A stretch of DNA of 64,000 bases from Thermoproteus uzoniensis 768-20 (GTDB lineage Archaea > Thermoproteota > Thermoprotei > Thermoproteales > Thermoproteaceae), in the NCBI RefSeq assembly GCF_000193375.1, contig NC_015315.1, forward strand, positions 310,001-374,000, written 5' to 3'. Below the pieces are notes generated by a model, which worked only from the letters and a program-made list of their open reading frames with translations, was not told where the DNA came from and searched no databases. Positions 1-64,000 of the stretch are shown in pieces. The stretch's first letter is position 1. Each line of letters starts with the position of its first letter. A program made the position numbers and the translations under genes.

Positions 1-175
1 GGGAGATTCCGAAAAACGCGGCGGAGCGCCTCTAGAGGCCGTAGCAACGGCGATCCGCGCAGGGGATAACGTCGCGTGGCCGGCCGGGGCTACTTAGCAG
101 AGTTGCTACGCGTAGCTCCGCCGTCCGCAAGCTCAAGAAGAGCTTGTCGTAGCCAAGAGGAGGGAGGTGGTGGCT

Positions 176-1345
176 CTAGGAGCAGTCGAGCCTCTCGGTG
201 AGGATGCAACGGATCCTCTTGGGCTTCCTAAACGACTTGACGGCCTCGACGACTACGCCCTCCTTGGCGCGCCTCAGCCTCAACACGTTGTCGACGTAGT
301 TGGCGAGGCCGTACGACTTGGCCATAGTCCCGACGAAGGCAACGCCGGCCTCCTTCAGAGCCGACAACATTCTCATATTGAGCTCGAAGGCCTTTTCGCC
401 ATAGACTCTGAACTCCACGTCGAGGCCGTCGGACACTAATAGGTCGGGCCTCGCCTCGTTTATCAGCCTGTAGAACTCGTAGACGTGGGTGCCGTACGTA
501 GGCGGCTTGACCCTCATAGCCATCACCTCGAAGTCCGCCCCGTACTCCTTCGCCAGCTCCTTTATCTGCCAGGGCTCCTCGGCGAAGGATCTGTATACGA
601 CTTTATAGCCGTTGGCGGCCGCCGCGGCGGCTATCTTGACCGCCAGCCTGGTCTTGCCGGAGCCGACCGGGCCCAACAACAATGTGTTGCCAAGAAACGA
701 GCCTCCCACCAGCTCGTCGAGGGCCGTGCCTGTGCGCACCTCGGCCGGCCTCCCCGGCACCGGCTTCAGCTCGTCGAAGAACACCAAGCCGGCCGAGCTA
801 ATTATGTCGAACTGTCTGCAGTACCCCCCGGGCAGGCCCCTGGCCTTATCTATACACATCTTCCTCTCCGGCACCCCCTCCTCGGTCCTTTCCAGAAACA
901 GCCTCACGACGTTGTCGGCTGTGTAGAGCACGAAGGGGGGCGTGTCCACCTCCACTGTCATGAAGACGTCGATGGAGGACGGGCGCAGGACCCTATATAG
1001 GGCGTTCAGCATCAACGACCTGCCGCCGACTCCCTCCACCAGAGGCGTGACTGAGTCCAGCACCAAGACGTCCGGCCTACGCTCGGCCACATAATCCAGC
1101 AACCTGTTCCAGAAAGCCTCGGGCTCCGCCATCACCGCCTCCCAGAAATCAACGCCCTCCAGCTTGTAGCCCAGCCCGGCGGCCTCTTGGAGGAACAGAT
1201 CCTTCCCCTCATACAGCGAAACCCACAGCACCCTCTTGCCAGCGCGTAGCGCCTCGTGCGCCATCCTCATGCACAGACTCGTCTTGCCTGTGCCGGGCTC
1301 GCCGACTATGGCGGTCACCCCCCTCAGCTCCAGGCCGGCACTCAT
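176..1345 (-). CDS. KaiC-like ATPase with two RecA-type domains
   Basis: Two RecA/KaiC-type ATPase domains in tandem. Domain 1 has Walker A GEPGTGKTS at residues 15-23 and a Walker B-like VLVLDS near 93-98; domain 2 has Walker A GPVGSGKT at 225-232 and a second hydrophobic-Asp strand LLVSDG near 302-307. This is the archaeal KaiC-like family (COG0467 type), usually of unknown role in crenarchaea and not part of a circadian clock. It shares a four-base ATGA overlap with the upstream small gene (1342-1345), so the two are coupled. A perfect hairpin lies about 30 bases past the stop (128-146). The ATPase call is firm; the biological role is unknown. Confidence 0.85.
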   Translation of the reverse strand: MSAGLELRGVTAIVGEPGTGKTSLCMRMAHEALRAGKRVLWVSLYEGKDLFLQEAAGLGYKLEGVDFWEAVMAEPEAFWNRLLDYVAERRPDVLVLDSVTPLVEGVGGRSLMLNALYRVLRPSSIDVFMTVEVDTPPFVLYTADNVVRLFLERTEEGVPERKMCIDKARGLPGGYCRQFDIISSAGLVFFDELKPVPGRPAEVRTGTALDELVGGSFLGNTLLLGPVGSGKTRLAVKIAAAAAANGYKVVYRSFAEEPWQIKELAKEYGADFEVMAMRVKPPTYGTHVYEFYRLINEARPDLLVSDGLDVEFRVYGEKAFELNMRMLSALKEAGVAFVGTMAKSYGLANYVDNVLRLRRAKEGVVVEAVKSFRKPKRIRCILTERLDCS

Positions 1346-1632
1346 GCCCTAGCCCTCTTGGCCCACGCCTTCTCGTCGCTCAACATAGCCCTCAGCGTCT
1401 TCAAGTCCACCACTTCGCCCTTTCTCATAAGCCACTTCCTAAGCATATTCAAAAATAGCTCTGCGTTGTGCTCTCCTACCGCTTCTATTAAAGCATAGTA
1501 TAGGCGCCAGGGCTCGTGCTCCGCCACCTCCTCGAACGTTTTCCCTACTGTGTATCTAAACCTGAAAGCTATTAATAGCCTTAGCGAGATCTCCAGAGAT
1601 CTATAGAACCTCAAAAGATCATCGGAGTCCAT
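1342..1632 (-). CDS. small helical protein coupled to the KaiC-like ATPase
   Basis: A 96-residue, probably all-helical protein with no family I recognise. The ATG lies 25 bases downstream of a TATA box at 1657-1664, so the transcript is probably leaderless and this is the first gene of the KaiC-like operon. It ends in a basic tail and overlaps the ATPase start by ATGA, which suggests a dedicated partner of that ATPase. A decayed paralogue lies directly upstream (1751-1957), sharing an ungapped match that includes the string NAE(L/I)FL, so the family has been tandemly duplicated here. Confidence 0.7.
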   Translation of the reverse strand: MDSDDLLRFYRSLEISLRLLIAFRFRYTVGKTFEEVAEHEPWRLYYALIEAVGEHNAELFLNMLRKWLMRKGEVVDLKTLRAMLSDEKAWAKRARA

Positions 1633-1654
1633 AGCATCTGCTCTACTGCCTCGT

Positions 1655-1666
1655 CAATTTAAATAT
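1655..1666 (-). promoter_or_regulatory. TATA box of the KaiC-like operon
   Basis: ATTTAAAT (1657-1664) centred about 28 bases upstream of the ATG at 1632, the spacing expected for a leaderless archaeal transcript. Confidence 0.55.
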
Positions 1667-1750
1667 TGCTGATTTAAATAAGTCATTATTTTTAGAAAAG
1701 AAAATATAGATTAATATTCATTTTTATTTAATTTATTTTTGTTAATATCT

Positions 1751-1957
1751 TTAAGCTATTTTGTAAATAAATGATAAATATAGAAATATTTCGGCATTAT
1801 ATCGACCTAATACAGACGACAAGACATCGAAGATATCTCCCGGCTTCTCGGAAACAAGTCCGATGAAGTCCTTATCCGTCGCTATTTTTAGCCTTATATT
1901 GATAACTTACCTATATATAAGATCTAAATATTGAAAGAATTCTATATAAAGATTCAC
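1751..1957 (-). pseudogene. decayed tandem paralogue of the 1342-1632 gene
   Basis: On the minus strand a frame starting at GTG 1957 and ending at TAA 1751 is broken only by a TAA at codon 17 (1907-1909). Read through, its product aligns without gaps to the intact product of 1342-1632: shared positions include the F, L and R of the first helix, a central P, then L, G, NAE and FL. I counted about 15 identities in 60 columns plus many conservative changes. The internal stop falls opposite a Leu, one base change from TTA. The segment is much richer in A+T than the intact copy. It is most simply an inactivated tandem duplicate. Confidence 0.6.
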
Positions 1958-2081
1958 TATATCTGGGCTCGATGATAGACCTCTCACCGACTTGCACAAA
2001 CCAGCTCTATAGTTATCTAATAAATTTTGCGTTATAATAAACGGGATTAATGGCGATTAAGGTTTATGTTTTGTCCTGTCC

Positions 2082-3023
2082 ATGATATACGATCTACACG
2101 AGGACATAGCCCACTACTTCTTCTCGGGCCGCCGGCCCGACTTCGACATAGACGATGAAGACAGGCAGTCCGATTTGCCTAAGCTTAGGCGGGCGGGGGT
2201 GGATCTCGTATTCGCCTCCATATTCCCCGTGGCCGCCACCTATGGACCCACGGGGCCCGGCAACGCCGCGGCCGTGGGCACTAAGAGCCTGGCGCTAGAG
2301 ATGTTCAAGATGCTCTATAGGCTCTCCGAGAGGCACGGCGTGCACATTGTGGAGAGGGTTGCCGATCTGGATAGGGAAGGCTTGAAATTCCTCTTGCTAA
2401 TGGAAGGCGCCGACGCTCTCGACGATCCGTCGGACCTCCTGCTCTACTTCAGGCTGGGCCTCAGAGCTCTCGGCATCACCTGGAATCTCGACAACAAGTT
2501 CGGCGCGTCGTGCCTCTCCCGGAAGGACTACGGCCTCACGGCCTACGGCGAGGAGCTGGTGGCGTTGGCCAACAAGCTGGGCGTTATCCTGGATCTGGCC
2601 CACGCCAGCAAGAGGACTGCCTTGGAGGCTATCTCGGCGAGCAAGAAGCCGGTCGTCATAAGCCACGCCAACGCGGCCTCCGTCCATAGAGCCGCCCGCA
2701 ATGTCGACGACGAGGTCCTCGAGGCCCTCAAGAAGAACGGGGGCGTGATAGGCATAACGGCCATACCTTCGTTGACGGGAGAGCGCGGGACTGTGCAGGA
2801 GCTGGTGAGACACGCCGTGTATATCAAGGAGAGCTTCGGCGCTGATATATTGGCCATAGGCACCGACGCGCTGGGCGTCGACAAGATGGTTGAGGGTCTT
2901 GAGACCGTCGACAAGCTCCCGGCCTTCCTCGAGCTTCTGAAGGAGGCGGGGTTCAGCGACTCAGAGCTGGAGGGAATAGCGTACAGAAACGCTAAAAGGG
3001 TGATCGAGGCGAACCTCTCGTGA
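2082..3023 (+). CDS. membrane dipeptidase-type metallopeptidase (M19)
   Basis: A 313-residue amidohydrolase-fold peptidase of family M19 (renal/microsomal dipeptidase; bacterial PepQ-unrelated AcdP type). All expected dinuclear zinc positions are present: H6 and D8 in DLHED, E108 in LLMEGAD, H174 in DLAHAS, H195 in ISHANA and D262 in IGTD. The DLHED motif fixes the start near the ATG at 2082. There is no signal peptide, so despite the family name the enzyme should be cytoplasmic, cleaving dipeptides. It overlaps taw3 by GTGA and heads a taw3-methyltransferase operon. Confidence 0.9.
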   Translation: MIYDLHEDIAHYFFSGRRPDFDIDDEDRQSDLPKLRRAGVDLVFASIFPVAATYGPTGPGNAAAVGTKSLALEMFKMLYRLSERHGVHIVERVADLDREGLKFLLLMEGADALDDPSDLLLYFRLGLRALGITWNLDNKFGASCLSRKDYGLTAYGEELVALANKLGVILDLAHASKRTALEAISASKKPVVISHANAASVHRAARNVDDEVLEALKKNGGVIGITAIPSLTGERGTVQELVRHAVYIKESFGADILAIGTDALGVDKMVEGLETVDKLPAFLELLKEAGFSDSELEGIAYRNAKRVIEANLS

Positions 3024-3679
3024 TAGTCGACGCCGCCGCCTTCGCCAATAGGAAACGGGCCTTCGTCGAGAGGCTCGAGAGGGAGGCCGCGCAGAGGCGC
3101 GTGGACCAGGATATATACCCGTTGCTTAAGAGGCTCAACGAGCTTCCTTGGCTCTACACGACGAGTAGCTGCTCCGGCCGCATATTGCTGGCGTCTGTGA
3201 AGACCCCCAGCTACAGTAAGGGGAGGGGGTTTATGCCTATAGCTAAATGGCATAGGGCCGTGTCCGTCGACGAGGTGCGCGCCGCAGTGGAACCCCATGA
3301 CGATGTGTGGATGCTCGTCAGAGGCGGAATACTGCACGTGGCCGTGGACTCCGCCAGACGCGCTTACGAGCTTGTCTCCATAGGTCACAGAACCGGCCAT
3401 AAACACAGCGGCATCATTGCCATTAACAGAGCCGGCATAATCATCGAGATACTTGGCGAGGAGAGGCTCGACATACCGCTGAAGTCCGGCGGCAGGCTCG
3501 TAGCCGACCTGGAGGAGGCCGTGGCGATGGCCAACAGAGTCTTACTGCTGGCTAAGGCGAGGCTCGCCTTTTTCGCCGGGGTAATTGAGGCGAGATATCT
3601 CGGTGGATCCTCCGTAGATGAGGAGGCCGTAAAGAGCGCCCTCAGATCGCTCTCATCGTGTCTCTGGAGATCAGTATGA
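3020..3679 (+). CDS. taw3: tRNA(Phe) wybutosine-pathway methyltransferase Taw3
   Basis: TYW3 family protein (219 residues), the SAM-dependent enzyme that N-methylates the tricyclic wyosine base at position 37 of tRNA-Phe. The family hallmarks are visible: the SSCSGR motif at 49-54 and the SIGHRTGHKHSG segment in the second half. Start is GTG at 3020, in a GTGA overlap with the dipeptidase stop. Its own stop overlaps the ATG of the next methyltransferase (ATGA at 3676-3679). Confidence 0.92.
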   Translation: MIVDAAAFANRKRAFVERLEREAAQRRVDQDIYPLLKRLNELPWLYTTSSCSGRILLASVKTPSYSKGRGFMPIAKWHRAVSVDEVRAAVEPHDDVWMLVRGGILHVAVDSARRAYELVSIGHRTGHKHSGIIAINRAGIIIEILGEERLDIPLKSGGRLVADLEEAVAMANRVLLLAKARLAFFAGVIEARYLGGSSVDEEAVKSALRSLSSCLWRSV

Positions 3680-4359
3680 CAGGTCTGGGCGACAGGTGGC
3701 GTAGAGTTTACCCCGCCTACGACAGACTGCCCTCAGTCTACGAGCGCATGAATTTGGCCATGACGTGGGGGCAGGTCGACAGATGGAGGAGGCAATTGGC
3801 AACGCTCTTGCCGCAGAACGCCAGGCGCGTGTTAGATGCTGGCTGCGGACCGGGGAACATGACCAGACACCTGATCTCCGCCGGCCGCTATGTAGTCGGC
3901 CTCGACTACTCCGCGGAGATGCTCAAGGCGATGAGGCTCGACGTGGATAAGGTACAGGGCGTGTTCGAGATGTTGCCGTTCAGAGACGGCGCGTTTGACG
4001 TGGCCGTGCTGGCCTACGCCTTGCATGCCGCCAAGGATCTAGAAAAGGCGCTAGCCGAGCTGACGCGGGTGGCCTACGGCGTCGCCGCCATCAGCATGGG
4101 AAAGCCCGACAGCCCGTTGATCCGCCGCCTATTTGGTCTCTACGTGGCCTATTTAGTCCCCACGCTGGCCCGTATCCTCGCCCCGGGCCACGTGGACGAG
4201 TACAAGGCGCTTAAGGAGATCTTGGAAGCCGCTGTGCCCAACAGGGATCTCAAGGCGTTGCTCGAAAAGTCGCTCGAGCTGAAATATTTCGGCACTAGGG
4301 GGCTGGGCGCTATATATATGTTCTACGGCGAGAGGCCTCAACGGGCGGTCAAGCGCTAG
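3676..4359 (+). CDS. class I SAM-dependent methyltransferase, UbiE-like
   Basis: A 227-residue methyltransferase with SAM motif I DAGCGPG at 54-60 and the N-terminal YERMN...W pattern typical of UbiE/Coq5 C-methyltransferases. In a thermoproteal host it could act on menaquinone or another lipid quinone, but this is inference. The frame is open from GTG 3658, but the ATG at 3676 forms an ATGA overlap with taw3 and is the better start. The 3' end overlaps the convergent gene by 11 bases. Confidence 0.8.
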   Translation: MTGLGDRWRRVYPAYDRLPSVYERMNLAMTWGQVDRWRRQLATLLPQNARRVLDAGCGPGNMTRHLISAGRYVVGLDYSAEMLKAMRLDVDKVQGVFEMLPFRDGAFDVAVLAYALHAAKDLEKALAELTRVAYGVAAISMGKPDSPLIRRLFGLYVAYLVPTLARILAPGHVDEYKALKEILEAAVPNRDLKALLEKSLELKYFGTRGLGAIYMFYGERPQRAVKR

Positions 4360-5335
4360 CCCGCCACACGGCTATGTAAAACGGCATGGTCCTTAAGTAT
4401 ACGCGGTCTCTCTTGAAGCCGGCGGCTTCGAGCACATTGTCCACATCGGAAGACCTAAACACGTGCTTAGCCCCCATCGAGGCCACTATGGCCACCAGCC
4501 CCGGCGTCGACTCTATAACTTGTTGCCCCACGAGGAGCCGGCCGTCCGGCTTCAGGAGGCGGCGTATGCATTGGAGGTCCTTCATGGGATCCAGCATCCA
4601 GTAGAGCGAGTGGAAGACCAGCGCCGAGTCGAAGCTTCTCGCGAACTGCGGGCCCAAAGCATCCACCACGTCGCATGAACTGGTTGCTTGGAATATACAT
4701 ATGCCGCTCTGGCTCGGGCAAAGGCCGACGCTCACACCTCTGCCTAGGATCTCCTTGGACAGCTCCACGGAATCGGGCCTGTAGTCGTATCCGACAATGA
4801 GCTCCGGCGGCGTCTGGGACACCGCGAGGAGGGAAGCTATGTCGTGGCCTTCCTTGACTATGGGGACGAAAAGCCTTTTAGCGCCGACGGCACCGACAAG
4901 CTTGAAAAAGGTGACTCTCATTATGTCGTACCAGCCCTGCGACAGCATCGTGGAGTACAACACGCCTATGGTGTTCTCGTCCACCTGGTTAGCCGCTATC
5001 CTCACCGCGCCCAACTTATCGAAGGACTCGTGGAGGCCTACGAACTCCGCCGCGTAGCTGTTGACGGGAGGCCTCGGCTCCTTCACCCTCTTGACTACTC
5101 TCCCCTCCCGATCTATATACCCATTTTCGAGGAGGGACAGATACAGCGCCCTCACAAATACGTTACTGCTCTTATACAGCCCCTCCCTATATATCTCATA
5201 CCACCACTTGAGGGCGTACCAGACGCTCCACCTCAACGCGTTTCTGACCTCGTCCAGGCCCCCTGCGGCCTTTATGAAGTCCCCGTAATAACGGGTTACG
5301 TTGAGATCCTCCACAAACCTCGTGAGAAAGCTCAT
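4349..5335 (-). CDS. divergent SAM methyltransferase-fold protein
   Basis: A 328-residue protein. The C-terminal half reads like a class I methyltransferase: an acidic strand end (VGYDYRP), a DSALVFHSLYWML strand-helix and a late LLKPDGRLLVG motif followed by an AAGF segment, as in UbiE-like enzymes. The N-terminal 110 residues look like a helical or winged-helix domain. The usual glycine-rich motif I is replaced by PIVKEGHD, so SAM binding is unproven. It is coupled (ATGA at 5332-5335) to the zinc-ribbon gene upstream, suggesting a partnership. Confidence 0.6.
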   Translation of the reverse strand: MSFLTRFVEDLNVTRYYGDFIKAAGGLDEVRNALRWSVWYALKWWYEIYREGLYKSSNVFVRALYLSLLENGYIDREGRVVKRVKEPRPPVNSYAAEFVGLHESFDKLGAVRIAANQVDENTIGVLYSTMLSQGWYDIMRVTFFKLVGAVGAKRLFVPIVKEGHDIASLLAVSQTPPELIVGYDYRPDSVELSKEILGRGVSVGLCPSQSGICIFQATSSCDVVDALGPQFARSFDSALVFHSLYWMLDPMKDLQCIRRLLKPDGRLLVGQQVIESTPGLVAIVASMGAKHVFRSSDVDNVLEAAGFKRDRVYLRTMPFYIAVWRASA

Positions 5336-5667
5336 GTACAGACCACTATGCCGGCGTCCTTAAGCCGGCGTAACAACGCCCTGACCGACGGGGCCGCCCT
5401 CCCGCTCTGTATCGACTCCAGGACCACTTGTTGTTGTTGTACGGGCAACAACGAGAAGCGATCCCAGTCCCTTATCTCGCAGTCGAGCAGTACGTCCTCC
5501 TCGGCCGTGGGCTTCTTCAATACCACGGAGAAGGTATGTCCGTGGGGACATGTTAGGTTTAGGAAGAGCGCCTCCCCTGCCTCATAGGCTCTCAAGGCCT
5601 CCGGCGTGAGGGTCGGCTCCACCTCGGCCCCACAGACTGGGCACTTGAACTTTTGAACTACTGCCAT
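5332..5667 (-). CDS. small zinc-ribbon protein
   Basis: A 111-residue protein. An N-terminal CPVCG (residues 9-13) and a later CPHGH provide a likely zinc site of three Cys plus His; the rest is helical with a glutamine run. No known family recognised. The ATG lies just downstream of a TTTTAAAG sequence, so it probably starts a two-gene transcript with the methyltransferase-like gene, overlapping it by ATGA. It may recruit or regulate that enzyme; this is inference from coupling only. Confidence 0.65.
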   Translation of the reverse strand: MAVVQKFKCPVCGAEVEPTLTPEALRAYEAGEALFLNLTCPHGHTFSVVLKKPTAEEDVLLDCEIRDWDRFSLLPVQQQQVVLESIQSGRAAPSVRALLRRLKDAGIVVCT

Positions 5668-5788
5668 ATACTCATAGTTTTCTATCTTTAAAATCGTTGC
5701 GCCGCGGATAGGCCCTATATGATTAAGTATCCCAGAGCGTTACGTAATCGATCTAAGACTATTCCGGCTTAAATATTTTGCTAGGAAA

Positions 5789-5798
5789 TCCATTTAAA
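5789..5798 (+). promoter_or_regulatory. TATA box of the 5818 operon
   Basis: CATTTAAAGG centred about 25 bases upstream of the GTG start at 5818; consistent with a leaderless transcript. Confidence 0.5.
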
Positions 5799-5817
5799 GG
5801 GAAGGCGGGTCTTATCC

Positions 5818-6177
5818 GTGGCGCGCCTCTATGTATTTCCTGGATACGACGACATAGACGACGAGCCTGAAATGAGGCAAAAGATCTACAGGGCGTTGAA
5901 GGATGCCGAGGCCGCAATAAGGCGGCGGATGGTCGGGGAAGAGGCGCTGGATTCGTTGGGCAGGGCGCTGAAGGCCATCAACATGATCTCGGTGAAGGTA
6001 AAGTCGCCTAGGGGCAAGCCGTCCGATCTCGAACGCCTTGAGGAAATCGACGGCGAGATCTTCGATAAAATAAATAGCATTTTCTCTTTAATACAATCGA
6101 AGAATTATGAGGGATTATTACAAGTAGTTGTAGATCTCGATAAACTGGTCGATAGACGCAACAGCCTATTTAGATGA
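5818..6177 (+). CDS. unknown helical protein
   Basis: A 119-residue acidic helical protein, not recognised. The GTG start is supported by the TATA box 25 bases upstream. The sequence has a long amphipathic central helix (residues about 15-60) and a C-terminal helix rich in Ile, Lys and Asn encoded by an AT-rich pocket (about 6060-6150) that contrasts with the GC-rich first half. It overlaps the next gene by ATGA (6174-6177), so the two products are probably made together. Confidence 0.6.
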   Translation: MARLYVFPGYDDIDDEPEMRQKIYRALKDAEAAIRRRMVGEEALDSLGRALKAINMISVKVKSPRGKPSDLERLEEIDGEIFDKINSIFSLIQSKNYEGLLQVVVDLDKLVDRRNSLFR

Positions 6178-6851
6178 TAGCGTATGTGGATCACCCAGAT
6201 GGAGGGCCCGTAGCAGACAAGGAGGGCTTGGGCAAGGTCGTCGAGGAGCCTAGGCTTTTCCTCTCGGCGCTTGTATTTTCCGAGGCTCCCGAGTTGCTCG
6301 AGAAGGCCGTGAACACATGGGCGCGCGTTGGGGACCAGAGGCTGGCCGAGGCTATATATGTGTATATACTTCAATTACAGCGGGGCTTGTTAGATGAGCG
6401 ACATCTCTTGTTGAGAATAGCGGAGCTGTTCGCCGATATGGACTACGTAGATGTCTTGGCCCTACAAAGGGTATTGATGTTGGGCATAGGCAAGACCACG
6501 TGCGATCTAGGCGCGGCGATATTCGTCGAGAACCCCCGCCTGTCTCTCTACGGGAGGCCCTACCGCATACCCCCAAACAACGTCATAGCGGCCTCTGCAA
6601 AGGCGCCGTTGTATCTAGTGGTCAATAAGGGGACGAGGAAAATAATCGATTTGGACACAATGTGCGTCGTTCCGTATTCGCCCTCGGGCAGGCCCGAGGA
6701 TCTACATCCGCTCCAAGCGCTCAGCCAAGCGGGCTTCGCCATAGCCACCCGCGGCGAGCCGCGGTGTCTGATAGAGGATGTGGCTGTCGACGGCGGCGCC
6801 GTGGCCCCCCGCGGCTTGGCCAAACTGCTGGCTCTCAGGCCGTGTTCTTAA
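6174..6851 (+). CDS. unknown protein, operon partner of 5818-6177
   Basis: A 225-residue protein I cannot assign. The first 110 residues are mostly helical with Leu/Ala/Glu repeats; the second half is beta-rich with several Gly-Pro turns. No catalytic or binding motif stands out. Start ATG is fixed by the ATGA overlap with the preceding gene. Its 3' end overlaps the convergent TRIC-like gene by 17 bases. The pair appears specific to this lineage as far as I can judge from memory. Confidence 0.6.
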   Translation: MIAYVDHPDGGPVADKEGLGKVVEEPRLFLSALVFSEAPELLEKAVNTWARVGDQRLAEAIYVYILQLQRGLLDERHLLLRIAELFADMDYVDVLALQRVLMLGIGKTTCDLGAAIFVENPRLSLYGRPYRIPPNNVIAASAKAPLYLVVNKGTRKIIDLDTMCVVPYSPSGRPEDLHPLQALSQAGFAIATRGEPRCLIEDVAVDGGAVAPRGLAKLLALRPCS

Positions 6852-7452
6852 CCCTGGGCAACTCCCAGCCGTAGCGCAGAGACGCAAGCCTCAGGGCCAC
6901 CACAATAGCTGTGGTGCCCAACAACGCGGGGCCTCTGCCCAACGAATAGTAGAGAAGCATGTAGATGCCGCCGCCAATCGCGGCGGCTGTGGCGTATACC
7001 TCCCGCCTCAACACCACTGGTATCTCCGCGGCCAGCACGTCCCTCACAACGCCGCCGCCAGCCGCCGTTATGGCGGCCATGGCTATCACCGCGAGCGGGT
7101 TGAGGCCCGCTCTGAAGGCCACATCGGCGCCTATAGCCGCAAACGCGCCCAGCCCAACGGCGTCGGGGTACAACACCACGTCTCTGTGTCTGCTCACCTT
7201 ATCGTAAAAGACGAAGGTAGCCACGGAGGCCGATATGGCCGTCAACTGGTATGGCAGATAGGTTATATTGACCGGCGGCAGACGGCTCAACAAGACGTCT
7301 CTTATTATGCCGCCGGCCAGCGCCGTCGAGAACCCCAGCACTATAAAGCCCAACAGATCCATGCCCTTCTCCCCCGCCTTGAGCGCGCCCGACACGGCGA
7401 AGGCCACTATCCCTACGTAGTTCAGCACGTCGAGGACTAAATCGGCTATCAT
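6835..7452 (-). CDS. TRIC-type cation channel family membrane protein (UPF0126)
   Basis: A 205-residue membrane protein with two homologous halves, each carrying the family motif: AGGIIRDVLL in the first and GGGVVRDVLA in the second. This is the prokaryotic TRIC/UPF0126 family; archaeal members form trimeric potassium-permeable channels. About seven hydrophobic segments are visible. The frame runs further upstream, but the ATG at 7452 overlaps the stop of the preceding gene as ATGA and gives the expected N terminus directly before the first membrane helix. Confidence 0.88.
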   Translation of the reverse strand: MIADLVLDVLNYVGIVAFAVSGALKAGEKGMDLLGFIVLGFSTALAGGIIRDVLLSRLPPVNITYLPYQLTAISASVATFVFYDKVSRHRDVVLYPDAVGLGAFAAIGADVAFRAGLNPLAVIAMAAITAAGGGVVRDVLAAEIPVVLRREVYATAAAIGGGIYMLLYYSLGRGPALLGTTAIVVALRLASLRYGWELPRVKNTA

Positions 7453-7817
7453 CTGTACCCAGCTATTTTCCTCGCCAGAGGCTCCACGTCGGGAATGGAG
7501 GGCCTCACCACCGCGAGGAACCTCCTCACCGCATCTGCCTCGTAGATCACCACGTATCTCGTAGACCCTCTCTCGTCCGACGTCTCCATGTTCCCTATCC
7601 CGAGCAACTCTAGGCATTCAGCGAGACATTTAGGCGGATCCCTAAACACGACGACGAGGTTCCTCTCCACGTGGGGATCCGGGTCGAAGAACTCGCCTAT
7701 GCGCTCGAACAAGCCGCGCACGTACGCGGCCGCGTCGTCGTGCCGGTCGCACGGACAGCGCTCGGGCTCGGCGCCGCGTCTAGACGGGGCCCGATCGGCC
7801 TCAGCCCGGCCAACCAT
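7449..7817 (-). CDS. unknown small protein with N-terminal CPC motif
   Basis: A 122-residue protein without recognised family. The N-terminal 25 residues are basic and contain CPC; a second CLAEC cluster lies near residue 68, so a metal site is possible. The remainder looks alpha/beta. It starts two bases after the stop of the 2H phosphoesterase gene and overlaps the TRIC-like gene by ATGA, placing it in the middle of a three-gene operon. Confidence 0.6.
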   Translation of the reverse strand: MVGRAEADRAPSRRGAEPERCPCDRHDDAAAYVRGLFERIGEFFDPDPHVERNLVVVFRDPPKCLAECLELLGIGNMETSDERGSTRYVVIYEADAVRRFLAVVRPSIPDVEPLARKIAGYR

Positions 7818-7819
7818 GG

Positions 7820-8284
7820 CTACCTGAACTCCATTGTATGTATTGGCCTATACTCGCCTCCTGTGGTATCTATCAGACTGACGGCGCGCACCTCGAAGGC
7901 CGAGCCGCGTAGAGACCTAGCCTCCTCTATCGCCGGCGCCAGATCCTCTACAGCGGGGTTCTTCAACCTAATCGAGTAGACGGAGAGGTGTGGCTTGAAA
8001 TCGCCGTGCTTCTCCTCCACTATATCGCCGAGAAGCGCCTCAAGGGCCTTCCTTAAGGCAAGGAGTTCCGAAAACGGCTCGACGGATAGGGCGATATAGC
8101 GCGGCCTCGACTTGCTGGGGAGAAGCACCACGTCGCCGAGCCGCGCCGTGAACGGCCTAAGCCTCACCTCGACGACCTTAGGCTCCCTCACCTTGACTAT
8201 GGTAATATGCGGCTTAACCGGCATAACCCCCTCGAAGGGCCTAAGCGTGGCTATCGGGGGCAAGACGCCGTAGATGAAAGGCAT
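7820..8284 (-). CDS. 2H phosphoesterase (LigT / 2'-5' RNA ligase-like)
   Basis: A 154-residue member of the 2H phosphoesterase superfamily, with both signature His-x-(T/S) motifs: PHITIV near residue 25 and PHLSVY near residue 98. Such proteins act as 2',3'-cyclic phosphodiesterases or RNA 2'-5' ligases, often in tRNA or RNA repair. It is shorter than the usual 175-190 residue ThpR, so the precise activity is open. It is the first gene of the operon that continues with the CPC protein and the TRIC-like channel. Confidence 0.78.
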   Translation of the reverse strand: MPFIYGVLPPIATLRPFEGVMPVKPHITIVKVREPKVVEVRLRPFTARLGDVVLLPSKSRPRYIALSVEPFSELLALRKALEALLGDIVEEKHGDFKPHLSVYSIRLKNPAVEDLAPAIEEARSLRGSAFEVRAVSLIDTTGGEYRPIHTMEFR

Positions 8285-8361
8285 AGCTCTCCAGATCCGC
8301 GGAAATAAAACATTCGCCGGCCGGCGCGCGTCTAGACCGCGGCGCCACGCGTCGGTAGATA

Positions 8362-10128
8362 TTAGGCGTAGTAGTACTCCCCCCTCTCTTTCTGTTCTCT
8401 ATCCAGCACAGAGCCCGGCTTGTTGACCCTCGGCCTGCCGGTAGTCGGCTCTCTTCTGAACGTGACGTCTACCCATTTCAAGAACACGTTCATGCCCGTC
8501 CTCATGTCCAGCGGCCCCTCGGCGTATCCCTCGACGCCCGGATCGCCTACGAACGGCATTATGGAGTTGGACATGTAGTCGAGCATGGCTACGTCGTGCT
8601 CGACCACAAGCGCGGCCGATTCGCTCTCCTCGATTATTCGCCTTATGGTCCTCGCCACTGATATCCTCTGCTCCACGTCTAGGTAGGCCATGGGTTCGTC
8701 CAACACGTAGAGGTCGGCGCGTCTCAACAACGCGGCGGCCACGACGACCCGCTGGAGCTCGCCGCCGGAGAGCTCGCCCATCTTCTTGTCGAGTATTGTG
8801 GATAGGCCGAGGCCAGAGGACACATCGGGCCATATCGGCGAGTCGGCGTAGTCCTGAGCCTCCTTGGCGAGCCACAGCCTCACGGGCACCTCGGAGTTCC
8901 TCACCGCTATGTCCCTTATATATTGCGGCTTGTAGCTTATGGAAGGCGCCGAGTACACCTCGCCCACCGTCGGCTTCACCTCGCCCACCAAGGTCCTCAC
9001 GAAGGTGGTCTTGCCCACCCCGTTAGGCCCTATGACGCCCACGACTTCCCCCCTCCCTATATAGCCCTCCTTGACCCTCAGCTTGAAGGAGCCGAGCTCC
9101 ACGAGCAGGTCGGTCCATTGGGTCAAGGCCCTCTGCCGCGAGGCCCTCCGCTCCGGCGGCCTCGACTCGAACTTTATGGGCTCGTCCCTTATACGCAAGT
9201 TCTCATGCGCCAAGAACCCCTTGAGGTACTCGTTGACTGCCTCCCTCGCCCCCACTGGCCTGGACACTATGCCGTAGGCCCCCGGCTTCCCGTAGAGGAC
9301 TACGGCTATGTCTGCTAGATAATCGAGGACTGTCAGGTCGTGCTCCACCACCACGGCGTATTTCCCCTCGACCTTCTCCCTCATAATTGAGGCGACCTTG
9401 AGCCTCTCGACTATGTCCAAGTGGGTGGCCGGCTCGTCGAATATGTAGACGTCGGCGTCCTTGGCCAGCGCCGCTGCTATCGCCAGCTTCTGCAACTCGC
9501 CTCCGGATAGGTGGGAGATGTCCCTATCGGCGAGCTTGGAGAGGCCGAGCCTCTCCATCAAGCTCTGCGGTATCTTTGCCCTCTCGGCGATCTCCCTGAC
9601 GGTGCCTTTTAGGTACATAGGTATGAGCTCTATATACTGTATCTTGTGCACGGCCCTCAGCCTCTTGCCGTAGAGCTCCGAGAGGAACGTCTGGAGCTCG
9701 GTGCCTCTAAACGACTTGACCACCTCGGCGGGCTCGGCTCCCCCCTCCCTGCAGAGGTTCGGGATCAGCTCCCCCGCGAGTATCCGCGCTATGGTTGTCT
9801 TGCCCAACGCGTTGCGCCCCATCACGCCGACTATACTGCCCTTCCTCAACATGGGAAGCCTGTAGAGCTTAAAGCCGCCGGGGAAGTATCTGTGCACGCA
9901 ATCCGTCTCGAGCTCCTCCGGCAGATTGGTTATGGTTATCGCCGAGAACGGGCACTTATGAACACAGATGCCGCACCCTATACACAGCTTCTCCGATATG
10001 ACCGCCTTGCCGGTGTTCTCGTCGATCCAGATGACCTTGCCGCTCTTGTTCACGGGACAGTACTTTATACACTCATGGCCGCATTTCTTGGGATCGCAAG
10101 AATCGCGGTCTACTACCGCTATCCTCAT
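8362..10128 (-). CDS. ribosome recycling factor ABCE1 (Rli1)
   Basis: Full-length ABCE1 (588 residues). The N-terminal iron-sulfur domain has Cys at 11, 16, 20, 24 and at 49, 52, 55, 59, ligands for two 4Fe-4S clusters. Two ABC domains follow: Walker A GRNALGKTT (104-112) and GPNGVGKTT, and two LSGGELQ signatures each followed by a Walker B ending in FDEP or LDEP. It splits ribosomes with aRF1/Pelota after termination. The first Walker A has Ala-Leu where most family members have Gly-(I/V). Confidence 0.97.
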   Translation of the reverse strand: MRIAVVDRDSCDPKKCGHECIKYCPVNKSGKVIWIDENTGKAVISEKLCIGCGICVHKCPFSAITITNLPEELETDCVHRYFPGGFKLYRLPMLRKGSIVGVMGRNALGKTTIARILAGELIPNLCREGGAEPAEVVKSFRGTELQTFLSELYGKRLRAVHKIQYIELIPMYLKGTVREIAERAKIPQSLMERLGLSKLADRDISHLSGGELQKLAIAAALAKDADVYIFDEPATHLDIVERLKVASIMREKVEGKYAVVVEHDLTVLDYLADIAVVLYGKPGAYGIVSRPVGAREAVNEYLKGFLAHENLRIRDEPIKFESRPPERRASRQRALTQWTDLLVELGSFKLRVKEGYIGRGEVVGVIGPNGVGKTTFVRTLVGEVKPTVGEVYSAPSISYKPQYIRDIAVRNSEVPVRLWLAKEAQDYADSPIWPDVSSGLGLSTILDKKMGELSGGELQRVVVAAALLRRADLYVLDEPMAYLDVEQRISVARTIRRIIEESESAALVVEHDVAMLDYMSNSIMPFVGDPGVEGYAEGPLDMRTGMNVFLKWVDVTFRREPTTGRPRVNKPGSVLDREQKERGEYYYA

Positions 10129-10160
10129 AACGCCTCAGACAAACCGACCGGTTAAAAACG

Positions 10161-10430
10161 CTAGTCCTCCCCCTCCTCCCCCTCCTGGAGGTTCTCCAAC
10201 AATTGCTTCCTCAACTCTTCAAGCTCTTCCTGATCCACTTCGGCGCTCGTCTCGGCGACAGTCATGACGCCGCGCTTCTTGTCCTCGGACACCGTCGTCT
10301 TAACGCTGTACGCTTTTTTGTCCCTCTCAGTAAGCCTCACCTCATAGCCGCATTTGGGGCATCTCAAGACGGTCTGCCCGTCCTTCTTCACGGGCACCAT
10401 CAAGGTGCCATCTCTGGGGCAGAACCTCAT
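10161..10430 (-). CDS. RPB9/TFS-like N-terminal zinc ribbon protein
   Basis: An 89-residue protein resembling the N-terminal zinc ribbon of RNA polymerase subunit M / TFS. The C-terminal pair is intact (CPKCGYE at 24-30) but the first pair reads CPRDG, so only one Cys of the usual two remains. The C-terminal TFIIS ribbon with its Asp-Glu catalytic pair is missing; instead there is a linker and a very acidic tail. It therefore should not stimulate transcript cleavage as TFS does. It has its own TATA box and is divergent from iorA. Confidence 0.7.
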   Translation of the reverse strand: MRFCPRDGTLMVPVKKDGQTVLRCPKCGYEVRLTERDKKAYSVKTTVSEDKKRGVMTVAETSAEVDQEELEELRKQLLENLQEGEEGED

Positions 10431-10449
10431 CCCATACGAGTTAGTGAGA

Positions 10450-10459
10450 AGTATATAAG
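10450..10459 (-). promoter_or_regulatory. TATA box of the zinc-ribbon gene
   Basis: On the minus strand CTTATATACT, 20-29 bases upstream of the ATG at 10430. Confidence 0.6.
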
Positions 10460-10500
10460 CATGAGCTGCCGCGAGCGCCGAGCGTCGGCGATATGGATAA

Positions 10501-10510
10501 GTTTATAAGC
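10501..10510 (+). promoter_or_regulatory. TATA box of iorAB
   Basis: GTTTATAAGC centred 25 bases upstream of the iorA ATG at 10530, preceded by a purine-rich BRE-like stretch. A leaderless iorA mRNA is expected. Confidence 0.65.
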
Positions 10511-10529
10511 TATATATATCTATTTATTT

Positions 10530-12317
10530 ATGAGACATCTGCTTTTAGGCAACGAGGCCATTGCCTACGGCGCCCTCTCTGCCGGCGTCGCCGTCGCCGC
10601 CGGCTATCCCGGCACGCCGTCTTCTGAAATAATAGAGACTCTCCTGGAGTACAGAGATAGGTTCGTGCAGTGGGCCTCCAACGAGAAGACGGCGGTGGAG
10701 ATAGCCTATGGCGCGGCGTTGGCCGGCGCCAGAGCGCTGGCGGCAATGAAGCATGTGGGCCTCAACGTGGCCGCCGATCCGCTACACAGCGCGGCCTATA
10801 CGGGCGTAGTGGGGGGATTCTTGATAGTCACCGCCGACGATCCCAACATGTGGTCGTCTCAGAACGAGCAGGACACCAGATGGTACGGCCTCCAGTCCTA
10901 CATACCTGTGCTGGAGCCGTCCGATCCCCAAGAGGCCTTCAAGATGGCCAAGGAGGGCCTTATGCTGAGCGAGGCCTTGGAGCACCCGGTCATTCTCCGG
11001 AGCGTCACGAGGGTGAGCCACGTGAGGGCGCCGGTTGTCGTGGAGCCGCCGGCTCCGCCCAAGTTCGGCAAATTCGCGCGTAACGTCGAGAGATACGTCC
11101 TCGTGCCGCAGAACGCCCGGCGCAGGAAAGCCGAGGTGTTGAGGAGGTGGGACTCGTTTGCGGACCTCTCATCTCGTTTTCTCAGTATAGAGGGCGACGG
11201 CGAGGTCGTGGTGGTGGCTTCGGGGGTTGGGTATCTCTACGCCGTGGAGGCGCTCGAGAGGTTGCGCGTGAAGGCCGCCGTCGTGAAAGTGGGCATGCCG
11301 GTTCCACTCCCCAAGAAGCTGGCCGACGTAGGGGCCGGCGAGGTCGTGGTGGTCGAGGAGGGCGATCCAGTGGTCGAGATGCAGCTCCGCGCTATGGGCG
11401 TCAAGACCCGTGGGAAGATCGACGGGTTCTTCCCCAAAATCGGCGAGCTCACGCTTAGATCTGTCGTCGAAGGCATCTCCAAGGCGCTTGGGCTCGGCGT
11501 GAGGCTACCCGATCCGCCGACCCCGCCGCTACAGCCGCCGCCTAGGCCGCCCTATCTGTGTCCCGGATGTCCCCACATGGGGACCTTCTACGCCTTCAAG
11601 ATAGCCAGCGCCGGCCAAAAGGTGATCTGGTCGGGCGATATAGGGTGCTACACGCTGGGCATCAACACGGGGCAACAAGACTTGGCGACCCACATGGGCT
11701 CCAGCCTCGGCCTGGGCATGGGGATAGCCGTGGCCGATAGGGAAAAGCTGGTGGTGGCCACTGTGGGGGACTCCACGTTTTACCACGCCGCGTTGCCCCA
11801 GCTGATCGACCTCAAGACGAAGAAAGTGCCTCTGGTACTCGTCGTGATGGACAATGAATACACGGCGATGACCGGCGGACAGCCCAGCCCCAGCAGATCG
11901 GTCCCGGCCGAGAGGCTGGCCGAGGCGGTCGGGGTCAAGCACTACGTCATCGATCCGGCCGATCTCAAGAGGAGCGTTGAGATCGCCAAGGCCGCGGTAG
12001 CCGACGCGAAGTCAGGCGAGCCCGTCGTCGTAGTCTCCAGAAGGCCGTGCACTCTGGAGGCGCTCAGACACGCCAGGAGGTCCGGCTTCAAGCCGCCTAA
12101 GTTCTACGTAGTTGCGGACAAGTGCCGGAGCTGCGGCATATGCTACAACGTGTTGAAATGCTACGCCATAGCCAAGCTCCCCGACGGCAAGGCCTGGATA
12201 GATCCCAGCCTCTGTAGCGGATGCTCCATGTGCGCGCAGGTCTGTCCCTACGACGCCATAAAACCCACTGAGCCGGAGAAAGTAGGCAAGTGGCTGGAGC
12301 TATGGTCACAAGCGTAG
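10530..12317 (+). CDS. iorA: indolepyruvate:ferredoxin oxidoreductase alpha subunit
   Basis: IorA (595 residues), the large subunit that oxidatively decarboxylates aryl pyruvates from aromatic amino acids to aryl-acetyl-CoA with ferredoxin as acceptor. Visible are the N-terminal pyrimidine-binding domain, a proline-rich linker, the thiamine-diphosphate region (GDIGCYTLG and VGDSTFYH with a following MDN), and a C-terminal ferredoxin domain with CRSCGIC and CSGCSMCAQVCP. The length is normal. It overlaps iorB by 16 bases and is transcribed with it from a strong TATA box. Confidence 0.96.
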   Translation: MRHLLLGNEAIAYGALSAGVAVAAGYPGTPSSEIIETLLEYRDRFVQWASNEKTAVEIAYGAALAGARALAAMKHVGLNVAADPLHSAAYTGVVGGFLIVTADDPNMWSSQNEQDTRWYGLQSYIPVLEPSDPQEAFKMAKEGLMLSEALEHPVILRSVTRVSHVRAPVVVEPPAPPKFGKFARNVERYVLVPQNARRRKAEVLRRWDSFADLSSRFLSIEGDGEVVVVASGVGYLYAVEALERLRVKAAVVKVGMPVPLPKKLADVGAGEVVVVEEGDPVVEMQLRAMGVKTRGKIDGFFPKIGELTLRSVVEGISKALGLGVRLPDPPTPPLQPPPRPPYLCPGCPHMGTFYAFKIASAGQKVIWSGDIGCYTLGINTGQQDLATHMGSSLGLGMGIAVADREKLVVATVGDSTFYHAALPQLIDLKTKKVPLVLVVMDNEYTAMTGGQPSPSRSVPAERLAEAVGVKHYVIDPADLKRSVEIAKAAVADAKSGEPVVVVSRRPCTLEALRHARRSGFKPPKFYVVADKCRSCGICYNVLKCYAIAKLPDGKAWIDPSLCSGCSMCAQVCPYDAIKPTEPEKVGKWLELWSQA

Positions 12318-12868
12318 TAATTGTAGGGGTAGGAGGCCAGGGAGTCATGACGCTGGCCAGATGGCTGGGCAGAGCGGCAATGGCGGCGGGCTACGACGTC
12401 AAGATTGCGGAGGTCCACGGCTTAAGCCAACGCGGAGGCTCTGTAGAGGTCCACGTAAGGCTCGGCGATAGGGTATACGGGCCGGTGGTGTCCGAGGGAG
12501 ATGCCGACTACGTGGTGGCCATGGAGGCCCTAGAGGCGTTGAGGGCGTTTAGGTACATAGGAGGAAACACCGTATTAGTAGTGAACAAGCGGGTTATCCA
12601 GATACCCGGCAGATACCTCGACCCCGAGCAGGTCTACAAAGCGCTACAGACCTACAAGAACTTGCGGCTAGTGCCGGCGTTCGATATAGCGATGAAAATA
12701 GGCGACCCGATATACGAGAACTCGGTGTTGCTCGGATACTTAGCCAAGCTACTGGGCGTAGACGAGCGCGTGGACTGGCTAGACGAGAGGAACCGTAGGG
12801 CGTTCGACGAGGGCCGGAGGCTGGCCTCCGGCGATCTTCAGCCAAGCGCCTCGTCGATGGCCTCGTAG
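12302..12868 (+). CDS. iorB: indolepyruvate:ferredoxin oxidoreductase beta subunit
   Basis: IorB (188 residues from ATG 12302), the gamma-domain partner of IorA, with the N-terminal GVGGQGV loop and the HGLSQRGGSV segment of the family. The frame is open from 12290, but the ATG at 12302 places the first beta strand (SVVIVG) directly after the start and lies inside the end of iorA. The 3' end overlaps the convergent rio1 gene by 31 bases. Confidence 0.93.
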   Translation: MVTSVVIVGVGGQGVMTLARWLGRAAMAAGYDVKIAEVHGLSQRGGSVEVHVRLGDRVYGPVVSEGDADYVVAMEALEALRAFRYIGGNTVLVVNKRVIQIPGRYLDPEQVYKALQTYKNLRLVPAFDIAMKIGDPIYENSVLLGYLAKLLGVDERVDWLDERNRRAFDEGRRLASGDLQPSASSMAS

Positions 12869-13701
12869 AGCCTCTTGCCTTTCACCACCAGCCAGCCGTC
12901 TTCGTCCTCCTCGTAGGGCTCGCCGGCCCTCTCCGCTATGAGTCTCGCCACCCGCCGCCCCTCCAGCCCTACGCCGAAGAATCTGAACACGTTGTCGAGA
13001 TCCCGCGCCAGATACCCGAACGCCAGCGGGTGCTCCCGCTTGACCGCAGAGCCCCAGTCTATTATCCTTATATCGCCGTTGTGGTAGAGGATATTGAACT
13101 CGCTGAGATCTGCATGCACCAGTTTAGCCAAGACGTAGGTCCTCTCCACGTTCCTTAAAATCTCCCAGAAGACCTCGTCGGGGTCGTCAAGGCCGTCGAC
13201 GCCTAAATCGTTCAACGTAGGCGCCGGCCGATTGCCCTCGCCTATAAACTCCATGGCCAGGACATTCCGCTCCACCGCGATCGGCCTAGGCGCCTTGACG
13301 CCTGCCCTATATGCCGCCGAGAGGTTCCCGAACTCTTTACGGCTCCACGCCTCGACTATATCTATTATATCTTTTTTTATTTTTTTATTTTTAAATCTTG
13401 GATCTCCCATTATATATTTATATCTTGATTTTATGAATGTCGAAGTAGTTGTGTAATATATCTTTAAAGCAATATAGACCCCCTTCCTATCTTTTGCGAG
13501 GATCACGCGAGCCTCTTTACCCTGCGATAGAGGGCCTAAGATTTGATCCACCACGCCTTTGTTCATCAACGAGAACAAAGACCGCCAAGTATAGGCGTTA
13601 AAAACCTCGTCTAGAGTCTCGAAATATTCGTGATCTTTCTCAGTCCTACTTTCCCTCTCTACGTCTATATCGTCGGCAGACGACACAAGCATAATTGGCA
13701 T
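12838..13701 (-). CDS. rio1: RIO1-type serine protein kinase
   Basis: RIO1 family atypical kinase (287 residues) involved in maturation of the small ribosomal subunit. Seen: nucleotide loop LSQGKEARVI, ATP-binding Lys in IALKIYY, catalytic loop VHADLSEFNIL and metal-binding IIDWGSAV. The middle (around the flexible loop) is encoded by an AT-rich pocket with runs T7-A-T7 on the plus strand (13372-13386), so it reads Lys/Ile-rich. It sits beside pno1 with divergent orientation, a sensible pairing because both act in 16S rRNA maturation. Confidence 0.92.
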   Translation of the reverse strand: MPIMLVSSADDIDVERESRTEKDHEYFETLDEVFNAYTWRSLFSLMNKGVVDQILGPLSQGKEARVILAKDRKGVYIALKIYYTTTSTFIKSRYKYIMGDPRFKNKKIKKDIIDIVEAWSRKEFGNLSAAYRAGVKAPRPIAVERNVLAMEFIGEGNRPAPTLNDLGVDGLDDPDEVFWEILRNVERTYVLAKLVHADLSEFNILYHNGDIRIIDWGSAVKREHPLAFGYLARDLDNVFRFFGVGLEGRRVARLIAERAGEPYEEDEDGWLVVKGKRLYEAIDEALG

Positions 13702-13771
13702 CTCAAAATAAATACATCGTTATGCCGCCGAGACGCCTTTATCTTTTATTTTAATAACCCCGGTGATTTCC

Positions 13772-14296
13772 ATGAGCGAGTACCTACGCGGAGTTGTGCA
13801 GGTCCCGATAGAGCCTAAGTTTCTGCACAACGCAAGGAGGTGGGCCGAGGCGGTAACTGGCAGATATAGGGCAGAGATCCGCATCGATACGGCCCTCTCG
13901 TACATAGTCATAAAGCCGGCGGAGGGCATAACAGTCGACGAGCTCCTTAAGTTGCGCGATATGGCTGAGGCGATAGCGTTGGGTTTCCCACCCGAGGAGG
14001 CGCTTAAGCTGGAGAACGAGGGGTACCGTCTTGAGTACATAGACCTCAAGGAGCACGTAGGGCGTCAGCATATGTCTCGGGTCAAGGCCAGGATTATCGG
14101 CGAGGGCGGCAGAGCCAAGACGACTATAGAGTCGCTGGCGGGCGTCAAGATAGTCGTGGGGGACAGGTACGTCGGTATTTTAGGCAAGGCGGAGGCGGTA
14201 GAAGTAGCGAGGGAAGCGCTACTGATGCTTATAGGGGGTAAGAAACACGGAACTATCTATAAATATATCCAGAGAGCCGTTAGAGATCTTACCTAA
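13772..14296 (+). CDS. KH-domain ribosome assembly protein Pno1/Dim2
   Basis: A 174-residue protein of two KH domains; the second carries the RIIGEGGRAK loop. It matches the archaeal Pno1/Dim2 (Krr1) family, which binds the 3' end of the small-subunit rRNA precursor and assists Nob1/Rio1 processing. The ATG at 13772 is preferred over the in-frame GTG at 13763 because a GGTGA ribosome-binding sequence precedes it and the first KH strand then follows quickly. It ends exactly where the convergent rps3ae stop begins. Confidence 0.92.
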   Translation: MSEYLRGVVQVPIEPKFLHNARRWAEAVTGRYRAEIRIDTALSYIVIKPAEGITVDELLKLRDMAEAIALGFPPEEALKLENEGYRLEYIDLKEHVGRQHMSRVKARIIGEGGRAKTTIESLAGVKIVVGDRYVGILGKAEAVEVAREALLMLIGGKKHGTIYKYIQRAVRDLT

Positions 14297-14962
14297 TTAC
14301 TGCTCTATCTGTTGGGCCGGCAATTCCTTGAGCTCGGCGATCTCCTCGCCCTTGGGGAATGCGAGGACCTTTATCTTCGCTATCTCCACCTTCCTCATCG
14401 GGTACACCTTCTTGGCGGCAACGAAGAGCTCCGCAGCCAGCGTGCCCTCGAGCACCTCCTTCAACAGAGAACCTATATCTAACGCCGGCGCCTTCTGGGC
14501 CAGCAAAGACGCGAAGGCCTTCCTTATCGCCGATTTCCTGCTGGTAGATACAGACGCCGAGGTTATCCCCAGCACGGTCAGGCGCAACCTCCAGCCGTCT
14601 TTCGTCGTAACGTCCACATAGGCTACGGATTTGCTGGTGCCGCGCCTTACTAAAGACCTTATGTAGTCTCTAGACAGCTCGAGGCCCTTGAAGCGCGTAT
14701 ATGCGTTATCTCCGTCGACCTTGTTTATCTGGAGCCTTATCTTTATCGGGAGGTGGGATATGTCCTTGGTTATCTCGAAGTAGGAGATCTCCAGCGTCCT
14801 TCCGAGCAACTTCTGCGGCTCCGACGCAGGCACCTCGGCCACCGCCGCTCCGCCTAGATAAACAGGAGCATATGCAGTATACCACTTCTTCGACGCCCAC
14901 ACATCGCGCTTAGACACCACTACCTTCTCCTGTTGCGCCACCGCTTGTTGCCTCTCGGCCAC
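14297..14962 (-). CDS. rps3ae: ribosomal protein eS1 (S3Ae)
   Basis: eS1 (221 residues), a small-subunit protein of archaea and eukaryotes. Recognised from the WASKKWYTAYAP opening, the GRTLEISYFEIT segment and the late RKSAIRKAF and VYPMRKVEI segments. It is the last gene in the conserved string rps15, RecJ-like, pcc1, rps3ae. Length is normal. Confidence 0.96.
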   Translation of the reverse strand: MAERQQAVAQQEKVVVSKRDVWASKKWYTAYAPVYLGGAAVAEVPASEPQKLLGRTLEISYFEITKDISHLPIKIRLQINKVDGDNAYTRFKGLELSRDYIRSLVRRGTSKSVAYVDVTTKDGWRLRLTVLGITSASVSTSRKSAIRKAFASLLAQKAPALDIGSLLKEVLEGTLAAELFVAAKKVYPMRKVEIAKIKVLAFPKGEEIAELKELPAQQIEQ

Positions 14963-14992
14963 GTCCCTCGCGTACCTAGGGGTATAAATACA

Positions 14993-15220
14993 TTAGCGAT
15001 CCGCCAGCTCGCGCCACAGCGCGTCGACGACTTTCAAGCACCGTAATATATCGTCCACGGTGTTTTTAAGAGTCAGCACGTTGTTGCCGCCGATCACTAC
15101 GACGTATCTATTGTCGCGGCAGATATGCCTAATGCTGAAGCCCTCGGGCATCTCGACGTCGTCTGGCGCCATCACTAAGGCGGCGGCGCAGGGCAGATCT
15201 GTAGAGATCTCTACCGTCAC
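14993..15220 (-). CDS. KEOPS complex subunit Pcc1
   Basis: A 75-residue Pcc1-like protein; the NTVDDILRCLKVVDALW helix is the family mark. Pcc1 dimerises and anchors Kae1 in KEOPS, which makes the universal t6A37 tRNA modification. The frame extends to 15247, but GTG at 15220 overlaps the stop of the upstream gene as GTGA and is preceded at 8 bases by a long GGAGGTGGTGGAG Shine-Dalgarno-like tract, so I take the shorter form. Its position next to rps3ae agrees with archaeal synteny. Confidence 0.85.
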   Translation of the reverse strand: MTVEISTDLPCAAALVMAPDDVEMPEGFSIRHICRDNRYVVVIGGNNVLTLKNTVDDILRCLKVVDALWRELADR

Positions 15221-16275
15221 TTGATTAACTCCACCACCTCCGGCCATCGATCCCTCGGCACGAATACCAGAATACTCGAGTCGTAGGCTATGTACTGAAT
15301 ATCGTTAAGTCTGTCCGCGATCGCCCTAAGCCTCTGGCTCTCTTTCAAAGGCGCTATGAGCGACGCGACGAAGCCCTTCCCTATATCCGCCCTAAGTATT
15401 AAAATGTCTTTAAGTTTTGAGAAATAAGGTAAATAGTTCATCAATTTGTAAATATAGTAAGTATTACTAATATTTATTATATTATTTTGATAAGATTTTG
15501 TTATTTCATCTAATATCTTAGTTAGATTATCGACATAGGAAATCACGCCTTGGCTGTCGGGCGTAAAGCCCGCTAACAAGGCTTCGAGTTCTATAATTCT
15601 GCCCGTAGGCTCTATTTCTGTAGGTATATACCGCAGACCTTTGTCGGCGATGGCCGGATAGAAGCCGGCCTCGTAGACACGGCCTAGGGCCTCGTCAAGA
15701 ACATCCAGCATCCTCCTTTGGTCTAGCGCCCTCAGCGGCTTGTCCTCATCAATGCCCCGGCCCAGAACGCCGGGAAGCAAGGGTAACGTTAAAAGAGACA
15801 GAGCCTCGCCCAGGGGCTTGTCGGGAAACGGCAAGGAGAAGCCGCGGCGCGTCTCGAGCTCGCCGACCAGCTCGACCGGATCCTCACATCTAAGTGTACA
15901 GTTATCGACTAACCAACTAAAAATTCCTAGATATAGCTCTAGAATATCATCTTTATTTAACGATATAATAGATCTGGCTAATTTATATATTATATAGCTT
16001 ATTGGCAACGGCGTCGGTAATTTTATCGAGGAGCCCTCCACGCCGACCTCGTTCTCGTACATATAGAACCCGCCGCATCTAAACCCCAGACATATGCCCG
16101 ATTCCGGGGGCCAGTCCGCTAGCCTCAGCTGCGCCGTATCGGCAAACTTATTCATCAGAAAATACCCTGCCACCAATGCATCTACAGTTTTCCTTATATA
16201 TATTGTAAGGATATCTTGATCGAGATATTCAAGGATCTTGTTTATATTATTGAGAAAGAATTGCTCTAGCTCCAC
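15217..16275 (-). CDS. RecJ/Cdc45-like protein lacking the DHH motif
   Basis: A 352-residue protein in the slot between rps15 and pcc1 that archaea usually give to a RecJ/GAN/Cdc45-family protein. In place of the phosphoesterase motif (His-x-Asp-x-Asp-Gly) the N terminus reads IYIRKTVDALVAGY (about residues 25-38), so the metal ligands are absent and the protein is probably a catalytically dead Cdc45-like helicase factor. Family assignment rests on position and overall layout, not strong similarity. Two AT-rich pockets (15408-15535 and 15892-15990) encode Ile/Asn/Tyr-rich segments. It begins one base after the rps15 stop. Confidence 0.6.
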   Translation of the reverse strand: MELEQFFLNNINKILEYLDQDILTIYIRKTVDALVAGYFLMNKFADTAQLRLADWPPESGICLGFRCGGFYMYENEVGVEGSSIKLPTPLPISYIIYKLARSIISLNKDDILELYLGIFSWLVDNCTLRCEDPVELVGELETRRGFSLPFPDKPLGEALSLLTLPLLPGVLGRGIDEDKPLRALDQRRMLDVLDEALGRVYEAGFYPAIADKGLRYIPTEIEPTGRIIELEALLAGFTPDSQGVISYVDNLTKILDEITKSYQNNIINISNTYYIYKLMNYLPYFSKLKDILILRADIGKGFVASLIAPLKESQRLRAIADRLNDIQYIAYDSSILVFVPRDRWPEVVELIK

Positions 16276-16276
16276 A

Positions 16277-16732
16277 TCACGTGGCTAGGTGCGACAGCCT
16301 CTCCGGCGAGTATTCGAAGTCGGCGGGCAACCGCCCAGTCCTCTTGTAGTACTTCACCAGTCTGTGTATCTTCGACTCGACGAGCTGTAGCCCTCTTCTG
16401 GAACCCATGTCCTTAGGATGCTCCTCTAGATGCCTCCGTATCCTCAAGGCCTTCTTGATTAGATTAAGCAAGTCCTCGGGCATCTCCATCCGCACGCCGT
16501 GCTCTTCCAATATTTTGACGATCTTCTTCCCAGTTATGACCTTGACTAGGGGTATCCCGTATTGATCCCTTAAGATCACGCCGATCTGAGACGGCGGAAA
16601 TCCCCTTCTGTAGAGCTCTAGCACCAGCTGCTCTACCTCCTCAGGCGTGTACTGGATCCAGCTGGGGGCGGTGGGGTGCGGCGGCCTCGTCGACGACGAT
16701 CTGCCCTTCTTATGCCTACTACGGTGAGGCAC
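16277..16732 (-). CDS. rps15: ribosomal protein uS15
   Basis: Archaeal uS15 (151 residues) with the N-terminal archaeal extension and the core motif [21 protein letters not shown] followed by [20 protein letters not shown]. First gene of the rps15, RecJ-like, pcc1, rps3ae operon, with a TATA box 20-30 bases upstream. Confidence 0.97.
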
Positions 16733-16749
16733 GGCGTTAGTGTTCTAGG

Positions 16750-16761
16750 CGATATATAAGT
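16750..16761 (-). promoter_or_regulatory. TATA box of the rps15 operon
   Basis: CTTATATATCGC on the minus strand, 18-29 bases upstream of the rps15 ATG (16732). Confidence 0.6.
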
Positions 16762-16804
16762 TTTACCGGAAGCCCCATATCACAAGCGGCGGTCGTCGAC
16801 GCCA

Positions 16805-17572
16805 GTGATTAAATTACAGACGCACATCCCGCCAATGGGCGAGCCGTCTCCATGGCCTTGGGATCTCCCGTTAGTAAATTTATATGGGGATATTGTCCTG
16901 ACCTATATGTACTACGACGTCCCGTTTGTGCCGACGCCTGAGGTCGTCGTCAGGCGCATGTTGCAGTTGGCCAGAGTAAGGCCCGGCGAGGTCCTCTACG
17001 ACCTCGGCAGCGGCGACGGCAGAATAGTGATAATGGCCGCCAAGGAGTTCGGGGCATACGCCTACGGCATAGAGATACGTAAGGATCTCTACGAACAGAG
17101 CACGGCAAAGATTAGGGATCTGGGCTTGGAGGGGCGGGCCAGGATAATAAATACTAACTTCTTCGACGCCGATATCTCGGACGCCGACGTCGTCACGATG
17201 TATCTGCTCACCTCGGTCAACGAGCGGCTGAAGCCGAAGCTTGAGAAGGAGCTGAGGCCGGGGACCAGAGTCGTCAGCCACGACTTCGAGGTATCCGGGT
17301 GGAGGCCTGTAGTCGTCGAGGAGGTGTACGAGGAGTGGCGCTCCCACAAGATATACCTCTACAAGATTCCGGGCAAGGAGGTCCCGATACCCTCGGGCAA
17401 GACCGCCCCACTGGAGGATCCGTTCACCAGGCAAGTCATGGCTTTGGTCGACGGAAACAACTCCATAGAGGACATAGCCGTGAAGCTGAACACAACGCCG
17501 CGCGAGATCAGAAACGCGTTGAGGAAGCTTATAGACGCCGGCCTTGTCGAGGGGATAAAGACCATTAGATGA
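16805..17572 (+). CDS. aKMT-like protein lysine methyltransferase with C-terminal winged helix
   Basis: Residues about 38-185 match the crenarchaeal lysine methyltransferase aKMT (which methylates Cren7 and many other proteins in Sulfolobus): FVPTPEVVVRRML, motif I YDLGSGDGRI, and the family block VTMYLLTSVNERLKPKLEKE followed by PGTRVVSHDF. Unlike the roughly 160-residue Sulfolobus enzyme it has a 37-residue N-terminal extension and a C-terminal winged-helix domain (about 205-255) with the pattern IEDIAVKLNTTPREIRNAL. The start GTG is the most upstream; ATG 16835 is an alternative. Overlaps dys by ATGA. Confidence 0.85.
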   Translation: MIKLQTHIPPMGEPSPWPWDLPLVNLYGDIVLTYMYYDVPFVPTPEVVVRRMLQLARVRPGEVLYDLGSGDGRIVIMAAKEFGAYAYGIEIRKDLYEQSTAKIRDLGLEGRARIINTNFFDADISDADVVTMYLLTSVNERLKPKLEKELRPGTRVVSHDFEVSGWRPVVVEEVYEEWRSHKIYLYKIPGKEVPIPSGKTAPLEDPFTRQVMALVDGNNSIEDIAVKLNTTPREIRNALRKLIDAGLVEGIKTIR

Positions 17573-18447
17573 AAGAAGTCATAGACGTCTATAGAAAGAT
17601 CGGCGGATTCCAAGCCCTCCATGTAGTGGAGGCCGCCGATATTCTTAAGGAGGCAGTAAGGAACGCAGATCTGCGCTTCTTCTCATTCACAGCGAACTTG
17701 GTGGCGACAGGTCTTAGGGAGATTATCGCCGACGCGATCCGGAGGGGGCTCTTCAACGTAGTGGTGACCACAGCTGGAGCGCTCGACCACGATATAGCCA
17801 AGGCTGAAGGCGCTAGGTACGTGCCGGCGTCCTTCGACCTAGACGACGTAGATCTAGCCGACAAGGGCTATCACAGATTGGGCAATCTGGTGCTTAGGAG
17901 GGATGAGTACGGCCCTTATGTCGAGCGTTTCGTATTCAGGGCGTTGGATTCGTTGGAGAAAGATAGGGTAGGCACCTTCGAGCTGGCCGAGCATTTCGGC
18001 AAGTTGATGCCCGAGAGCTCCATCCTCGGAGCCGCGGCTAGAGCCGGCGTCAAGGTGTTTGTGCCGGGCATAGTGGACGGAGCCGTCGGCACGGCTATAT
18101 TGACCTACAACGACGTGCAGAGGGTGAAGAGGGGCGGCAGACGTATAGTAGTCGACGTGTTGAGGGACGAGGAGGAGCTGAGGGATCTCGTGGCGTCCGC
18201 CAAAAGCCTAGCGGCGCTCATCGTGGGGGGCGGCATATCTAAACACCACGTGATCTGGTGGGCGCAATTCAAGGGCGGGCTGGACTACGTAGTGTACATA
18301 ACTACGGCCACGGAGTACGACGGCTCCTTGAGCGGCGCGAGGCCTAGAGAGGCCATAACCTGGGGCAAAGTTAAACGCAACGCGAAGTCGGTCCACATAA
18401 TGGCGGACGCCACGTTGGTCCTCCCGATACTCCTAGGTTACTTATAA
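17569..18447 (+). CDS. dys: deoxyhypusine synthase
   Basis: NAD-dependent enzyme (292 residues) that transfers the aminobutyl group of spermidine to a lysine of aIF5A. The Schiff-base lysine lies in GGGISKHH; the NAD-binding VTTAGALDHD and the substrate motif PGIVDGAVGTA are present, as is the C-terminal TATEYDGSLSGA with the catalytic acidic pocket. Coupled to the aKMT-like gene by an ATGA overlap; the GlcNAc-1-P transferase promoter lies in its last codons. Confidence 0.96.
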   Translation: MKEVIDVYRKIGGFQALHVVEAADILKEAVRNADLRFFSFTANLVATGLREIIADAIRRGLFNVVVTTAGALDHDIAKAEGARYVPASFDLDDVDLADKGYHRLGNLVLRRDEYGPYVERFVFRALDSLEKDRVGTFELAEHFGKLMPESSILGAAARAGVKVFVPGIVDGAVGTAILTYNDVQRVKRGGRRIVVDVLRDEEELRDLVASAKSLAALIVGGGISKHHVIWWAQFKGGLDYVVYITTATEYDGSLSGARPREAITWGKVKRNAKSVHIMADATLVLPILLGYL

Positions 18448-18449
18448 CT
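18440..18449 (+). promoter_or_regulatory. TATA box of the GlcNAc-1-P transferase/GTPase cassette
   Basis: ACTTATAACT overlapping the dys stop, 19-28 bases upstream of the ATG at 18468. It gives the cassette its own, probably leaderless, transcript. Confidence 0.55.
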
Positions 18450-18467
18450 ACCCCTCCTCTTCCGCCC

Positions 18468-19388
18468 ATGCTACAGATAGTCGCGATAGCCGCCGCCTTC
18501 GCGGCAGGAGTGGCTCTGGGGCCGGCGTGGTTGCGCTACCAGAGCGCCAGAGGTTTGGTGTCGCTCGACGTCTACAAGGGCAGGCAGGGCGTGCCTAAGG
18601 CGGGAGGGCTTATTGCTATGATCGCCGGTATTGTGGGCCTCTCCATCCTGTCCCTCTTCGACTTTAGGCTGTGGTACGTCGTCGCGTTGGCCGGCGTTGT
18701 GGGGCTAGTCGGGTTGCTCGACGACGTGTACGACGTGAACGAGCTCGTGAGGGTCGCAGTCCCCCTTCTAGCGGCCGTGGCCCTCTACTTCGCCGTGAGG
18801 CTACGCATGACGTTGCCCTTCATGGGCACCTTCTACAGCCCTGCCTGGCTGGCGGTGCTCGCAATCCCCATAATGACGAACGCGTATAACATGTTGGACC
18901 CCGTCAACGGATTCCTGCCGCTGTCCAACGCCATAATCGGCGCGTCTCTGGCCGCGGGCGCGCTCCTCAGAGGGAACGTCGAGGCCTCCTACGCCTTCGC
19001 CGTGCACGTGGCGGCTTCCCTAGCGCTCTTCGTCTACAACCGCTATCCAGCGAGGGCCTTCAACGGCAATGTGGGTAGCTACTTCCTAGGCGCCGAGATC
19101 GCCACGTTGGCGGCCCTCTACAACATGGTGCCCCAGCTCGTCTTCGCGTCTATGCCTTATATAGTCAACGGCGTCCTCATTATATTCTCGGCGCGCGGCA
19201 TCAGGGGCAGAAACAAAATAGGCCGGCCCACCGTTCTGGTCGACGGAAAGGTCGTGCAAAACTGCGACTCGAATATTCTGAGCCTGGTGCGCCTCCTGGT
19301 TGGGGACGGCGCCTTGGGCGAGTACGAGATATTTAAGCGCCTAGTCCTCCTCACGGCCATAACGTCGTTGGCCTCGGTGGCTATATGA
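18468..19388 (+). CDS. polyprenyl-phosphate GlcNAc-1-phosphate transferase-like membrane enzyme (GT4)
   Basis: A 306-residue polytopic protein of the MraY/WecA/Alg7 family. Hallmarks: GLLDDVYDV with the catalytic Asp pair, NAYNMLDPVNG (the NxxNxxD motif) and FNGNVGSYFLG in the position of the bacterial FxGDxGS. It should start the dolichol-linked N-glycan by transferring GlcNAc-1-P or a similar sugar, as AglH does. About ten hydrophobic segments. It overlaps the small membrane-protein gene by ATGA, and GTPase genes follow in the same run. Confidence 0.87.
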   Translation: MLQIVAIAAAFAAGVALGPAWLRYQSARGLVSLDVYKGRQGVPKAGGLIAMIAGIVGLSILSLFDFRLWYVVALAGVVGLVGLLDDVYDVNELVRVAVPLLAAVALYFAVRLRMTLPFMGTFYSPAWLAVLAIPIMTNAYNMLDPVNGFLPLSNAIIGASLAAGALLRGNVEASYAFAVHVAASLALFVYNRYPARAFNGNVGSYFLGAEIATLAALYNMVPQLVFASMPYIVNGVLIIFSARGIRGRNKIGRPTVLVDGKVVQNCDSNILSLVRLLVGDGALGEYEIFKRLVLLTAITSLASVAI

Positions 19389-19678
19389 AGAGCGCCTTGG
19401 CGGTCGTGTTGTTCTCGTTCGCGCTTCTCCTAGCATATCTCTATCTCGGAGGGCTCCTTCTAGGATATCTAAGGGTCAGACCTCTGCCGTATGTAAACGT
19501 CGGCGACTTTATGGCAGTTGCTTTAATCCTACTATACGGATATGCCGTCTACTTCGTCGGGCAGATCGTGGCGAAGAGGCAGTGCGAGCGTGAAGGACGT
19601 GGAGATCCTGGCAGCTATATTGACCGGCCGAGGCGAGCCTCTCTACGACAAGATAAAGAAGATAGAGGCAGAAGTTAG
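19385..19678 (+). CDS. small two-helix membrane protein
   Basis: A 97-residue frame with two strong membrane segments (about residues 5-27 and 38-62) followed by a charged tail. The start is fixed by ATGA overlap with the glycosyltransferase. The tail after about residue 69 overlaps a second frame (19590-19721) that looks more protein-like, so the true C terminus may be only the open end of this frame. No family recognised. Likely a membrane partner of the GTPase or the transferase, by position. Confidence 0.6.
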   Translation: MKSALAVVLFSFALLLAYLYLGGLLLGYLRVRPLPYVNVGDFMAVALILLYGYAVYFVGQIVAKRQCEREGRGDPGSYIDRPRRASLRQDKEDRGRS

Positions 19679-19721
19679 AAAGTTAGAGTTATTAGTAGAT
19701 AGACTGCTGGGTGATTTGTGA
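19590..19721 (+). CDS. 43-residue coiled-coil microprotein before the small GTPase
   Basis: A GTG-initiated frame of 43 codons: a short hydrophobic lead (ILAAIL) and then a Lys/Glu/Leu heptad-like helix (DKIKKIEAEVRKLELL). Its TGA overlaps the GTG of the GTPase gene as GTGA (19718-19721), the coupling used throughout this window, which is the main reason to call it real. It overlaps the 3' part of the membrane-protein frame by 89 bases in another frame. It could tether or regulate the GTPase. Confidence 0.6.
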   Translation: MKDVEILAAILTGRGEPLYDKIKKIEAEVRKLELLVDRLLGDL

Positions 19722-20203
19722 AGCGAGTGGTATGGGCTGTCCTCGGCGTTGGAGGCGTCGGCAAGACCACCTACATATATAGGCTTTTGGGCCTCTCCTT
19801 GAGGCCCCGAGTGACTTTGAGGCCGGGCATATACAGATACTACTACGGCGACTACGAGATGGACGTCATAGACGTGCCGGGCCAGCTGGCGCGCGAAGTC
19901 GCTCTGAACTTCAGCAGAATGTGGTCGTTCTACGTCGACCTCCTGGCATATATGTACGACGTGACCGACCCCTCCTCGTTGAGGGCCATAGCGGACATAC
20001 ACAGCGCGTTGCTCGACGCAGGCCTTAAGCCGTTTCGGAAAGTCATACTTATAGGCAATAAGAGGGATCTTGCTGAAGAGATCGGCACGCTTATAGAGGG
20101 CGACGAAATGGCCCAAGCCATAGGGGCCGGCAAGATCTACTACATATCGGCCCTCAAGGATCCGCCTAACGAGTTGATAAGGCCTATCCTCGAAAACTTA
20201 TAA
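19718..20203 (+). CDS. small Ras-superfamily GTPase, Arf/SR-beta-like
   Basis: A 161-residue GTPase with G1 GVGGVGKTT (10-18), G3 DVPGQ (52-56), G4 NKRD (114-117) and G5 SAL (144-146). The DxxGQ form of G3 and compact size resemble Arf, SR-beta and Rag/MglA-type GTPases. Crenarchaeal proteins of this sort have no assigned function. It is coupled to the coiled-coil microprotein upstream, which follows a membrane protein and an N-glycan priming enzyme, so action at the membrane is a reasonable inference. The 3' end overlaps the convergent gene by 20 bases. Confidence 0.85.
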   Translation: MKRVVWAVLGVGGVGKTTYIYRLLGLSLRPRVTLRPGIYRYYYGDYEMDVIDVPGQLAREVALNFSRMWSFYVDLLAYMYDVTDPSSLRAIADIHSALLDAGLKPFRKVILIGNKRDLAEEIGTLIEGDEMAQAIGAGKIYYISALKDPPNELIRPILENL

Positions 20204-20984
20204 TGCAGATCTCCTCGTCGTTGTGGATTATCTGGCCCCCCACGTCCTTCACGACCTGATCACAGGTCGGCGGAGTTCCTAGGCCGAGCGCCTCGTTCAC
20301 GAGCGAGGCAAGCTCGCCGAGGACACCGTTTATATATACATATATAACTTCCTCGGCAATGCCGCTTAATTCTTTTAAATTAATATTTCTATGACATACT
20401 AGCGCAGTATTAAAATTACCATATTTATATTTAATAAACTTTATATCGGTAGAGGGCTCCAGCGCTATGAAGACCGCCGGCGCCAAGAACGACGACATGG
20501 GGGAAGCCATGACGGGCAAAAGGGATAGACGCTCGCTCTCTATGTCCAACACGTCTTGAAAATCGTCGACTATCACCAGATCCCGGCCCGCCTGCGCCGA
20601 GAGCTCTGACGAGAATCCGCACGGCAGAAAGCCGGCGACTAAGGTGAGGCCTCCCCAGGGGAGGATCTCGGCCGCCATACGTATTCTGATGTTCTGGAAG
20701 ATGTATGTAAACGAGTGTATAAGGGCTGGGTTGTGCTCTATCGACTTGCCTAACAGATACGGAACTATGATGTCGTCAACAACTCTGGCCACCACGGGAT
20801 CTCCCCTGTCGGGGGGCAACTTGCCGGTCCTTATGTACGTATCCCCCCTCTTGATGAAGTACCCCAGACGCGCCAAGATCGAGTACAGCCTCTCTAGCCT
20901 GTTGTCTGGCTTAATCGCGGCGTTCATGAGCGCCAGCCTTGCGAAGTTGCTGCTGAGCACCCCGACCTCGACTTGATAACTCAC
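20184..20984 (-). CDS. unknown protein convergent with the GTPase
   Basis: A 266-residue soluble protein I do not recognise. It has a helical N-terminal 120 residues, a central SAQAGRDLVIVDDF strand-turn that resembles a nucleotide-fold strand, and a C-terminal helical half. No membrane segment or clear catalytic motif. An AT-rich pocket (20328-20450) encodes an Ile/Lys/Asn-rich stretch. It faces the GTPase and the two share 20 bases, so their transcripts are mutually antisense at the 3' ends. Confidence 0.6.
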   Translation of the reverse strand: MSYQVEVGVLSSNFARLALMNAAIKPDNRLERLYSILARLGYFIKRGDTYIRTGKLPPDRGDPVVARVVDDIIVPYLLGKSIEHNPALIHSFTYIFQNIRIRMAAEILPWGGLTLVAGFLPCGFSSELSAQAGRDLVIVDDFQDVLDIESERLSLLPVMASPMSSFLAPAVFIALEPSTDIKFIKYKYGNFNTALVCHRNINLKELSGIAEEVIYVYINGVLGELASLVNEALGLGTPPTCDQVVKDVGGQIIHNDEEICIISFRG

Positions 20985-21020
20985 GCAAAATGAGGAAGAG
21001 TTTATTATTATCCATTGCGT

Positions 21021-21716
21021 TTAGTCTGAACAAGCAATCCCATCTATGATTATATCCACGGCCTCCGCGAAGCCGAGGCCGCTGGGGCCTTCGACGGTGA
21101 TCCGCGCGGCGTTTTTAGCCTCCTCATCGGCATTGCCCACGGCTATTCCCCACCCAAGCCTCAACATAGGGGCGTCAACTTCGCTGTCGCCTACGACCGC
21201 CACCAAGCTACACGGAAGGCCCCACGCCCTGCATAAAAACGCCAGGCCTGTGCCCTTATCGACGCCTTGAGGCCTCACGTGTATCGCATAGCCGCTGTAC
21301 TCCACCCTATAGGAATTGCCCAACCGCGATCTTATAGCCGACAGCGCGGCGGCCGGATCGGCTACTGGATAAAACGCTAGGTCGTACTTCCTGCACCTAT
21401 TCTGCTCGCTCTCCCTCACGAGGCCGGTAGATAATACTACGTCCACAACCTCCTGGCGCGGAAAAGCCACACATAGCTCATGGATCTCCCCCTCGAGAGC
21501 CACTATACAGCCGTTCTCCGCTATCACGGCGTTGACTCCCAGATAGCGCGCTATGGATAGCGCGTAGTCGAGGCCGTTGGCGGTGGCCAACGCCACCCGC
21601 ACGCCCAGATTCCTTAGCCTTCTGAGGGCCGCAAGCGCCTCGAGGGAGAGCTCGTAGGTGTCTCTAGAGAGGGTCAGAGTGCCGTCTATATCGGCGACTA
21701 ACGCCTTGCATTTCAT
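21021..21716 (-). CDS. HAD phosphatase, archaeal phosphoglycolate phosphatase type
   Basis: A 231-residue Cof-type HAD phosphatase: motif I DIDGTLT at 9-15, motif II in ATANG, the catalytic Lys in GVDKGTG and motif IV VVGDSEVDAPM. It fits the archaeal phosphoglycolate phosphatase (TA0175-like) in size and in the AENGC segment. It may remove 2-phosphoglycolate or act on other small phosphates. Coupled by ATGA to the surface-protein gene upstream, an odd partnership. Confidence 0.87.
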   Translation of the reverse strand: MKCKALVADIDGTLTLSRDTYELSLEALAALRRLRNLGVRVALATANGLDYALSIARYLGVNAVIAENGCIVALEGEIHELCVAFPRQEVVDVVLSTGLVRESEQNRCRKYDLAFYPVADPAAALSAIRSRLGNSYRVEYSGYAIHVRPQGVDKGTGLAFLCRAWGLPCSLVAVVGDSEVDAPMLRLGWGIAVGNADEEAKNAARITVEGPSGLGFAEAVDIIIDGIACSD

Positions 21717-22948
21717 CTACCGAGCGCCGCCGCGAGCGCCGAGGGGTTATAGCCGGTCACGACAACATAGGAGCTGTTGGGGTAGACAACGACGAACACC
21801 GGAGGGGCGACTGTTTGAGGCGGCATGTTGGCGCCCTCAAGCGCCAGGCTCAGGAGGGCGGATTCAGAGGATATATCCACGGGACATGTGCTGTTTGGCA
21901 AAACCCTATACGGGTTTGTTGAGTTGTTCAGCAAGCCTCTATATATCTCCCGTAGAAGATCCACTACGGCGCTCTTGTTTTCTAGAGACGAGTATAGGCA
22001 CCTCAGCCTCTCCGCATAGCTCAACGGCTGGTTCGGGGCGTCCAGTATTATGAGGCCGACGCCCCTAAACAACGTATAGTTATCCACGAACAGCTGGGCT
22101 GATGACGTATCGTTGAGGCCTATGAAGGCAAGCACCGTTGTGTTGCCTGTTGCGGCGACCATGCCGACCTTTTTAGCTACCGCAACTAGAGTGAGGCCTC
22201 CCATATCCCTAATCGGCATCTCGCCTGAGAGATTCGATATAATCGCGGTATATGTAGAGTTCACGTCACTCATAGACCTTAACAAATATGTCACATTAAA
22301 TGTAGATGGACCCATCGATAAAATTATACTATATTTATATATTACATTATTATTAAGTTTATATAGATAATATGTAATATTTATTGTATAGAATAGATAT
22401 GTGGTGAATGTGGAATTTTTATAGATCGCCGCATCGCCGAATGGCGTCGCCGCCACGCCGCTAAACGCGAGCATCGAAGGCGGAGGCACTTGCGACAGGG
22501 CAGATACCACTTGGACGAAGTTCGTAGAGGTCGAGAACTGTTGCGGCGAACATACTCTGTTAGACACTCTTGCGGGTATACCTGTGATTGTTTGGGTTAT
22601 AGTGAAGTTCGAACACGTATATCCCAGTAGCTCTGGATAATTTACCAGTAGGAACGTCGTGTTGGCTGTCCTATATAGCTCGCTGAGCCTCTGCGGCGAG
22701 AGCAATAAGTAGGCCTCGCTTCCGTTATGTGCCGAGACGAGCAACACGCTTTGATTGTACTGAACGTAGACTAGGGGCACCTTGTTGCTGCCGACATATA
22801 CGTCGTATAGGTAGACGCCGTTGGGGTAACTTATAGCCGAGACGTTGAGGATCTTTGGGTACTGCGGCGAAAACGGCTTCAACAAAAGGATAACGACAAC
22901 GATAATTATAACGGCCACGGCGATTACGGCCGGAATTACTCTATTCAT
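21713..22948 (-). CDS. membrane-anchored glycoprotein with a DsbC-like fold lacking CxxC
   Basis: A 411-residue exported protein: a membrane anchor at residues 5-24, then an extracytoplasmic part with more than fifteen N-x-S/T sequons. Residues about 270-410 follow the DsbC/DsbG thioredoxin layout: strand VLAFIGLN, active-site position DTSS (280-283) instead of CxxC, strand GLIILDAP, an AERLRC helix (C317), a cis-Pro-like APPVFVVVY strand and a final GYNPSALAAAL. Other Cys are 112, 133 and 355. It is probably a non-catalytic thioredoxin-fold surface protein. An AT-rich pocket lies at 22250-22400. Confidence 0.7.
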   Translation of the reverse strand: MNRVIPAVIAVAVIIIVVVILLLKPFSPQYPKILNVSAISYPNGVYLYDVYVGSNKVPLVYVQYNQSVLLVSAHNGSEAYLLLSPQRLSELYRTANTTFLLVNYPELLGYTCSNFTITQTITGIPARVSNRVCSPQQFSTSTNFVQVVSALSQVPPPSMLAFSGVAATPFGDAAIYKNSTFTTYLFYTINITYYLYKLNNNVIYKYSIILSMGPSTFNVTYLLRSMSDVNSTYTAIISNLSGEMPIRDMGGLTLVAVAKKVGMVAATGNTTVLAFIGLNDTSSAQLFVDNYTLFRGVGLIILDAPNQPLSYAERLRCLYSSLENKSAVVDLLREIYRGLLNNSTNPYRVLPNSTCPVDISSESALLSLALEGANMPPQTVAPPVFVVVYPNSSYVVVTGYNPSALAAALGR

Positions 22949-22978
22949 GGGCCCGGAAAACGGACCCTATTATTTAAA

Positions 22979-23401
22979 TTATTCCTTTGTCGACGGCCTC
23001 CTGTCGGCTGATAGGCTCTCGATTATCCTGTCCTCGGCTATGAGGTCCCTGATGGACAACACGCCGACGAGCTCGCCCTTGTCGTCGAGGACTACCAGAT
23101 GTCTTATGTGGTGCTTCCTCATGAGATAAGCGGCTCTGTATATCGTCTCGTCTTCTCTTATCCAGATGAAGTTCCCCATAGTGCCTGCCTTGTCCACTGT
23201 GACAGTCAACGGGGCCTTGCCGGCTATGGTCCTGATTATGTCCCTCTCGCTGATAACGCCGATAGGCTTCTTGGGCTCTTTCGGGTCGACTATCACGAGA
23301 AGGCCGACGTTGTTGTTGGCCATAGCCTCGGCCGCCTGCTCGACCGTGGCCGTTACCGGTATAGTGACCGGCGGTCTGCGCAATATTTCCTTAACCTTCA
23401 T
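22979..23401 (-). CDS. CBS-domain pair protein
   Basis: A 140-residue protein consisting of two CBS motifs (residues about 8-65 and 72-130), with the ISERDIIR and LSIRDLI signatures. Stand-alone CBS pairs bind adenine nucleotides or SAM and act as energy sensors. The ATG is 20-30 bases from a TATA box (23421-23432), so it has its own promoter. The surface-protein gene follows after 30 bases. Confidence 0.9.
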   Translation of the reverse strand: MKVKEILRRPPVTIPVTATVEQAAEAMANNNVGLLVIVDPKEPKKPIGVISERDIIRTIAGKAPLTVTVDKAGTMGNFIWIREDETIYRAAYLMRKHHIRHLVVLDDKGELVGVLSIRDLIAEDRIIESLSADRRPSTKE

Positions 23402-23420
23402 GGCCTTCTATTTTCAGGAA

Positions 23421-23432
23421 ATATAAAAATTT
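23421..23432 (-). promoter_or_regulatory. TATA box of the CBS-domain gene
   Basis: TTTTTATATTTC on the minus strand, 20-31 bases from the ATG at 23401. Confidence 0.55.
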
Positions 23433-23463
23433 TTCTCTATATCCTTCTATATAGATATGCTTT

Positions 23464-24762
23464 TTATATATTTTTCAATATATATTTAAGAGATTCTATA
23501 TCTGTCGAGTCAATCCTTATGGTCGGTATTTCGGACTCTATCACCGAGTTGGAGCCTCCTATCAAAAGCGCCTTGACATCTCTAAAAGCCGTCTTCGCCT
23601 GCCTCAACACCTCGGGGTTTACGAAGTCGTCTTCTCCATCTGTGATTATGACCAGCTTATAGCTCCGAAGCCCTGCGTTCTTGGAGTCCATGACGGCGGT
23701 GTGGACCGCCGATGTTATGTCGGTGCCGCCCAGCGGCAGGACTCTGAGCAACGCCTTGATCACGTCCTTAATATTTGTCAACTGGGGGTACACCATCTGG
23801 TCGAAAAATCTCAGTATGACCTTCCTGCTGTGTCTCATCAACGCGACGGCCAGCGCGGTGGCCCACGTTATCTTCTGCGTCATGTCCATGGCGAACCCGT
23901 CGTAGACCGAGTAGAACATAGAGCCCGATTTGTCCACCAGCATGTAGATCTTCTCCCTTGTGTCGAGCGAGACGTCCTTCACCGAAAGCGACCTGGTGGC
24001 CAGCTTGTAGGCGAATAACGTCGGCGATGCTCTGTAGATGGCCTTGCTTAAGTTAGTCACTTTACGTAGATCCGAGAAGCTCCTGATGCTCCTAATGCCT
24101 GACGGCACGCCGGCCCGCTCGAAGACCGCCCCCTCCTCGACGTAGGGATCCACCTTGGCCAATATCTTGACCAAAGACTCCAAGATCTTGGCCAGCCTGG
24201 CCCTGTACGGATCGATGTCGACATCGAATAGGAGATCTGCAACCTCCTTCCCTACATCGTCGCCGAGAATTTTCGAAATCGATTTCCTTATCTTGTCTAA
24301 ATTCTTTACATTGCCCATATAGAACCTCAATAGATTGCTTATTTCCTGCCTCAGAGACTGGTTGTTCATTAACCTCTGTACGTTTTTCTCATCGCCTTCC
24401 TTCATGCCCTGCACGGTGCCGCGCTCTATGCGCGAGAGCAAGCTGTTGTACGCCCTAAGCAGTTTGACCGACGCCGATCTGGAAATCGAATAGTTGTATT
24501 TACTGAGCTTGCTAATCTCCTGATATAGATCCGAAGAGATATAGGATTTGAGGAATACGTACCACAACGCCTCGTTTTCGTCTTTAGGAGCCGCGGAGAG
24601 TATGGGGACGCGGTAGTGGGTGTAGAAAGAGTCGGCGATGTACTCCATCGGTATCTTATTCAGCTTTACGGGGAGCCCCAGCCGTTGGATATAGCGTATT
24701 ATTTCTTGGACTCTGAGCCTCGTCAGCTCGTCTGAGTAGTCTACGTTGAGCAGGGCGCCCAC
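23464..24762 (-). CDS. VWA-domain protein, ViaA/CoxE-like
   Basis: A 432-residue protein with an all-helical N-terminal region and a C-terminal von Willebrand A domain. The MIDAS metal site is intact: DKSGSM at 277-282, the Thr of GGTD and the Asp in ITDGEDD. This is the COG2425 type found with MoxR ATPases, as ViaA is with RavA. The MoxR gene ends two bases upstream, so both form one operon. Together they probably act as a chaperone for a metal-containing or membrane complex. Confidence 0.87.
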   Translation of the reverse strand: MGALLNVDYSDELTRLRVQEIIRYIQRLGLPVKLNKIPMEYIADSFYTHYRVPILSAAPKDENEALWYVFLKSYISSDLYQEISKLSKYNYSISRSASVKLLRAYNSLLSRIERGTVQGMKEGDEKNVQRLMNNQSLRQEISNLLRFYMGNVKNLDKIRKSISKILGDDVGKEVADLLFDVDIDPYRARLAKILESLVKILAKVDPYVEEGAVFERAGVPSGIRSIRSFSDLRKVTNLSKAIYRASPTLFAYKLATRSLSVKDVSLDTREKIYMLVDKSGSMFYSVYDGFAMDMTQKITWATALAVALMRHSRKVILRFFDQMVYPQLTNIKDVIKALLRVLPLGGTDITSAVHTAVMDSKNAGLRSYKLVIITDGEDDFVNPEVLRQAKTAFRDVKALLIGGSNSVIESEIPTIRIDSTDIESLKYILKNI

Positions 24763-24764
24763 GA

Positions 24765-25877
24765 TTAAAGCTGGCTCCTCAACATGCTTAGGGCATCCCT
24801 TATTTCCGACATCTCGGTCATGAAGAACTTATAGAGCGTGGGGTCCGCATACGCCTTGTCCAACAGCTCCTCGGCCTCCCTCAACTTCTCGCGCGCTATA
24901 GTTATCGCGTTGTTCGCTATCAAGGCCTTTATCTCGTTTATCATGTCGTAGAGGGTGGACAGATTCCCCGGCATGTGGGACGCCACGAACGCCTCGTACT
25001 CGCTTAGATCCTCCTTGTCGTGAACCAGGTACTTCAACACCTTTATAGTGCCCGCCCTTATGCTCGACGCGTCCAAGTCGCTGGGCCTTATGCCGAGAAT
25101 AGTTAGGTACGCCATAACGTATATGGGAACCTTGACCCTGGTGCGGTTAGATATCACCACGTGGTCTAGATAGGCCGCAATCAGCGGGGATACGTGCTTC
25201 ACCAACACGTCTCTATTCTCGTAGACCATCTTGTTCACGTACTCGTTGAGGCCCTTGATGTCGTCCATGGTCATCAAGTGCGACATCTGGTCGAACTCCT
25301 GCCGAAGGGCCAGCCCGGATCTGAGCAGATCCTCGGTCTCTTCAGGCGAGGCGTACTTGGTGAAGGCCCTTAGCGGGAAGCGGTCGTAGAGGGCTTGTAG
25401 CTCCTCCTCGTCGGGCACTCTGTTGGAGGCCCCGAAGACTGTCCACGTCCTCACCGGCACCACGGCCCCGCCGTCGAAGATAGCCCTCTCGTTCAGTATC
25501 GTCAGAAGCGTGTTGAGTATGGCGCTGGAGGCGTTGAATATCTCGTCCAGCAGAGCCACGTCGGCCTCCACTATGGAGTTCGCGTAGATCCTCTTCACAT
25601 TTCCCTTGAGCAACTCCACCACGTCTATAGGCCCTATGATCTCCTCCAGCTCGGTGAACTTTGTCAGGAGGCGGTAGAACCACCGCGCCTTGAGGAGCTT
25701 AGAGAGCGACGCCACCAACATGGTCTTGGCGGTGCCTGGGGGGCCTATCATTATGTAGTTCTCGCGGCTGAGCATAGCTATCAAGGCCCCCGTTATTTCG
25801 TCCGAGAACTTGAAGAAGTACTTATCCAGATACTGACGGACCTTCGCGATGTCTTGAATCAGCGCATCCACCTCCAC
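24765..25877 (-). CDS. MoxR/RavA-type AAA+ ATPase
   Basis: A 370-residue MoxR ATPase: Walker A GPPGTAKT, Walker B ALLDEIFNASS with a sensor 1 Asn in FGASNRV and an arginine-finger region DRFPLRAF. The C-terminal 100 residues are helical. MoxR ATPases work with VWA proteins as remodelling chaperones. Followed after two bases by its VWA partner. The nearest upstream gene encodes a membrane protein in the same direction. Confidence 0.9.
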   Translation of the reverse strand: MEVDALIQDIAKVRQYLDKYFFKFSDEITGALIAMLSRENYIMIGPPGTAKTMLVASLSKLLKARWFYRLLTKFTELEEIIGPIDVVELLKGNVKRIYANSIVEADVALLDEIFNASSAILNTLLTILNERAIFDGGAVVPVRTWTVFGASNRVPDEEELQALYDRFPLRAFTKYASPEETEDLLRSGLALRQEFDQMSHLMTMDDIKGLNEYVNKMVYENRDVLVKHVSPLIAAYLDHVVISNRTRVKVPIYVMAYLTILGIRPSDLDASSIRAGTIKVLKYLVHDKEDLSEYEAFVASHMPGNLSTLYDMINEIKALIANNAITIAREKLREAEELLDKAYADPTLYKFFMTEMSEIRDALSMLRSQL

Positions 25878-25927
25878 ACACCCTCCGCGACATATACTTA
25901 AATCTTTGCAACGCGCCGCGGCGAGGC

Positions 25928-26203
25928 CTATATTGACGAGAGCTTGTAAAACGCGATCGATGACGTCGCGAGGAGCGCGGCGATAGCCATAGACGGCATT
26001 GCCACGTCGGGGCCGTGCCCTCTAAACATCCAGAACGCGAAGGAGGCGAGAGCTATTAACGAGGCGGCTGTCAAGGCGGCCGCGATGGCCAACGCGTATC
26101 TGCCCACATGAGTGCTCTTGAGGTCGGCGTAGTTCCTCAAGCTAAGCAGGGAGAAGATAGACGCGATGGACGCGAGCGCTATGTCAATGATCCAGGGTAT
26201 CAT
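25928..26203 (-). CDS. small three-helix membrane protein
   Basis: A 91-residue protein with three hydrophobic segments (about 5-22, 35-58 and 68-86) and no recognised family. It overlaps the 3' end of the winged-helix regulator gene by 20 bases, so regulator and membrane protein are co-expressed, a common layout for a regulator with a membrane effector or sensor. Confidence 0.65.
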   Translation of the reverse strand: MIPWIIDIALASIASIFSLLSLRNYADLKSTHVGRYALAIAAALTAASLIALASFAFWMFRGHGPDVAMPSMAIAALLATSSIAFYKLSSI

Positions 26204-26465
26204 AGCCCAGATACTTGGCCGCCTCTACTATTAAGTCCCAGTTTCTCTGGAGCGGCTCCGACAGCGCGTAGACAGCGCCGTACCCCTCGCCCAGCCTCTC
26301 CACGAGCCCGTTCTTCTCCAAGACCTCTAGGTGGTGGCGCGCCGTCTTGTAGTCCATATCCAGCTCCTTCGAGAGCTGGTGGGCGTTCATGGGCCTTTCC
26401 TTCAGCCGCGCGAGTATCTTGAGACGCGCCGGACCCCCGCGCGTGCCTAGCAATACGAACAGCAA
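26184..26465 (-). CDS. ArsR-like winged-helix transcription regulator
   Basis: A 93-residue winged-helix protein: ARLKILARLKERPMNAHQLSKEL is the HTH and KTARHHLEVLEKNGLVER the recognition helix and wing, as in archaeal ArsR-like one-domain regulators. Start is TTG at 26465, supported by an AGGAGAG ribosome-binding sequence a few bases upstream. It lies between an exported repeat protein and a small membrane protein, the likely targets. Confidence 0.82.
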   Translation of the reverse strand: MLFVLLGTRGGPARLKILARLKERPMNAHQLSKELDMDYKTARHHLEVLEKNGLVERLGEGYGAVYALSEPLQRNWDLIVEAAKYLGYDTLDH

Positions 26466-26555
26466 AACTCTCCTGAGATTGCGCCGGTCTGCCCACAGAG
26501 AAGAAAAACATTGTTCGGTTTTTATTGATACTTAGGCCCAGTAACCCGGCGAATC

Positions 26556-27845
26556 CTAACCCCAGACATACGAGCCAGCCGTAGTAGTTGAAGAGGTCGT
26601 CGTGGCCGTAGCGGCGGATGTGGCCGCGGCGGCCGCCGTTGTAGTTGCAGTCATGGACGCGGCTTGCTGGGGCGGCCAAGGCCCTAGGAACACCCACGGA
26701 ACAGGCCTCACGAATTGCACATTCACGATGTAGCCGTCGCCGTAGAGCCACACGTCGGGGGATTTGTAGGCTCCTACCGAGAGGGTGGCGTTCTGTTGCG
26801 CCGCGCCTTGAGGCAACCAGGTCCAGCTGGCCACTGTTCTGGGGAACATAGCTATCGTAATTATCGGCGATCCGGCTCCGCTAGCATCGACGAACGTGTA
26901 TTTAGCTGTGACGAGGCCGTTGGCGGCGAACGCGTACGCGCCGAGCGGCGACATGCCGGCTACTCCGGACATGTTAAGCGTCGCGTAGTATATCAAGCTG
27001 AAGTTATAGACCTTGTAGGTCATCTGCCCGTCGGTGAGGTAGGTGCCGGGCGGTATCACCGCTATTATGTTGCCGACCCTCAACGCGCCTCCGACAGTGC
27101 CGTTTATCCGGGCCTCGGCTATCTCAATAGGCACAAGCCCGCTCGACGCGTTGCCCACGGGCGGAGTGAACTCGACATAGTTTATCTTGTGCATGTAGGG
27201 GCCGGCTGTGAATATCCACGGGACTGGCTTAGAGAACATGATGTTGACCATGACGCCTCCTCCCACGTAGTGCCAGACATTCGCAAAGGCGTACCTGCCG
27301 CCGACCAGCGTGCCGTTGGGCAACGCCTTATACCCGAGCCAAGTCCAGCTGGACCAGTCGGCGGGAGCGTAGGCCACGGTTATTATCTGTCTCGGCTTCC
27401 CAGACCTATCGACGAAGGATATGGCGGGGCTCACCTGTCCGTTGACAGCGAACGCGAAGGCGTAAGTGGGCACGCCGCCGTCCGGCGCCACGCCCACGTT
27501 CTTAACGGCGTACAGCACTATCGAGAAGTTGTAGACGCTCAACGTGGTGTTGCCGACCATCGCGTACGTGCCCGGCCTCACCACGGCTATTACGGGGCCT
27601 GCCCTGACCGTGGCTCCGGTCATCGCGTCGACCTTTACCGTCGCCATAGTTATCGGCACCAGCTCGGGCTCCGCCTGCATGCCAGGCGCTGTTACGGTCT
27701 GAGTTGTGGTGATCGTCTGGGTAGTTGTGACAGTCTGGGTAGTCGGCATTGGGGTGGCTCTCGGCGCGGAGTAGTAGCCGGCCACAAACCCCAGTATCGC
27801 CAGCACCACGGCCGTTACGGCCAGTATTGTGGTTGTTCTTGACAT
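26556..27845 (-). CDS. exported surface protein with two tandem domain repeats
   Basis: A 429-residue exported protein: signal anchor at about 5-27, Thr-rich linker (TTTQT repeats), two homologous domains (about 64-211 and 239-386) and a Thr/Ala-rich tail. The repeats share I(A)V-(R/P)PGTY, VYNFS(I/L), YAFA..NG.V, a FVD, SWTWL and ending PVPW(I/V)F. The frame extends to 27884, but ATG 27845 gives the signal anchor directly and lies about 25 bases from a TTTAA box. Likely an S-layer associated or envelope protein of unknown function. Confidence 0.75.
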   Translation of the reverse strand: MSRTTTILAVTAVVLAILGFVAGYYSAPRATPMPTTQTVTTTQTITTTQTVTAPGMQAEPELVPITMATVKVDAMTGATVRAGPVIAVVRPGTYAMVGNTTLSVYNFSIVLYAVKNVGVAPDGGVPTYAFAFAVNGQVSPAISFVDRSGKPRQIITVAYAPADWSSWTWLGYKALPNGTLVGGRYAFANVWHYVGGGVMVNIMFSKPVPWIFTAGPYMHKINYVEFTPPVGNASSGLVPIEIAEARINGTVGGALRVGNIIAVIPPGTYLTDGQMTYKVYNFSLIYYATLNMSGVAGMSPLGAYAFAANGLVTAKYTFVDASGAGSPIITIAMFPRTVASWTWLPQGAAQQNATLSVGAYKSPDVWLYGDGYIVNVQFVRPVPWVFLGPWPPQQAASMTATTTAAAAATSAATATTTSSTTTAGSYVWG

Positions 27846-27908
27846 GGATAAAGTGTGCGTTCTGCCGTTAAATGCTTTTTCCAAAATTACACCATAATTT
27901 TTCCTAGT

Positions 27909-28733
27909 TTAAAGGACGGATACCCTCAACACCAACGGGAGGCCTGAGGCGAGCTTCTCCACTATAAGGCGGGCTATGTCTATCACGTAGACCTGCCTCA
28001 CGGCGTATATTGCCCTGGAGCCGATACACGCTAGGTTCGTCGTGCCGTACTCTGGCCTGGGCAGATCTATTGGGAGGTTACGCCACGACACGCCGTCAAC
28101 AGACACCCAGAGAGGCCTCGTCGACATCTCGTGGGTCGCCAGATAGCCGCCGCAACGCACAACGGCATGGGTGTAGCCCGTCGGGCCGAGGCCCATGTTG
28201 AACTTCTCGAGATCGCTCGTGTAGTAGATCCCGGTGGACGTGGAGATGTACAGCCTCTCCCTATCGGGGAGAAGGGCGTGGAGATCTCCCCAGAAGCGGG
28301 TAGGCCTCAGCCCGCGTAGGTCGTCCCCAGCCAGTAGGTTGCCCTCCTCGACGGAGGCCACGTATAGGTCCTTGAACCGCGCTATGTCGGTTATGTGGGC
28401 AGGCCCCTTGAGGAACCTCCAGCCGAACCTCTCGGCGTAGTCCGGAAACTCGGTTATCTTTGCGCCGGAGAGGGCGTCCACCAGCACCGGGCCGTCCATA
28501 GACGCCACGAGTGAGTCGCCCAGCCTAACGAGGCGCCAACAAGGACCTGACGCCAGTCTCTTGAGCTTGCCCCCGCCAACCTCGAAGAGGCCCGATCTAG
28601 GCGAACAGACGTAGAGATGACCCTCGAACGTGGCGACGTCGACTACCTCGAGATCGGGGCAACATATCCTGTGAGCGCCGCCAGTGGGGATCAGCTCGTA
28701 GACGCCCCTCTCGGTGGCGAGAAAAACCTGCAC
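27909..28733 (-). CDS. beta-propeller-like protein
   Basis: A 274-residue protein made of recurring beta-hairpin units of the kind DLYVASVE, LYISTSTGIYYTSD and GYLATHE, as in sialidase-like or WD-like propellers. No signal peptide, so cytoplasmic. No catalytic motif seen. It lies downstream of the CDGSH gene with 27 bases between and may share its transcript. Confidence 0.6.
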   Translation of the reverse strand: MQVFLATERGVYELIPTGGAHRICCPDLEVVDVATFEGHLYVCSPRSGLFEVGGGKLKRLASGPCWRLVRLGDSLVASMDGPVLVDALSGAKITEFPDYAERFGWRFLKGPAHITDIARFKDLYVASVEEGNLLAGDDLRGLRPTRFWGDLHALLPDRERLYISTSTGIYYTSDLEKFNMGLGPTGYTHAVVRCGGYLATHEMSTRPLWVSVDGVSWRNLPIDLPRPEYGTTNLACIGSRAIYAVRQVYVIDIARLIVEKLASGLPLVLRVSVL

Positions 28734-28760
28734 GTAAATGTGGCGACTCTAATAAAAAAG

Positions 28761-28937
28761 CTATTCTAGGACGTTGACGTAGGCCTCAGGCGCCTTAAAG
28801 CCGGCCCTCTTGTGGGTGCCGTCGCAGTACGGCTTCCTGGATGAGCCGCCGCAACGGCACAAGTAAGCCACCGGCCTCCCGTCGACCAACACCTCGTTGG
28901 GGCCGTCGGCTATAGAGTGTATGACCACCTTGGCCAT
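28761..28937 (-). CDS. CDGSH iron-sulfur domain protein
   Basis: A 58-residue protein, shorter than the usual ORF cut-off. It carries the complete mitoNEET-type motif CRCGGSSRKPYCDGTH (residues 27-42), giving three Cys and one His for a 2Fe-2S cluster. ATG at 28937, TAG at 28761. Stand-alone CDGSH proteins are common in archaea and probably serve in electron transfer or cluster delivery. It lies between a ModE-like regulator gene and a propeller-like gene on the same strand. Confidence 0.92.
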   Translation of the reverse strand: MAKVVIHSIADGPNEVLVDGRPVAYLCRCGGSSRKPYCDGTHKRAGFKAPEAYVNVLE

Positions 28938-28956
28938 GTGTCGACCAACCCGATTC

Positions 28957-29967
28957 CTATACTAATACCTTCTGGCCCGCGCTTCTGACCGGCGTGTATC
29001 CCGGCGGCGGTTGCTCCTTCCTCAACAGCTCCAACAAGCGCCTCACGGCAGGCTTCTCCAGGCTGTATCTGTTCACCGCCAGATCGAAACGCTCAAGCGC
29101 CACGTGCCTATAGGCCAAGCCGTACTTCTCCGCGGCCGCCGCGATGGCCAGCCCGACGTCGGCCTCCCCTCGGGCTATCGCCCCGACCACCTCCTCGTGG
29201 GTCCTCGCGGACGTGTTGTACCCGCTTATGGCGTCTGCAACGGCCTTACGAGGCTTGCCGACCCTCTCGGCGAGCTTATCGACCAGTAGCTCGAGGAGGA
29301 GGCGCGTCCCCGATCCGGGATTGCGGGCAATCACCCTGTACTTCAACAAGTCCTCCACGCCTCTAAACTCCACGTCCGGCCTAAACGCGAAGCCTATAGA
29401 CCTCATGAAGCCTCTGTGAAGGACTACCGACTGAGACAGACCAAGCCTCTCCACGTAGGGGACGTTGTACTCGCCCGATGCCGGATCCAGCAGATGGACG
29501 CCGGCCACGTCGGCCAGGCCGGCCGCGGCCATTATGAGCCCAGTTGCGGAGCCGACCCACCTGGCCTCCACGCAGAAGCCCTCCTCCCTCAGCCTCTCCA
29601 GCAGATCCTTAACGAAGAGGTCGGAGCTGCCGGCATACACGAAGTCGCACATCCCCTCTGTCAGCGCCTCGAGCCCGCCGAGCCTCCTCGACACGAATTC
29701 CAGATAGCGGGCCAACAAGCGCCTGCCCTCGTCGGTGAGCCGGGCCCCTCCCGCATAGCCTCTCCTGGGCTCCACGAGGCGTATGCCGAGCGCCCTCTCG
29801 GCCCTGGCGATGTATCCCCAGGCACGGGAGTAGGGTATCCCGAGCCTCCTCGCTGCGGCTGATATCGAGCCGGTCTCCTCTATATACTTCAAGAGGAGCG
29901 CCGTCTCTGAGTCGAGCGCCACTACGCCTTCTCTTATAAGCGAGACGTCGACGCGGAACAAGTCCAC
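28957..29967 (-). CDS. ModE-type HTH fused to a substrate-binding domain
   Basis: A 336-residue one-component regulator. Residues 1-105 are a ModE/LysR-type winged helix (ALLLKYIEETGSISAAARRLGIPYSRAW). Residues 106-330 form a periplasmic-binding-protein-like domain of the COG1910 type (SATGLIMAAAGLADVAGVHLLD, RNPGSGTRLLLE, GEADVGLAI). Such fusions sense molybdate or tungstate in archaea; tungsten would suit this organism, but no transporter or enzyme target is nearby. Confidence 0.85.
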   Translation of the reverse strand: MDLFRVDVSLIREGVVALDSETALLLKYIEETGSISAAARRLGIPYSRAWGYIARAERALGIRLVEPRRGYAGGARLTDEGRRLLARYLEFVSRRLGGLEALTEGMCDFVYAGSSDLFVKDLLERLREEGFCVEARWVGSATGLIMAAAGLADVAGVHLLDPASGEYNVPYVERLGLSQSVVLHRGFMRSIGFAFRPDVEFRGVEDLLKYRVIARNPGSGTRLLLELLVDKLAERVGKPRKAVADAISGYNTSARTHEEVVGAIARGEADVGLAIAAAAEKYGLAYRHVALERFDLAVNRYSLEKPAVRRLLELLRKEQPPPGYTPVRSAGQKVLV

Positions 29968-29987
29968 GTGTTGTGTGGAGCGTGAAT

Positions 29988-30455
29988 TTATCTCTTTAGT
30001 ACGTACAGCACTACGCCTATCACGAGCACCACGAAGCCGACGAAGCCGAGACCCAGCGAGATGAGGGCGAAGAACACCGCCCTCGACAGAGACGGGCTTA
30101 TGGTCACCACCGCATACCTAAGAGAGACGGGGCGCGTGTAGTTGTTGACGACGTAGACCCTCACGCCCGGCTGGACGGCAACCGCCGTGATGGTCCCCTG
30201 GACGGCAATCCTCAGAGACTCCGGCACTATCTTCAGCGGCGCTGACGAGTTGATCAACAATATCGACGGCTCCGAGAAGGAGAAGCTCGCGTTGTTGCCT
30301 GGAGACAGCGTCAAGGCCGACGTCTTGTTCAACTGCGCCAACGCCTCATTGACAGAAGCCGCCAACGAGCCCGCCGAGGACCCTAAGAAGAACAGAACAG
30401 CCGCGATAGCCACCATCGCAACTCCCATTATCGTGATAATTATTGAAAGTCTCAT
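29988..30455 (-). CDS. membrane protein with large extracytoplasmic loop
   Basis: A 155-residue protein: an N-terminal membrane helix (about 4-24), an external part of about 95 residues with several N-x-S/T sequons, and a C-terminal helix (about 128-150). The frame continues to 30491, but ATG 30455 places the membrane helix at the start and lies 20-25 bases from an ATATTAATA box. Function unknown. Confidence 0.65.
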   Translation of the reverse strand: MRLSIIITIMGVAMVAIAAVLFFLGSSAGSLAASVNEALAQLNKTSALTLSPGNNASFSFSEPSILLINSSAPLKIVPESLRIAVQGTITAVAVQPGVRVYVVNNYTRPVSLRYAVVTISPSLSRAVFFALISLGLGFVGFVVLVIGVVLYVLKR

Positions 30456-30498
30456 GGCACAAACTCGGCAGGTATTAATATGTGCCGACAACTAGCAC

Positions 30499-30610
30499 TG
30501 GCGGGCCCGGCGGGATTTCTAGGCGGCTGTGCCCGAACCCGCGACCTCCGCCCCACTAGGGACTACGGCTCCGGAGGCCGCCGCTCTGATCCATGCTGAG
30601 CTACGGGCCC
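30499..30610 (-). tRNA. tRNA-Arg(CCG) with two non-canonical introns
   Basis: Minus-strand cloverleaf with encoded CCA. Acceptor stem GGGCCCG/CGGGCCC, D stem GCTC/GAGC, anticodon stem GCGGC/GCCGT with loop CTCCGGA (anticodon CCG at 30572-30574), T stem GCGGG/CCCGC. Two insertions must be removed: 17 bases after the anticodon stem (about 30548-30564, boundaries ambiguous by a few bases, in the 43/44-45/46 area) and 16 bases splitting the T loop after TTC (30519-30534). Removal gives a 79-base mature tRNA including CCA with T loop TTCAAAT. Such multiple introns are typical of Thermoproteales. A TATA box lies at 30630-30639. Confidence 0.93.
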
Positions 30611-30629
30611 TTTACATATGTTTTTATCG

Positions 30630-30639
30630 TTTTTTAAGC
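30630..30639 (-). promoter_or_regulatory. TATA box of tRNA-Arg
   Basis: GCTTAAAAA on the minus strand, about 20-29 bases upstream of the tRNA 5' end. Confidence 0.55.
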
Positions 30640-30766
30640 TTTGCTCCGCCGCTTTAGGCGAATAGCCGTCGGGCGTATCTCGCCGGTCCAGACGCCTCCA
30701 CGCCTTGGTCTATTCGTGGCGTGTAGATCCGCCGCATTATATTCCGCGTCTGTAGGATTCGAATTG

Positions 30767-31053
30767 TCAGCTAGCGATCACGTGTACTACGTAAAGGTAG
30801 TAGCTGACGACCCACGTAACGGGGAAGGCCTTGGAAGTCCCCTTACCTAGGGGCTCAACGAAGTTAAGCAAGCCATTATCCCACTTGACTCTGACCGCGA
30901 AGTAGGTGGTCAGCGCCGCAGAGAGAGGAGAGCTGTTGGCACAGAGATGTAGGGCGATAAATTCAGCGCCGCGAGTATGCCAGGTGCTGTGGCAGAGCCA
31001 ACGAACGAGAGGCTATCCTCCTGGCCAAGCCCATAGGGCGACCTCTTCCCTCC
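30767..31053 (-). pseudogene. frameshifted relic of a membrane protein gene
   Basis: Two adjacent minus-strand frames read as one protein. The upstream part contains SPYGLGQEDSLSFVGSATA and continues to a hydrophobic ALLSL; the downstream part resumes with ALTTYFAVRVKWDNG and ends WVVSYYLYVVHVIAS at TGA 30767. They join at a CT-rich tract (minus strand, around 30919-30934), so a -1 or +2 slip there is the likely break. No start codon is available upstream in the first frame, so the 5' end is lost as well. The family is not recognised. Confidence 0.55.
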
Positions 31054-31365
31054 TTATATAGTACACGCCCGATTATGGCATGTCTGCTTTATGCCCTCCT
31101 CCTCCCCGCGAGACTTGCCGTCGTCGATGGCGGGGATTGTAGGACGTTAGTGGTGTCGGCCCTAGCTCCCTATCTGGGACTCTGGGCCAGCTCCGTTAAT
31201 GAGACAAAGCCAGTATGCAGAGAGCGCCTAGTCACTACGGAGAGGTGCCGGCTAGATGGACGGCCTAGGCCAGCTATCAAATCTAGACCGCTTCAGTAGA
31301 GCGCAACGGATCCTCTGCATTTATGGGAAAAACTCGCGGAAAATTTATGTATTTTATAAATTCTC

Positions 31366-31842
31366 TTACTCCTTTATAGCGCCTATGCTGATAAACGTCT
31401 TGGTCTCTTTTACGCCCTCTAGGTTGTTGAGGGAGTCGAGGACCTTGTCGAGCACTGTCTCCTGCGTTATCACGGCGAGGTCGTACTCGCCGGCTAGCCT
31501 AAGCGCCTTCTCGATGGGTAGCTTCTTGGAGAAGTCGTAGACCTTGTCGCGATACTTCGGCTCGACCTTTACCAAAACTATGACGTCGTTGCTCTGGCCC
31601 TTGAGGAACTTGACGGCCTTCTCCGTGACGTCGACGAACTCGCGGCCTGTCCTGACAAGTCCCAACTCTTTTAGTCGCTTGAGGTGTATCGCCAGCGCCT
31701 GCCTTGTCATGCCGAGCTCGCGGGCTATCTCGTCCTGGTCGCCGTAGACAGTGTAGACCCTCATGGGCTGGGCGCGTTGGAGCAGGTGCTGGAGTATCTG
31801 AACCTGTCTATCGGTTAGCCTTAATTCCTCGGTGCTTGCCAT
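31366..31842 (-). CDS. Lrp/AsnC-like transcription regulator
   Basis: A 158-residue regulator: winged helix at residues about 8-70 (DEIARELGMTRQALAIHLKRLKELGLV) and a C-terminal RAM-like ligand domain (VIVLVKVEPKYRDKVYDF, YDLAVITQE). The HTH is more MarR-like than in classic Lrp. A TATA box TTTTTATATT lies 19-28 bases upstream of the ATG (31842), so the message is leaderless and may be self-regulated. The target is unknown; pfp lies downstream on the same strand. Confidence 0.82.
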   Translation of the reverse strand: MASTEELRLTDRQVQILQHLLQRAQPMRVYTVYGDQDEIARELGMTRQALAIHLKRLKELGLVRTGREFVDVTEKAVKFLKGQSNDVIVLVKVEPKYRDKVYDFSKKLPIEKALRLAGEYDLAVITQETVLDKVLDSLNNLEGVKETKTFISIGAIKE

Positions 31843-31860
31843 GTGCTTAGAGAAAGAGCA

Positions 31861-31870
31861 AATATAAAAA
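31861..31870 (-). promoter_or_regulatory. TATA box of the Lrp-like gene
   Basis: TTTTTATATT on the minus strand, 19-28 bases upstream of the ATG at 31842. Confidence 0.6.
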
Positions 31871-32028
31871 CTTAACTACAAAAAATAGGCGTATTTCTGC
31901 GAGGATTGCATTATTGATAGGGCGTTCGCCTCATAGAAATTAATTGCCAAAGGAGATGCCGCACGGCGCCGAAAGACGCTTTGTAAGGTCTATTTAAAAA
32001 CTTTACGCTTTAGCAATATATCCTCTAC

Positions 32029-33039
32029 CTATTCCGAGTTACCCCAATACGTCTCGTAGAGCTTGAGCCAGGGCCCGCTCACCAGCTTGTTCCTGCCCAC
32101 GACTTCCGTTATGGGGATGTACGATATCTCGCCGTCCCTATACGCGGTCATGACGCCGAATTTGCCCTCCTCCACGGCCTCGTAGGCCGCTGTGGCGTAT
32201 CTGACCGCCAGCACTCTGTCGAAAGCGGACGGCGGGGCTCCTCTAATTATGTGGCCGGGTATCGTGGCCCTAGTCTCGAGGCCTGTCTTCTTCTCGAGAA
32301 AGGCGGCGAGCTCGTTGCCGACTCCGCCGAGCCTTACGTGGCCGAACTCGTCCACAGGCCCTCCGTAGGACTTAATGCCCTCCGACACGACGACCAGCGC
32401 CCACCTCTTGGCCTCGTAGGCCTTCTTCACGCGCTCGGCCACGAAGTCCCAGCTTACCTCTCTCTCGGGTATCAACACGAAGTCGGCCATGGTCGCAAGA
32501 CCTGTGTGTAGCGCTATCCACCCGGCCTCCCTGCCCATCACCTCCACTACGCCGACCCTCTCGTGGGATATCAACGTGGTCTTGAAGCTCTCGGCGGCCT
32601 TGACGGCCTCGTTGACGGCCGTGTCGAACCCTATGGTGTAGTCGGTGCCCCAGACGTCGTTGTCTATAGTCTTCGGTATCCCGACCGCATCCAGTATTCC
32701 GCGCCTCTGCGCCTCGCCGGCGGCCCCCAACGTGTCATCGCCCCCTATAGCCACAACGACGTCTAGGCTCAGCTCCTCGACGTTCTTGGCCAACGTCTTC
32801 GCCCTCTCCTCGTCCTTAAACGGGTTCGTCCTCGAGGTCTTTATGTATGTGCCTCCCGTAAAGGCGAAGTCCAGCAGATCTACGGACGTCACCCTCTTGA
32901 CCTCCTTGTTGAGGAGGCCCTTCCAGCCGTGGAAGATGGCGTAGACCTCGTGCTTCCTCTCGGCGAGCTTGACAAAGGTATATACGGCTATGTTGAGGCC
33001 CGGCGCGTCGCCTCCGCCGGTCAATACGCCGATCTTCAT
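32029..33039 (-). CDS. pfp: PPi-dependent 6-phosphofructokinase
   Basis: A 336-residue PFK-A family enzyme. GGDD in VVAIGGDDTLG is the mark of PPi-dependent enzymes (ATP enzymes have GGDG); IPKTIDNDV carries the catalytic Asp and GREAGWIAL the substrate site. It reversibly phosphorylates fructose 6-phosphate with pyrophosphate, as in T. tenax. The frame runs to 33135, but ATG 33039 overlaps the fba stop as ATGA and gives the proper N terminus MKIGVLTGGGDAPG. Confidence 0.96.
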   Translation of the reverse strand: MKIGVLTGGGDAPGLNIAVYTFVKLAERKHEVYAIFHGWKGLLNKEVKRVTSVDLLDFAFTGGTYIKTSRTNPFKDEERAKTLAKNVEELSLDVVVAIGGDDTLGAAGEAQRRGILDAVGIPKTIDNDVWGTDYTIGFDTAVNEAVKAAESFKTTLISHERVGVVEVMGREAGWIALHTGLATMADFVLIPEREVSWDFVAERVKKAYEAKRWALVVVSEGIKSYGGPVDEFGHVRLGGVGNELAAFLEKKTGLETRATIPGHIIRGAPPSAFDRVLAVRYATAAYEAVEEGKFGVMTAYRDGEISYIPITEVVGRNKLVSGPWLKLYETYWGNSE

Positions 33040-33857
33040 GGCGCCGCCGCTCTCAGCACCTCGGAGGCTTTTTTGCCCTCGTAGACTATCTGGCCCAACA
33101 ATTTGCCGAACTCGACGGCGTTCTTCCTCTGCCACACGTTTCTGCCCACCGCTACGCCCAAGGCGCCGGCGCTGATGACCTCCTCCACCTGCCTCAAGAA
33201 CTCCTCGTCCGTCTTGGTCTTAGGGCCTCCTGACATGAGCACCGGCACCCTGCCGGCGGCTCTAACGGCCCAGGCGAACGTCTTGGGATCTCCCGTATAC
33301 TTTATCTTCATGGCGTCGGCTCCCAGCTCCAGCGCGATTCTGGCCGCATACGCCACGACTTCGGGGTGGTGCTCGTTACCGTTGTACTTCGTGTCGACCT
33401 TGCCCCCTCTCGGGTAGGACCACACGACAAGCGGTATGTCGAATTTCGAGGCGTCCTTCTTGATCTGGGCCAGGTACTCTATCTGTTTCCACTCGTAGTC
33501 GCTACCGGCATATATCGTGAAGCCCACCGCGCTCGCGCCGAGGCTCACCGCCTCCTCGACGGTGCAGTTAGGCGCCGATATAGGCGCGCCGTTGTAGAGC
33601 GACGTCTTGCCGTTGAGCTTGAGTATTAGCGGCACGCTCCCGTCGTAGTACTTCTCGGCTATACCTCTCTGGAACACGACGCCGTCGAACCCCGCGTCGC
33701 GCGCTATCTTCAATATATACTCCGGATCTACGGAGTCCGGGTTCTCTAGGAAGTCCGTGGGGCCGTGCTCTATGCCGTGGTCGTACGCCAACACTATCGA
33801 GTGACCTCTCCTGGCGAATATAGACTTGAACTTTTCCGTTAACGTGTATGTCCGCAT
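33036..33857 (-). CDS. fba: archaeal class I fructose-bisphosphate aldolase
   Basis: A DhnA-type class IA aldolase (273 residues). Seen are AYDHGIEHGP with the catalytic Asp, VVWSYPRGG with the catalytic Tyr and MKIKYTG with the Schiff-base Lys. It cleaves or forms fructose 1,6-bisphosphate. First gene of fba-pfp, the pair known from T. tenax, so the upper glycolysis and gluconeogenesis steps are co-expressed. A TATA box lies 21-30 bases upstream of the ATG. Confidence 0.96.
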   Translation of the reverse strand: MRTYTLTEKFKSIFARRGHSIVLAYDHGIEHGPTDFLENPDSVDPEYILKIARDAGFDGVVFQRGIAEKYYDGSVPLILKLNGKTSLYNGAPISAPNCTVEEAVSLGASAVGFTIYAGSDYEWKQIEYLAQIKKDASKFDIPLVVWSYPRGGKVDTKYNGNEHHPEVVAYAARIALELGADAMKIKYTGDPKTFAWAVRAAGRVPVLMSGGPKTKTDEEFLRQVEEVISAGALGVAVGRNVWQRKNAVEFGKLLGQIVYEGKKASEVLRAAAP

Positions 33858-33877
33858 AGTGTGCGTGGCAATGCGAG

Positions 33878-33887
33878 TATTTAACCT
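33878..33887 (-). promoter_or_regulatory. TATA box of fba-pfp
   Basis: GGTTAAATA on the minus strand, 21-30 bases upstream of the fba ATG at 33857. Confidence 0.55.
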
Positions 33888-33971
33888 TTATAGCATCACA
33901 TTACTTATCGTTAGCTTGTAATAGTCTGAGTATACTCAAGCATACTCACCGCAGGTGAGCGACGTATATAA

Positions 33972-34514
33972 ATGCAACGCGGGGACTGGCCAGTGGAGAA
34001 TATAGCTCTCATAGTCCTTGACGCGGTACGGTGGGACTATTCGGCCCCCCTCGACTGGCCGTCCAGCTGGGGGTTCGAGAAATATGAGGCGTGGACCACG
34101 GCGCCGTGGACTCCGCCGGCCCACGTCTCTACGTTCACCGGGCTCTATCCGTCGGAGCACGAGGTGCACGAGCCCGGCAGATGGATCGGGTAGAACTGGC
34201 TAAACGTGACTAGGGAACGCGCCGCCCTCTTCATGACGCGTGCGCGCGGCGGGCACGGCTACTGGCTCTACGACGGGCTGATCGCAGTCCCGTTGTGAAT
34301 CGAGTCGATGAGGCAGATTAAGCTGAGGGAGCCGGTGAGCTTGACCGCGGTGTCCCTCCTAATCCTGAACCTGGCCGACGGGCTAGACATAGGGCAGAGA
34401 CAGCCTTTAGCCGAGTCCTATGGGCCTTTGATAACGCCTGCCCGGAGGCAGTTCGTGGATTCTATAGATAAAATAAGAGAATTATATGGATATAAATCTA
34501 GAGAATTTCGATAA
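33972..34514 (+). pseudogene. broken sulfatase/alkaline-phosphatase superfamily gene
   Basis: One reading frame with two internal stops, TAG 34191-34193 and TGA 34296-34298, ending TAA at 34512-34514. The first part holds the N-terminal signature of the superfamily: IALIVLDAVRWD with the metal-binding Asp and the nucleophile loop WTPPAHVSTFTGLYPSEH. The later parts look like the family's C-terminal region. At about 180 codons it is far shorter than an intact member (about 400-500), so the middle has been deleted. A GTATATAAAT box overlaps the ATG at 33972, so the ancestral start was probably GTG 33993. Confidence 0.75.
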
Positions 34515-34528
34515 AGAGCTCCCGCCTT

Positions 34529-34537
34529 AACTGTTAT
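34529..34537 (+). promoter_or_regulatory. TATA box of the glycoside hydrolase gene
   Basis: TGTTATATT, centred about 28 bases upstream of the ATG at 34561. Confidence 0.5.
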
Positions 34538-34560
34538 ATTTGCCAGCTGGCCGAACAACC

Positions 34561-36444
34561 ATGTTTATACTCGGGGTTAACTACTGGCCCCGGAAACACA
34601 ATATAAAGATGTGGAAGGAGTGGAACCCCGAAGATATAAGGGAGGACCTAGACACGATGAAGGACCTCGGCATAAGGGCGTTGAGGTTCTTCATACTCGC
34701 CGAGGATTTCTTCGACTCCTACGGCGGAGTGTCGAGCGAAGCGCTCGCCAAGCTGAGGCATTTCATGGATATGTTGGCCGAACGCGGGCTGTTGGGCTAC
34801 CCGACGCTGATTGTAGGCCACATGTCGGGGCGCAACTGGGCGATACCGTGGGCGCCGGACTGGGACATCTACGCGCCTCAGGCGGTCGAGCGGGGCGTGA
34901 GAGCCGTCCTCGAGGTCGTCAAGGCGCTTAGGGACCACAAGGCTCTCGGCGGCTGGATCCTAAGCAACGAACTCAGCCTAGTGAAGGCGGCTAGGAGCAG
35001 ATACGAGGCTCTGAGCCTCCTCAGGGCGTACTCCTCAGCCATAAAGTCTGCGGACCCGGCGCATCCCTTCTCCTCGGGGGACGTCTCCAGCTCGTATCTC
35101 CAAGAGGCGCCTAACGTGAAGGGGCTGGTTGACTGGGTCGGGCCGCACATATACCGCTACGATACGAACCTCGTACGGCACGGGTACCTCTATCCGGCGT
35201 TCGTCGAGCTCTTCTCAAACGACGGCGATATGCCCGTCCTCCTGGAGGAGTTCGGCTTCAGCACATATCAATTCTCGGAGGAGCAACACGCCAACTTCAT
35301 AAACGACGTGTTGTGGTCGGCGCTGGCCCACGGCGCCTTCGGCGCCTTTATCTGGTGCTTCTCCGACTTCTCCCAAGAGGGCGATCCGCCGTACGAGTGG
35401 AGGCTTCTTGAGCTCGGCTTCGGCCTCGTGAGGGCTGACGGCACCTTGAAGCCCGCGGCTACCGCAGTCAAGAAGTTCTCGCAAGATCTGAAGAGGCTCG
35501 AGGAGATAGGGCTCGGCGACCGCTTCAAGAGGCCGGAGGCGCAGGCGTCTGTCGTCGTTCCGTTCTACATGTATAGGGACTACGAGTTCGTGTACCAAGG
35601 CTGGCGCAACGAGCCTGGGCTCAAGCCTGCGTTGATGGGGCTGACCCTCGGCTTCATGTCGGGCCTTCGCATATCCTCCGTATATGAGCTGTCGAGGGAG
35701 AGGCTGAGGCAGAAGAGGCTCCTTGTGTTCCCCTCTGCGCCCACCGCGCTGGCGACTACTTGGCGCCTGGCCTACGAGATAGCCAACTCGGGCGGCTTGG
35801 TATACGCCTCGTTCTTCAGAAGCTTCGGCAACGTCGCCCCTATCACACACGACGCGGCCACTCACCTCTGGCGGGAGCTGTTCGGCGTAGAGAACGCCCT
35901 TCTGCCCGGAAGCGTCGGCGTACGCTACGGCGGGATCTTCAGAGTCAAATTCGTCGCGGATTTCGGCCCTATCAGATCCGGCGAGGAGTTGGAGTTCGCC
36001 CTCGACGCGCCGGTGTACACCTACGCGGTAAAGCCAGTAGACGCGGAGGTAGTCGCGGTGGATCACAAGAACAGGCCCGTCGTATTGGCGAGAAAAGGCG
36101 CCGTCCTGTCGGTGATCCCGTTCGAGCTGATGCTCGCCTACATGGAACACGTGGACTGGCTGAGGGGGTACCACAGGATCTACGCTGCGCTGGCCCAGAT
36201 GGCGGGTCTGGACATACCCTACTACTCGACCGATCCGAGGGTAGAGCTGTCGAGGTTCGAGGGGAAGGACGGCGACTTGGTCATAGCCATAAACCACTCC
36301 TACGAGGCGGTGACGGCGGCCGTGGTCGCGCGCGGGGTTAAGTCGGTCGAGGCGGTGGCCGGCTCCGGCTCTGTCGAGGGGACCGAGCCCATAAGCCTCA
36401 AGCTCGGCCCCAAACAAGCCGTGGCCTTTTTGGTCAAGCGGTAG
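34561..36444 (+). CDS. glycoside hydrolase, GH5-like TIM barrel
   Basis: A 627-residue cytoplasmic glycosidase. The N-terminal TIM barrel (about 1-320) has the clan GH-A pattern: acid/base Glu in WILSNELS and nucleophile Glu in LLEEFGFS. The remaining 300 residues resemble a beta-galactosidase-like trimerisation/beta-sandwich pair. Substrate could be a beta-mannoside, beta-glucoside or beta-galactoside. ATG 34561 is preferred over the upstream TTG 34540 from TATA spacing. The end overlaps nth by 11 bases. Confidence 0.82.
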   Translation: MFILGVNYWPRKHNIKMWKEWNPEDIREDLDTMKDLGIRALRFFILAEDFFDSYGGVSSEALAKLRHFMDMLAERGLLGYPTLIVGHMSGRNWAIPWAPDWDIYAPQAVERGVRAVLEVVKALRDHKALGGWILSNELSLVKAARSRYEALSLLRAYSSAIKSADPAHPFSSGDVSSSYLQEAPNVKGLVDWVGPHIYRYDTNLVRHGYLYPAFVELFSNDGDMPVLLEEFGFSTYQFSEEQHANFINDVLWSALAHGAFGAFIWCFSDFSQEGDPPYEWRLLELGFGLVRADGTLKPAATAVKKFSQDLKRLEEIGLGDRFKRPEAQASVVVPFYMYRDYEFVYQGWRNEPGLKPALMGLTLGFMSGLRISSVYELSRERLRQKRLLVFPSAPTALATTWRLAYEIANSGGLVYASFFRSFGNVAPITHDAATHLWRELFGVENALLPGSVGVRYGGIFRVKFVADFGPIRSGEELEFALDAPVYTYAVKPVDAEVVAVDHKNRPVVLARKGAVLSVIPFELMLAYMEHVDWLRGYHRIYAALAQMAGLDIPYYSTDPRVELSRFEGKDGDLVIAINHSYEAVTAAVVARGVKSVEAVAGSGSVEGTEPISLKLGPKQAVAFLVKR

Positions 36445-37093
36445 GCTTGCCTGGCCAGGGACAGAGATCTCTCACGGGGCACTCACCGCAACGCGGCGAT
36501 CTGGCCCTGCAGTAGTCCCTACCGAACTGTATGAGCTTCAGGTGGACCTCGAGGTACCTCTCGGGAGGCAGACGCTCCATGAACCACCTGCTTATCTCGC
36601 CGTATCTCTTCCCTATGCCCCAACGCCGCGCGATCCTGGTTATGTGAGTGTCCACGGGAAACGCGGGCTTGCCCAAGTTGGCCAACACGACGTCGGCCGT
36701 CTTCTCGCCGACGCCCGGCAACGACGTTAGGAAGCGCCGGGCCTCCTCCACGTCCATATCCGCTATCCTGGACAGATCCACGTCGGAGAGCGATCTGGAG
36801 AGCTCTATCAGCTTCCTGGCCCTGACTCTATGCATCCCCGCAGGCCTTATAAGCTCCGCAAGCCTTTCCTCGCCGAGAGAGAGCAGGGCCTGCGGAGTTA
36901 TCCGCCCCACAGCGTTCTTGAGGTTGTAATATGCGCGGAACGCGTTCCTGTCCGTGGTGTTCTGCGTCAGTACCACGGCCACCAGCAACTCGAAGACGTC
37001 CACGCCGGCGCGCCGCAACACAGGCGCCACGAACTCGTCCTCCCTAAGCTTGACGAATTCGGCGACTCTCTCCACGATTCGCACATCAGGCAT
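36434..37093 (-). CDS. nth: endonuclease III-family DNA glycosylase
   Basis: A 219-residue HhH-GPD glycosylase. Helix-hairpin-helix LPGVGEKTADVV carries the catalytic Lys, VDTHITRIARRWG the catalytic Asp, and the C terminus has the 4Fe-4S Cys cluster C-x6-C-x2-C-x5-C (CRARSPRCGECPVRDLC). Lys plus Asp indicates a bifunctional glycosylase/AP lyase acting on oxidised pyrimidines, though thymine mismatch enzymes such as Pa-MIG are close relatives. Confidence 0.92.
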   Translation of the reverse strand: MPDVRIVERVAEFVKLREDEFVAPVLRRAGVDVFELLVAVVLTQNTTDRNAFRAYYNLKNAVGRITPQALLSLGEERLAELIRPAGMHRVRARKLIELSRSLSDVDLSRIADMDVEEARRFLTSLPGVGEKTADVVLANLGKPAFPVDTHITRIARRWGIGKRYGEISRWFMERLPPERYLEVHLKLIQFGRDYCRARSPRCGECPVRDLCPWPGKPTA

Positions 37094-37165
37094 TTCGGCA
37101 GAAGCTCATCGGGTAATAACCTTTATCTGACCCATGGCGTTTTTAACTCGGCGTCTCGACCTCGC

Positions 37166-37654
37166 GTGGAGTTAGCCGTTGGGCTGACGGAGGGGGGCAA
37201 GATCTATATCAGGCGGAGCGACCTCGAAAGGACTGCGAGGAGGATAGGCCTCACCGCTGACGAGCTGGCGGCGAGGCTGGGCGCCAGGCCCGAACAGGCC
37301 GGGAGAGGCGTGCGGTACGTCATCGAGGACGGATGGGGCCTTGTCTTGAGCAAGTTGCTGGAGCTCGAGGAGAGGGTATCGCGGCTGGAGGGCCGGCGCG
37401 TTGAGGGCGCCGACTTCGACCAAATCTTGGACGTTGCCATAAAACACTCGGCGGGCCCAACGGGCTACGCGCCTCTGAAGGCCGTGAAGGACTTCGTCAC
37501 GAGCAAGCTGGGGCTCTCCGAGGCAGAGTTTGTCGAGAGACTGGCCCGACTTTTGGCGGAGCGGCGTGGGAAGTATGTATTGCTCGAGGGAGGAGACGAA
37601 AAGGTCTACGTAAACGGCAGAGGGTACGGCTATATAAAGAAGACAGGGGTATAG
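37166..37654 (+). CDS. unknown DNA-binding-like protein with coiled coil
   Basis: A 162-residue protein, unrecognised. The frame is open much further upstream (antisense to nth), but GTG 37166 lies about 20 bases after a TTTTTAAC box and begins the protein-like part. Residues 15-40 resemble a helix-turn-helix (RSDLERTARRIGLTADELAARLG), 60-78 form a short coiled coil (LELEERVSRLEGR), and the C-terminal part has another helix pair and a beta wing. It could be a regulator of the adjacent ATPase gene. Confidence 0.6.
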   Translation: MELAVGLTEGGKIYIRRSDLERTARRIGLTADELAARLGARPEQAGRGVRYVIEDGWGLVLSKLLELEERVSRLEGRRVEGADFDQILDVAIKHSAGPTGYAPLKAVKDFVTSKLGLSEAEFVERLARLLAERRGKYVLLEGGDEKVYVNGRGYGYIKKTGV

Positions 37655-37701
37655 GAAGGGTATTACCTATCTCCTTTAATTACGGCCTCGCTGGACGTTA
37701 C

Positions 37702-38457
37702 GTGTCGTGCGCTATACCGTCTTGGCCGGTCGCCAGACGCGACGCGAAGCTGGCTGGCAGGCGGTGGGCCCAGGCCCTCGAGGAGCTCGAAGAGCTCGCC
37801 TCCAGATACCCGCTGTCTGCGTTGATAGGAAGAGCCGGGATGGGCAAGACGCAGGTTCTGTACGCCCTCTGCGAGAGGATCGACTGTATATACATCGACG
37901 CCACGGAGTTCCCAGAGAGGAATCTGGCCTACATGGCGGCGGTCGTAGCTTGGAGGCTCGCGGCGAGGTCCACAGCCCGATCTAAGGTAGTCGACGTGTA
38001 CAGGCGGTACGGCTTCCAGGGGCTCCTCTCGTTGGCCCAAGGAGACCCCTCGTGGACCCTCTCCGCGGCGTTGGATCTAGCCCCCGGCAGGGTTGTGGTG
38101 GCCCTAGACGAGTGGATGCCGAGCCCGGAGGATCCGCAGTTCTTCCAAGCCGCCTCGGCCCTCCACAGAATAAGGAACATGGGCCTCGATAGGGCCGGAT
38201 TCGTGGTGTCGTTTCTGCCCGAGGTCTACGAGAAGCTCGCGTCGAAGATCCCGCCGCTGGGCAATATACTAACCGCCGTATCCGTCCAGCTACCCGACGT
38301 GTTGACCGAGGAGGACGCCGAGGAGATCGCCGCGGCATACTGCCCGGAGAGGACCAAGGCGGCTGTGTCTCTGCTGAGGACTAGGCCCGACATCACCGTG
38401 AGGGAGCTACTGATGGCCATGTCTGCGACTAAGGAGGTCGAGATACCAATAGAGTAG
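37702..38457 (+). CDS. archaeal AAA/STAND-type ATPase
   Basis: A 251-residue P-loop ATPase: Walker A IGRAGMGKTQ at about residues 42-51 and Walker B VVVALDEW near 132-139, followed by a sensor-like region (AGFVVSFLP) and a small helical lid. It resembles archaeal ATPases of the MNS/STAND class in size but lacks the usual C-terminal winged helix. Start GTG at 37702, 47 bases after the preceding gene, probably the same transcript. Confidence 0.7.
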   Translation: MSCAIPSWPVARRDAKLAGRRWAQALEELEELASRYPLSALIGRAGMGKTQVLYALCERIDCIYIDATEFPERNLAYMAAVVAWRLAARSTARSKVVDVYRRYGFQGLLSLAQGDPSWTLSAALDLAPGRVVVALDEWMPSPEDPQFFQAASALHRIRNMGLDRAGFVVSFLPEVYEKLASKIPPLGNILTAVSVQLPDVLTEEDAEEIAAAYCPERTKAAVSLLRTRPDITVRELLMAMSATKEVEIPIE

Positions 38458-38488
38458 GTTGAGAAACAGGATCGGTATCTGCGAGGAG

Positions 38489-39232
38489 TCAGCCCTCTGG
38501 CAACGACGGGGGCGGTAGCGTTATTTGTATATTTCCACATACGCAGTAGGTAGGGCTCCAGGACTTATAGCTAGGCAAACCTGTGGGGTAAATCCACTGG
38601 CCAGTGACGCCGTCTATGGCTATCCAGGGATAGCTTACCAACGCCGTGCTGCCGGGGCAGTAGTAGTTTGCGTGTACTGACGTGGTCTGCACTGCTGCGT
38701 AGCGGTGGGACGGTGAATAGTACGTAGTGCCCGGCGCGTTTGTCTGACATACTGTAACGTTGTTATTTGTATCAACCCAACCGGCGGGGAGAACGTCCGC
38801 AACTCCCTGTCCTAGATTCACGGCGAAGTACCCAGCGGCATATGTCGACGCCGCTCATGTGCCAAGCCAGTACCACGATACTCCATAATAGCTATACAGC
38901 ACTACCGCGTCCAGCGGTTGCGCCGTCTCTATAACCACTTTATACACCCTACCTCCAGCCTTCACGATCTCCGTCGCGTTTCCGTTGAGCGGTATGTGGT
39001 ATTCGCCGTCTGCCGATGCAACCATTACCGTTCTGGAGGACACTTCGCGGCCGGTGGCTACATCGTACACCTCGAAGCTGAGCGTGGGCTGCGGGGCTCC
39101 TCTGGGCAACACCACCGCGTACAAGCGCCCGCCGTCCTCCACGACCGCGACCGTGCGGTTGACGAGCGCCTCCAGCGGAGTGCCCCGCAGAGCCGATCTA
39201 CTGAGGTAATGCACGTTGCTTTGAGCAAGCAT
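38489..39232 (-). pseudogene. gene of unknown function split by one in-frame TGA
   Basis: Two open stretches, 38855-39232 and 38489-38854, lie in the same frame and are separated only by a TGA at 38855-38857. The upstream part (125 codons) is beta-rich with a YSYYGVSWYWLGT end; the sequence continues past the stop as AASTYAAGYFAVNLGQG and ends with a Cys-containing, Tyr/Pro/Ser-rich domain (CQTNAPGTTYY, CVCGN). It resembles extracytoplasmic proteins but no signal peptide is left. Either a recent nonsense mutation or a sequencing error. Confidence 0.65.
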
Positions 39233-39401
39233 CGCTCTTGCCCTAGATGCTAGTATTCACCGTTATATACATTTCCTGGGCTTCTTTATTATTTTTCAAC
39301 TTGGACAATAGGCTAAGTTATTATAGTATTTACTCTAATCATCGCAGAACGGGTGTTCGGAAGCCGTCAACGACCGCGTCGGCCGCACGTTCGACGGAAT
39401 C

Positions 39402-39416
39402 GATATATAGTTTTAT
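39402..39416 (+). promoter_or_regulatory. TATA box of the M32 carboxypeptidase gene
   Basis: GATATATAGTTTTATT, with its TATATA centred about 25 bases upstream of the ATG at 39431. Confidence 0.6.
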
Positions 39417-39430
39417 TGGAACGCGGCTCT

Positions 39431-40909
39431 ATGGAGATTAAATCGTCTACGGTCAAGGAGATCTTGGAGCGCTACAAGACTATCTGGGCGCTCAACCACG
39501 CCAGCGGCGTGTTGGGCTGGGACCGAGAAGTCTACATGCCGGAGGAGGGAATCGGCGGGAGGTCGCTGGCCGCCGCCGAGATAGCTAAACTTATCCAGAA
39601 GCTGATGCTGGACGAGTCGTTTGTCAAGCTGATAGACAAGGCCAAGGAGGAGAGGGACCTCACCGACGACGAGAGGGGCATAATCCGCATGCTCGAGAGG
39701 GATCTCAAGTTCTACAGGAGGGTGCCTCCCGAGATTGTCGCCGAATTCGCCAAGACGACCAGCGAGGCCTTCGTCGCCTGGCGCACTGCCAAGGAGAAGG
39801 CCGACTTCAAGATCTTCGCGCCGTATCTGGAGAGGATCGTGGAGCTGACCAGAGTGATAGCGGATAAGCTGGGGTACGACGAGCATCCCTACGACGCCCT
39901 CCTCGACCTATACGAGGAGGGCTTGACGTCGCGGGACGTCGACTCGATATTCTCGGTGCTGGAGCCCGGGATAAGGCGCCTCCTAGGCAGGCTCGAGGCC
40001 AGAGGGTGGCCTAGGTCGCATCCCCTAGAGGAGGAGCCCTACGACAGACAGAGCATGGAGGCCGCCATAAGGGAGGTCTTGGGCCTCATAGGGTATCCCC
40101 AAAGGCGGTTCAGGTTAGACGTGTCGCCGCACCCCTTCACTACGGGCTTGGCCTCGCCGTTTGACGTGAGGATAACCGTCAGATATCCGCCCAGGGACTT
40201 CAGAGAGCCCTTGTTCTCGGCCATCCACGAGTTCGGCCACGCGCTATACGAGTTGCAGATAGACGAGAGCTACGCGTTCACTCCCATCGGCACTGGCGTC
40301 TCGCTAGGGGTGCACGAGTCGCAGTCTAGGTTCTGGGAGAATATAGTCGGCAGATCGAGGGGCTTCACGGCCCACATAGCGCCTATACTGAGGAGGCACC
40401 TCCCCTTCCTCTCCAAATACTCCGACGACGACCTCTACTACTACTTCAACATAGTGCGGCCCAGCCTGATAAGGACCGAGGCGGACGAGGTCACCTACAA
40501 CCTACACATACTGCTCCGCTACAGGCTAGAGAGGCTCATGGTGGCCGGGGAGGTCAAAGTCGCCGATCTGCCGGCTCTCTGGAACGACGAGATGGAGAAG
40601 CTCCTCGGCATAAGGCCCAAGAACGATGCTGAGGGCGTGCTCCAGGACATACACTGGTCCCACGGAAGCATAGGGTATTTCCCCACGTACACTTTGGGCA
40701 ACGTGATAGCGGCCCAGATACGCCACGCCTTCGGCACTCTCGAGGAGGCCGTGGCCGCCGGGAGATTCGCCGAGATCAAAGAGTGGCTACGCGAGAAGAT
40801 ACACAGATGGGGCGCCGTGTATCCGCCGAAGGAGCTTGTGAGGCGCGCGACCGGCGAGACGTACAATCCGACCTACCTACTAAACTATCTAGAGAATAAA
40901 TATAAATAA
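39431..40909 (+). CDS. thermostable carboxypeptidase 1, family M32
   Basis: A 492-residue M32 metallocarboxypeptidase (Taq/Pfu carboxypeptidase family). The zinc site HEFGHALYE is in SAIHEFGHALYELQ with the third ligand Glu in GVHESQSRFWEN. Family motifs HPF, IRTEADE(V) and GYFPTYTLGN are present. It removes C-terminal residues from peptides in the cytoplasm. The frame continues to 39353, but the TATA box fits only the ATG at 39431. The end overlaps the convergent permease gene by 25 bases. Confidence 0.95.
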   Translation: MEIKSSTVKEILERYKTIWALNHASGVLGWDREVYMPEEGIGGRSLAAAEIAKLIQKLMLDESFVKLIDKAKEERDLTDDERGIIRMLERDLKFYRRVPPEIVAEFAKTTSEAFVAWRTAKEKADFKIFAPYLERIVELTRVIADKLGYDEHPYDALLDLYEEGLTSRDVDSIFSVLEPGIRRLLGRLEARGWPRSHPLEEEPYDRQSMEAAIREVLGLIGYPQRRFRLDVSPHPFTTGLASPFDVRITVRYPPRDFREPLFSAIHEFGHALYELQIDESYAFTPIGTGVSLGVHESQSRFWENIVGRSRGFTAHIAPILRRHLPFLSKYSDDDLYYYFNIVRPSLIRTEADEVTYNLHILLRYRLERLMVAGEVKVADLPALWNDEMEKLLGIRPKNDAEGVLQDIHWSHGSIGYFPTYTLGNVIAAQIRHAFGTLEEAVAAGRFAEIKEWLREKIHRWGAVYPPKELVRRATGETYNPTYLLNYLENKYK

Positions 40910-41679
40910 TATCTGATTACTTTATCAATTTTAAATATTAATATAATCGATGAAATTGATAAAATATAATCTATAGTTAAGACTATAGCGGGATCGAGGG
41001 GCCACGAGCCTGTCCCTGCATAGATCGTGGGCGCTATTACGTACTGGAGCGGCGACAGCAGGAGGATGCGCGCTATCTCTTTAGGCAGTGCCGTGGGCGG
41101 GATAATCCCGCCCATGAGAGGCACCACTAGCTGGAACGCGAGCCCGACCACCCAAGTGTTCTCCGTCATGTTCATGAGGTATAAAGCCGCCACGCCTACA
41201 GCCAACGAGAACGCCATGAGGGGTGGAATCGCCGCGGCGAAGAGCAATGGCTGTTCTAGCTTGGGCGTCCCGCCGAATATCAACGAGAATATGGCCAACA
41301 ACATGGCCGAATCGACCGTTGACCATATCGACGAGTCGACGAAGAGCCATGGGAGCAACACCGAGGCGAGGCCTCCGCGCGCCGCCAGTATCTGCTCAGC
41401 TAAGCCGCCTCTGAGGCTGGGTCTGGCCTCTGCGGCGGCCCATACCGGCTCGGAGTATAGGAAGTAGGTCAGGAAAGTCCAAAACATATATCTGTCGATC
41501 CTTGCCCTAGCTACGCCGTACCAAGACATGGCTATTATCGCGGCTATCAGCCAAAGCGACATCGATACGGAGCCCGAGACGACTCTCTGCCAGGCGCGTG
41601 TGTTGAGACGCGAGAACCTAAGATACTCCCTGGCCAGCTCGCGTAGGAGGGCCCTAGACGATCCCGCGACGTCTTGCAT
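40885..41679 (-). CDS. ABC-2 type permease
   Basis: A 264-residue membrane protein with six hydrophobic segments in the ABC-2 layout and a cytoplasmic N-terminal helix. It overlaps the preceding permease gene by 26 bases, so the two probably form a heterodimeric exporter. No ATPase subunit gene is in the vicinity. The last 25 codons lie in an AT-rich pocket rich in Ile and Lys. Confidence 0.78.
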   Translation of the reverse strand: MQDVAGSSRALLRELAREYLRFSRLNTRAWQRVVSGSVSMSLWLIAAIIAMSWYGVARARIDRYMFWTFLTYFLYSEPVWAAAEARPSLRGGLAEQILAARGGLASVLLPWLFVDSSIWSTVDSAMLLAIFSLIFGGTPKLEQPLLFAAAIPPLMAFSLAVGVAALYLMNMTENTWVVGLAFQLVVPLMGGIIPPTALPKEIARILLLSPLQYVIAPTIYAGTGSWPLDPAIVLTIDYILSISSIILIFKIDKVIRYYLYLFSR

Positions 41680-42418
41680 AGGCGTTCATCACCCGGAAAA
41701 CTAACAGGCCCACTAGGACGTAGAGCATGTAGGCTCCCAGGAGCCCCAAGCTCTCGATCTGTAGCTTGAGGCCTAGCGCGAAACCCCTCACGGCTTGCGC
41801 CAGAGCGGCCATCGGGAGCGCCGAAGCGGCCAGCTCTAAATAGGGCGGGAGGATCGACAGCGGGTATATGGCGCCGCCGAGCAACGTCAGGACGGCGCCT
41901 ACGGGCATGACGAGAACGCCCGGATCCCTCACCACAGGCAACAGAGACGCCAGTATTATGCCTATGCCCAAGACCGGCAGTATCCCGACAAAGGCCAACG
42001 CGTAGGCGACGGCTGTTGCCACGCCGTATATCGGCCCCTTTATGGCGCCCACTATCACAGCCGTGAAGGCCAGAGAAAGGCCGCTGAATATCAGCGCCTC
42101 GGCGAGGAATACGCCGTAGAACGTCTCGAGCATGCGCGAGGGCGACGCCAGAATGTAGTCGTATAGGCCTTCCCTCACGTAGTCCCTGACCACCCACACG
42201 GTCTCGCCGACCGCAATCTGGCCCAGCACCAACAACGACGAGCCGACTAGCTGATATAGGTACTTATCGACGTCAACCGCACCCGAGAGCAACCAGCCGC
42301 CGGCTAGGAGCAGAGAGGAGAAGAGAGGGGGCAGTATCGATATGAATAGGGCCGACGCTAGGGATCTCGACAGCGTTTTGAACGCCGCGTAGAAGCTCGC
42401 CGCAAGCCCCCTCAACAT
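41654..42418 (-). CDS. ABC-2 type permease
   Basis: A 254-residue permease with six membrane segments; the central PVGAVLTLLGGAIYPLSILPPYL segment is typical of ABC-2 exporters. The ATG at 42418 overlaps the end of the Thg1-like gene by 7 bases and is chosen over the upstream start at 42463, which would run 52 bases into that gene. Substrate unknown (drug, lipid or sugar). Confidence 0.8.
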   Translation of the reverse strand: MLRGLAASFYAAFKTLSRSLASALFISILPPLFSSLLLAGGWLLSGAVDVDKYLYQLVGSSLLVLGQIAVGETVWVVRDYVREGLYDYILASPSRMLETFYGVFLAEALIFSGLSLAFTAVIVGAIKGPIYGVATAVAYALAFVGILPVLGIGIILASLLPVVRDPGVLVMPVGAVLTLLGGAIYPLSILPPYLELAASALPMAALAQAVRGFALGLKLQIESLGLLGAYMLYVLVGLLVFRVMNAYARRRGIV

Positions 42419-43047
42419 AGTCCGTATTTTGTCAAGAAGTCGCAGAGATCTACGTCGCCCCATCCGCCGTCCTCCAGCATAAGGGAGCCCCAGCCCAGCG
42501 ATAGGTCGGCTCCTGAGAGCGCGCTCAGCACATCGCCTACGGGCGGCGTGGGGCCAGAAATCACGCCCCTTTCTCTGGCCAGAGATATGGCGTAGTTGTT
42601 CAAGCCTATGCGCGCCCTATACGCGACGTAGCGCGCTATGTCCCGCTCGTCGTAGAGCTTGACCACCCTCGCGTCGAAGTAAAGCGGCCTGCCCAAGAGC
42701 GCGGAGACCTTGGCCGAAAGCGCCGAGGGCAAGACGCTGATGATCTTCTGGATTCTGCCTCTGTAGGGGGCGCCGCTTCTGTAGACTAGGTTGACCTCGT
42801 CGCTGACGACGTACACAAGCCCGGCGCCGGTCGTCTTAGCCAGATCGGCCGCGGCTCTCTTAAGCGCTCTGTGAACGCCGACGTTCCGCGGGCCGGGGAG
42901 ATCCGAAAGAGCCTTGCCGAAGTTGACGCCGTCTAGCCTGACGGCAAAGGGAGGCTCCACGTACCCCCTCGGCGCTTCTCTGGAGCGGTAATCAGCTTCG
43001 AGCCTAGGAGGCTCTAGGGTCAAAAGAGCCTTGACCAGGCGCTCCAC
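42412..43047 (-). CDS. Thg1-like 3'-5' RNA polymerase (tRNA-His guanylyltransferase family)
   Basis: A 211-residue Thg1-family enzyme with the two metal-binding motifs RLDGVNF (Thg1 RxDGxxF) and VVSDEVNLVY (Thg1 SDE). Archaeal members add G-1 to tRNA-His or repair 5'-truncated tRNAs. GTG 43047 lies about 25 bases after an AATATAAAT box that overlaps the thiolase stop; the upstream start at 43116 would be inside the thiolase gene. It is followed directly by two ABC permease genes, an unusual neighbour. Confidence 0.85.
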   Translation of the reverse strand: MERLVKALLTLEPPRLEADYRSREAPRGYVEPPFAVRLDGVNFGKALSDLPGPRNVGVHRALKRAAADLAKTTGAGLVYVVSDEVNLVYRSGAPYRGRIQKIISVLPSALSAKVSALLGRPLYFDARVVKLYDERDIARYVAYRARIGLNNYAISLARERGVISGPTPPVGDVLSALSGADLSLGWGSLMLEDGGWGDVDLCDFLTKYGLC

Positions 43048-43067
43048 GCCGTCTGTCGTTGCCGGAT

Positions 43068-44255
43068 TTATATTATTTCTAAGGCTACGGCGGTGCCGCC
43101 ACCAGTGCCGTGGCACAACGCCGCTATGCCGCGCCTGCCGCCCTTAACCTTCAGCACAGATATCAACGTGGTGATTATACGTGCGCCGGATGCGCCCAGC
43201 GGGTGCCCGAGCGCAACCGCGCCTCCAAAAACGTTCAGCCTCTCATAGGGCACTTGGAGGACTCTGTGGAACAGTATGTTGTTGACGGCGAAGGCCTCGT
43301 TGTTCTCGAAGTAGTCGAACTGGTCCAGCCCCATGCCGATCTTCTTGACAAGCTTCTGCACCGCATATATAGGCGCCTCGACGAAGCGCCATGGCTCCAC
43401 CATATGCCAAGAGTATCCCAAGATCTTGGCCACAGGCTTGAGCCCCAGCTCCTTCGCCTTGTCGGACGAGGCCAAGACGAGCGCCGCCGCGCCGTCGGAC
43501 AACTGGCTGGAGTTGCCCGCGGTCAACACCCCGTCGGGCCTAAACGCCGGTTTCAGCTTGGCCAGCTTCTCCAAGTTGGTGTCCGGCCTTATCCCCTCGT
43601 CCCTATCCAACTTGACCTGCACTCCGCCTAGGGTATCCTCTATAGGCTCCATGTCCAGAAACCACTTGTTCTCGGTGGCTTTCCAAGCCCTCATATGGCT
43701 CTCGTAGGCCACCTGGTCTAGCTCCTGCCTGGTAATGCCCCACTCCTTGGCGACCATCTCGGCCTCCTCTCCCATCAGCAGACCGTTCGTGGGATCGGTC
43801 AAGCCGTCGTACACCATCAAGTCGAGCAGTTGTTGCCCTCTGCCTATGAGGTGCTTGACGCCCCAGCGGGTCTCCGACGAGAAGGCCAGAGGAGCCGTCG
43901 ACATCGACTCAGCCCCGCCGGCGACCACTATATCGGCGTCGCCCAACGCGATCTCCCTATAGGCGTCTATAACCGCCTGCATCCCCGACGAGCACACGCG
44001 GTTGACGGTGTAGGCGCTTGTGGTCACGGGAAGCCCGGCGTATAGCGCCGCCTGCCTCGCAAGGCTCTGGCCCTGCCCTCCTTGTAGGGTCGAGCCTATG
44101 ATAACCTCCTCAACCAGCTTGCCGTCCAGCCCGATCCTCTCAAGAGCTTTACGAATAGCGAAAGCGGCCAGATGCGCGGTCTTGATGTCCTTAAGCGCTC
44201 CGCCGAACTTCCCTATAGGAGTCCTGGCGTAGCCAACTATCCAGACCTCGCGCAT
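43068..44255 (-). CDS. acetyl-CoA C-acetyltransferase (thiolase)
   Basis: A 395-residue degradative-type thiolase with the nucleophilic Cys in NRVCSSGM, NEAFA, GHPLGASG with the catalytic His, and the second Cys in CHGTGGG. In Thermoproteus it would split acetoacetyl-CoA to two acetyl-CoA, the last step of the dicarboxylate/4-hydroxybutyrate CO2-fixation cycle, or act in isoprenoid synthesis. It has its own TATA box. Confidence 0.93.
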   Translation of the reverse strand: MREVWIVGYARTPIGKFGGALKDIKTAHLAAFAIRKALERIGLDGKLVEEVIIGSTLQGGQGQSLARQAALYAGLPVTTSAYTVNRVCSSGMQAVIDAYREIALGDADIVVAGGAESMSTAPLAFSSETRWGVKHLIGRGQQLLDLMVYDGLTDPTNGLLMGEEAEMVAKEWGITRQELDQVAYESHMRAWKATENKWFLDMEPIEDTLGGVQVKLDRDEGIRPDTNLEKLAKLKPAFRPDGVLTAGNSSQLSDGAAALVLASSDKAKELGLKPVAKILGYSWHMVEPWRFVEAPIYAVQKLVKKIGMGLDQFDYFENNEAFAVNNILFHRVLQVPYERLNVFGGAVALGHPLGASGARIITTLISVLKVKGGRRGIAALCHGTGGGTAVALEII

Positions 44256-44274
44256 AGTCGCGTCGGCCTTAGTT

Positions 44275-44284
44275 GTTTAAAACC
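44275..44284 (-). promoter_or_regulatory. TATA box of the thiolase gene
   Basis: GGTTTTAAAC on the minus strand, 20-29 bases upstream of the ATG at 44255. Confidence 0.6.
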
Positions 44285-44400
44285 TTACCTTGAAGCTTCT
44301 GTTAAAACCCTAGCTATTTCTTGACGATATGAATAAATATATTTATCTATTATTACTTTCTATTAACTAGGTATATATAATTGTAAAAATAATTGTCGGC

Positions 44401-45165
44401 TCAATAATCTACGCGCACATCGACGCCTCTCGACGCTAGATATTCCTTAAGCCTCCTTATATCAACTATGCGGAAGTGGAATAGGCTGGCTGCGAGCAAG
44501 CCGTCGGCACCGGCTAAAGCCGCTTCGTAGAAGTGGCTGTAATCGCCGGCGCCGCCCGACGCTATTAGGGGGACTTTGGCGGCCGAATACACGGCCTTTA
44601 TTAGGTCTAAGTCGTAGCCGGACCTAGTGCCGTCCCTATCTATCGACGTCACCAACAACTCGCCTGCTCCCAGCTCGACGGCCTTGGCGGCCCACCTCAC
44701 CGCGTCGAGATCCGTCGGCGTGTTGCCGCCCCTTATGTAGACCTTGTAGCTCTCGCCGACTCTCTTGGCGTCTATGGCGACGACTGTGGACTGCGAGCCG
44801 TACTGCCTAGCCAGCTCGGCCACGAGCTCAGGCTTTCTAACCGCGGCCGTGTTGACCGACACCTTATCGGCCCCTGCCTTGAACAGCTTGTCGGCGTCCT
44901 CCATCGACCTCACGCCGCCTCCTATCGTCACCGGTATAGAGACGGAGGTGGCCACCTCCCTCACCACCTTCAAGAACGTGGGGCGGTCCTCCACGCTGGC
45001 AGTTATGTCGAGCACCACCAGCTCGTCGGCGCCCTCCTCGTCGTAGCGCATCGCCAGCTCTACCGGATCGCCTACTTCTCTAAGTCCCTGGAAGTTCACG
45101 CCCTTGACCACGACGCCCCGCCTCCCGTCTATATCGAGGCAGGGGATCACCCTCACAGCAACCAC
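44401..45165 (-). CDS. hisF: imidazole glycerol phosphate synthase cyclase subunit
   Basis: HisF (254 residues), a TIM barrel with the catalytic Asp in CLDIDGR and in TSIDRDGT. It pairs with HisH to form the imidazole ring; hisH is not in the window. Start GTG at 45165. It is divergent from hisB and shares a short TATA-containing spacer with it (45166-45216). Confidence 0.96.
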   Translation of the reverse strand: MVAVRVIPCLDIDGRRGVVVKGVNFQGLREVGDPVELAMRYDEEGADELVVLDITASVEDRPTFLKVVREVATSVSIPVTIGGGVRSMEDADKLFKAGADKVSVNTAAVRKPELVAELARQYGSQSTVVAIDAKRVGESYKVYIRGGNTPTDLDAVRWAAKAVELGAGELLVTSIDRDGTRSGYDLDLIKAVYSAAKVPLIASGGAGDYSHFYEAALAGADGLLAASLFHFRIVDIRRLKEYLASRGVDVRVDY

Positions 45166-45180
45166 GCGCCTAAAACCTAG

Positions 45181-45200
45181 GATAAATATATCTTATATAG
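45181..45200. promoter_or_regulatory. bidirectional promoter region of hisF and hisB
   Basis: ATAAATATATCTTATATAGG provides TATA-like sequences for both strands. It is 20-25 bases from hisF (45165) and hisB (45217). Confidence 0.5.
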
Positions 45201-45216
45201 GGGACGCGGTAGCCTC

Positions 45217-45765
45217 ATGGTCGTCAGAGAGACTAAGGAGACCAGAGTGGTGGTGGAGCTCACGAGAGGGGGGCCTCTCTCGATCTCCGCGCCTGTGCCG
45301 TTCCTCGCCCATATGGTCGAGACCCTGCTTTACTACGCGGGATTGGGCGGCAGGTTGGAGGCGAAGGTGCTTAGAGATCTAGACGAGGGCCACCACGTGA
45401 TAGAGGACGTCGGCTTGGCCCTAGGCATGGCGCTGTCGGAGCTAGCCGGCGATAGGAGGTCCATAGCCCGCTACGGCTGGGCCATAGTGCCGATGGACGA
45501 GGCCGAGGCAGTCGTCGCGGTGGATCTCGGCGGCAGGCCCTATTGGGTGGTCAAGGCAAGACTGCCTCGGATCGCGATAGGCGGCTACCCGACGTATATG
45601 TTCCCTCACTTCGTGAGGTCGCTCGCGTCCGAGCTCAAGGCGACTATACACGTCAGAGCGCTCGGAGAGGACCCCCATCATATAATCGAGGCGGCGCACA
45701 AGGCGTTGGGGCTTGCGTTGAGGCAGGCGCTCGCGCCCTCCGACAGGCCCGTCACGACCAAATGA
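45217..45765 (+). CDS. hisB: imidazoleglycerol-phosphate dehydratase
   Basis: HisB (182 residues). All metal-binding positions are present: His in FLAHM, GHHVIED, FPHFVRS and HHIIEAAHKA. The usual LDHML and HG residues of the first helix have changed (AHMVETLLYYAG), which affects no metal ligand. It removes water from imidazole glycerol phosphate. Monofunctional, as usual in archaea. Confidence 0.93.
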   Translation: MVVRETKETRVVVELTRGGPLSISAPVPFLAHMVETLLYYAGLGGRLEAKVLRDLDEGHHVIEDVGLALGMALSELAGDRRSIARYGWAIVPMDEAEAVVAVDLGGRPYWVVKARLPRIAIGGYPTYMFPHFVRSLASELKATIHVRALGEDPHHIIEAAHKALGLALRQALAPSDRPVTTK

Positions 45766-45819
45766 TCAGCCGGATAACCGCACGCCTCACCTGTCCGACT
45801 CCCCGAGACCTCATCACCG

Positions 45820-45830
45820 TTTTTAACGGG
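45820..45830 (+). promoter_or_regulatory. TATA box of hisA
   Basis: CGTTTTTAACG, about 20-27 bases upstream of the hisA ATG at 45847. Confidence 0.45.
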
Positions 45831-45846
45831 CCCCCTTCTTAAAACC

Positions 45847-46539
45847 ATGCTCGTCATACCCTCCATAGATCTGGAGGGCGGGAGGGCCGTTAAGAGAGTT
45901 AAGGGGAGGCGGGGCGAGTACGTCTTCGTCGGCGATCCGTTGGAGCTCGCCCGCAAGTTCTCCCGAGCCCCTTTGGTCCATATCGTTGACCTAGACGGCG
46001 CCGAGCGCGGGGCGCCCGCCAATCTAGACGCCGTAGCCGCTATATCGGACATCGTGGAGGGGGCTTGCCAGCTGGGCGGAGGGCTGAGGGATCTGCGCTC
46101 GGTGGAGAGGGCCTTGGACCTCTGCGACTACGCGGTGGTGGGCACTTTGCCTTTCACGGAGCCGCGGCTTTTCGAGGAGATAGCCAGGGCTTTCCCGGGA
46201 AAGGTCGTGATCTCGCTGGATGTTTCGGAGGGCTGGGTCATGGGAGGCGGCTGGACCGTCAAGCTGGTGAAGTTCAAGGACGCCTTGAGGCGGCTGGAGG
46301 GGCTCGACCTAGCCGCGGCGATATACACGTCGGTCGACGTGGAGGGCACGGGGGCCGGGCCTCTGTTGACGGACGTGGAGGCGCTTAGACGTATAGCCAG
46401 GAAGGTGTACTACGCCGGCGGCGTCTCCCACTGCGGCCACCTAGAGCTTCTAAGATCGGCTGGCTTCGACGGCGCTATAGTCGGCTACGCCCTATATAGA
46501 GGCGATCTGTCCTGCGTCCGCGAGGACTTCACGTACTAG
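45847..46539 (+). CDS. hisA: ProFAR isomerase
   Basis: HisA (230 residues), a TIM barrel homologous to HisF, with catalytic Asp in PSIDLEGG and YTSVDVEGTG. It isomerises phosphoribosyl-formimino-AICAR phosphate. With a separate TATA box it can be transcribed independently of hisB. The 3' end overlaps guaA by 4 bases on the opposite strand. Confidence 0.94.
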   Translation: MLVIPSIDLEGGRAVKRVKGRRGEYVFVGDPLELARKFSRAPLVHIVDLDGAERGAPANLDAVAAISDIVEGACQLGGGLRDLRSVERALDLCDYAVVGTLPFTEPRLFEEIARAFPGKVVISLDVSEGWVMGGGWTVKLVKFKDALRRLEGLDLAAAIYTSVDVEGTGAGPLLTDVEALRRIARKVYYAGGVSHCGHLELLRSAGFDGAIVGYALYRGDLSCVREDFTY

Positions 46540-48074
46540 CACGGCTCTATCGTCGCGGGGGGCTTGGGCGTGACGGCGTAGGCAACCATGACCACGCCCG
46601 AGACCTCCGACGTTATCCTGGAGGATATCCTCGACAAGACCTCCTTGTCGAGCTCCGGCCAGTCCGCGGTCATGGCGTCCTCGCTCTGCACGACCCTGAC
46701 TATCACCACGTGCCCCACGGCCCTTGCGTCCCCCTTGACGCCGACCCACTTGTCGTCTCCCACTGCGGCGAACGCTTGCCAGACCTTGTCGTGTAGGCCC
46801 GCCCTCCTAAGCTCCTCCTCGACTATACGCGAGGCCCTTCTGGCGATCTCCAACTTCTCTCTAGTGAAGCGGCCCATCACCCTCACCGCCAGCCCAGGTC
46901 CCGGAAAGGGGTGTCTGCTGACGAGCTCCTCCGGAAGGCCCAGAGCTCTGCCGATAGCTCTCACTTCGTCTTTGTAGAAATCCCTAAGAGGCTCCAGCAC
47001 CTTGAGGCCTAGCCATTGGGGCAACCCGGCGACGTTGTGGTGGCTCTTTATCCTATCTGCGCCCTTCACGGCGCCGCTCTCTATCACGTCGGGGTACAAC
47101 GTGCCCTGGGCCAGCCATCCAGCGCCCTCTATCTTGGCAGCTACCTCTGCGAAAACCTCGGCGAAAGTCTCGCCGATTATCCTACGCCGCTCCTCGCAGT
47201 CCTCCACGCCCTCGAGCCGAGCCAGGAACTTCTCGGAGGCGTCGACGTAGACCACGTCTAGGCCTAGCCTCTTGAGTGCCGAGAGCACCTCCTCCGGTTC
47301 GCCTTCCCTGAACAAGCCGTGGTTCACGAATATAGGCACCGCGCGCTCGCCGACAGCCCTAGCCGTCAGCACGGCCGTTACCGTGCTGTCGACCCCTCCG
47401 CTCACAGCCACGAGGACCTTCTCGTGAGGCCCTACCGCGGCGCGGATGCGCTCTACTATACTCGGTATCTGGGACGCCGGATCCCAACGTTGCGATGGCC
47501 TTATCCCCACCACCTTCTCGACGAAGTTGCTGAAGATGAGCCTTCCCTTAGCCGTGTGAGAGACCTCCGGGTGGAACTGGACGCCGTATATGGGCCTTTC
47601 TACAGACTTCATGACGGCAATATACCCCCTTTCAGAAACGGCGAGTATCTTGAAGCCGGGCGGCGGGGCGGCCACATAGTCGCCGTGGGACATCCACACA
47701 GTCTCCTCCCTGTCGAGGCCGGCCAGGAGAGGGTCGTCCTCGAGAAGACTCACCTTAGTGTCGCCGTACTCTCCCGGGCCTCTCTCCACCCTCCCGCCCA
47801 ACATCTTGGCAATGAGCTGGTGCCCATAGCATATGCCCAAGACGGGGATCTGGGCCTCGAAGATCGCCGGGGTTATTCTTATCTCCTCCTCCAAGACGCT
47901 CTTCGGGCCGCCCGATAGGACTACCGCGGCCACGTCGTCTTGGCGCAACGCGTCCTCCAGCTGTTCTGGCTGTACCAACACCGCGAAGAGGCCGGCCTCT
48001 CTGAGGCGCCTCGCTATAAGGTGCGCGTACTGGCCGCCGAAGTTCACCACGATAGCCTTCCTCGGCTGCTCCAC
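46536..48074 (-). CDS. guaA: GMP synthase, single-chain
   Basis: GMP synthase as one polypeptide (512 residues from GTG 48074). The glutaminase has the Cys in GICYGHQL and His-Glu in FHPEVS; the synthetase has the PP-loop SGGVDSTV and the dimerisation domain with RVVQSEDAMTADWPE. The frame is open to ATG 48095, but a TTTATAAT box at 48096-48103 lies against that codon, so the leaderless start is more likely GTG 48074. Many euryarchaea split this enzyme in two; here it is fused. Confidence 0.95.
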   Translation of the reverse strand: MEQPRKAIVVNFGGQYAHLIARRLREAGLFAVLVQPEQLEDALRQDDVAAVVLSGGPKSVLEEEIRITPAIFEAQIPVLGICYGHQLIAKMLGGRVERGPGEYGDTKVSLLEDDPLLAGLDREETVWMSHGDYVAAPPPGFKILAVSERGYIAVMKSVERPIYGVQFHPEVSHTAKGRLIFSNFVEKVVGIRPSQRWDPASQIPSIVERIRAAVGPHEKVLVAVSGGVDSTVTAVLTARAVGERAVPIFVNHGLFREGEPEEVLSALKRLGLDVVYVDASEKFLARLEGVEDCEERRRIIGETFAEVFAEVAAKIEGAGWLAQGTLYPDVIESGAVKGADRIKSHHNVAGLPQWLGLKVLEPLRDFYKDEVRAIGRALGLPEELVSRHPFPGPGLAVRVMGRFTREKLEIARRASRIVEEELRRAGLHDKVWQAFAAVGDDKWVGVKGDARAVGHVVIVRVVQSEDAMTADWPELDKEVLSRISSRITSEVSGVVMVAYAVTPKPPATIEPC

Positions 48075-48095
48075 GTCGGTAGTCCCCATATCCAT

Positions 48096-48103
48096 TATAA
48101 ATT
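48096..48103 (-). promoter_or_regulatory. TATA box of guaA
   Basis: TTTATAAT on the minus strand directly beside the ATG at 48095; its spacing of about 25 bases fits the GTG at 48074. Confidence 0.5.
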
Positions 48104-48183
48104 TTCACTTCATAGGAAGCCGTATAGCCTTGAGGAGGATCCTGGATTAATTTAATCTTTTGCTTAAAGAGATGCGACCGCTA

Positions 48184-48194
48184 CTTTAAATAGC
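48184..48194 (+). promoter_or_regulatory. TATA box of the ArsB/NhaD-type transporter gene
   Basis: CTTTAAATAGC, 21-31 bases upstream of the ATG at 48215. Confidence 0.6.
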
Positions 48195-48214
48195 TTCCGC
48201 CCCGCGCGTGCGCC

Positions 48215-49498
48215 ATGGGCTTCATCCAGCAGACCATAGCGGCGGTCGCCCTAGCCATACTGATCGGAGGACTTGTTGTGAAGTCTCGATTTCCGCGCGT
48301 GCCGGCGTGGTCGATCATGGCCTTTACGTCGTTCGTGGTGGTTGTCGGGGGCCTATTGCCGATCGGCGAGTTGGGCTCCGCCGTCGATCTCGACGTAGTG
48401 CTTTTCCTAATAGGCATGTTCTCGATAGTCTCCATGGCGGAGTCCTCAGGCCTCCTCGACGCCGTGGCGTACTGGTTCCTCGCCAGAGCCGGCTCCACGA
48501 GGAGGATGCTCATACTTTTGTCTCTACTGTTCGGCATGCTCGCAGCGTTTACGGTCAACGACGCCGTGGCCTTAATGGGGCCGGCCATAGTCGCAACAGC
48601 GGCGAGGATCGCCGGCGTGGAGCTAGAGCCACTCGTATTGTTGCTGGCTTTCTCCGTAACTATAGGCTCCGTCGCGACGCCTATAGGCAATCCCCAAAAC
48701 GTCTTAATAGCGGTCCAGTCCGGCATAGCTACCCCGTTGCTCACCTTCTTGAAGTACTTGTTGGTGCCTACCTTGGCGAACCTACTGGCGCTGTCTGTGC
48801 TGATATCTAGGTGGTACGGCATACCGGACAGAAAGATCAACGCGGTCTTCGTGCCCGCCGAGTTTATAAAGAACAGACGCGACGCCTACCTCGCCGGCGG
48901 CGCCCTGATATCAGTCATAGCGGCGTTGCTGATCAACGACGTCCTCACGTTGATGGGGTTGCCCCATGTAGAGAACATAGGCTTTATACCCTTCGTCGTC
49001 GCCGCGGCTGTGTATATCTTTTCGTCGGAGCCGAGGAAGGTGCTGGAGGGCGTTAACTGGGGGACCATTATCTTCTTCATAACCATGTTCATAACCATGC
49101 GGGGCGTTTGGAACAGCGGACTCCTCCAGCCCGCCGTGGGGGCTCTGATGCCGGAAAAGGAGGGGCCCACTGTAGGCATACCGGCGATAACGGCCGAATC
49201 GCTACTATTCAGCCAAGCGCTGTCTAACGTGCCCTTCACCGAGCTCTTCATACAGTACATGAAGACGGCGGGCTACGGGCCTCAAGACGTCTGGTCGTGG
49301 CTCACGTTAGCCACGGCGGCCACTATAGCGGGCAACTTGACCCTACTGGGAGCCGCGTCGAATATAATAATACTCGAGGTAGTGGAGAGCAGATACTCCA
49401 AAACGATAAAATTCGGCGAGTTCGCCAAGAGGGGTGTCGTGATCACGGCCGTCAATATGGCCCTATATCTGCCCTTCTTGTATCTGGCCGCCCGCTAG
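48215..49498 (+). CDS. ArsB/NhaD/SLC13-superfamily ion transporter
   Basis: A 427-residue ion-transporter superfamily protein with eleven or so membrane segments and the two re-entrant motifs expected: VNDAVALMGPAIVA and, in the second half, LSNVPFTELF. The SVATPIGNPQN loop is typical of the family. Candidates are arsenite, Na+/H+, dicarboxylate or citrate transport; sequence reading does not decide. It overlaps the glycerate kinase gene by 36 bases at their 3' ends. Confidence 0.85.
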   Translation: MGFIQQTIAAVALAILIGGLVVKSRFPRVPAWSIMAFTSFVVVVGGLLPIGELGSAVDLDVVLFLIGMFSIVSMAESSGLLDAVAYWFLARAGSTRRMLILLSLLFGMLAAFTVNDAVALMGPAIVATAARIAGVELEPLVLLLAFSVTIGSVATPIGNPQNVLIAVQSGIATPLLTFLKYLLVPTLANLLALSVLISRWYGIPDRKINAVFVPAEFIKNRRDAYLAGGALISVIAALLINDVLTLMGLPHVENIGFIPFVVAAAVYIFSSEPRKVLEGVNWGTIIFFITMFITMRGVWNSGLLQPAVGALMPEKEGPTVGIPAITAESLLFSQALSNVPFTELFIQYMKTAGYGPQDVWSWLTLATAATIAGNLTLLGAASNIIILEVVESRYSKTIKFGEFAKRGVVITAVNMALYLPFLYLAAR

Positions 49499-50707
49499 GA
49501 GATCTTTGAGGTGGCTCCACCTATCGACGTAGAAAACCAGGTTCAGGTTCGAGCCCGTGGAGCCTGTGTAGATCGCCCGGCCGGTGGCCTCGAACGGCCT
49601 AAACGTGTCGTTCTCCTCGAAGAGGCGGCCCACGTCCATGCCGGCCTCCGCTATGTCCCTCAAGAGCTCGGGATCGGCCCACACCCCCGCCGCGCCTGTG
49701 TTGCCGTCGAGGCCGTCGGTGGCGAGGGCCAAGACCGCTAGCTCGCCTGTCGAGGATAGGGCGAAGGACAGGGCGAACTCGCTGGTCCTGCCGCCCCTTC
49801 CTCTGCCCCTAACTGTCACGGAGGGCTCCCCGCCGAGGATCAAAGGGGTTCCGAGCTCTTTGGCCATATAGGCAACCAGCCTGCCCACATCGCGCGCCTC
49901 GCCGACAAGGCAGGAGGTGACCACGCGACCGCCGACCGCGTTGCGGAGCGCCTCCAAGACGTCGAGGTTCCGGGCCACCACAACCGCCCTATGAGGAAAG
50001 CTCGAGGGCGTGTCTCTAGAGCCCCTCCTCGATTCTATGAGGCGGCGCACGCTCTCCGGCAATCTGCCCCAGAGCCCCCTCACCTTTAGGTAGAGGTACG
50101 CCTCGTCTGGCGTCGTGTCGTCGGGCACGCCGGGGCCTGAGCCGACGTCCGAGGGGTTGTCGCAAGGCACGTCGCTGGCTATTAGGTTGACCACCTCGGC
50201 CCCCCGCGCCGCCGCGATGTGCCCTAGCCTTCCTCCCTTGATGGCAGACAGCCTCTTCCTCACCGCGTTCATTTCATGTATCGTCATGCCGCTCTTGAGC
50301 AAGATCTCCCACGCCTTCAGGAAATCTTCCTCGGAGACCAACGGCGCCTCCATAAGGCTCGACGCGCCTCCGGACACCAGGAGCACGAGAGTGTCGCCGC
50401 GTCCTAGGGATTCTACGTAATCCAAGACGGCCCGGCCTGCCTCGAAGCTCCTCTCCGTCGGGATCGGGTGGTCCGCCACGTAGAGTTTGACTGAGCGCGG
50501 GACCGGGCCGGCCTGCGGCGCCACGGCTACGCCATCTATTATATCGGCCACGGCCTCCAGCCCCTTCAACATAGACAGCGCGCCCTTGCCTACAGCCACC
50601 GCCCTAACCTCGCCGAGGTTGCCGGCCTTGGCCGCGACCGCCTTGCTCAGATCGGCCGCGGAGAGTACGGCCCTGACTATCCTAGAGGTGGTGTAGGTAC
50701 CAGACAT
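49463..50707 (-). CDS. glycerate 2-kinase (GckA/MOFRL family)
   Basis: A 414-residue member of the DUF4147/MOFRL family. Motifs: VAVGKGA, LLVSGGASS, MNAVRKRLSAIKGGRL, SDVPCDNPSDVGSGP and ATDGLDGNTGAAG. It phosphorylates glycerate to 2-phosphoglycerate, a step of the non-phosphorylative branch of the Entner-Doudoroff pathway in T. tenax. ATG 50707 is chosen over 50722. It overlaps the CaCA-type exchanger gene by 26 bases. Confidence 0.93.
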   Translation of the reverse strand: MSGTYTTSRIVRAVLSAADLSKAVAAKAGNLGEVRAVAVGKGALSMLKGLEAVADIIDGVAVAPQAGPVPRSVKLYVADHPIPTERSFEAGRAVLDYVESLGRGDTLVLLVSGGASSLMEAPLVSEEDFLKAWEILLKSGMTIHEMNAVRKRLSAIKGGRLGHIAAARGAEVVNLIASDVPCDNPSDVGSGPGVPDDTTPDEAYLYLKVRGLWGRLPESVRRLIESRRGSRDTPSSFPHRAVVVARNLDVLEALRNAVGGRVVTSCLVGEARDVGRLVAYMAKELGTPLILGGEPSVTVRGRGRGGRTSEFALSFALSSTGELAVLALATDGLDGNTGAAGVWADPELLRDIAEAGMDVGRLFEENDTFRPFEATGRAIYTGSTGSNLNLVFYVDRWSHLKDLLAGGQIQEGQI

Positions 50708-51614
50708 AGCCGGCCAGTCCAAGCGGGGCCGTCAGTCCGAAGTAGCCGCGCCATACGGCGGCGGCCTCCAATAACGATATCACCACCGCTATTATCAACG
50801 CCGTGGCCGCCGCAGGCTCCAGCGTGTAGATGCCCAAGGCCATAGCCAGGCCGGGGTAGAACGTGCCGTAGAGAGCCTTCTCGCCGACTATGACCCCGAC
50901 GCCCTCGTCGTCCTTCCCTCTCGCCACGAAGACGAGCCCAGCTATCGACTCGGGCAGAACGGTCGCCACGGGCACGAGCACCACGGCCAACGCCGTTTCG
51001 TCCAGCCCCAGCGAGGCGCCCAGCCCCGTTATGCCTCCGACGAGCCACTCGCCGCCCAGATACATGGCCGCCACAGAGGCGGCCGTCTGCAAGACGGGGT
51101 TCCTGAGATAGAGGCGCGGGCTCTCGCCCGCCTCGGCCTTTCCGCCCAATGCGCGCCCGGCATATGCGAAATACGCCGCGAGGATGAGCGCCCCGTACAG
51201 CCTGCCGTATAGGCCGTACCTCTCCGGGTGCAGGAACAATATAGGCACAAGCGGAATCGTGAAAGCCAAAAGCGGCAACGCCACGCGTCTATGTACGTGC
51301 GGTACCGGCGTGGATCTCCTCCTCAACGCCCAGAAGATTGCAGAGACGACGAGGACGACAGGATATATAATGGTGGAGGCCATGAAGGGCTGGGCCACGA
51401 TGGAGCCCCAAGCCACGTCGGCCTTGCCTTGCAGTAGCGCTATTAGGAAGACCGCCAGCTCGGGACTCGACGTTATGACCGGCGCCACTATCATGGCCAC
51501 GCCCGCGGTGGAGCGGCCTGTCCTCGCGCTGAAGTAATAAACAAGTTGCTCGACCAGCAACCCGGCCGCGATAGTTAGGGCCATGCCGCCGATAATCTCG
51601 ACAACCGAGATCAC
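50682..51614 (-). CDS. CaCA-family cation/proton or cation/sodium exchanger
   Basis: A 310-residue exchanger with ten membrane segments and two alpha repeats: VAPVITSSPELAVFL and VLVPVATVLPESIAGLVF (each with the acidic residue in place of the signature GTSxPE). It belongs to the calcium:cation antiporter superfamily. It is upstream of and overlaps the glycerate kinase gene. Confidence 0.85.
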   Translation of the reverse strand: MISVVEIIGGMALTIAAGLLVEQLVYYFSARTGRSTAGVAMIVAPVITSSPELAVFLIALLQGKADVAWGSIVAQPFMASTIIYPVVLVVSAIFWALRRRSTPVPHVHRRVALPLLAFTIPLVPILFLHPERYGLYGRLYGALILAAYFAYAGRALGGKAEAGESPRLYLRNPVLQTAASVAAMYLGGEWLVGGITGLGASLGLDETALAVVLVPVATVLPESIAGLVFVARGKDDEGVGVIVGEKALYGTFYPGLAMALGIYTLEPAAATALIIAVVISLLEAAAVWRGYFGLTAPLGLAGYVWYLHHL

Positions 51615-51705
51615 ATGTCAAGTAAAAAGAGCCCTATATAACACAACGTTGATCGACGATCGTCGCAATAAAAACGCGCTGCGAAGACTAACGGCCCTGG
51701 AGCCT

Positions 51706-53409
51706 TCAATAGTCGACGTATAGCGGCGAGGGAGTTGTCACCGCGCCTTTATCGGCTTGTTGCACCAACGCGGCGTATTTGGCCAGGAGGCCGCCGGCGT
51801 AGTTCGGCTTAGGCGGGCTCCACGACTTCCTGCGGCGCTCGAGCTCCTCGTCGGGTACGTCTAGCTTGAGCAAGCCGGCCTCTCCATCTATTACGACCCT
51901 ATCGCCCTGCTGGACGAGGGCTATCGGCCCTCCCACGGCGGCCTCCGGCGCCACGTGGCCCACCATTATGCCCCTCGTGGCTCCGGAGAAGCGGCCGTCC
52001 GTCACCAACGCGACGGATTCGCCCAACCCGGCGCCTACTATGGCCGCCGTCACTTTAAGCATCTCCGGCATGCCCGGAGCGCCCTTGGGGCCCACGTACC
52101 TTATCACCACGACGTGGCCGGGCTTGACCTCGCCTCGCGTCACCGCCTTGAACGCCTCCGCCTCGTCGTCGAAGGGCAAAGCCTTCCCCTCGAACCTCAA
52201 GGCGCCGGCGGCTCCGATCTTCATCACGGCCCCGTTAGGGGCTAAATTGCCCCAGAGTATCCTTATGCCCGAGTAGGGCTTATACGGCTTCTCTACGTCG
52301 TACAGGATGCCCGACTCGGGCACCGCCGGCGGTTGCCATCTGTCCAGAAGTTTGCCCAGAGGCTCGCCTTCTACTGTCACGGCTTCGGGCCTCAGCAGAC
52401 CTGCCTTGTATAGTTTCTTCAGTATGCGCGGCACCCCGCCTATTCTGTCGAGATCCTGCATGGCGTAGGGCCCGGCAGGCCTCAGAGCCGCTATCACGGG
52501 CACCTTCTTGCTGATCTCGTCGAAATCCTTAAGCGTGAAGCTCACCCCCGCCTCGTGGGCTATGGCCAGCAAGTGCAGTATGGCGTTTGTGGAGCCCGCA
52601 GTGGCGAACAGCGTGACGGCCGCGTTGTATATAGCGTCGTAGGTCACGATATGCCTAGGCCTTATGCCGAGCTCCGCAACTCTCAACAAAGCCCTGCCGG
52701 ACTCTACCGCATAGGCTCTCCGTCTGCCCGTAGTGGCCGGCGGCGATGCGGAGCCCAGCAAGGAGAGTCCGAGGGCCTCCCCCAGCATGGCCATAGTGTT
52801 GGCTGTGAAGAGGCCTTGGCAAGTGCCGTAAGTCGGGAAGACTTCGTACTCGTACCGCCTCAGATCCTCCTCGGTCATCTTGCCGGCCGACACAGCGCCG
52901 ACGGCCTCGAAGACGTCCTCGACCGTGAGCTCCTGCTCGCCCAGCCAGCCCGCCTCGGCCGTTCCTCCGTATAGATATACAGCGGGCAGATTCAGCCTCA
53001 CCATGGCCATCATTATGCCCGGCTGGGTCTTGTCGCACCCGCCTATCCCCACCCAACCGTCCACTCCGTGGGAGTTCAGCTGGGCCTCTATGCTGTCCGC
53101 TATTAGGTCTCTGCTTATGAGCGAGTACCTCATGCCGGGAGTCCCCATATTTATGCCGTCGTTCACCACTATCGTCGGCGCCGTCAAGGCAACGCCGCCG
53201 GCCTCCTTCACTCCTTCCTTGACATATTTAGCAAGCTCTAGGGTGTGGTAGTTGCAAGGCCCTATCTCGCTCCAGGCCGCCACTACGGCCATTAGAGGCT
53301 TCGAGAAGTCCTCGTCCGAGAAGCCCACGGCCCTGAGATACGATCTATGGGAGGCGTTGTCGAGGCCTTCATACCACTTAGACGACCTTATCTTTATTTT
53401 AACCGCCAT
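51706..53409 (-). CDS. ilvD: dihydroxy-acid dehydratase
   Basis: IlvD/Edd family enzyme (567 residues), which makes 2-oxoacids for valine, leucine and isoleucine. The three cluster Cys occur in [15 protein letters not shown] and [12 protein letters not shown]; the catalytic Ser is in [10 protein letters not shown]. Normal length. A TATATATTAAT box precedes the ATG (53409). In archaea this enzyme can also dehydrate sugar acids such as gluconate. Confidence 0.96.
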
Positions 53410-53459
53410 AGCAGTTATAGATCCTATATATTAATCGTCCCCCGCGCGTAGTCCGTTAG

Positions 53460-53470
53460 CAATATTTAGC
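53460..53470 (+). promoter_or_regulatory. TATA box of the coxG-mocA-DMT run
   Basis: CAATATTTAGC, 20-30 bases upstream of the ATG at 53490. Confidence 0.5.
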
Positions 53471-53489
53471 CCCCGCCAGGCGATAGCCC

Positions 53490-53903
53490 ATGGAGCTGAG
53501 GTATGAGGGAAGGCTCAGGCTAAGGGACCCCTCGAACTTCGGCAAGTTGCTCGATCCCGAAGCTGTCGGCAAGGCCTTCCCCGGCGTGACCGCCGTGACG
53601 AAGGAAGGAGAGTGGTACAGGGCCAAGATGTCTATAGGCGTCGGGAGCCTTAAGGGCGCCATGGACGTCAAGTTCAGATACTCTGAGGTGCAGGAAGATA
53701 GGGCGACGGTCGTGGGGACCGCCAACGGCCTTCAGAGCGTCGTCGACTTCACTATAAGCTTCTTCAGAGAAGGGTCTGAAGTGCGGTGGGTCTTCCAAGG
53801 AAACGCGCGCGGTCTCATCTCGGCGCTTGGGAAACCGATAGTCGACGCCGCCGCGAGATCTATCGTCGAGAAAGTTACGGCAAACCTGCAGGAGCTCGTC
53901 TGA
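53490..53903 (+). CDS. CoxG-like SRPBCC protein
   Basis: A 137-residue CoxG/START-fold protein. CoxG proteins accompany molybdenum CO dehydrogenase and related hydroxylases and help anchor or mature them. Recognised from DPEAVGKAFPGVT, KGAMDVKFRYSEV and the C-terminal amphipathic helix. It is directly followed by a MocA-like gene, with no gap, but no coxMSL genes are in the window. Confidence 0.85.
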   Translation: MELRYEGRLRLRDPSNFGKLLDPEAVGKAFPGVTAVTKEGEWYRAKMSIGVGSLKGAMDVKFRYSEVQEDRATVVGTANGLQSVVDFTISFFREGSEVRWVFQGNARGLISALGKPIVDAAARSIVEKVTANLQELV

Positions 53904-54482
53904 ATGAGCACGGCCGTGGTGGTGCTCGCGGCGGGCGAGTCCAGAAGATTCGACGGGTTTAAGCTACTCGCGGACATCTGCGGCGAGCCTGTGGTCGTCA
54001 GGTCGGTCAAATCAGCTACGGCGGCCGGCGTAGGCCCCGTCTACGTCGTGGTGGGCCACAACGCCGAGGCCGTCCGCACGGCCATAGAGCGGAGGGGACT
54101 CGACGTAGCCTTCGTCTACAACCCCTGGTATGGATTGGGCCTAAGCACGAGCCTCAAGGCGGCTCTAATCTCCGCGCCGTTTTTCAAGCGGTATATAATC
54201 GCGCTTGGCGATATGCCGCTAGTGAGGCCCGATACCTACAGAAGGCTTCTGGCCCACGGCGATGCGGCAGACATAGTGTATCCCACCTACGGAGGCGTAA
54301 GGGGGAACCCGGTCCTAATACGCCGCTCGGTGCTCCCTAAGGTCCTCGATATACAGGGCGATATAGGGATCCGGGCCATAATGGGCGCGTCCAAGTCCAT
54401 AGGAGTCGAGGTAGACGATCCAGGGATCTTGATAGACGTAGACAACAAAAGAGATATGACGGCGGTATGTGGCTGGGAGTAG
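53904..54482 (+). CDS. MocA/MobA-like molybdenum cofactor nucleotidyltransferase
   Basis: A 192-residue NTP-transferase: N-terminal LAAGESRRF loop, KLL substrate motif and the metal-binding LGDMPLV. The pattern is that of MocA, which makes the cytosine dinucleotide form of the molybdenum cofactor for xanthine-oxidase-type enzymes. Its neighbour CoxG fits that role. It overlaps the DMT transporter gene by 16 bases. Confidence 0.85.
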   Translation: MSTAVVVLAAGESRRFDGFKLLADICGEPVVVRSVKSATAAGVGPVYVVVGHNAEAVRTAIERRGLDVAFVYNPWYGLGLSTSLKAALISAPFFKRYIIALGDMPLVRPDTYRRLLAHGDAADIVYPTYGGVRGNPVLIRRSVLPKVLDIQGDIGIRAIMGASKSIGVEVDDPGILIDVDNKRDMTAVCGWE

Positions 54483-55273
54483 CTCTGGCGACCGCGGCGT
54501 CTGTCTTGTGGGCGATAGGCCCCTTCCTCTACAAGACGGGGGCGACTGAGAGCGCCCTCGACGACCTATTCTCGATAGCTCTCGCCGCGACGCTGTCGGC
54601 GATTCCGCTGGCCGCGTTGGGACTGAACCTATCGCCCCAAGCTTGGCTCTACGGCGCCGCGTTCTCCATATTCGGCCCAGTCCTAGGCACCTACGTATAT
54701 CTCCTCTCGCTTAGGTACGCGGAGGTGGGCCTCGCCAACCTGGTCTCCTACGCCTACATAGTGTTGGTTCCCGCGCTGGCGGCGCCGTTTGAGGGCATAT
54801 CGGGGCGGTACATAGCCGCGAGCTCGCTGGCGATGGCCGGGCTCTACCTAATAATGAAGGCGAGGAGGGGATCCGCCAAGGGGTTCGCCCTCGCGCTTCT
54901 CTCCGCCGTGTTCTACGCGGTCTCGTTCCTAGCTCTAGGCGCCGCGACGACCTCGGTAGATCCCTGGAGCTTCACCTTCGTCAGAGCACTGGTCCTGTTC
55001 CTGGCTACGGGGGCGCTAGAGGCAGTCAGGCGGCGGAGGCCGAGGATCAGCCCCAGAATATTCACAGCCGGCGTCCTCAGCTACGGCATAGGCGGCCCTC
55101 TGTTCATACTATCTACATACTATATAGGCGTGGCGGTGCCGACGATACTGACGGCGCTTTCGCCTGCCCTAACCCAAGCGATCACGTATTGGAAGTTGGG
55201 GGAGAGGCTAGACGCGCGTTCGGGGGCCGGATTCGCCTTAGTGCTGGCGGGCGTCGTCCTGGCATCTGCTTAG
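54467..55273 (+). CDS. EamA/DMT-superfamily transporter
   Basis: A 268-residue permease of ten membrane segments in two EamA repeats, each ending in a helix pair with a conserved Glu/Gly (PFEGISG in repeat 1, KLGERLD in repeat 2). Family members export or import small metabolites. Overlap with the mocA-like gene places it in the same transcript, perhaps by chance. Confidence 0.83.
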   Translation: MWLGVALATAASVLWAIGPFLYKTGATESALDDLFSIALAATLSAIPLAALGLNLSPQAWLYGAAFSIFGPVLGTYVYLLSLRYAEVGLANLVSYAYIVLVPALAAPFEGISGRYIAASSLAMAGLYLIMKARRGSAKGFALALLSAVFYAVSFLALGAATTSVDPWSFTFVRALVLFLATGALEAVRRRRPRISPRIFTAGVLSYGIGGPLFILSTYYIGVAVPTILTALSPALTQAITYWKLGERLDARSGAGFALVLAGVVLASA

Positions 55274-55300
55274 TTTTTATTTACGGAGGTCGAGAACATT
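55272..55300 (+). promoter_or_regulatory. TATA box and Shine-Dalgarno of the aldo-keto reductase gene
   Basis: AGTTTTTATTT (about 55272-55282) followed by GGAGGT (55285-55290) ten bases before the ATG. This is one of few starts here with both a near TATA box and a strong ribosome-binding site. Confidence 0.5.
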
Positions 55301-56125
55301 ATGGCTAGGGACGTCAAGTGCGTGAAGTCCGTCGGGTGCGTCTCGGCGGTGGGGATGGGCACTTGGGGCATGGGAGGAGGCTTCTGGACCTCCGACTACA
55401 GCAACGACGAGGGCTGGGTCGAGGCCCTCGAGCTCGGCATTGAGCTCGGCATGACACTCATCGACACCGCGGAGATGTACGGCGGAGGCCACAGCGAGGA
55501 GCTGGTGGGGCGGGCGGCCAAGGGCTTCAAGAGAGACGAGCTGTTCATAGTGACCAAGGTGTGGCCTAACCACGCCAAATACGACGACGCGTTGAGGTCG
55601 GTTGAGGCCAGCGTCAGGAGGCTCGGCACCTACGCCGACTTGATACTGCTCCACTGGCCTAGCGACTCGGTGCCCATATGCGAGACGGTGAAGGCCTTTG
55701 AGGAGGCGATTAATAAAGGGTATGCGAGATTCTGGGGACTCAGCAACTTCAACGTGAAGGGGATAGAGGAGGCGAGGAGTTGCGCTAAGAAGTACGATGT
55801 AGCCGCCGTGGAGAACAGATACAGCTTGAAATACAGAGCGGACGAGCACTCGGTCATACCGTACGCCGAGAGGGAGGGGTTGTTATACCTAGCCTACACG
55901 CCGATAGAGAAGGGCGTTCTGGCGCACGACCAGCTCTTGTCCGAGATAGGAAGGAAGTACGGCAAGACGGCCGTACAAGTTGCGCTCAACTGGTACATCG
56001 GACTGGGGACCGTTGTGCCGATCCCCAAGGCCGGCAATAAGGACCACGTCAGAGAGAACGCAGGCGCCATGGGCTGGCGCTTGAGCAAGGACGATTGGGA
56101 GGCGATAAGCGAACATTTCAAATAG
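55301..56125 (+). CDS. aldo/keto reductase
   Basis: A 274-residue AKR with the full catalytic tetrad: Asp in LIDTAEMYGGG, Tyr in that segment, Lys in VTKVWPN and His in LLHWP. The C-terminal part has PIPKAGN for NADPH binding. It reduces aldehydes or ketones with NAD(P)H; substrate unknown. It stands alone between a transporter and a peptidase. Confidence 0.93.
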   Translation: MARDVKCVKSVGCVSAVGMGTWGMGGGFWTSDYSNDEGWVEALELGIELGMTLIDTAEMYGGGHSEELVGRAAKGFKRDELFIVTKVWPNHAKYDDALRSVEASVRRLGTYADLILLHWPSDSVPICETVKAFEEAINKGYARFWGLSNFNVKGIEEARSCAKKYDVAAVENRYSLKYRADEHSVIPYAEREGLLYLAYTPIEKGVLAHDQLLSEIGRKYGKTAVQVALNWYIGLGTVVPIPKAGNKDHVRENAGAMGWRLSKDDWEAISEHFK

Positions 56126-56230
56126 GCGGGATCGTCACCGATCATACCGGGTTCATGTCGTCAACGATCAGCCCTCTCGCCTAGGACGACAGATATCTAC
56201 AATTTTAAACTTATCGCCAGGCCGGGGCCT

Positions 56231-56240
56231 ACTATAAAAA
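56231..56240 (+). promoter_or_regulatory. TATA box of the M28 peptidase gene
   Basis: ACTATAAAAA, 20-29 bases upstream of the GTG at 56260; it decides that start. Confidence 0.6.
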
Positions 56241-56259
56241 TGGCTCTTTCAATAGGTCC

Positions 56260-57576
56260 GTGGGAGATTTGGCCAGGAAGTGTATGGAGTATAGAGATCT
56301 GGCGGCCGGATCCCCTGAGGAGAGAGATTTCTTGGGCTTCATCGCCTCGATCCTCGACATACCCAACATATGGTTGCACTTCTCGCCGGTGGAGGTGCTT
56401 TACTGGAGAGACCGCGGCTCGAGCATCGAGGTCGACGGGAAGAGGTACCAGATTCTGGCGATGCCGTACTCGAGGCCGGGAACATACGAGGGCAGGCTCG
56501 TGGAGCTCGACGGCGACGTCGAGGGCAATATCGCGCTTGCGCCGTTTCCGCAAGACGTCAACGACGCCAAATATCTCTTGATAAAGGCGGCTAGGCGCGG
56601 CGCCTCGGCCCTCGTGCTCTACGGCGACCCTCTGAGGAGGATCGTGGTCACCGACGAGTTCGGGTTCAAGTACGACGCCGCTCCTCCGCCCATATCTGCG
56701 GCCAGCGCTCCGTCGGAGATCGGAAGAGCTCTAGGCAAGAGGGCCTCGCTGGACATAGACGTGGAGGCCAAGACGGCCTTCAGCTACAACGTCATCGCCA
56801 TGAACTCCTTCGAGGACACGCCCATGATATCCGCCCACTACGACCATTGGCTAGCTGGCGCCGCCGACAACTGCGGGGGTGTGGAGGCCGCAATCATGGC
56901 GTTTCTCGAGCTGGTGGCGGAGGACTACCCCATAGCCCTCGGCCTCTTCACGGCAGAGGAGGGCGTGGGTCCCCACGTGCCCTCGCTCTACTGGGCATGG
57001 GGCTCCCTCGCCTACTTCAGCAGATGGCGGCCTAAGCTGTTGATAAACCTAGACGTGATCGGCCGCGGATCCCCGAAGGCGTACGTCATGCCCTACATGG
57101 AGGAGACCGTCAGGGGGCTTCTACCCGTCGATCGCCCGCACGCCGACTTCGACTCGCTCCACTACGAGACGGCGGGCCTCCCCGCAGTCACCATATCCTC
57201 CTTGGAAGATATCTGGAACGTCTACCACAGCCCCCTCGACGACGACGTCGACGACGCCGCCGTCGGCTTCGCCGCCGAGATCGCCAAGAGGCTCGCCAGA
57301 GTCGAGTCGAAGCCTCCTAGGATAGATCTGTTGCAGTACGGGGTTAGGGCCAGGCCGGATCCCTACGACGCGTGGTCGGTCGCCTACAACTACCTTGTGG
57401 TGTTTAAGGACTTCAACCACAGCGATATAATATACGTGAACGTCTTCGACTTCTTGAGAAGAGAGGCCGCCAATTACGCCAGGATAGATCTGCTCGGAGG
57501 CCCGACCCTCTGCGTCGGGGACTGCGACAGAGCGCTCGATGTCTATAGAGAGCTGGCCTCACTCAAGCTCACTTGA
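56260..57576 (+). CDS. M28-family metallopeptidase
   Basis: A 438-residue aminopeptidase-like protein. Zinc positions of M28: His and Asp in SAHYDHW and GAADNCGGV, the Glu pair in FTAEEG, Asp in NLDVIG and His in VYHSPLDD. The N-terminal 180 residues include a PA-like insertion. No signal peptide, so it should act inside the cell. GTG at 56260 is favoured by the TATA spacing. The end overlaps coaD by 8 bases. Confidence 0.87.
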   Translation: MGDLARKCMEYRDLAAGSPEERDFLGFIASILDIPNIWLHFSPVEVLYWRDRGSSIEVDGKRYQILAMPYSRPGTYEGRLVELDGDVEGNIALAPFPQDVNDAKYLLIKAARRGASALVLYGDPLRRIVVTDEFGFKYDAAPPPISAASAPSEIGRALGKRASLDIDVEAKTAFSYNVIAMNSFEDTPMISAHYDHWLAGAADNCGGVEAAIMAFLELVAEDYPIALGLFTAEEGVGPHVPSLYWAWGSLAYFSRWRPKLLINLDVIGRGSPKAYVMPYMEETVRGLLPVDRPHADFDSLHYETAGLPAVTISSLEDIWNVYHSPLDDDVDDAAVGFAAEIAKRLARVESKPPRIDLLQYGVRARPDPYDAWSVAYNYLVVFKDFNHSDIIYVNVFDFLRREAANYARIDLLGGPTLCVGDCDRALDVYRELASLKLT

Positions 57577-58015
57577 TGCCGAGCACCCTTCTTATGAACG
57601 TGGAGGATAGGATGTTGCCGTAGCCGTCCTTCACGGTGGTTATCATCACGACGTCCATAGGCCTAAGGCCTCTCTTGACCCTCTCGTCGTTTATCTGGAG
57701 GCCTCTGGGCAAGGTCTCTCTACTGACCACAATGGCCTCAAGATCCGGCCTCGTCACTGCGGGCCCGTAGGGGTCGTTTATCGCGGCGTATTCTATTTTC
57801 CTCTCGGGCGCGATCAAGCTCATGAGCGACTTGAGGTTCGCCAGCCTCACGGCGAAAGGCCTCACGTTGTATTGCTTATACGTGGAGGCGAACGAGTCGC
57901 TGGTAAGGCCTATCAAGATCTCCTCACCTATTAGCGAGGCCGTAGCGAGCAACTTCACGTGGCCCGAGTGGAGCGTGTCGAAGGTCCCGCCGAGCACGAC
58001 GTTCTTGAACTGCAT
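57569..58015 (-). CDS. coaD: archaeal phosphopantetheine adenylyltransferase
   Basis: A 148-residue nucleotidyltransferase with GGTFDTLHSGHVKLL (the HxGH motif) near the start and the ISSTFIR-type ILSSTFIRR motif at the end. This is the archaeal/eukaryotic type PPAT in coenzyme A synthesis. ATG 58015 is chosen; GTG 58021 is also possible. A TATA box at 58037-58049 serves it. Confidence 0.92.
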   Translation of the reverse strand: MQFKNVVLGGTFDTLHSGHVKLLATASLIGEEILIGLTSDSFASTYKQYNVRPFAVRLANLKSLMSLIAPERKIEYAAINDPYGPAVTRPDLEAIVVSRETLPRGLQINDERVKRGLRPMDVVMITTVKDGYGNILSSTFIRRVLGIK

Positions 58016-58036
58016 CTTCACATCAAGCCCTATTGG

Positions 58037-58049
58037 GGTATTTATAGCC
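58037..58049 (-). promoter_or_regulatory. TATA box of coaD
   Basis: GGCTATAAATACC on the minus strand, about 22-34 bases upstream of the ATG at 58015. Confidence 0.55.
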
Positions 58050-58086
58050 CCTCGCTGGGGCGTGCGCTGGCGCGGAAGCCCTATAT

Positions 58087-59460
58087 ATGGGGTATTATGT
58101 AAAGGACGTGCTATACTTGGTCTGGGACAGAGGCACCGTGGTGTTGTCGGGAGAAGTGCCGGCGCAAGTCAGATCCCTCTCGTTTATAAAATTCGATAAC
58201 AGAGTGGGTAAATATAGAGCTCTCGGCATGTACTACTACAAGATCAAGGCCGTGCTGGACTCGTTGGGGGTTGGGTATGAGGACGGCGTGTTATCGCCCA
58301 TATGTAGATCGGTCGAGGCGGCGAAGAGGCCGGCCCTGAGGCCGTACCAAGAGGAGGCGTTGAGCAGTTGGCTGAGGGGCAAGAGGGGCGTAGTCGTCAT
58401 GCCCACAGGCGCCGGGAAGACCTACGTGGCGATAGAGGCGATAGCCAGGCTGGGACAGTCTACGCTGGTGGTCGTGCCGACCATAGAGCTCTTGAGGCAG
58501 TGGGAGAGGAGGCTCTCGGAATACTTCCCGGGACGCGTGGGCGTCTGGTACGGCGAGGAGAAGAGAGAGCTCTGCATAACTGTGACCACCTACGACTCGG
58601 CATACGTGGCGGTGGAGCACTTGGGCAATAGGTATCCCCTGCTCGTGTTCGACGAGGTCCATCACCTCCCCTCCGAGTCCTACAGACAGATAGCGGAGCT
58701 CTCGCCGGCTCCCTATAGGCTAGGCCTGACGGCCACGCCGGAGAGGGCAGACGATCTGCACCTATTTTTGCCAGAGCTCGTGGGCCCCGTGATCTACAAG
58801 ATGGCCATCTCAGAGGCGGCCGGCAAATATCTGGCGGAGTTCGACGTGGAGGTAGTGAAGGTGGGGCTCTCCGAGGAGGAGATGAGGCGGTACAAGGAGC
58901 TGGAGAAGATCTACAAAGACTATATAAGGGCCAAGGGTCTTAGGTTCAAGTCGCCCTCCGACTTCGGCAAGCTCGTCATGTTGGCCGGCAGAAGCGCGGA
59001 GGCGCGCCGCGCCTTGGAGGCTTGGCACGAGATGAGGAGGATCTTGTTCGAGAGCAAGGGCAAGGTGGACGCCGTCGCGGACATACTAAAGAAGCACCCG
59101 GACGGCAAGGTCCTCATCTTCACGGAATACACTGCGCTGGCCCGGGAGGTGTCCCGGCGCTATCTGATACCCGAGGTGACGTACGACGTGCCCGACCAGG
59201 AGCGTGAACTGGTCATGGAGATGTTCAGGAGAGGCGAGGTGAGGGCGCTGGTCACCGGCAGAGTGCTCGACGAGGGGGTGGACGTGCCCGACGTCGACGT
59301 GGTGGTGATACTCGGAGGCACGTCCTCCAGCAGACAGTATATACAGAGGATAGGGAGGGCCTTAAGGCTAAAGCCCCACAAGGCCAAGATCTACGAGGTG
59401 ATAACCGCGAGGACGAGAGAGGTCGACATGTCTAGGAGGAGGCGTAGAGGGGTGTCGTGA
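58087..59460 (+). CDS. XPB-type DNA helicase
   Basis: A 457-residue SF2 helicase of the archaeal XPB family. N-terminal damage-recognition-like domain (1-80), motif I PTGAGKT, motif II DEVH, motif III LTATP, the RED-like region, and C-terminal motif VI QRIGRALR. It works with Bax1, whose gene overlaps the end by GTGA. A CTATATAT sequence covers the ATG at 58087, so the leaderless start may instead be GTG 58108. Confidence 0.95.
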   Translation: MGYYVKDVLYLVWDRGTVVLSGEVPAQVRSLSFIKFDNRVGKYRALGMYYYKIKAVLDSLGVGYEDGVLSPICRSVEAAKRPALRPYQEEALSSWLRGKRGVVVMPTGAGKTYVAIEAIARLGQSTLVVVPTIELLRQWERRLSEYFPGRVGVWYGEEKRELCITVTTYDSAYVAVEHLGNRYPLLVFDEVHHLPSESYRQIAELSPAPYRLGLTATPERADDLHLFLPELVGPVIYKMAISEAAGKYLAEFDVEVVKVGLSEEEMRRYKELEKIYKDYIRAKGLRFKSPSDFGKLVMLAGRSAEARRALEAWHEMRRILFESKGKVDAVADILKKHPDGKVLIFTEYTALAREVSRRYLIPEVTYDVPDQERELVMEMFRRGEVRALVTGRVLDEGVDVPDVDVVVILGGTSSSRQYIQRIGRALRLKPHKAKIYEVITARTREVDMSRRRRRGVS

Positions 59461-60590
59461 TACCGCTGGAGTTGTTGAGGGCCAGCAGACGGGGGGATCA
59501 GGTGTCGCCGAGGTATTTGAGAGAGCTGTGGCCTGCCGAATACGTGCTCGGCGCATACAAGCCCGGCATGAGGCTCGCGGAGGCTAGAGCCAAGGTGGAG
59601 GACGCGCCGTTTGAGCCGAAGCTCGCCAGAGGGCTGGCCCACATAGTCGAGAGGACGATAGCGCTCGAGGAAGTCGACAGAAGGCTCTTGACTAAGATTA
59701 GGCTCGAGGTCTTCCGCGAGGCGGCTAAGGCATATCCGGTCGTCGACGAAGAGGGCAGGAGGCGAGTAGTAGAGGCCGTGGCCTCGCGCCTCAAGATACC
59801 CCCCGAGGCTGTCGAGGCCGCGCTCGCTAAGATACACGAAGACGAGCTGGTTATCGTACGGGGGCCCGACATATCCGCCGAGGAGCTGGCCGCGTTGTAC
59901 AACACGTCGTTGATACAGACGCTACTGTTCAGATCCAGGCGCATGGCCGCGTACGTAGTCGCCGACGGGGCCCGCGTGAAGGAGCTCGTGAGGGCGCTTA
60001 AGGGCCTCGGCTTGATGTACGTCGCCGAGCGCGCCGGGGACGGGATAAGGCTCGATATAGACGGGCCGGTCTCCGCGATCAAGCAGACCGAGCGCTACGG
60101 GACCAGGCTCGCCAAGCTTGTACCGTACGTCATCTCGGCCGACGACTGGCGTATAGAGGCCGACATAGGCCTATATGGCAAGGTCTATAAATTCGTCGAG
60201 GCCAAGTCCAGCGCCCCCAGACTGGCGCATAGGGATATAGAGCCGCCGCAGTTCGACAGCACCGCGGAGGAGGAGTTCTACAGAAACGTCTCCAGGCTGT
60301 GCGCGGTGCAGAGGGAGCCGGAGGCCTTGGTGGTGGGCAACAGAGTATTCATACCGGACTTTAAGATAGGCGATCTCTACGTCGAGATAGTGGGCTTCTG
60401 GACCCCCGACTACATAGCCAGGAAGTACGAGAAGCTGGCGGCGGCCAAGATACCGCTACTCGTCCTAGTCGACGAGAGGCTGGCCCTAGCCACTTGGAAG
60501 GACCTCCCCCATTACGTCGTCCTCTATAAGGACAGGCCGAGGCTGAGCGACGTGTTTAAGTACATCAAGCCGTACTGCGCCCGGCATTAA
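59457..60590 (+). CDS. Bax1 nuclease, XPB partner
   Basis: A 377-residue DUF790 protein, Bax1, which binds XPB and cuts DNA in archaeal excision repair. The C-terminal nuclease core shows STAEEEFY, VFIPDFKI and VEIVGFWTPDY with the acidic active-site residues. Start GTG 59457 overlaps the XPB stop as GTGA, ensuring co-production. A hairpin lies about 90 bases past the stop (60681-60706). Confidence 0.94.
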   Translation: MIPLELLRASRRGDQVSPRYLRELWPAEYVLGAYKPGMRLAEARAKVEDAPFEPKLARGLAHIVERTIALEEVDRRLLTKIRLEVFREAAKAYPVVDEEGRRRVVEAVASRLKIPPEAVEAALAKIHEDELVIVRGPDISAEELAALYNTSLIQTLLFRSRRMAAYVVADGARVKELVRALKGLGLMYVAERAGDGIRLDIDGPVSAIKQTERYGTRLAKLVPYVISADDWRIEADIGLYGKVYKFVEAKSSAPRLAHRDIEPPQFDSTAEEEFYRNVSRLCAVQREPEALVVGNRVFIPDFKIGDLYVEIVGFWTPDYIARKYEKLAAAKIPLLVLVDERLALATWKDLPHYVVLYKDRPRLSDVFKYIKPYCARH

Positions 60591-60680
60591 GATCTGCCTC
60601 ATTCACGCGCCATAGGATCTCAAGCCGGTTCTCTAACACAAGGTATCTGACCGAATTCGGCGCGACTATTAGTCGAAGAA

Positions 60681-60706
60681 GGCCGTAGATCGTAAGCGAT
60701 ACGGCC
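60681..60706 (+). other. hairpin downstream of bax1
   Basis: GGCCGTA pairs with TACGGCC (700-706 side), then a two-base bulge and a three-base TCG/CGA stem with loop TAAG. It could be a processing or termination structure, but there is no U-tract after it. Confidence 0.35.
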
Positions 60707-60745
60707 TATTTCGGTTCGCCGTCCCCATGTAACGCTGACAATTAT

Positions 60746-60755
60746 TATTAATATA
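60746..60755 (+). promoter_or_regulatory. TATA box of the M20 peptidase operon
   Basis: ATTAATATAG, 20-29 bases upstream of the ATG at 60775. Confidence 0.55.
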
Positions 60756-60774
60756 GTGCTCTTAGGCCAGCTGT

Positions 60775-61968
60775 ATGGAGAACAAAGCCGTTGAACTGCT
60801 GTCCCAAATGGTCAGGATACCGACTATAAATCCGCCCGGGGAGAGGTACAAGGACTTTGTCGATTTCGCCGAGAGGTACTTCAAGGGGCTCGGCATGGAC
60901 GTCGAGGTGGTGGAGGTGCCGAAGCCCGTCGTGGCTAGAGCTTGTCCCGAATGCGTCGATCATCCCAGATATATCCTCCTCGCCAGGATAGGCGAGCCCA
61001 AGGTGCACTTCAACGGCCACTACGACGTGGTGCCCCCGGGCCCCGAGTCCGCTTGGACCGTCGCCAAGCCCTTTGAGCCCCGCTACGTCAACGGGAGGCT
61101 GTACGGGAGGGGGGCCGTGGACATGAAGGGGGGATTGACCGCGATAGCCTTAGCCGCCGAGATGGCAATAAGGGAGGGGTTGAAGAACTTCGAGGTGTCG
61201 TTTGTGCCCGACGAGGAGATAGGCGGCGAGTCGGGGGCCGGCTATCTGGCCGAATCAGGCAAGATCAAGGCGCCTTGGGCGATCATAGCAGAGGGCTCAG
61301 GCGTAGACAACATCTGGATAGGCCATAGAGGCCTCGTCTGGTTCTTGGTGGAGGTCTACGGGAAACAGGTCCACGGCTCGACGCCGTGGCTGGGGCTCAA
61401 CGCCTTCGAGGGCGCCGTGAAGATAGCCAACAAGATCTTGGAGAGCTATATCCCGAGGCTCTCCGCCAAGCGGAGTAGGTACGAGTTCGAGGATCCCAGA
61501 GGCGCCGTGCCCACCCTCACCATGGGGGGCGAGGTGAGGGGATCTGTCAAGGCCAACGTGGTCCCCGGCTACTTCGCCTTCACGCTCGACAGACGCCTCA
61601 TACCGGAGGAAAGCGTCGAGGAGGTCAAGAAGGAGGTGGAGGAGTTCATAAAGAGCGCCGCGGCTGGGCTGGACTACAGAGTCGAGGTGAAGGTGATAAA
61701 CCAATCCGAGGCCGCGGTGGTGCCGCCGGACCACCCGCTGACGAGGGCGCTCGAGGGGGCCGTGGCGAAGGCGCTTGGAAGGACTCCGAGGAAGACTGTA
61801 TGTATCGGCGGCCTAGACGCGAGGTTCTTCATAAGGCGCGGCATACCCACAGTGACCTACGGGCCCGGGCCCGAGTTCACCGCACACGCGCCCGACGAGT
61901 ACGTCGAGATCGGGCAAGTCGTCGACGTGGCCAAGGCCTACGTGGAGCTCCTCAGAGGGCTTAAATGA
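60775..61968 (+). CDS. M20-family metallopeptidase/deacylase (ArgE/DapE type)
   Basis: A 397-residue M20 enzyme. Metal ligands: His in NGHYDVVPPG, Asp in RGAVDMKGG, Glu pair in VPDEEIGGE and the C-terminal His in FTAHAPDEYV. It may deacylate amino acids or cleave dipeptides; the exact substrate is open. First gene of the run that continues with the DUF1152 gene (ATGA overlap). Confidence 0.9.
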   Translation: MENKAVELLSQMVRIPTINPPGERYKDFVDFAERYFKGLGMDVEVVEVPKPVVARACPECVDHPRYILLARIGEPKVHFNGHYDVVPPGPESAWTVAKPFEPRYVNGRLYGRGAVDMKGGLTAIALAAEMAIREGLKNFEVSFVPDEEIGGESGAGYLAESGKIKAPWAIIAEGSGVDNIWIGHRGLVWFLVEVYGKQVHGSTPWLGLNAFEGAVKIANKILESYIPRLSAKRSRYEFEDPRGAVPTLTMGGEVRGSVKANVVPGYFAFTLDRRLIPEESVEEVKKEVEEFIKSAAAGLDYRVEVKVINQSEAAVVPPDHPLTRALEGAVAKALGRTPRKTVCIGGLDARFFIRRGIPTVTYGPGPEFTAHAPDEYVEIGQVVDVAKAYVELLRGLK

Positions 61969-62927
61969 GGCTTGTCCTCGCCATAGGCGGCGGAGGGGAT
62001 ATCGTAAGCGCGGCTGTCCTAGCGGTTAAGCTGGGGGCTGAGGCCGGGCTGTTGCCTTGGGAGCGCTACGTCGTCGACCCCGAGCCGGGGCCCCTCCTCC
62101 GCAAGGATTTCCTCGGCGCCGAGGGCGACAACCCTCTATTCCTCATAGGGCCCGACGCCCGTGCAGTCAGGCGCGGCAGGATCATAACACCGCAAGGCGC
62201 CTGCGTGTCGTCCGTGTTAGGGCGGCGGGTATATGCGATCTCGCCCGACGCGCCTCCGAGCCTCGTCGCCGAGGCTCTGACGTCTAGGTTCGACAAGATA
62301 ATTGGGGTCGACGTAGGCGGCGACGTGCTTGCCTGCGGCTGCGAGCCCGAGCTACACTCGCCGCTGGCCGACTCGTACTCTCTCGCCGTGTTGAAGAGAG
62401 CCGAGGACCTCGGCGTCGATGTGGAAGTCGCCGTCGTGGGCCTCGGCGCCGACGGGGAGCTGGGCAGAGACTACTTGGTCAGCCGGGTTTCTACTATTTT
62501 GGCCAACGGCGGCTTTCTGGGATACTACGCCCTAGACCCCTCCGACTCCGGAATTCTCGCCGAGCTCGCCTCTAAATGCGTCACCGAGGCCTCCCGGAAT
62601 ATACTAAGGGCCCTTAGAGGCGAGTTCGGCGAGGTCGCCATCAGAGGCGGTTCAAGAAGCGCGTATATCGACGTGTTCACGCCCATCTTCCTCCGCTTCA
62701 AGCCAAGCGCCGTCATCTCGATTAACGAGATCGCGGCCTTGATCTATAAGCACGACTGGGATATATTGAAAGCGGCTTTGGAGTTGAGGAAAATGGGATA
62801 CACGACAGAGTACGACTTCGAGAAATACGTGGCTGAGGGCTTGCCGCCCTCCGAGGCCCTCGCCAGAGCTAAGGCCGAGAGGAGCTGTACGTGTAACAGC
62901 CCCGGCGCGCGATATGAGGGCCGTTAG
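61965..62927 (+). CDS. DUF1152-family protein
   Basis: A 320-residue DUF1152 protein with N-terminal GGGGDIVSA and a central DVGGDVLACG motif, a Rossmann-like fold of unknown function common in archaea. It ends in a Cys-containing tail (CTCN). Coupled by ATGA to the M20 gene and overlapping the dehydrogenase gene by 14 bases. Confidence 0.83.
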   Translation: MRLVLAIGGGGDIVSAAVLAVKLGAEAGLLPWERYVVDPEPGPLLRKDFLGAEGDNPLFLIGPDARAVRRGRIITPQGACVSSVLGRRVYAISPDAPPSLVAEALTSRFDKIIGVDVGGDVLACGCEPELHSPLADSYSLAVLKRAEDLGVDVEVAVVGLGADGELGRDYLVSRVSTILANGGFLGYYALDPSDSGILAELASKCVTEASRNILRALRGEFGEVAIRGGSRSAYIDVFTPIFLRFKPSAVISINEIAALIYKHDWDILKAALELRKMGYTTEYDFEKYVAEGLPPSEALARAKAERSCTCNSPGARYEGR

Positions 62928-63885
62928 GCTTGTTAGGTTCGGCAAGCCTTCCGAGGCGTTGCGGCTGGAGGACCTCGAGGACCCGAGGCCCGGCAAGGGG
63001 GAAGTGTTGGTGAAGGTAGAGGCCGCAGGCGTCTGCGGGAGGGATCTCGTCGTGAGGAAGGGGGCCTTCCCCCACGTGAGGCTTCCCGTGATACCAGGCC
63101 ACGAGGGCGTCGGCAAGGTCGTGGACGTGGGGCCAGGCGTCGATAGGGATCTTGTGGGGCAGAGGGTGTTTGTGGCCCCCGCCATGTACGACGGGACTTG
63201 CGACTATTGCCGGAGAGGCCTCGAGAACCTCTGCAGAAACGCGCAGTATTTGGGCGAACATAGAGACGGGACGTACTCGGAGTACGTGGTGCTCCCCTCC
63301 CACTTCGTCTATCCGTTCCACGGCGTCGATCCCCGCGCCGCTGTGTTGGCCACCGACGTGATACCGACGGCCATAGCCGCGGTCAGAAGGGTAGACGTCG
63401 ACGGCAGAAAGGTCTTGGTAGTCGGCGGCGGGGGGACCGGGCTCTATCTGGCCCAAGTGGCCAAGCTCAGGGGAGCAGAGGTCTACATATCCACTAGGTC
63501 GGCCGACAAGGCTAAGGCGTACGGCTCTCTCGGCATAGGGATATACCAGGAAGGCATGAAGGACTTCGACGTGGTCTTCGACACGGTAGGCTCGCCCACT
63601 ATAGAGACCTCCATAAGGCTTGCCAAAAGAAACGGCATAGTGGTCCTCATAGGAAACGTGACCGGCGAGAGGGCGTACCTCAGCCCAGCCCTCATAATAT
63701 TGAGGCAGATAGCCGTCTTGGGCCACATGGCCTACAAGCCGTGGGATGTCTACGAGGGCTTGGATCTCTTGAGGCGAGGCTTGATCGCCCCGGTATACAC
63801 CGAGTACAAGCTCTCCGAGGCCGTGAAGGCACATGAGGACATGGAGGCGGGTAGGGTGCTAGGGAGAGCCGTCTTGACCCCGTGA
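62914..63885 (+). CDS. zinc-dependent medium-chain dehydrogenase
   Basis: A 323-residue MDR/alcohol dehydrogenase. Catalytic zinc ligands are in GVCGRD and PGHEGVG. The structural-zinc loop DGTCDYCRRGLENLC has three Cys and an Asp in the first position, similar to Sulfolobus ADH where that position is Glu. NAD(P)-binding GGGGTG follows. Substrate could be an alcohol or an enoyl/acryloyl-CoA. It overlaps the next gene by GTGA. Confidence 0.92.
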   Translation: MRAVRLVRFGKPSEALRLEDLEDPRPGKGEVLVKVEAAGVCGRDLVVRKGAFPHVRLPVIPGHEGVGKVVDVGPGVDRDLVGQRVFVAPAMYDGTCDYCRRGLENLCRNAQYLGEHRDGTYSEYVVLPSHFVYPFHGVDPRAAVLATDVIPTAIAAVRRVDVDGRKVLVVGGGGTGLYLAQVAKLRGAEVYISTRSADKAKAYGSLGIGIYQEGMKDFDVVFDTVGSPTIETSIRLAKRNGIVVLIGNVTGERAYLSPALIILRQIAVLGHMAYKPWDVYEGLDLLRRGLIAPVYTEYKLSEAVKAHEDMEAGRVLGRAVLTP

Positions 63886-64000
63886 TAGCAGTAGCCATAT
63901 CCAGAGATCCCGTCGCCAAGGGCGTGGCGAGGGAGCTCGGGCTGGCCGGATCTCCCGGCGCCTCCTACCTATCGACGGCGAGGATGGGGGACTTGCTCGT
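63882..64000 (+). CDS. 5' part of an unknown gene, cut by the window edge
   Basis: A GTG start in a GTGA overlap with the dehydrogenase stop, then 39 codons to the edge. The visible N terminus (IAVAISRDPVAKGVARELG) looks like an alpha/beta protein start. I cannot assign a family from this part. Confidence 0.6.
   Translation, partial: MIAVAISRDPVAKGVARELGLAGSPGASYLSTARMGDLL

Follow-up and report, generated by a model that had tools for sequence, protein, structure and literature searches.

The locus considered here lies in a 64-kb window (the whole stretch of DNA that was analysed) of a complete Thermoproteus genome of 1,936,063 bp, and it raises the question of whether a small GTPase encoded in an overlapping row with a putative glycan-priming enzyme (GT4), a two-helix membrane protein (2TM) and a helical microprotein acts on the priming of lipid-linked glycans, or is merely encoded beside it. 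The genes that a preliminary description had reported as one cassette were found at the place claimed, and they are listed with their neighbours in Table 1.

Table 1. Features of the GTPase locus, in positions of the window.
Feature	Position	Strand	Basis
SAM methyltransferase with C-terminal winged helix, operon gene 1	16805..17572	+	Pfam Methyltransf_31/CMAS; syntenic in 11/11 genomes compared
Deoxyhypusine synthase, 4-nt overlap with preceding methyltransferase gene	17569..18447	+	Pfam DS E=2.3e-93; synteny
GT4 (AglH-like)	18468..19388	+	Pfam Glycos_transf_4 E=3.4e-24; closest solved relative DPAGT1
Two-helix membrane protein (2TM)	19385..19678	+	Alignment A3
Helical (coiled-coil-like) microprotein, probably 59 codons	19542..19721	+	Sole start common to five Thermoproteus genomes
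TAGAGTTATTAGT, invariant 13-nt element	19684..19696	+	Comparison of five Thermoproteus genomes
Small GTPase, full G1-G5 set	19718..20203	+	Pfam, alignment, Foldseek
P5, winged-helix + Rossmann (O-methyltransferase-like) predicted fold	20184..20984	-	Conserved GTPase neighbour

The order GT4, 2TM, microprotein, GTPase is fixed in five Thermoproteus and nine Pyrobaculum genomes, and in all 14 GT4 overlaps 2TM, and the microprotein the GTPase, by 4 nt. A tenth Pyrobaculum (G018) presents GT4, 2TM, the microprotein and residues 1-24 of the GTPase, at which point its contig ends. Recurrence of the row to this extent excludes chance. The cassette of the preliminary description, in which a GTPase is joined by a membrane protein, a helical microprotein and an enzyme for glycan priming, is borne out as conserved in two genera, beyond the genome in which it was first noticed. 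Genus labels (g1, Thermoproteus; g3, Pyrobaculum) were assigned from matches to named relatives, the close ones being Thermoproteus sp. CP80, UBA157, Pyrobaculum oguniense and P. sp. WP30. A longer order, running from methyltransferase and deoxyhypusine synthase through GT4, 2TM, microprotein, GTPase and P5 to a HAD phosphatase, was observed in 11 of the 11 genomes compared (P5 being absent in one, G015, where the GTPase frame also ends early, at 144 residues); the short 2TM and microprotein genes were not listed by BLAST in places and were there taken from a reading of the frames. NCBIfam holds no name for 2TM, the microprotein or P5, and a sigma-70-type promoter and terminator scan, which does not cover archaeal promoters, returned nothing. 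Literature searches turned up no description of the cassette, in line with the preliminary description, whose author had known of no system of this form.

GT4 and 2TM can occur apart from the GTPase. In one further Pyrobaculum (G017) and in two genomes of a third genus, g2 (G006 and G008), GT4 and 2TM are kept behind one another while the microprotein and the GTPase are missing at that locus, which means that priming does not need the GTPase; another genome (G004), whose contig ends after 2TM, was left out of this presence/absence call. The conserved part of 2TM comprises its first ~72 codons, at which the gene stops in most relatives, and includes an invariant Cys67 directly past helix 2 (alignment A3); the 97-codon form found here carries a tail that overlaps the microprotein and is not conserved. 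Behind GT4 in family f2, a weak 2TM match was identified in one genome (L098, E 0.003), all others in that family scoring above 0.1, and in some f2 genomes (L061-L063) the methyltransferase and deoxyhypusine synthase genes also lie upstream of GT4. Given the three Thermoproteaceae genomes that carry the pair alone, the weak f2 match and the shared f2 upstream genes, GT4-2TM looks like the older pair, and the microprotein-GTPase unit looks to have been gained, or lost, as one.

By profile and motifs GT4 is AglH-like, with DVYK (DxxK), DDVYD (DDxxD/N) and NAYN (NxxN) all present, and it can be regarded as a candidate of the GlcNAc-1-P transferase type, as first described. A departure from AglH and Alg7-DPAGT1 concerns the Asp of F-x-G-D, which binds Mg in DPAGT1 and MraY: the site reads FNGN, with Asn in place of Asp, in all Thermoproteaceae sequences inspected in which the motif was found, and both residues are seen there in other families of the class. 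In Pyrobaculum, the third position of DDxxD is lost as well. In a class-wide search, 59 genomes gave GT4 matches; 58 of them have a single one and the other a fragmented gene, which makes GT4 the sole member of its family in these genomes. The N-glycan of Pyrobaculum calidifontis is assembled on dolichyl pyrophosphate (PMC5222938), as expected with an AglH-type start. Because the N-glycans of this species start with 2,3-di-N-acetylated glucose, and Agl24 is absent from Thermoproteales (PMC8993221), the donor of GT4 may be other than plain UDP-GlcNAc.

The G motifs and G-domain fold identify the GTPase as a Ras-superfamily small GTPase (Pfam, alignment and Foldseek), and its G1-G5 set is intact in the alignment (GVGGVGKTT, T33, DVPGQ, NKRD and SA). 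The initial label of Arf/SR-beta-like holds only loosely, in that the Rup GTPases discussed below are regarded as related to Arf/Sar/SRbeta (PMC4316618); on Pfam scores it fails, since Ras is above cut-off (E 2.7e-6) and both Arf (E 3e-4) and SRPRB (E 0.21) fall below it, and among solved structures Rab3, Rheb and Rap come closest. Membership in SR-beta was rejected on the SRPRB score and on the 161-aa sequence, which has no hydrophobic anchor ahead of strand 1, and membership in Arf on 20.8 bits versus a cut-off of 22.3 and on a predicted model that starts straight at strand 1, with no N-terminal amphipathic helix. Matches to the GTPase family were identified in 15 of 300 Thermoproteota genomes, all of them in family f1, in a search limited to that phylum, and neither the class-wide nor the phylum-wide search returned a strong match outside f1. 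Complete Pyrobaculum genomes contain four to six matches each, and Thermoproteus one. Judged by the published description (confined to Crenarchaeota, at most six copies, a catalytic Gln), the GTPase fits Rup Group 2. In the GTPase tree, the cassette GTPases of both genera fall close together with moderate support (84/75), with clade D nested inside.

P5 is not an incidental neighbour of this GTPase. The convergence of an unknown gene on the GTPase, as originally reported, is seen in Thermoproteus, where P5 is inverted, and does not extend to Pyrobaculum, where a homologue 34-39% identical to P5 here runs in the direction of the GTPase and, in the genomes having it, shares 4 nt with the GTPase gene, closing a five-gene operon. 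Of eight Pyrobaculum genomes, seven have a P5 paralogue (E ~1e-65) directly beside a GTPase of a second clade, and in the eighth (G014) the two lie ~27 kb apart; each of the 16 genomes with P5 matches, out of 81, also carries this GTPase family, although the genomes are related and the figure is not an independent statistic. At sites that have no glycan gene, other GTPase paralogues adjoin STAND-like ATPases, dual-specificity phosphatases or P5 paralogues. The existence of P5-GTPase pairs away from any glycan gene argues for an association of P5 with the GTPase and not with glycans.

The reading that we tentatively prefer, at somewhat less than an even chance, is that a GTP-switch module made of the microprotein, the Rup Group 2 GTPase and P5 was joined to an AglH/2TM unit responsible for priming a dolichol-linked glycan. 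It draws on the fixed order and overlaps, the intact GTPase motifs, selection on the microprotein, the recurrence of P5 beside these GTPases and the joint absence of microprotein and GTPase from some GT4-2TM loci. Alternatively, microprotein, GTPase and P5 could serve a different process (signalling, cell shape or stress) as a GTPase module whose only tie to the methyltransferase, deoxyhypusine synthase, GT4 and 2TM is an old housekeeping operon. We consider this nearly as likely, because unrelated housekeeping functions are mixed in the operon and P5-GTPase pairs occur elsewhere without glycan genes. The presence of deoxyhypusine synthase and the methyltransferase in the same operon implies that co-transcription need not mean one pathway, and hence that membership alone is no proof of a glycan role. 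The 13-nt element TAGAGTTATTAGT, located 22-34 nt before the GTPase start and constituting the only invariant run of at least 11 nt over 2TM, microprotein and GTPase in the five Thermoproteus genomes, is a possible internal promoter element; a separate promoter at this site would speak for mere sharing of the operon. Against such sharing, the GT4 sequences of the two genera are only ~55% identical, and yet in both the module directly follows GT4-2TM, start codons overlapping stop codons.

The predicted structure of P5, a model of moderate confidence (mean pLDDT 73.8, with residues 125-170 below 50), comprises a winged helix at the N terminus and then a Rossmann-like region, and its top Foldseek matches are SAM O-methyltransferases (best E 1.8e-5), at TM-scores of only ~0.3-0.5 and with the low-confidence region in the middle of the model. 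An active O-methyltransferase, modifying a glycan, lipid or protein under control of the GTPase, would account for these matches, but it is improbable: no Pfam family matches P5 above cut-off, and the site of SAM motif I, which reads VAGFLPCGFSSEL (VAGFLPCGFSS in alignment A1; identified by judgement), departs from the usual acidic residue and GxGxG.

The microprotein had been put forward as a 43-codon coiled-coil frame. The frame recurs and is under purifying selection: its dN/dS is 0.13 in Pyrobaculum, over the 36 codons past the 2TM stop, where the two alternative frames give 1.2 and 1.7, and in Thermoproteus it is 0.3-0.5, with 1.0 for the 2TM frame. Two control lines of this comparison, one for GT4 and one for a third frame, were out of frame and are left out of account. 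The 43-codon start is not retained, GTG 19590 being ACG in one Thermoproteus relative (L002) and CTA in another (L005), and a 59-codon form in this genus appears likelier from the alignment, in which ATG 19542 is the only start common to all five genomes. In Pyrobaculum the microprotein starts with GTG and spans 47-48 codons; two codons ahead of this GTG, 8 of 9 genomes have a stop in frame. A Pyrobaculum profile searched against 11,432 segments retrieved one Thermoproteus copy at E 2.6e-4, and it is position, phase and this weak match together that support homology between the two genera. The C-terminal 22 residues are more amphipathic than shuffled versions of them; a similarity to BLOC1_2 (Pfam E 0.017, below cut-off) was set aside as generic coiled-coil similarity. 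The frame always begins inside the 2TM gene in the +1 frame, and its Thermoproteus start codon is not firmly placed, as would suit a C-terminal part of 2TM reached by frameshifting, but such a fusion is very unlikely and was rejected, given the stop that closes the frame just ahead of its own GTG in Pyrobaculum and the stand-alone 2TM of G017, G006 and G008.

Under the GTP-switch reading, AglH and 2TM would form a membrane complex to which the GTPase, lacking a membrane anchor of its own, may be brought by the amphipathic helix of the microprotein. P5 would act as an effector or as a GTPase-activating or exchange partner, and GTP binding would set the activity or position of glycan priming. 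It is in this sense that we infer the tether and the GTP-controlled membrane process of the preliminary description; the functional link between a GTP switch and lipid-linked glycan priming is itself conceivable and still short of probable. Doubtful, in our estimate, is the most far-reaching version, in which the initial step in making a dolichol-linked glycan at an archaeal membrane is gated by a Ras-family GTPase, with the microprotein as its receptor or adaptor and the methyltransferase-like P5 as a new class of GTPase partner serving several Rup Group 2 GTPases. If true, the link to dolichol-linked glycan priming would represent a connection between small GTPases and N-glycosylation in a prokaryote.

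No description of an AglH gene in an operon with a small GTPase was found (AglH reference, PMC5222938). A vesicle-forming system like haloarchaeal ArvA-ArvB-ArvC, in which an archaeal small GTPase encoded in an operon with partner genes drives vesicle formation, is highly improbable and ArvA membership was rejected, since the partner families differ, with no DUF2073 (ArvB) or DUF2072 (ArvC) match in the genes tested, and of 970 Thermoproteota genomes in the published survey, only 8, all of them Korarchaeota, have an ArvA homologue (PMC10927574). MglA-MglB likewise combines a small GTPase with an adjoining partner gene, but membership in it was rejected as well, no Roadblock/MglB match having been found in the cassette (P0001, P0002, P0005 and the P5 alignment). 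In bacterial Rup Group 1, genes for a coiled-coil protein and a membrane protein accompany that of the GTPase; there, however, the associated protein is of OmpA type, the output is c-di-GMP or a kinase, no glycan enzyme is present and the GTPase has no catalytic Gln, which the GTPase here possesses (PMC4316618). The class that fits is Rup Group 2, which is also exclusively crenarchaeal, ~160 aa long, with DxxGQ in G3, at most six copies per genome and no MglB coupling (PMC4316618). The 2014 survey identified no conserved proteins in Group 2 neighbourhoods, and none of the Rup GTPases had been experimentally characterised at that time (Wuichet and Sogaard-Andersen 2014, PMC4316618). With this locus, Group 2 would have conserved operon neighbours, and the five-gene operon with its recurring partner gene P5 provides a concrete handle on Rup GTPase function.

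A run of 13 nt ahead of the gene for the small GTPase, TAGAGTTATTAGT, is identical in five Thermoproteus genomes. It contains two TTA leucine codons, as against a TTA share of 6.6% among the leucine codons of nine nearby genes, and may constitute an internal promoter serving the GTPase.

Coordinates of the features discussed, in the window except where a related locus is named.
Feature	Position	Observation
GT4, AglH-like glycan-priming enzyme	18468-19388	FNGN at the F-x-G-D site
Cys67 of 2TM, the two-helix membrane protein	19583-19585	Invariant, directly after helix 2
TAGAGTTATTAGT	19684-19696	Candidate internal promoter
Coiled-coil-like frame, locus L062 (family f2)	2866-3048	60 codons

The 2TM cysteine, invariant among the aligned proteins, is also seen in genomes without the microprotein, the short helical frame between 2TM and the GTPase. 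The frame in L062 lies between a small membrane protein, encoded after GT4, and CTP synthase; no profile match linking it to the microprotein was observed.

At L084 and L093, the flanking genes of a further GTPase paralogue are two small ones carrying a PCG motif like that of P5, the conserved GTPase neighbour; by profile, the best of these genes reached E = 3.6e-4 and the others were not significant. Large ATPases with weak STAND/AAA matches adjoin paralogues at L082 and L085, and a dual-specificity-phosphatase-like gene, with a Pfam match at L089, precedes those at L087 and L089.

Across loci L042-L116 and the window, GT4 of the Thermoproteaceae and of family f2 reads FNGN where DPAGT1, its best solved relative, has F-x-G-D; in other families of the class, either letter occupies the last position of this motif.
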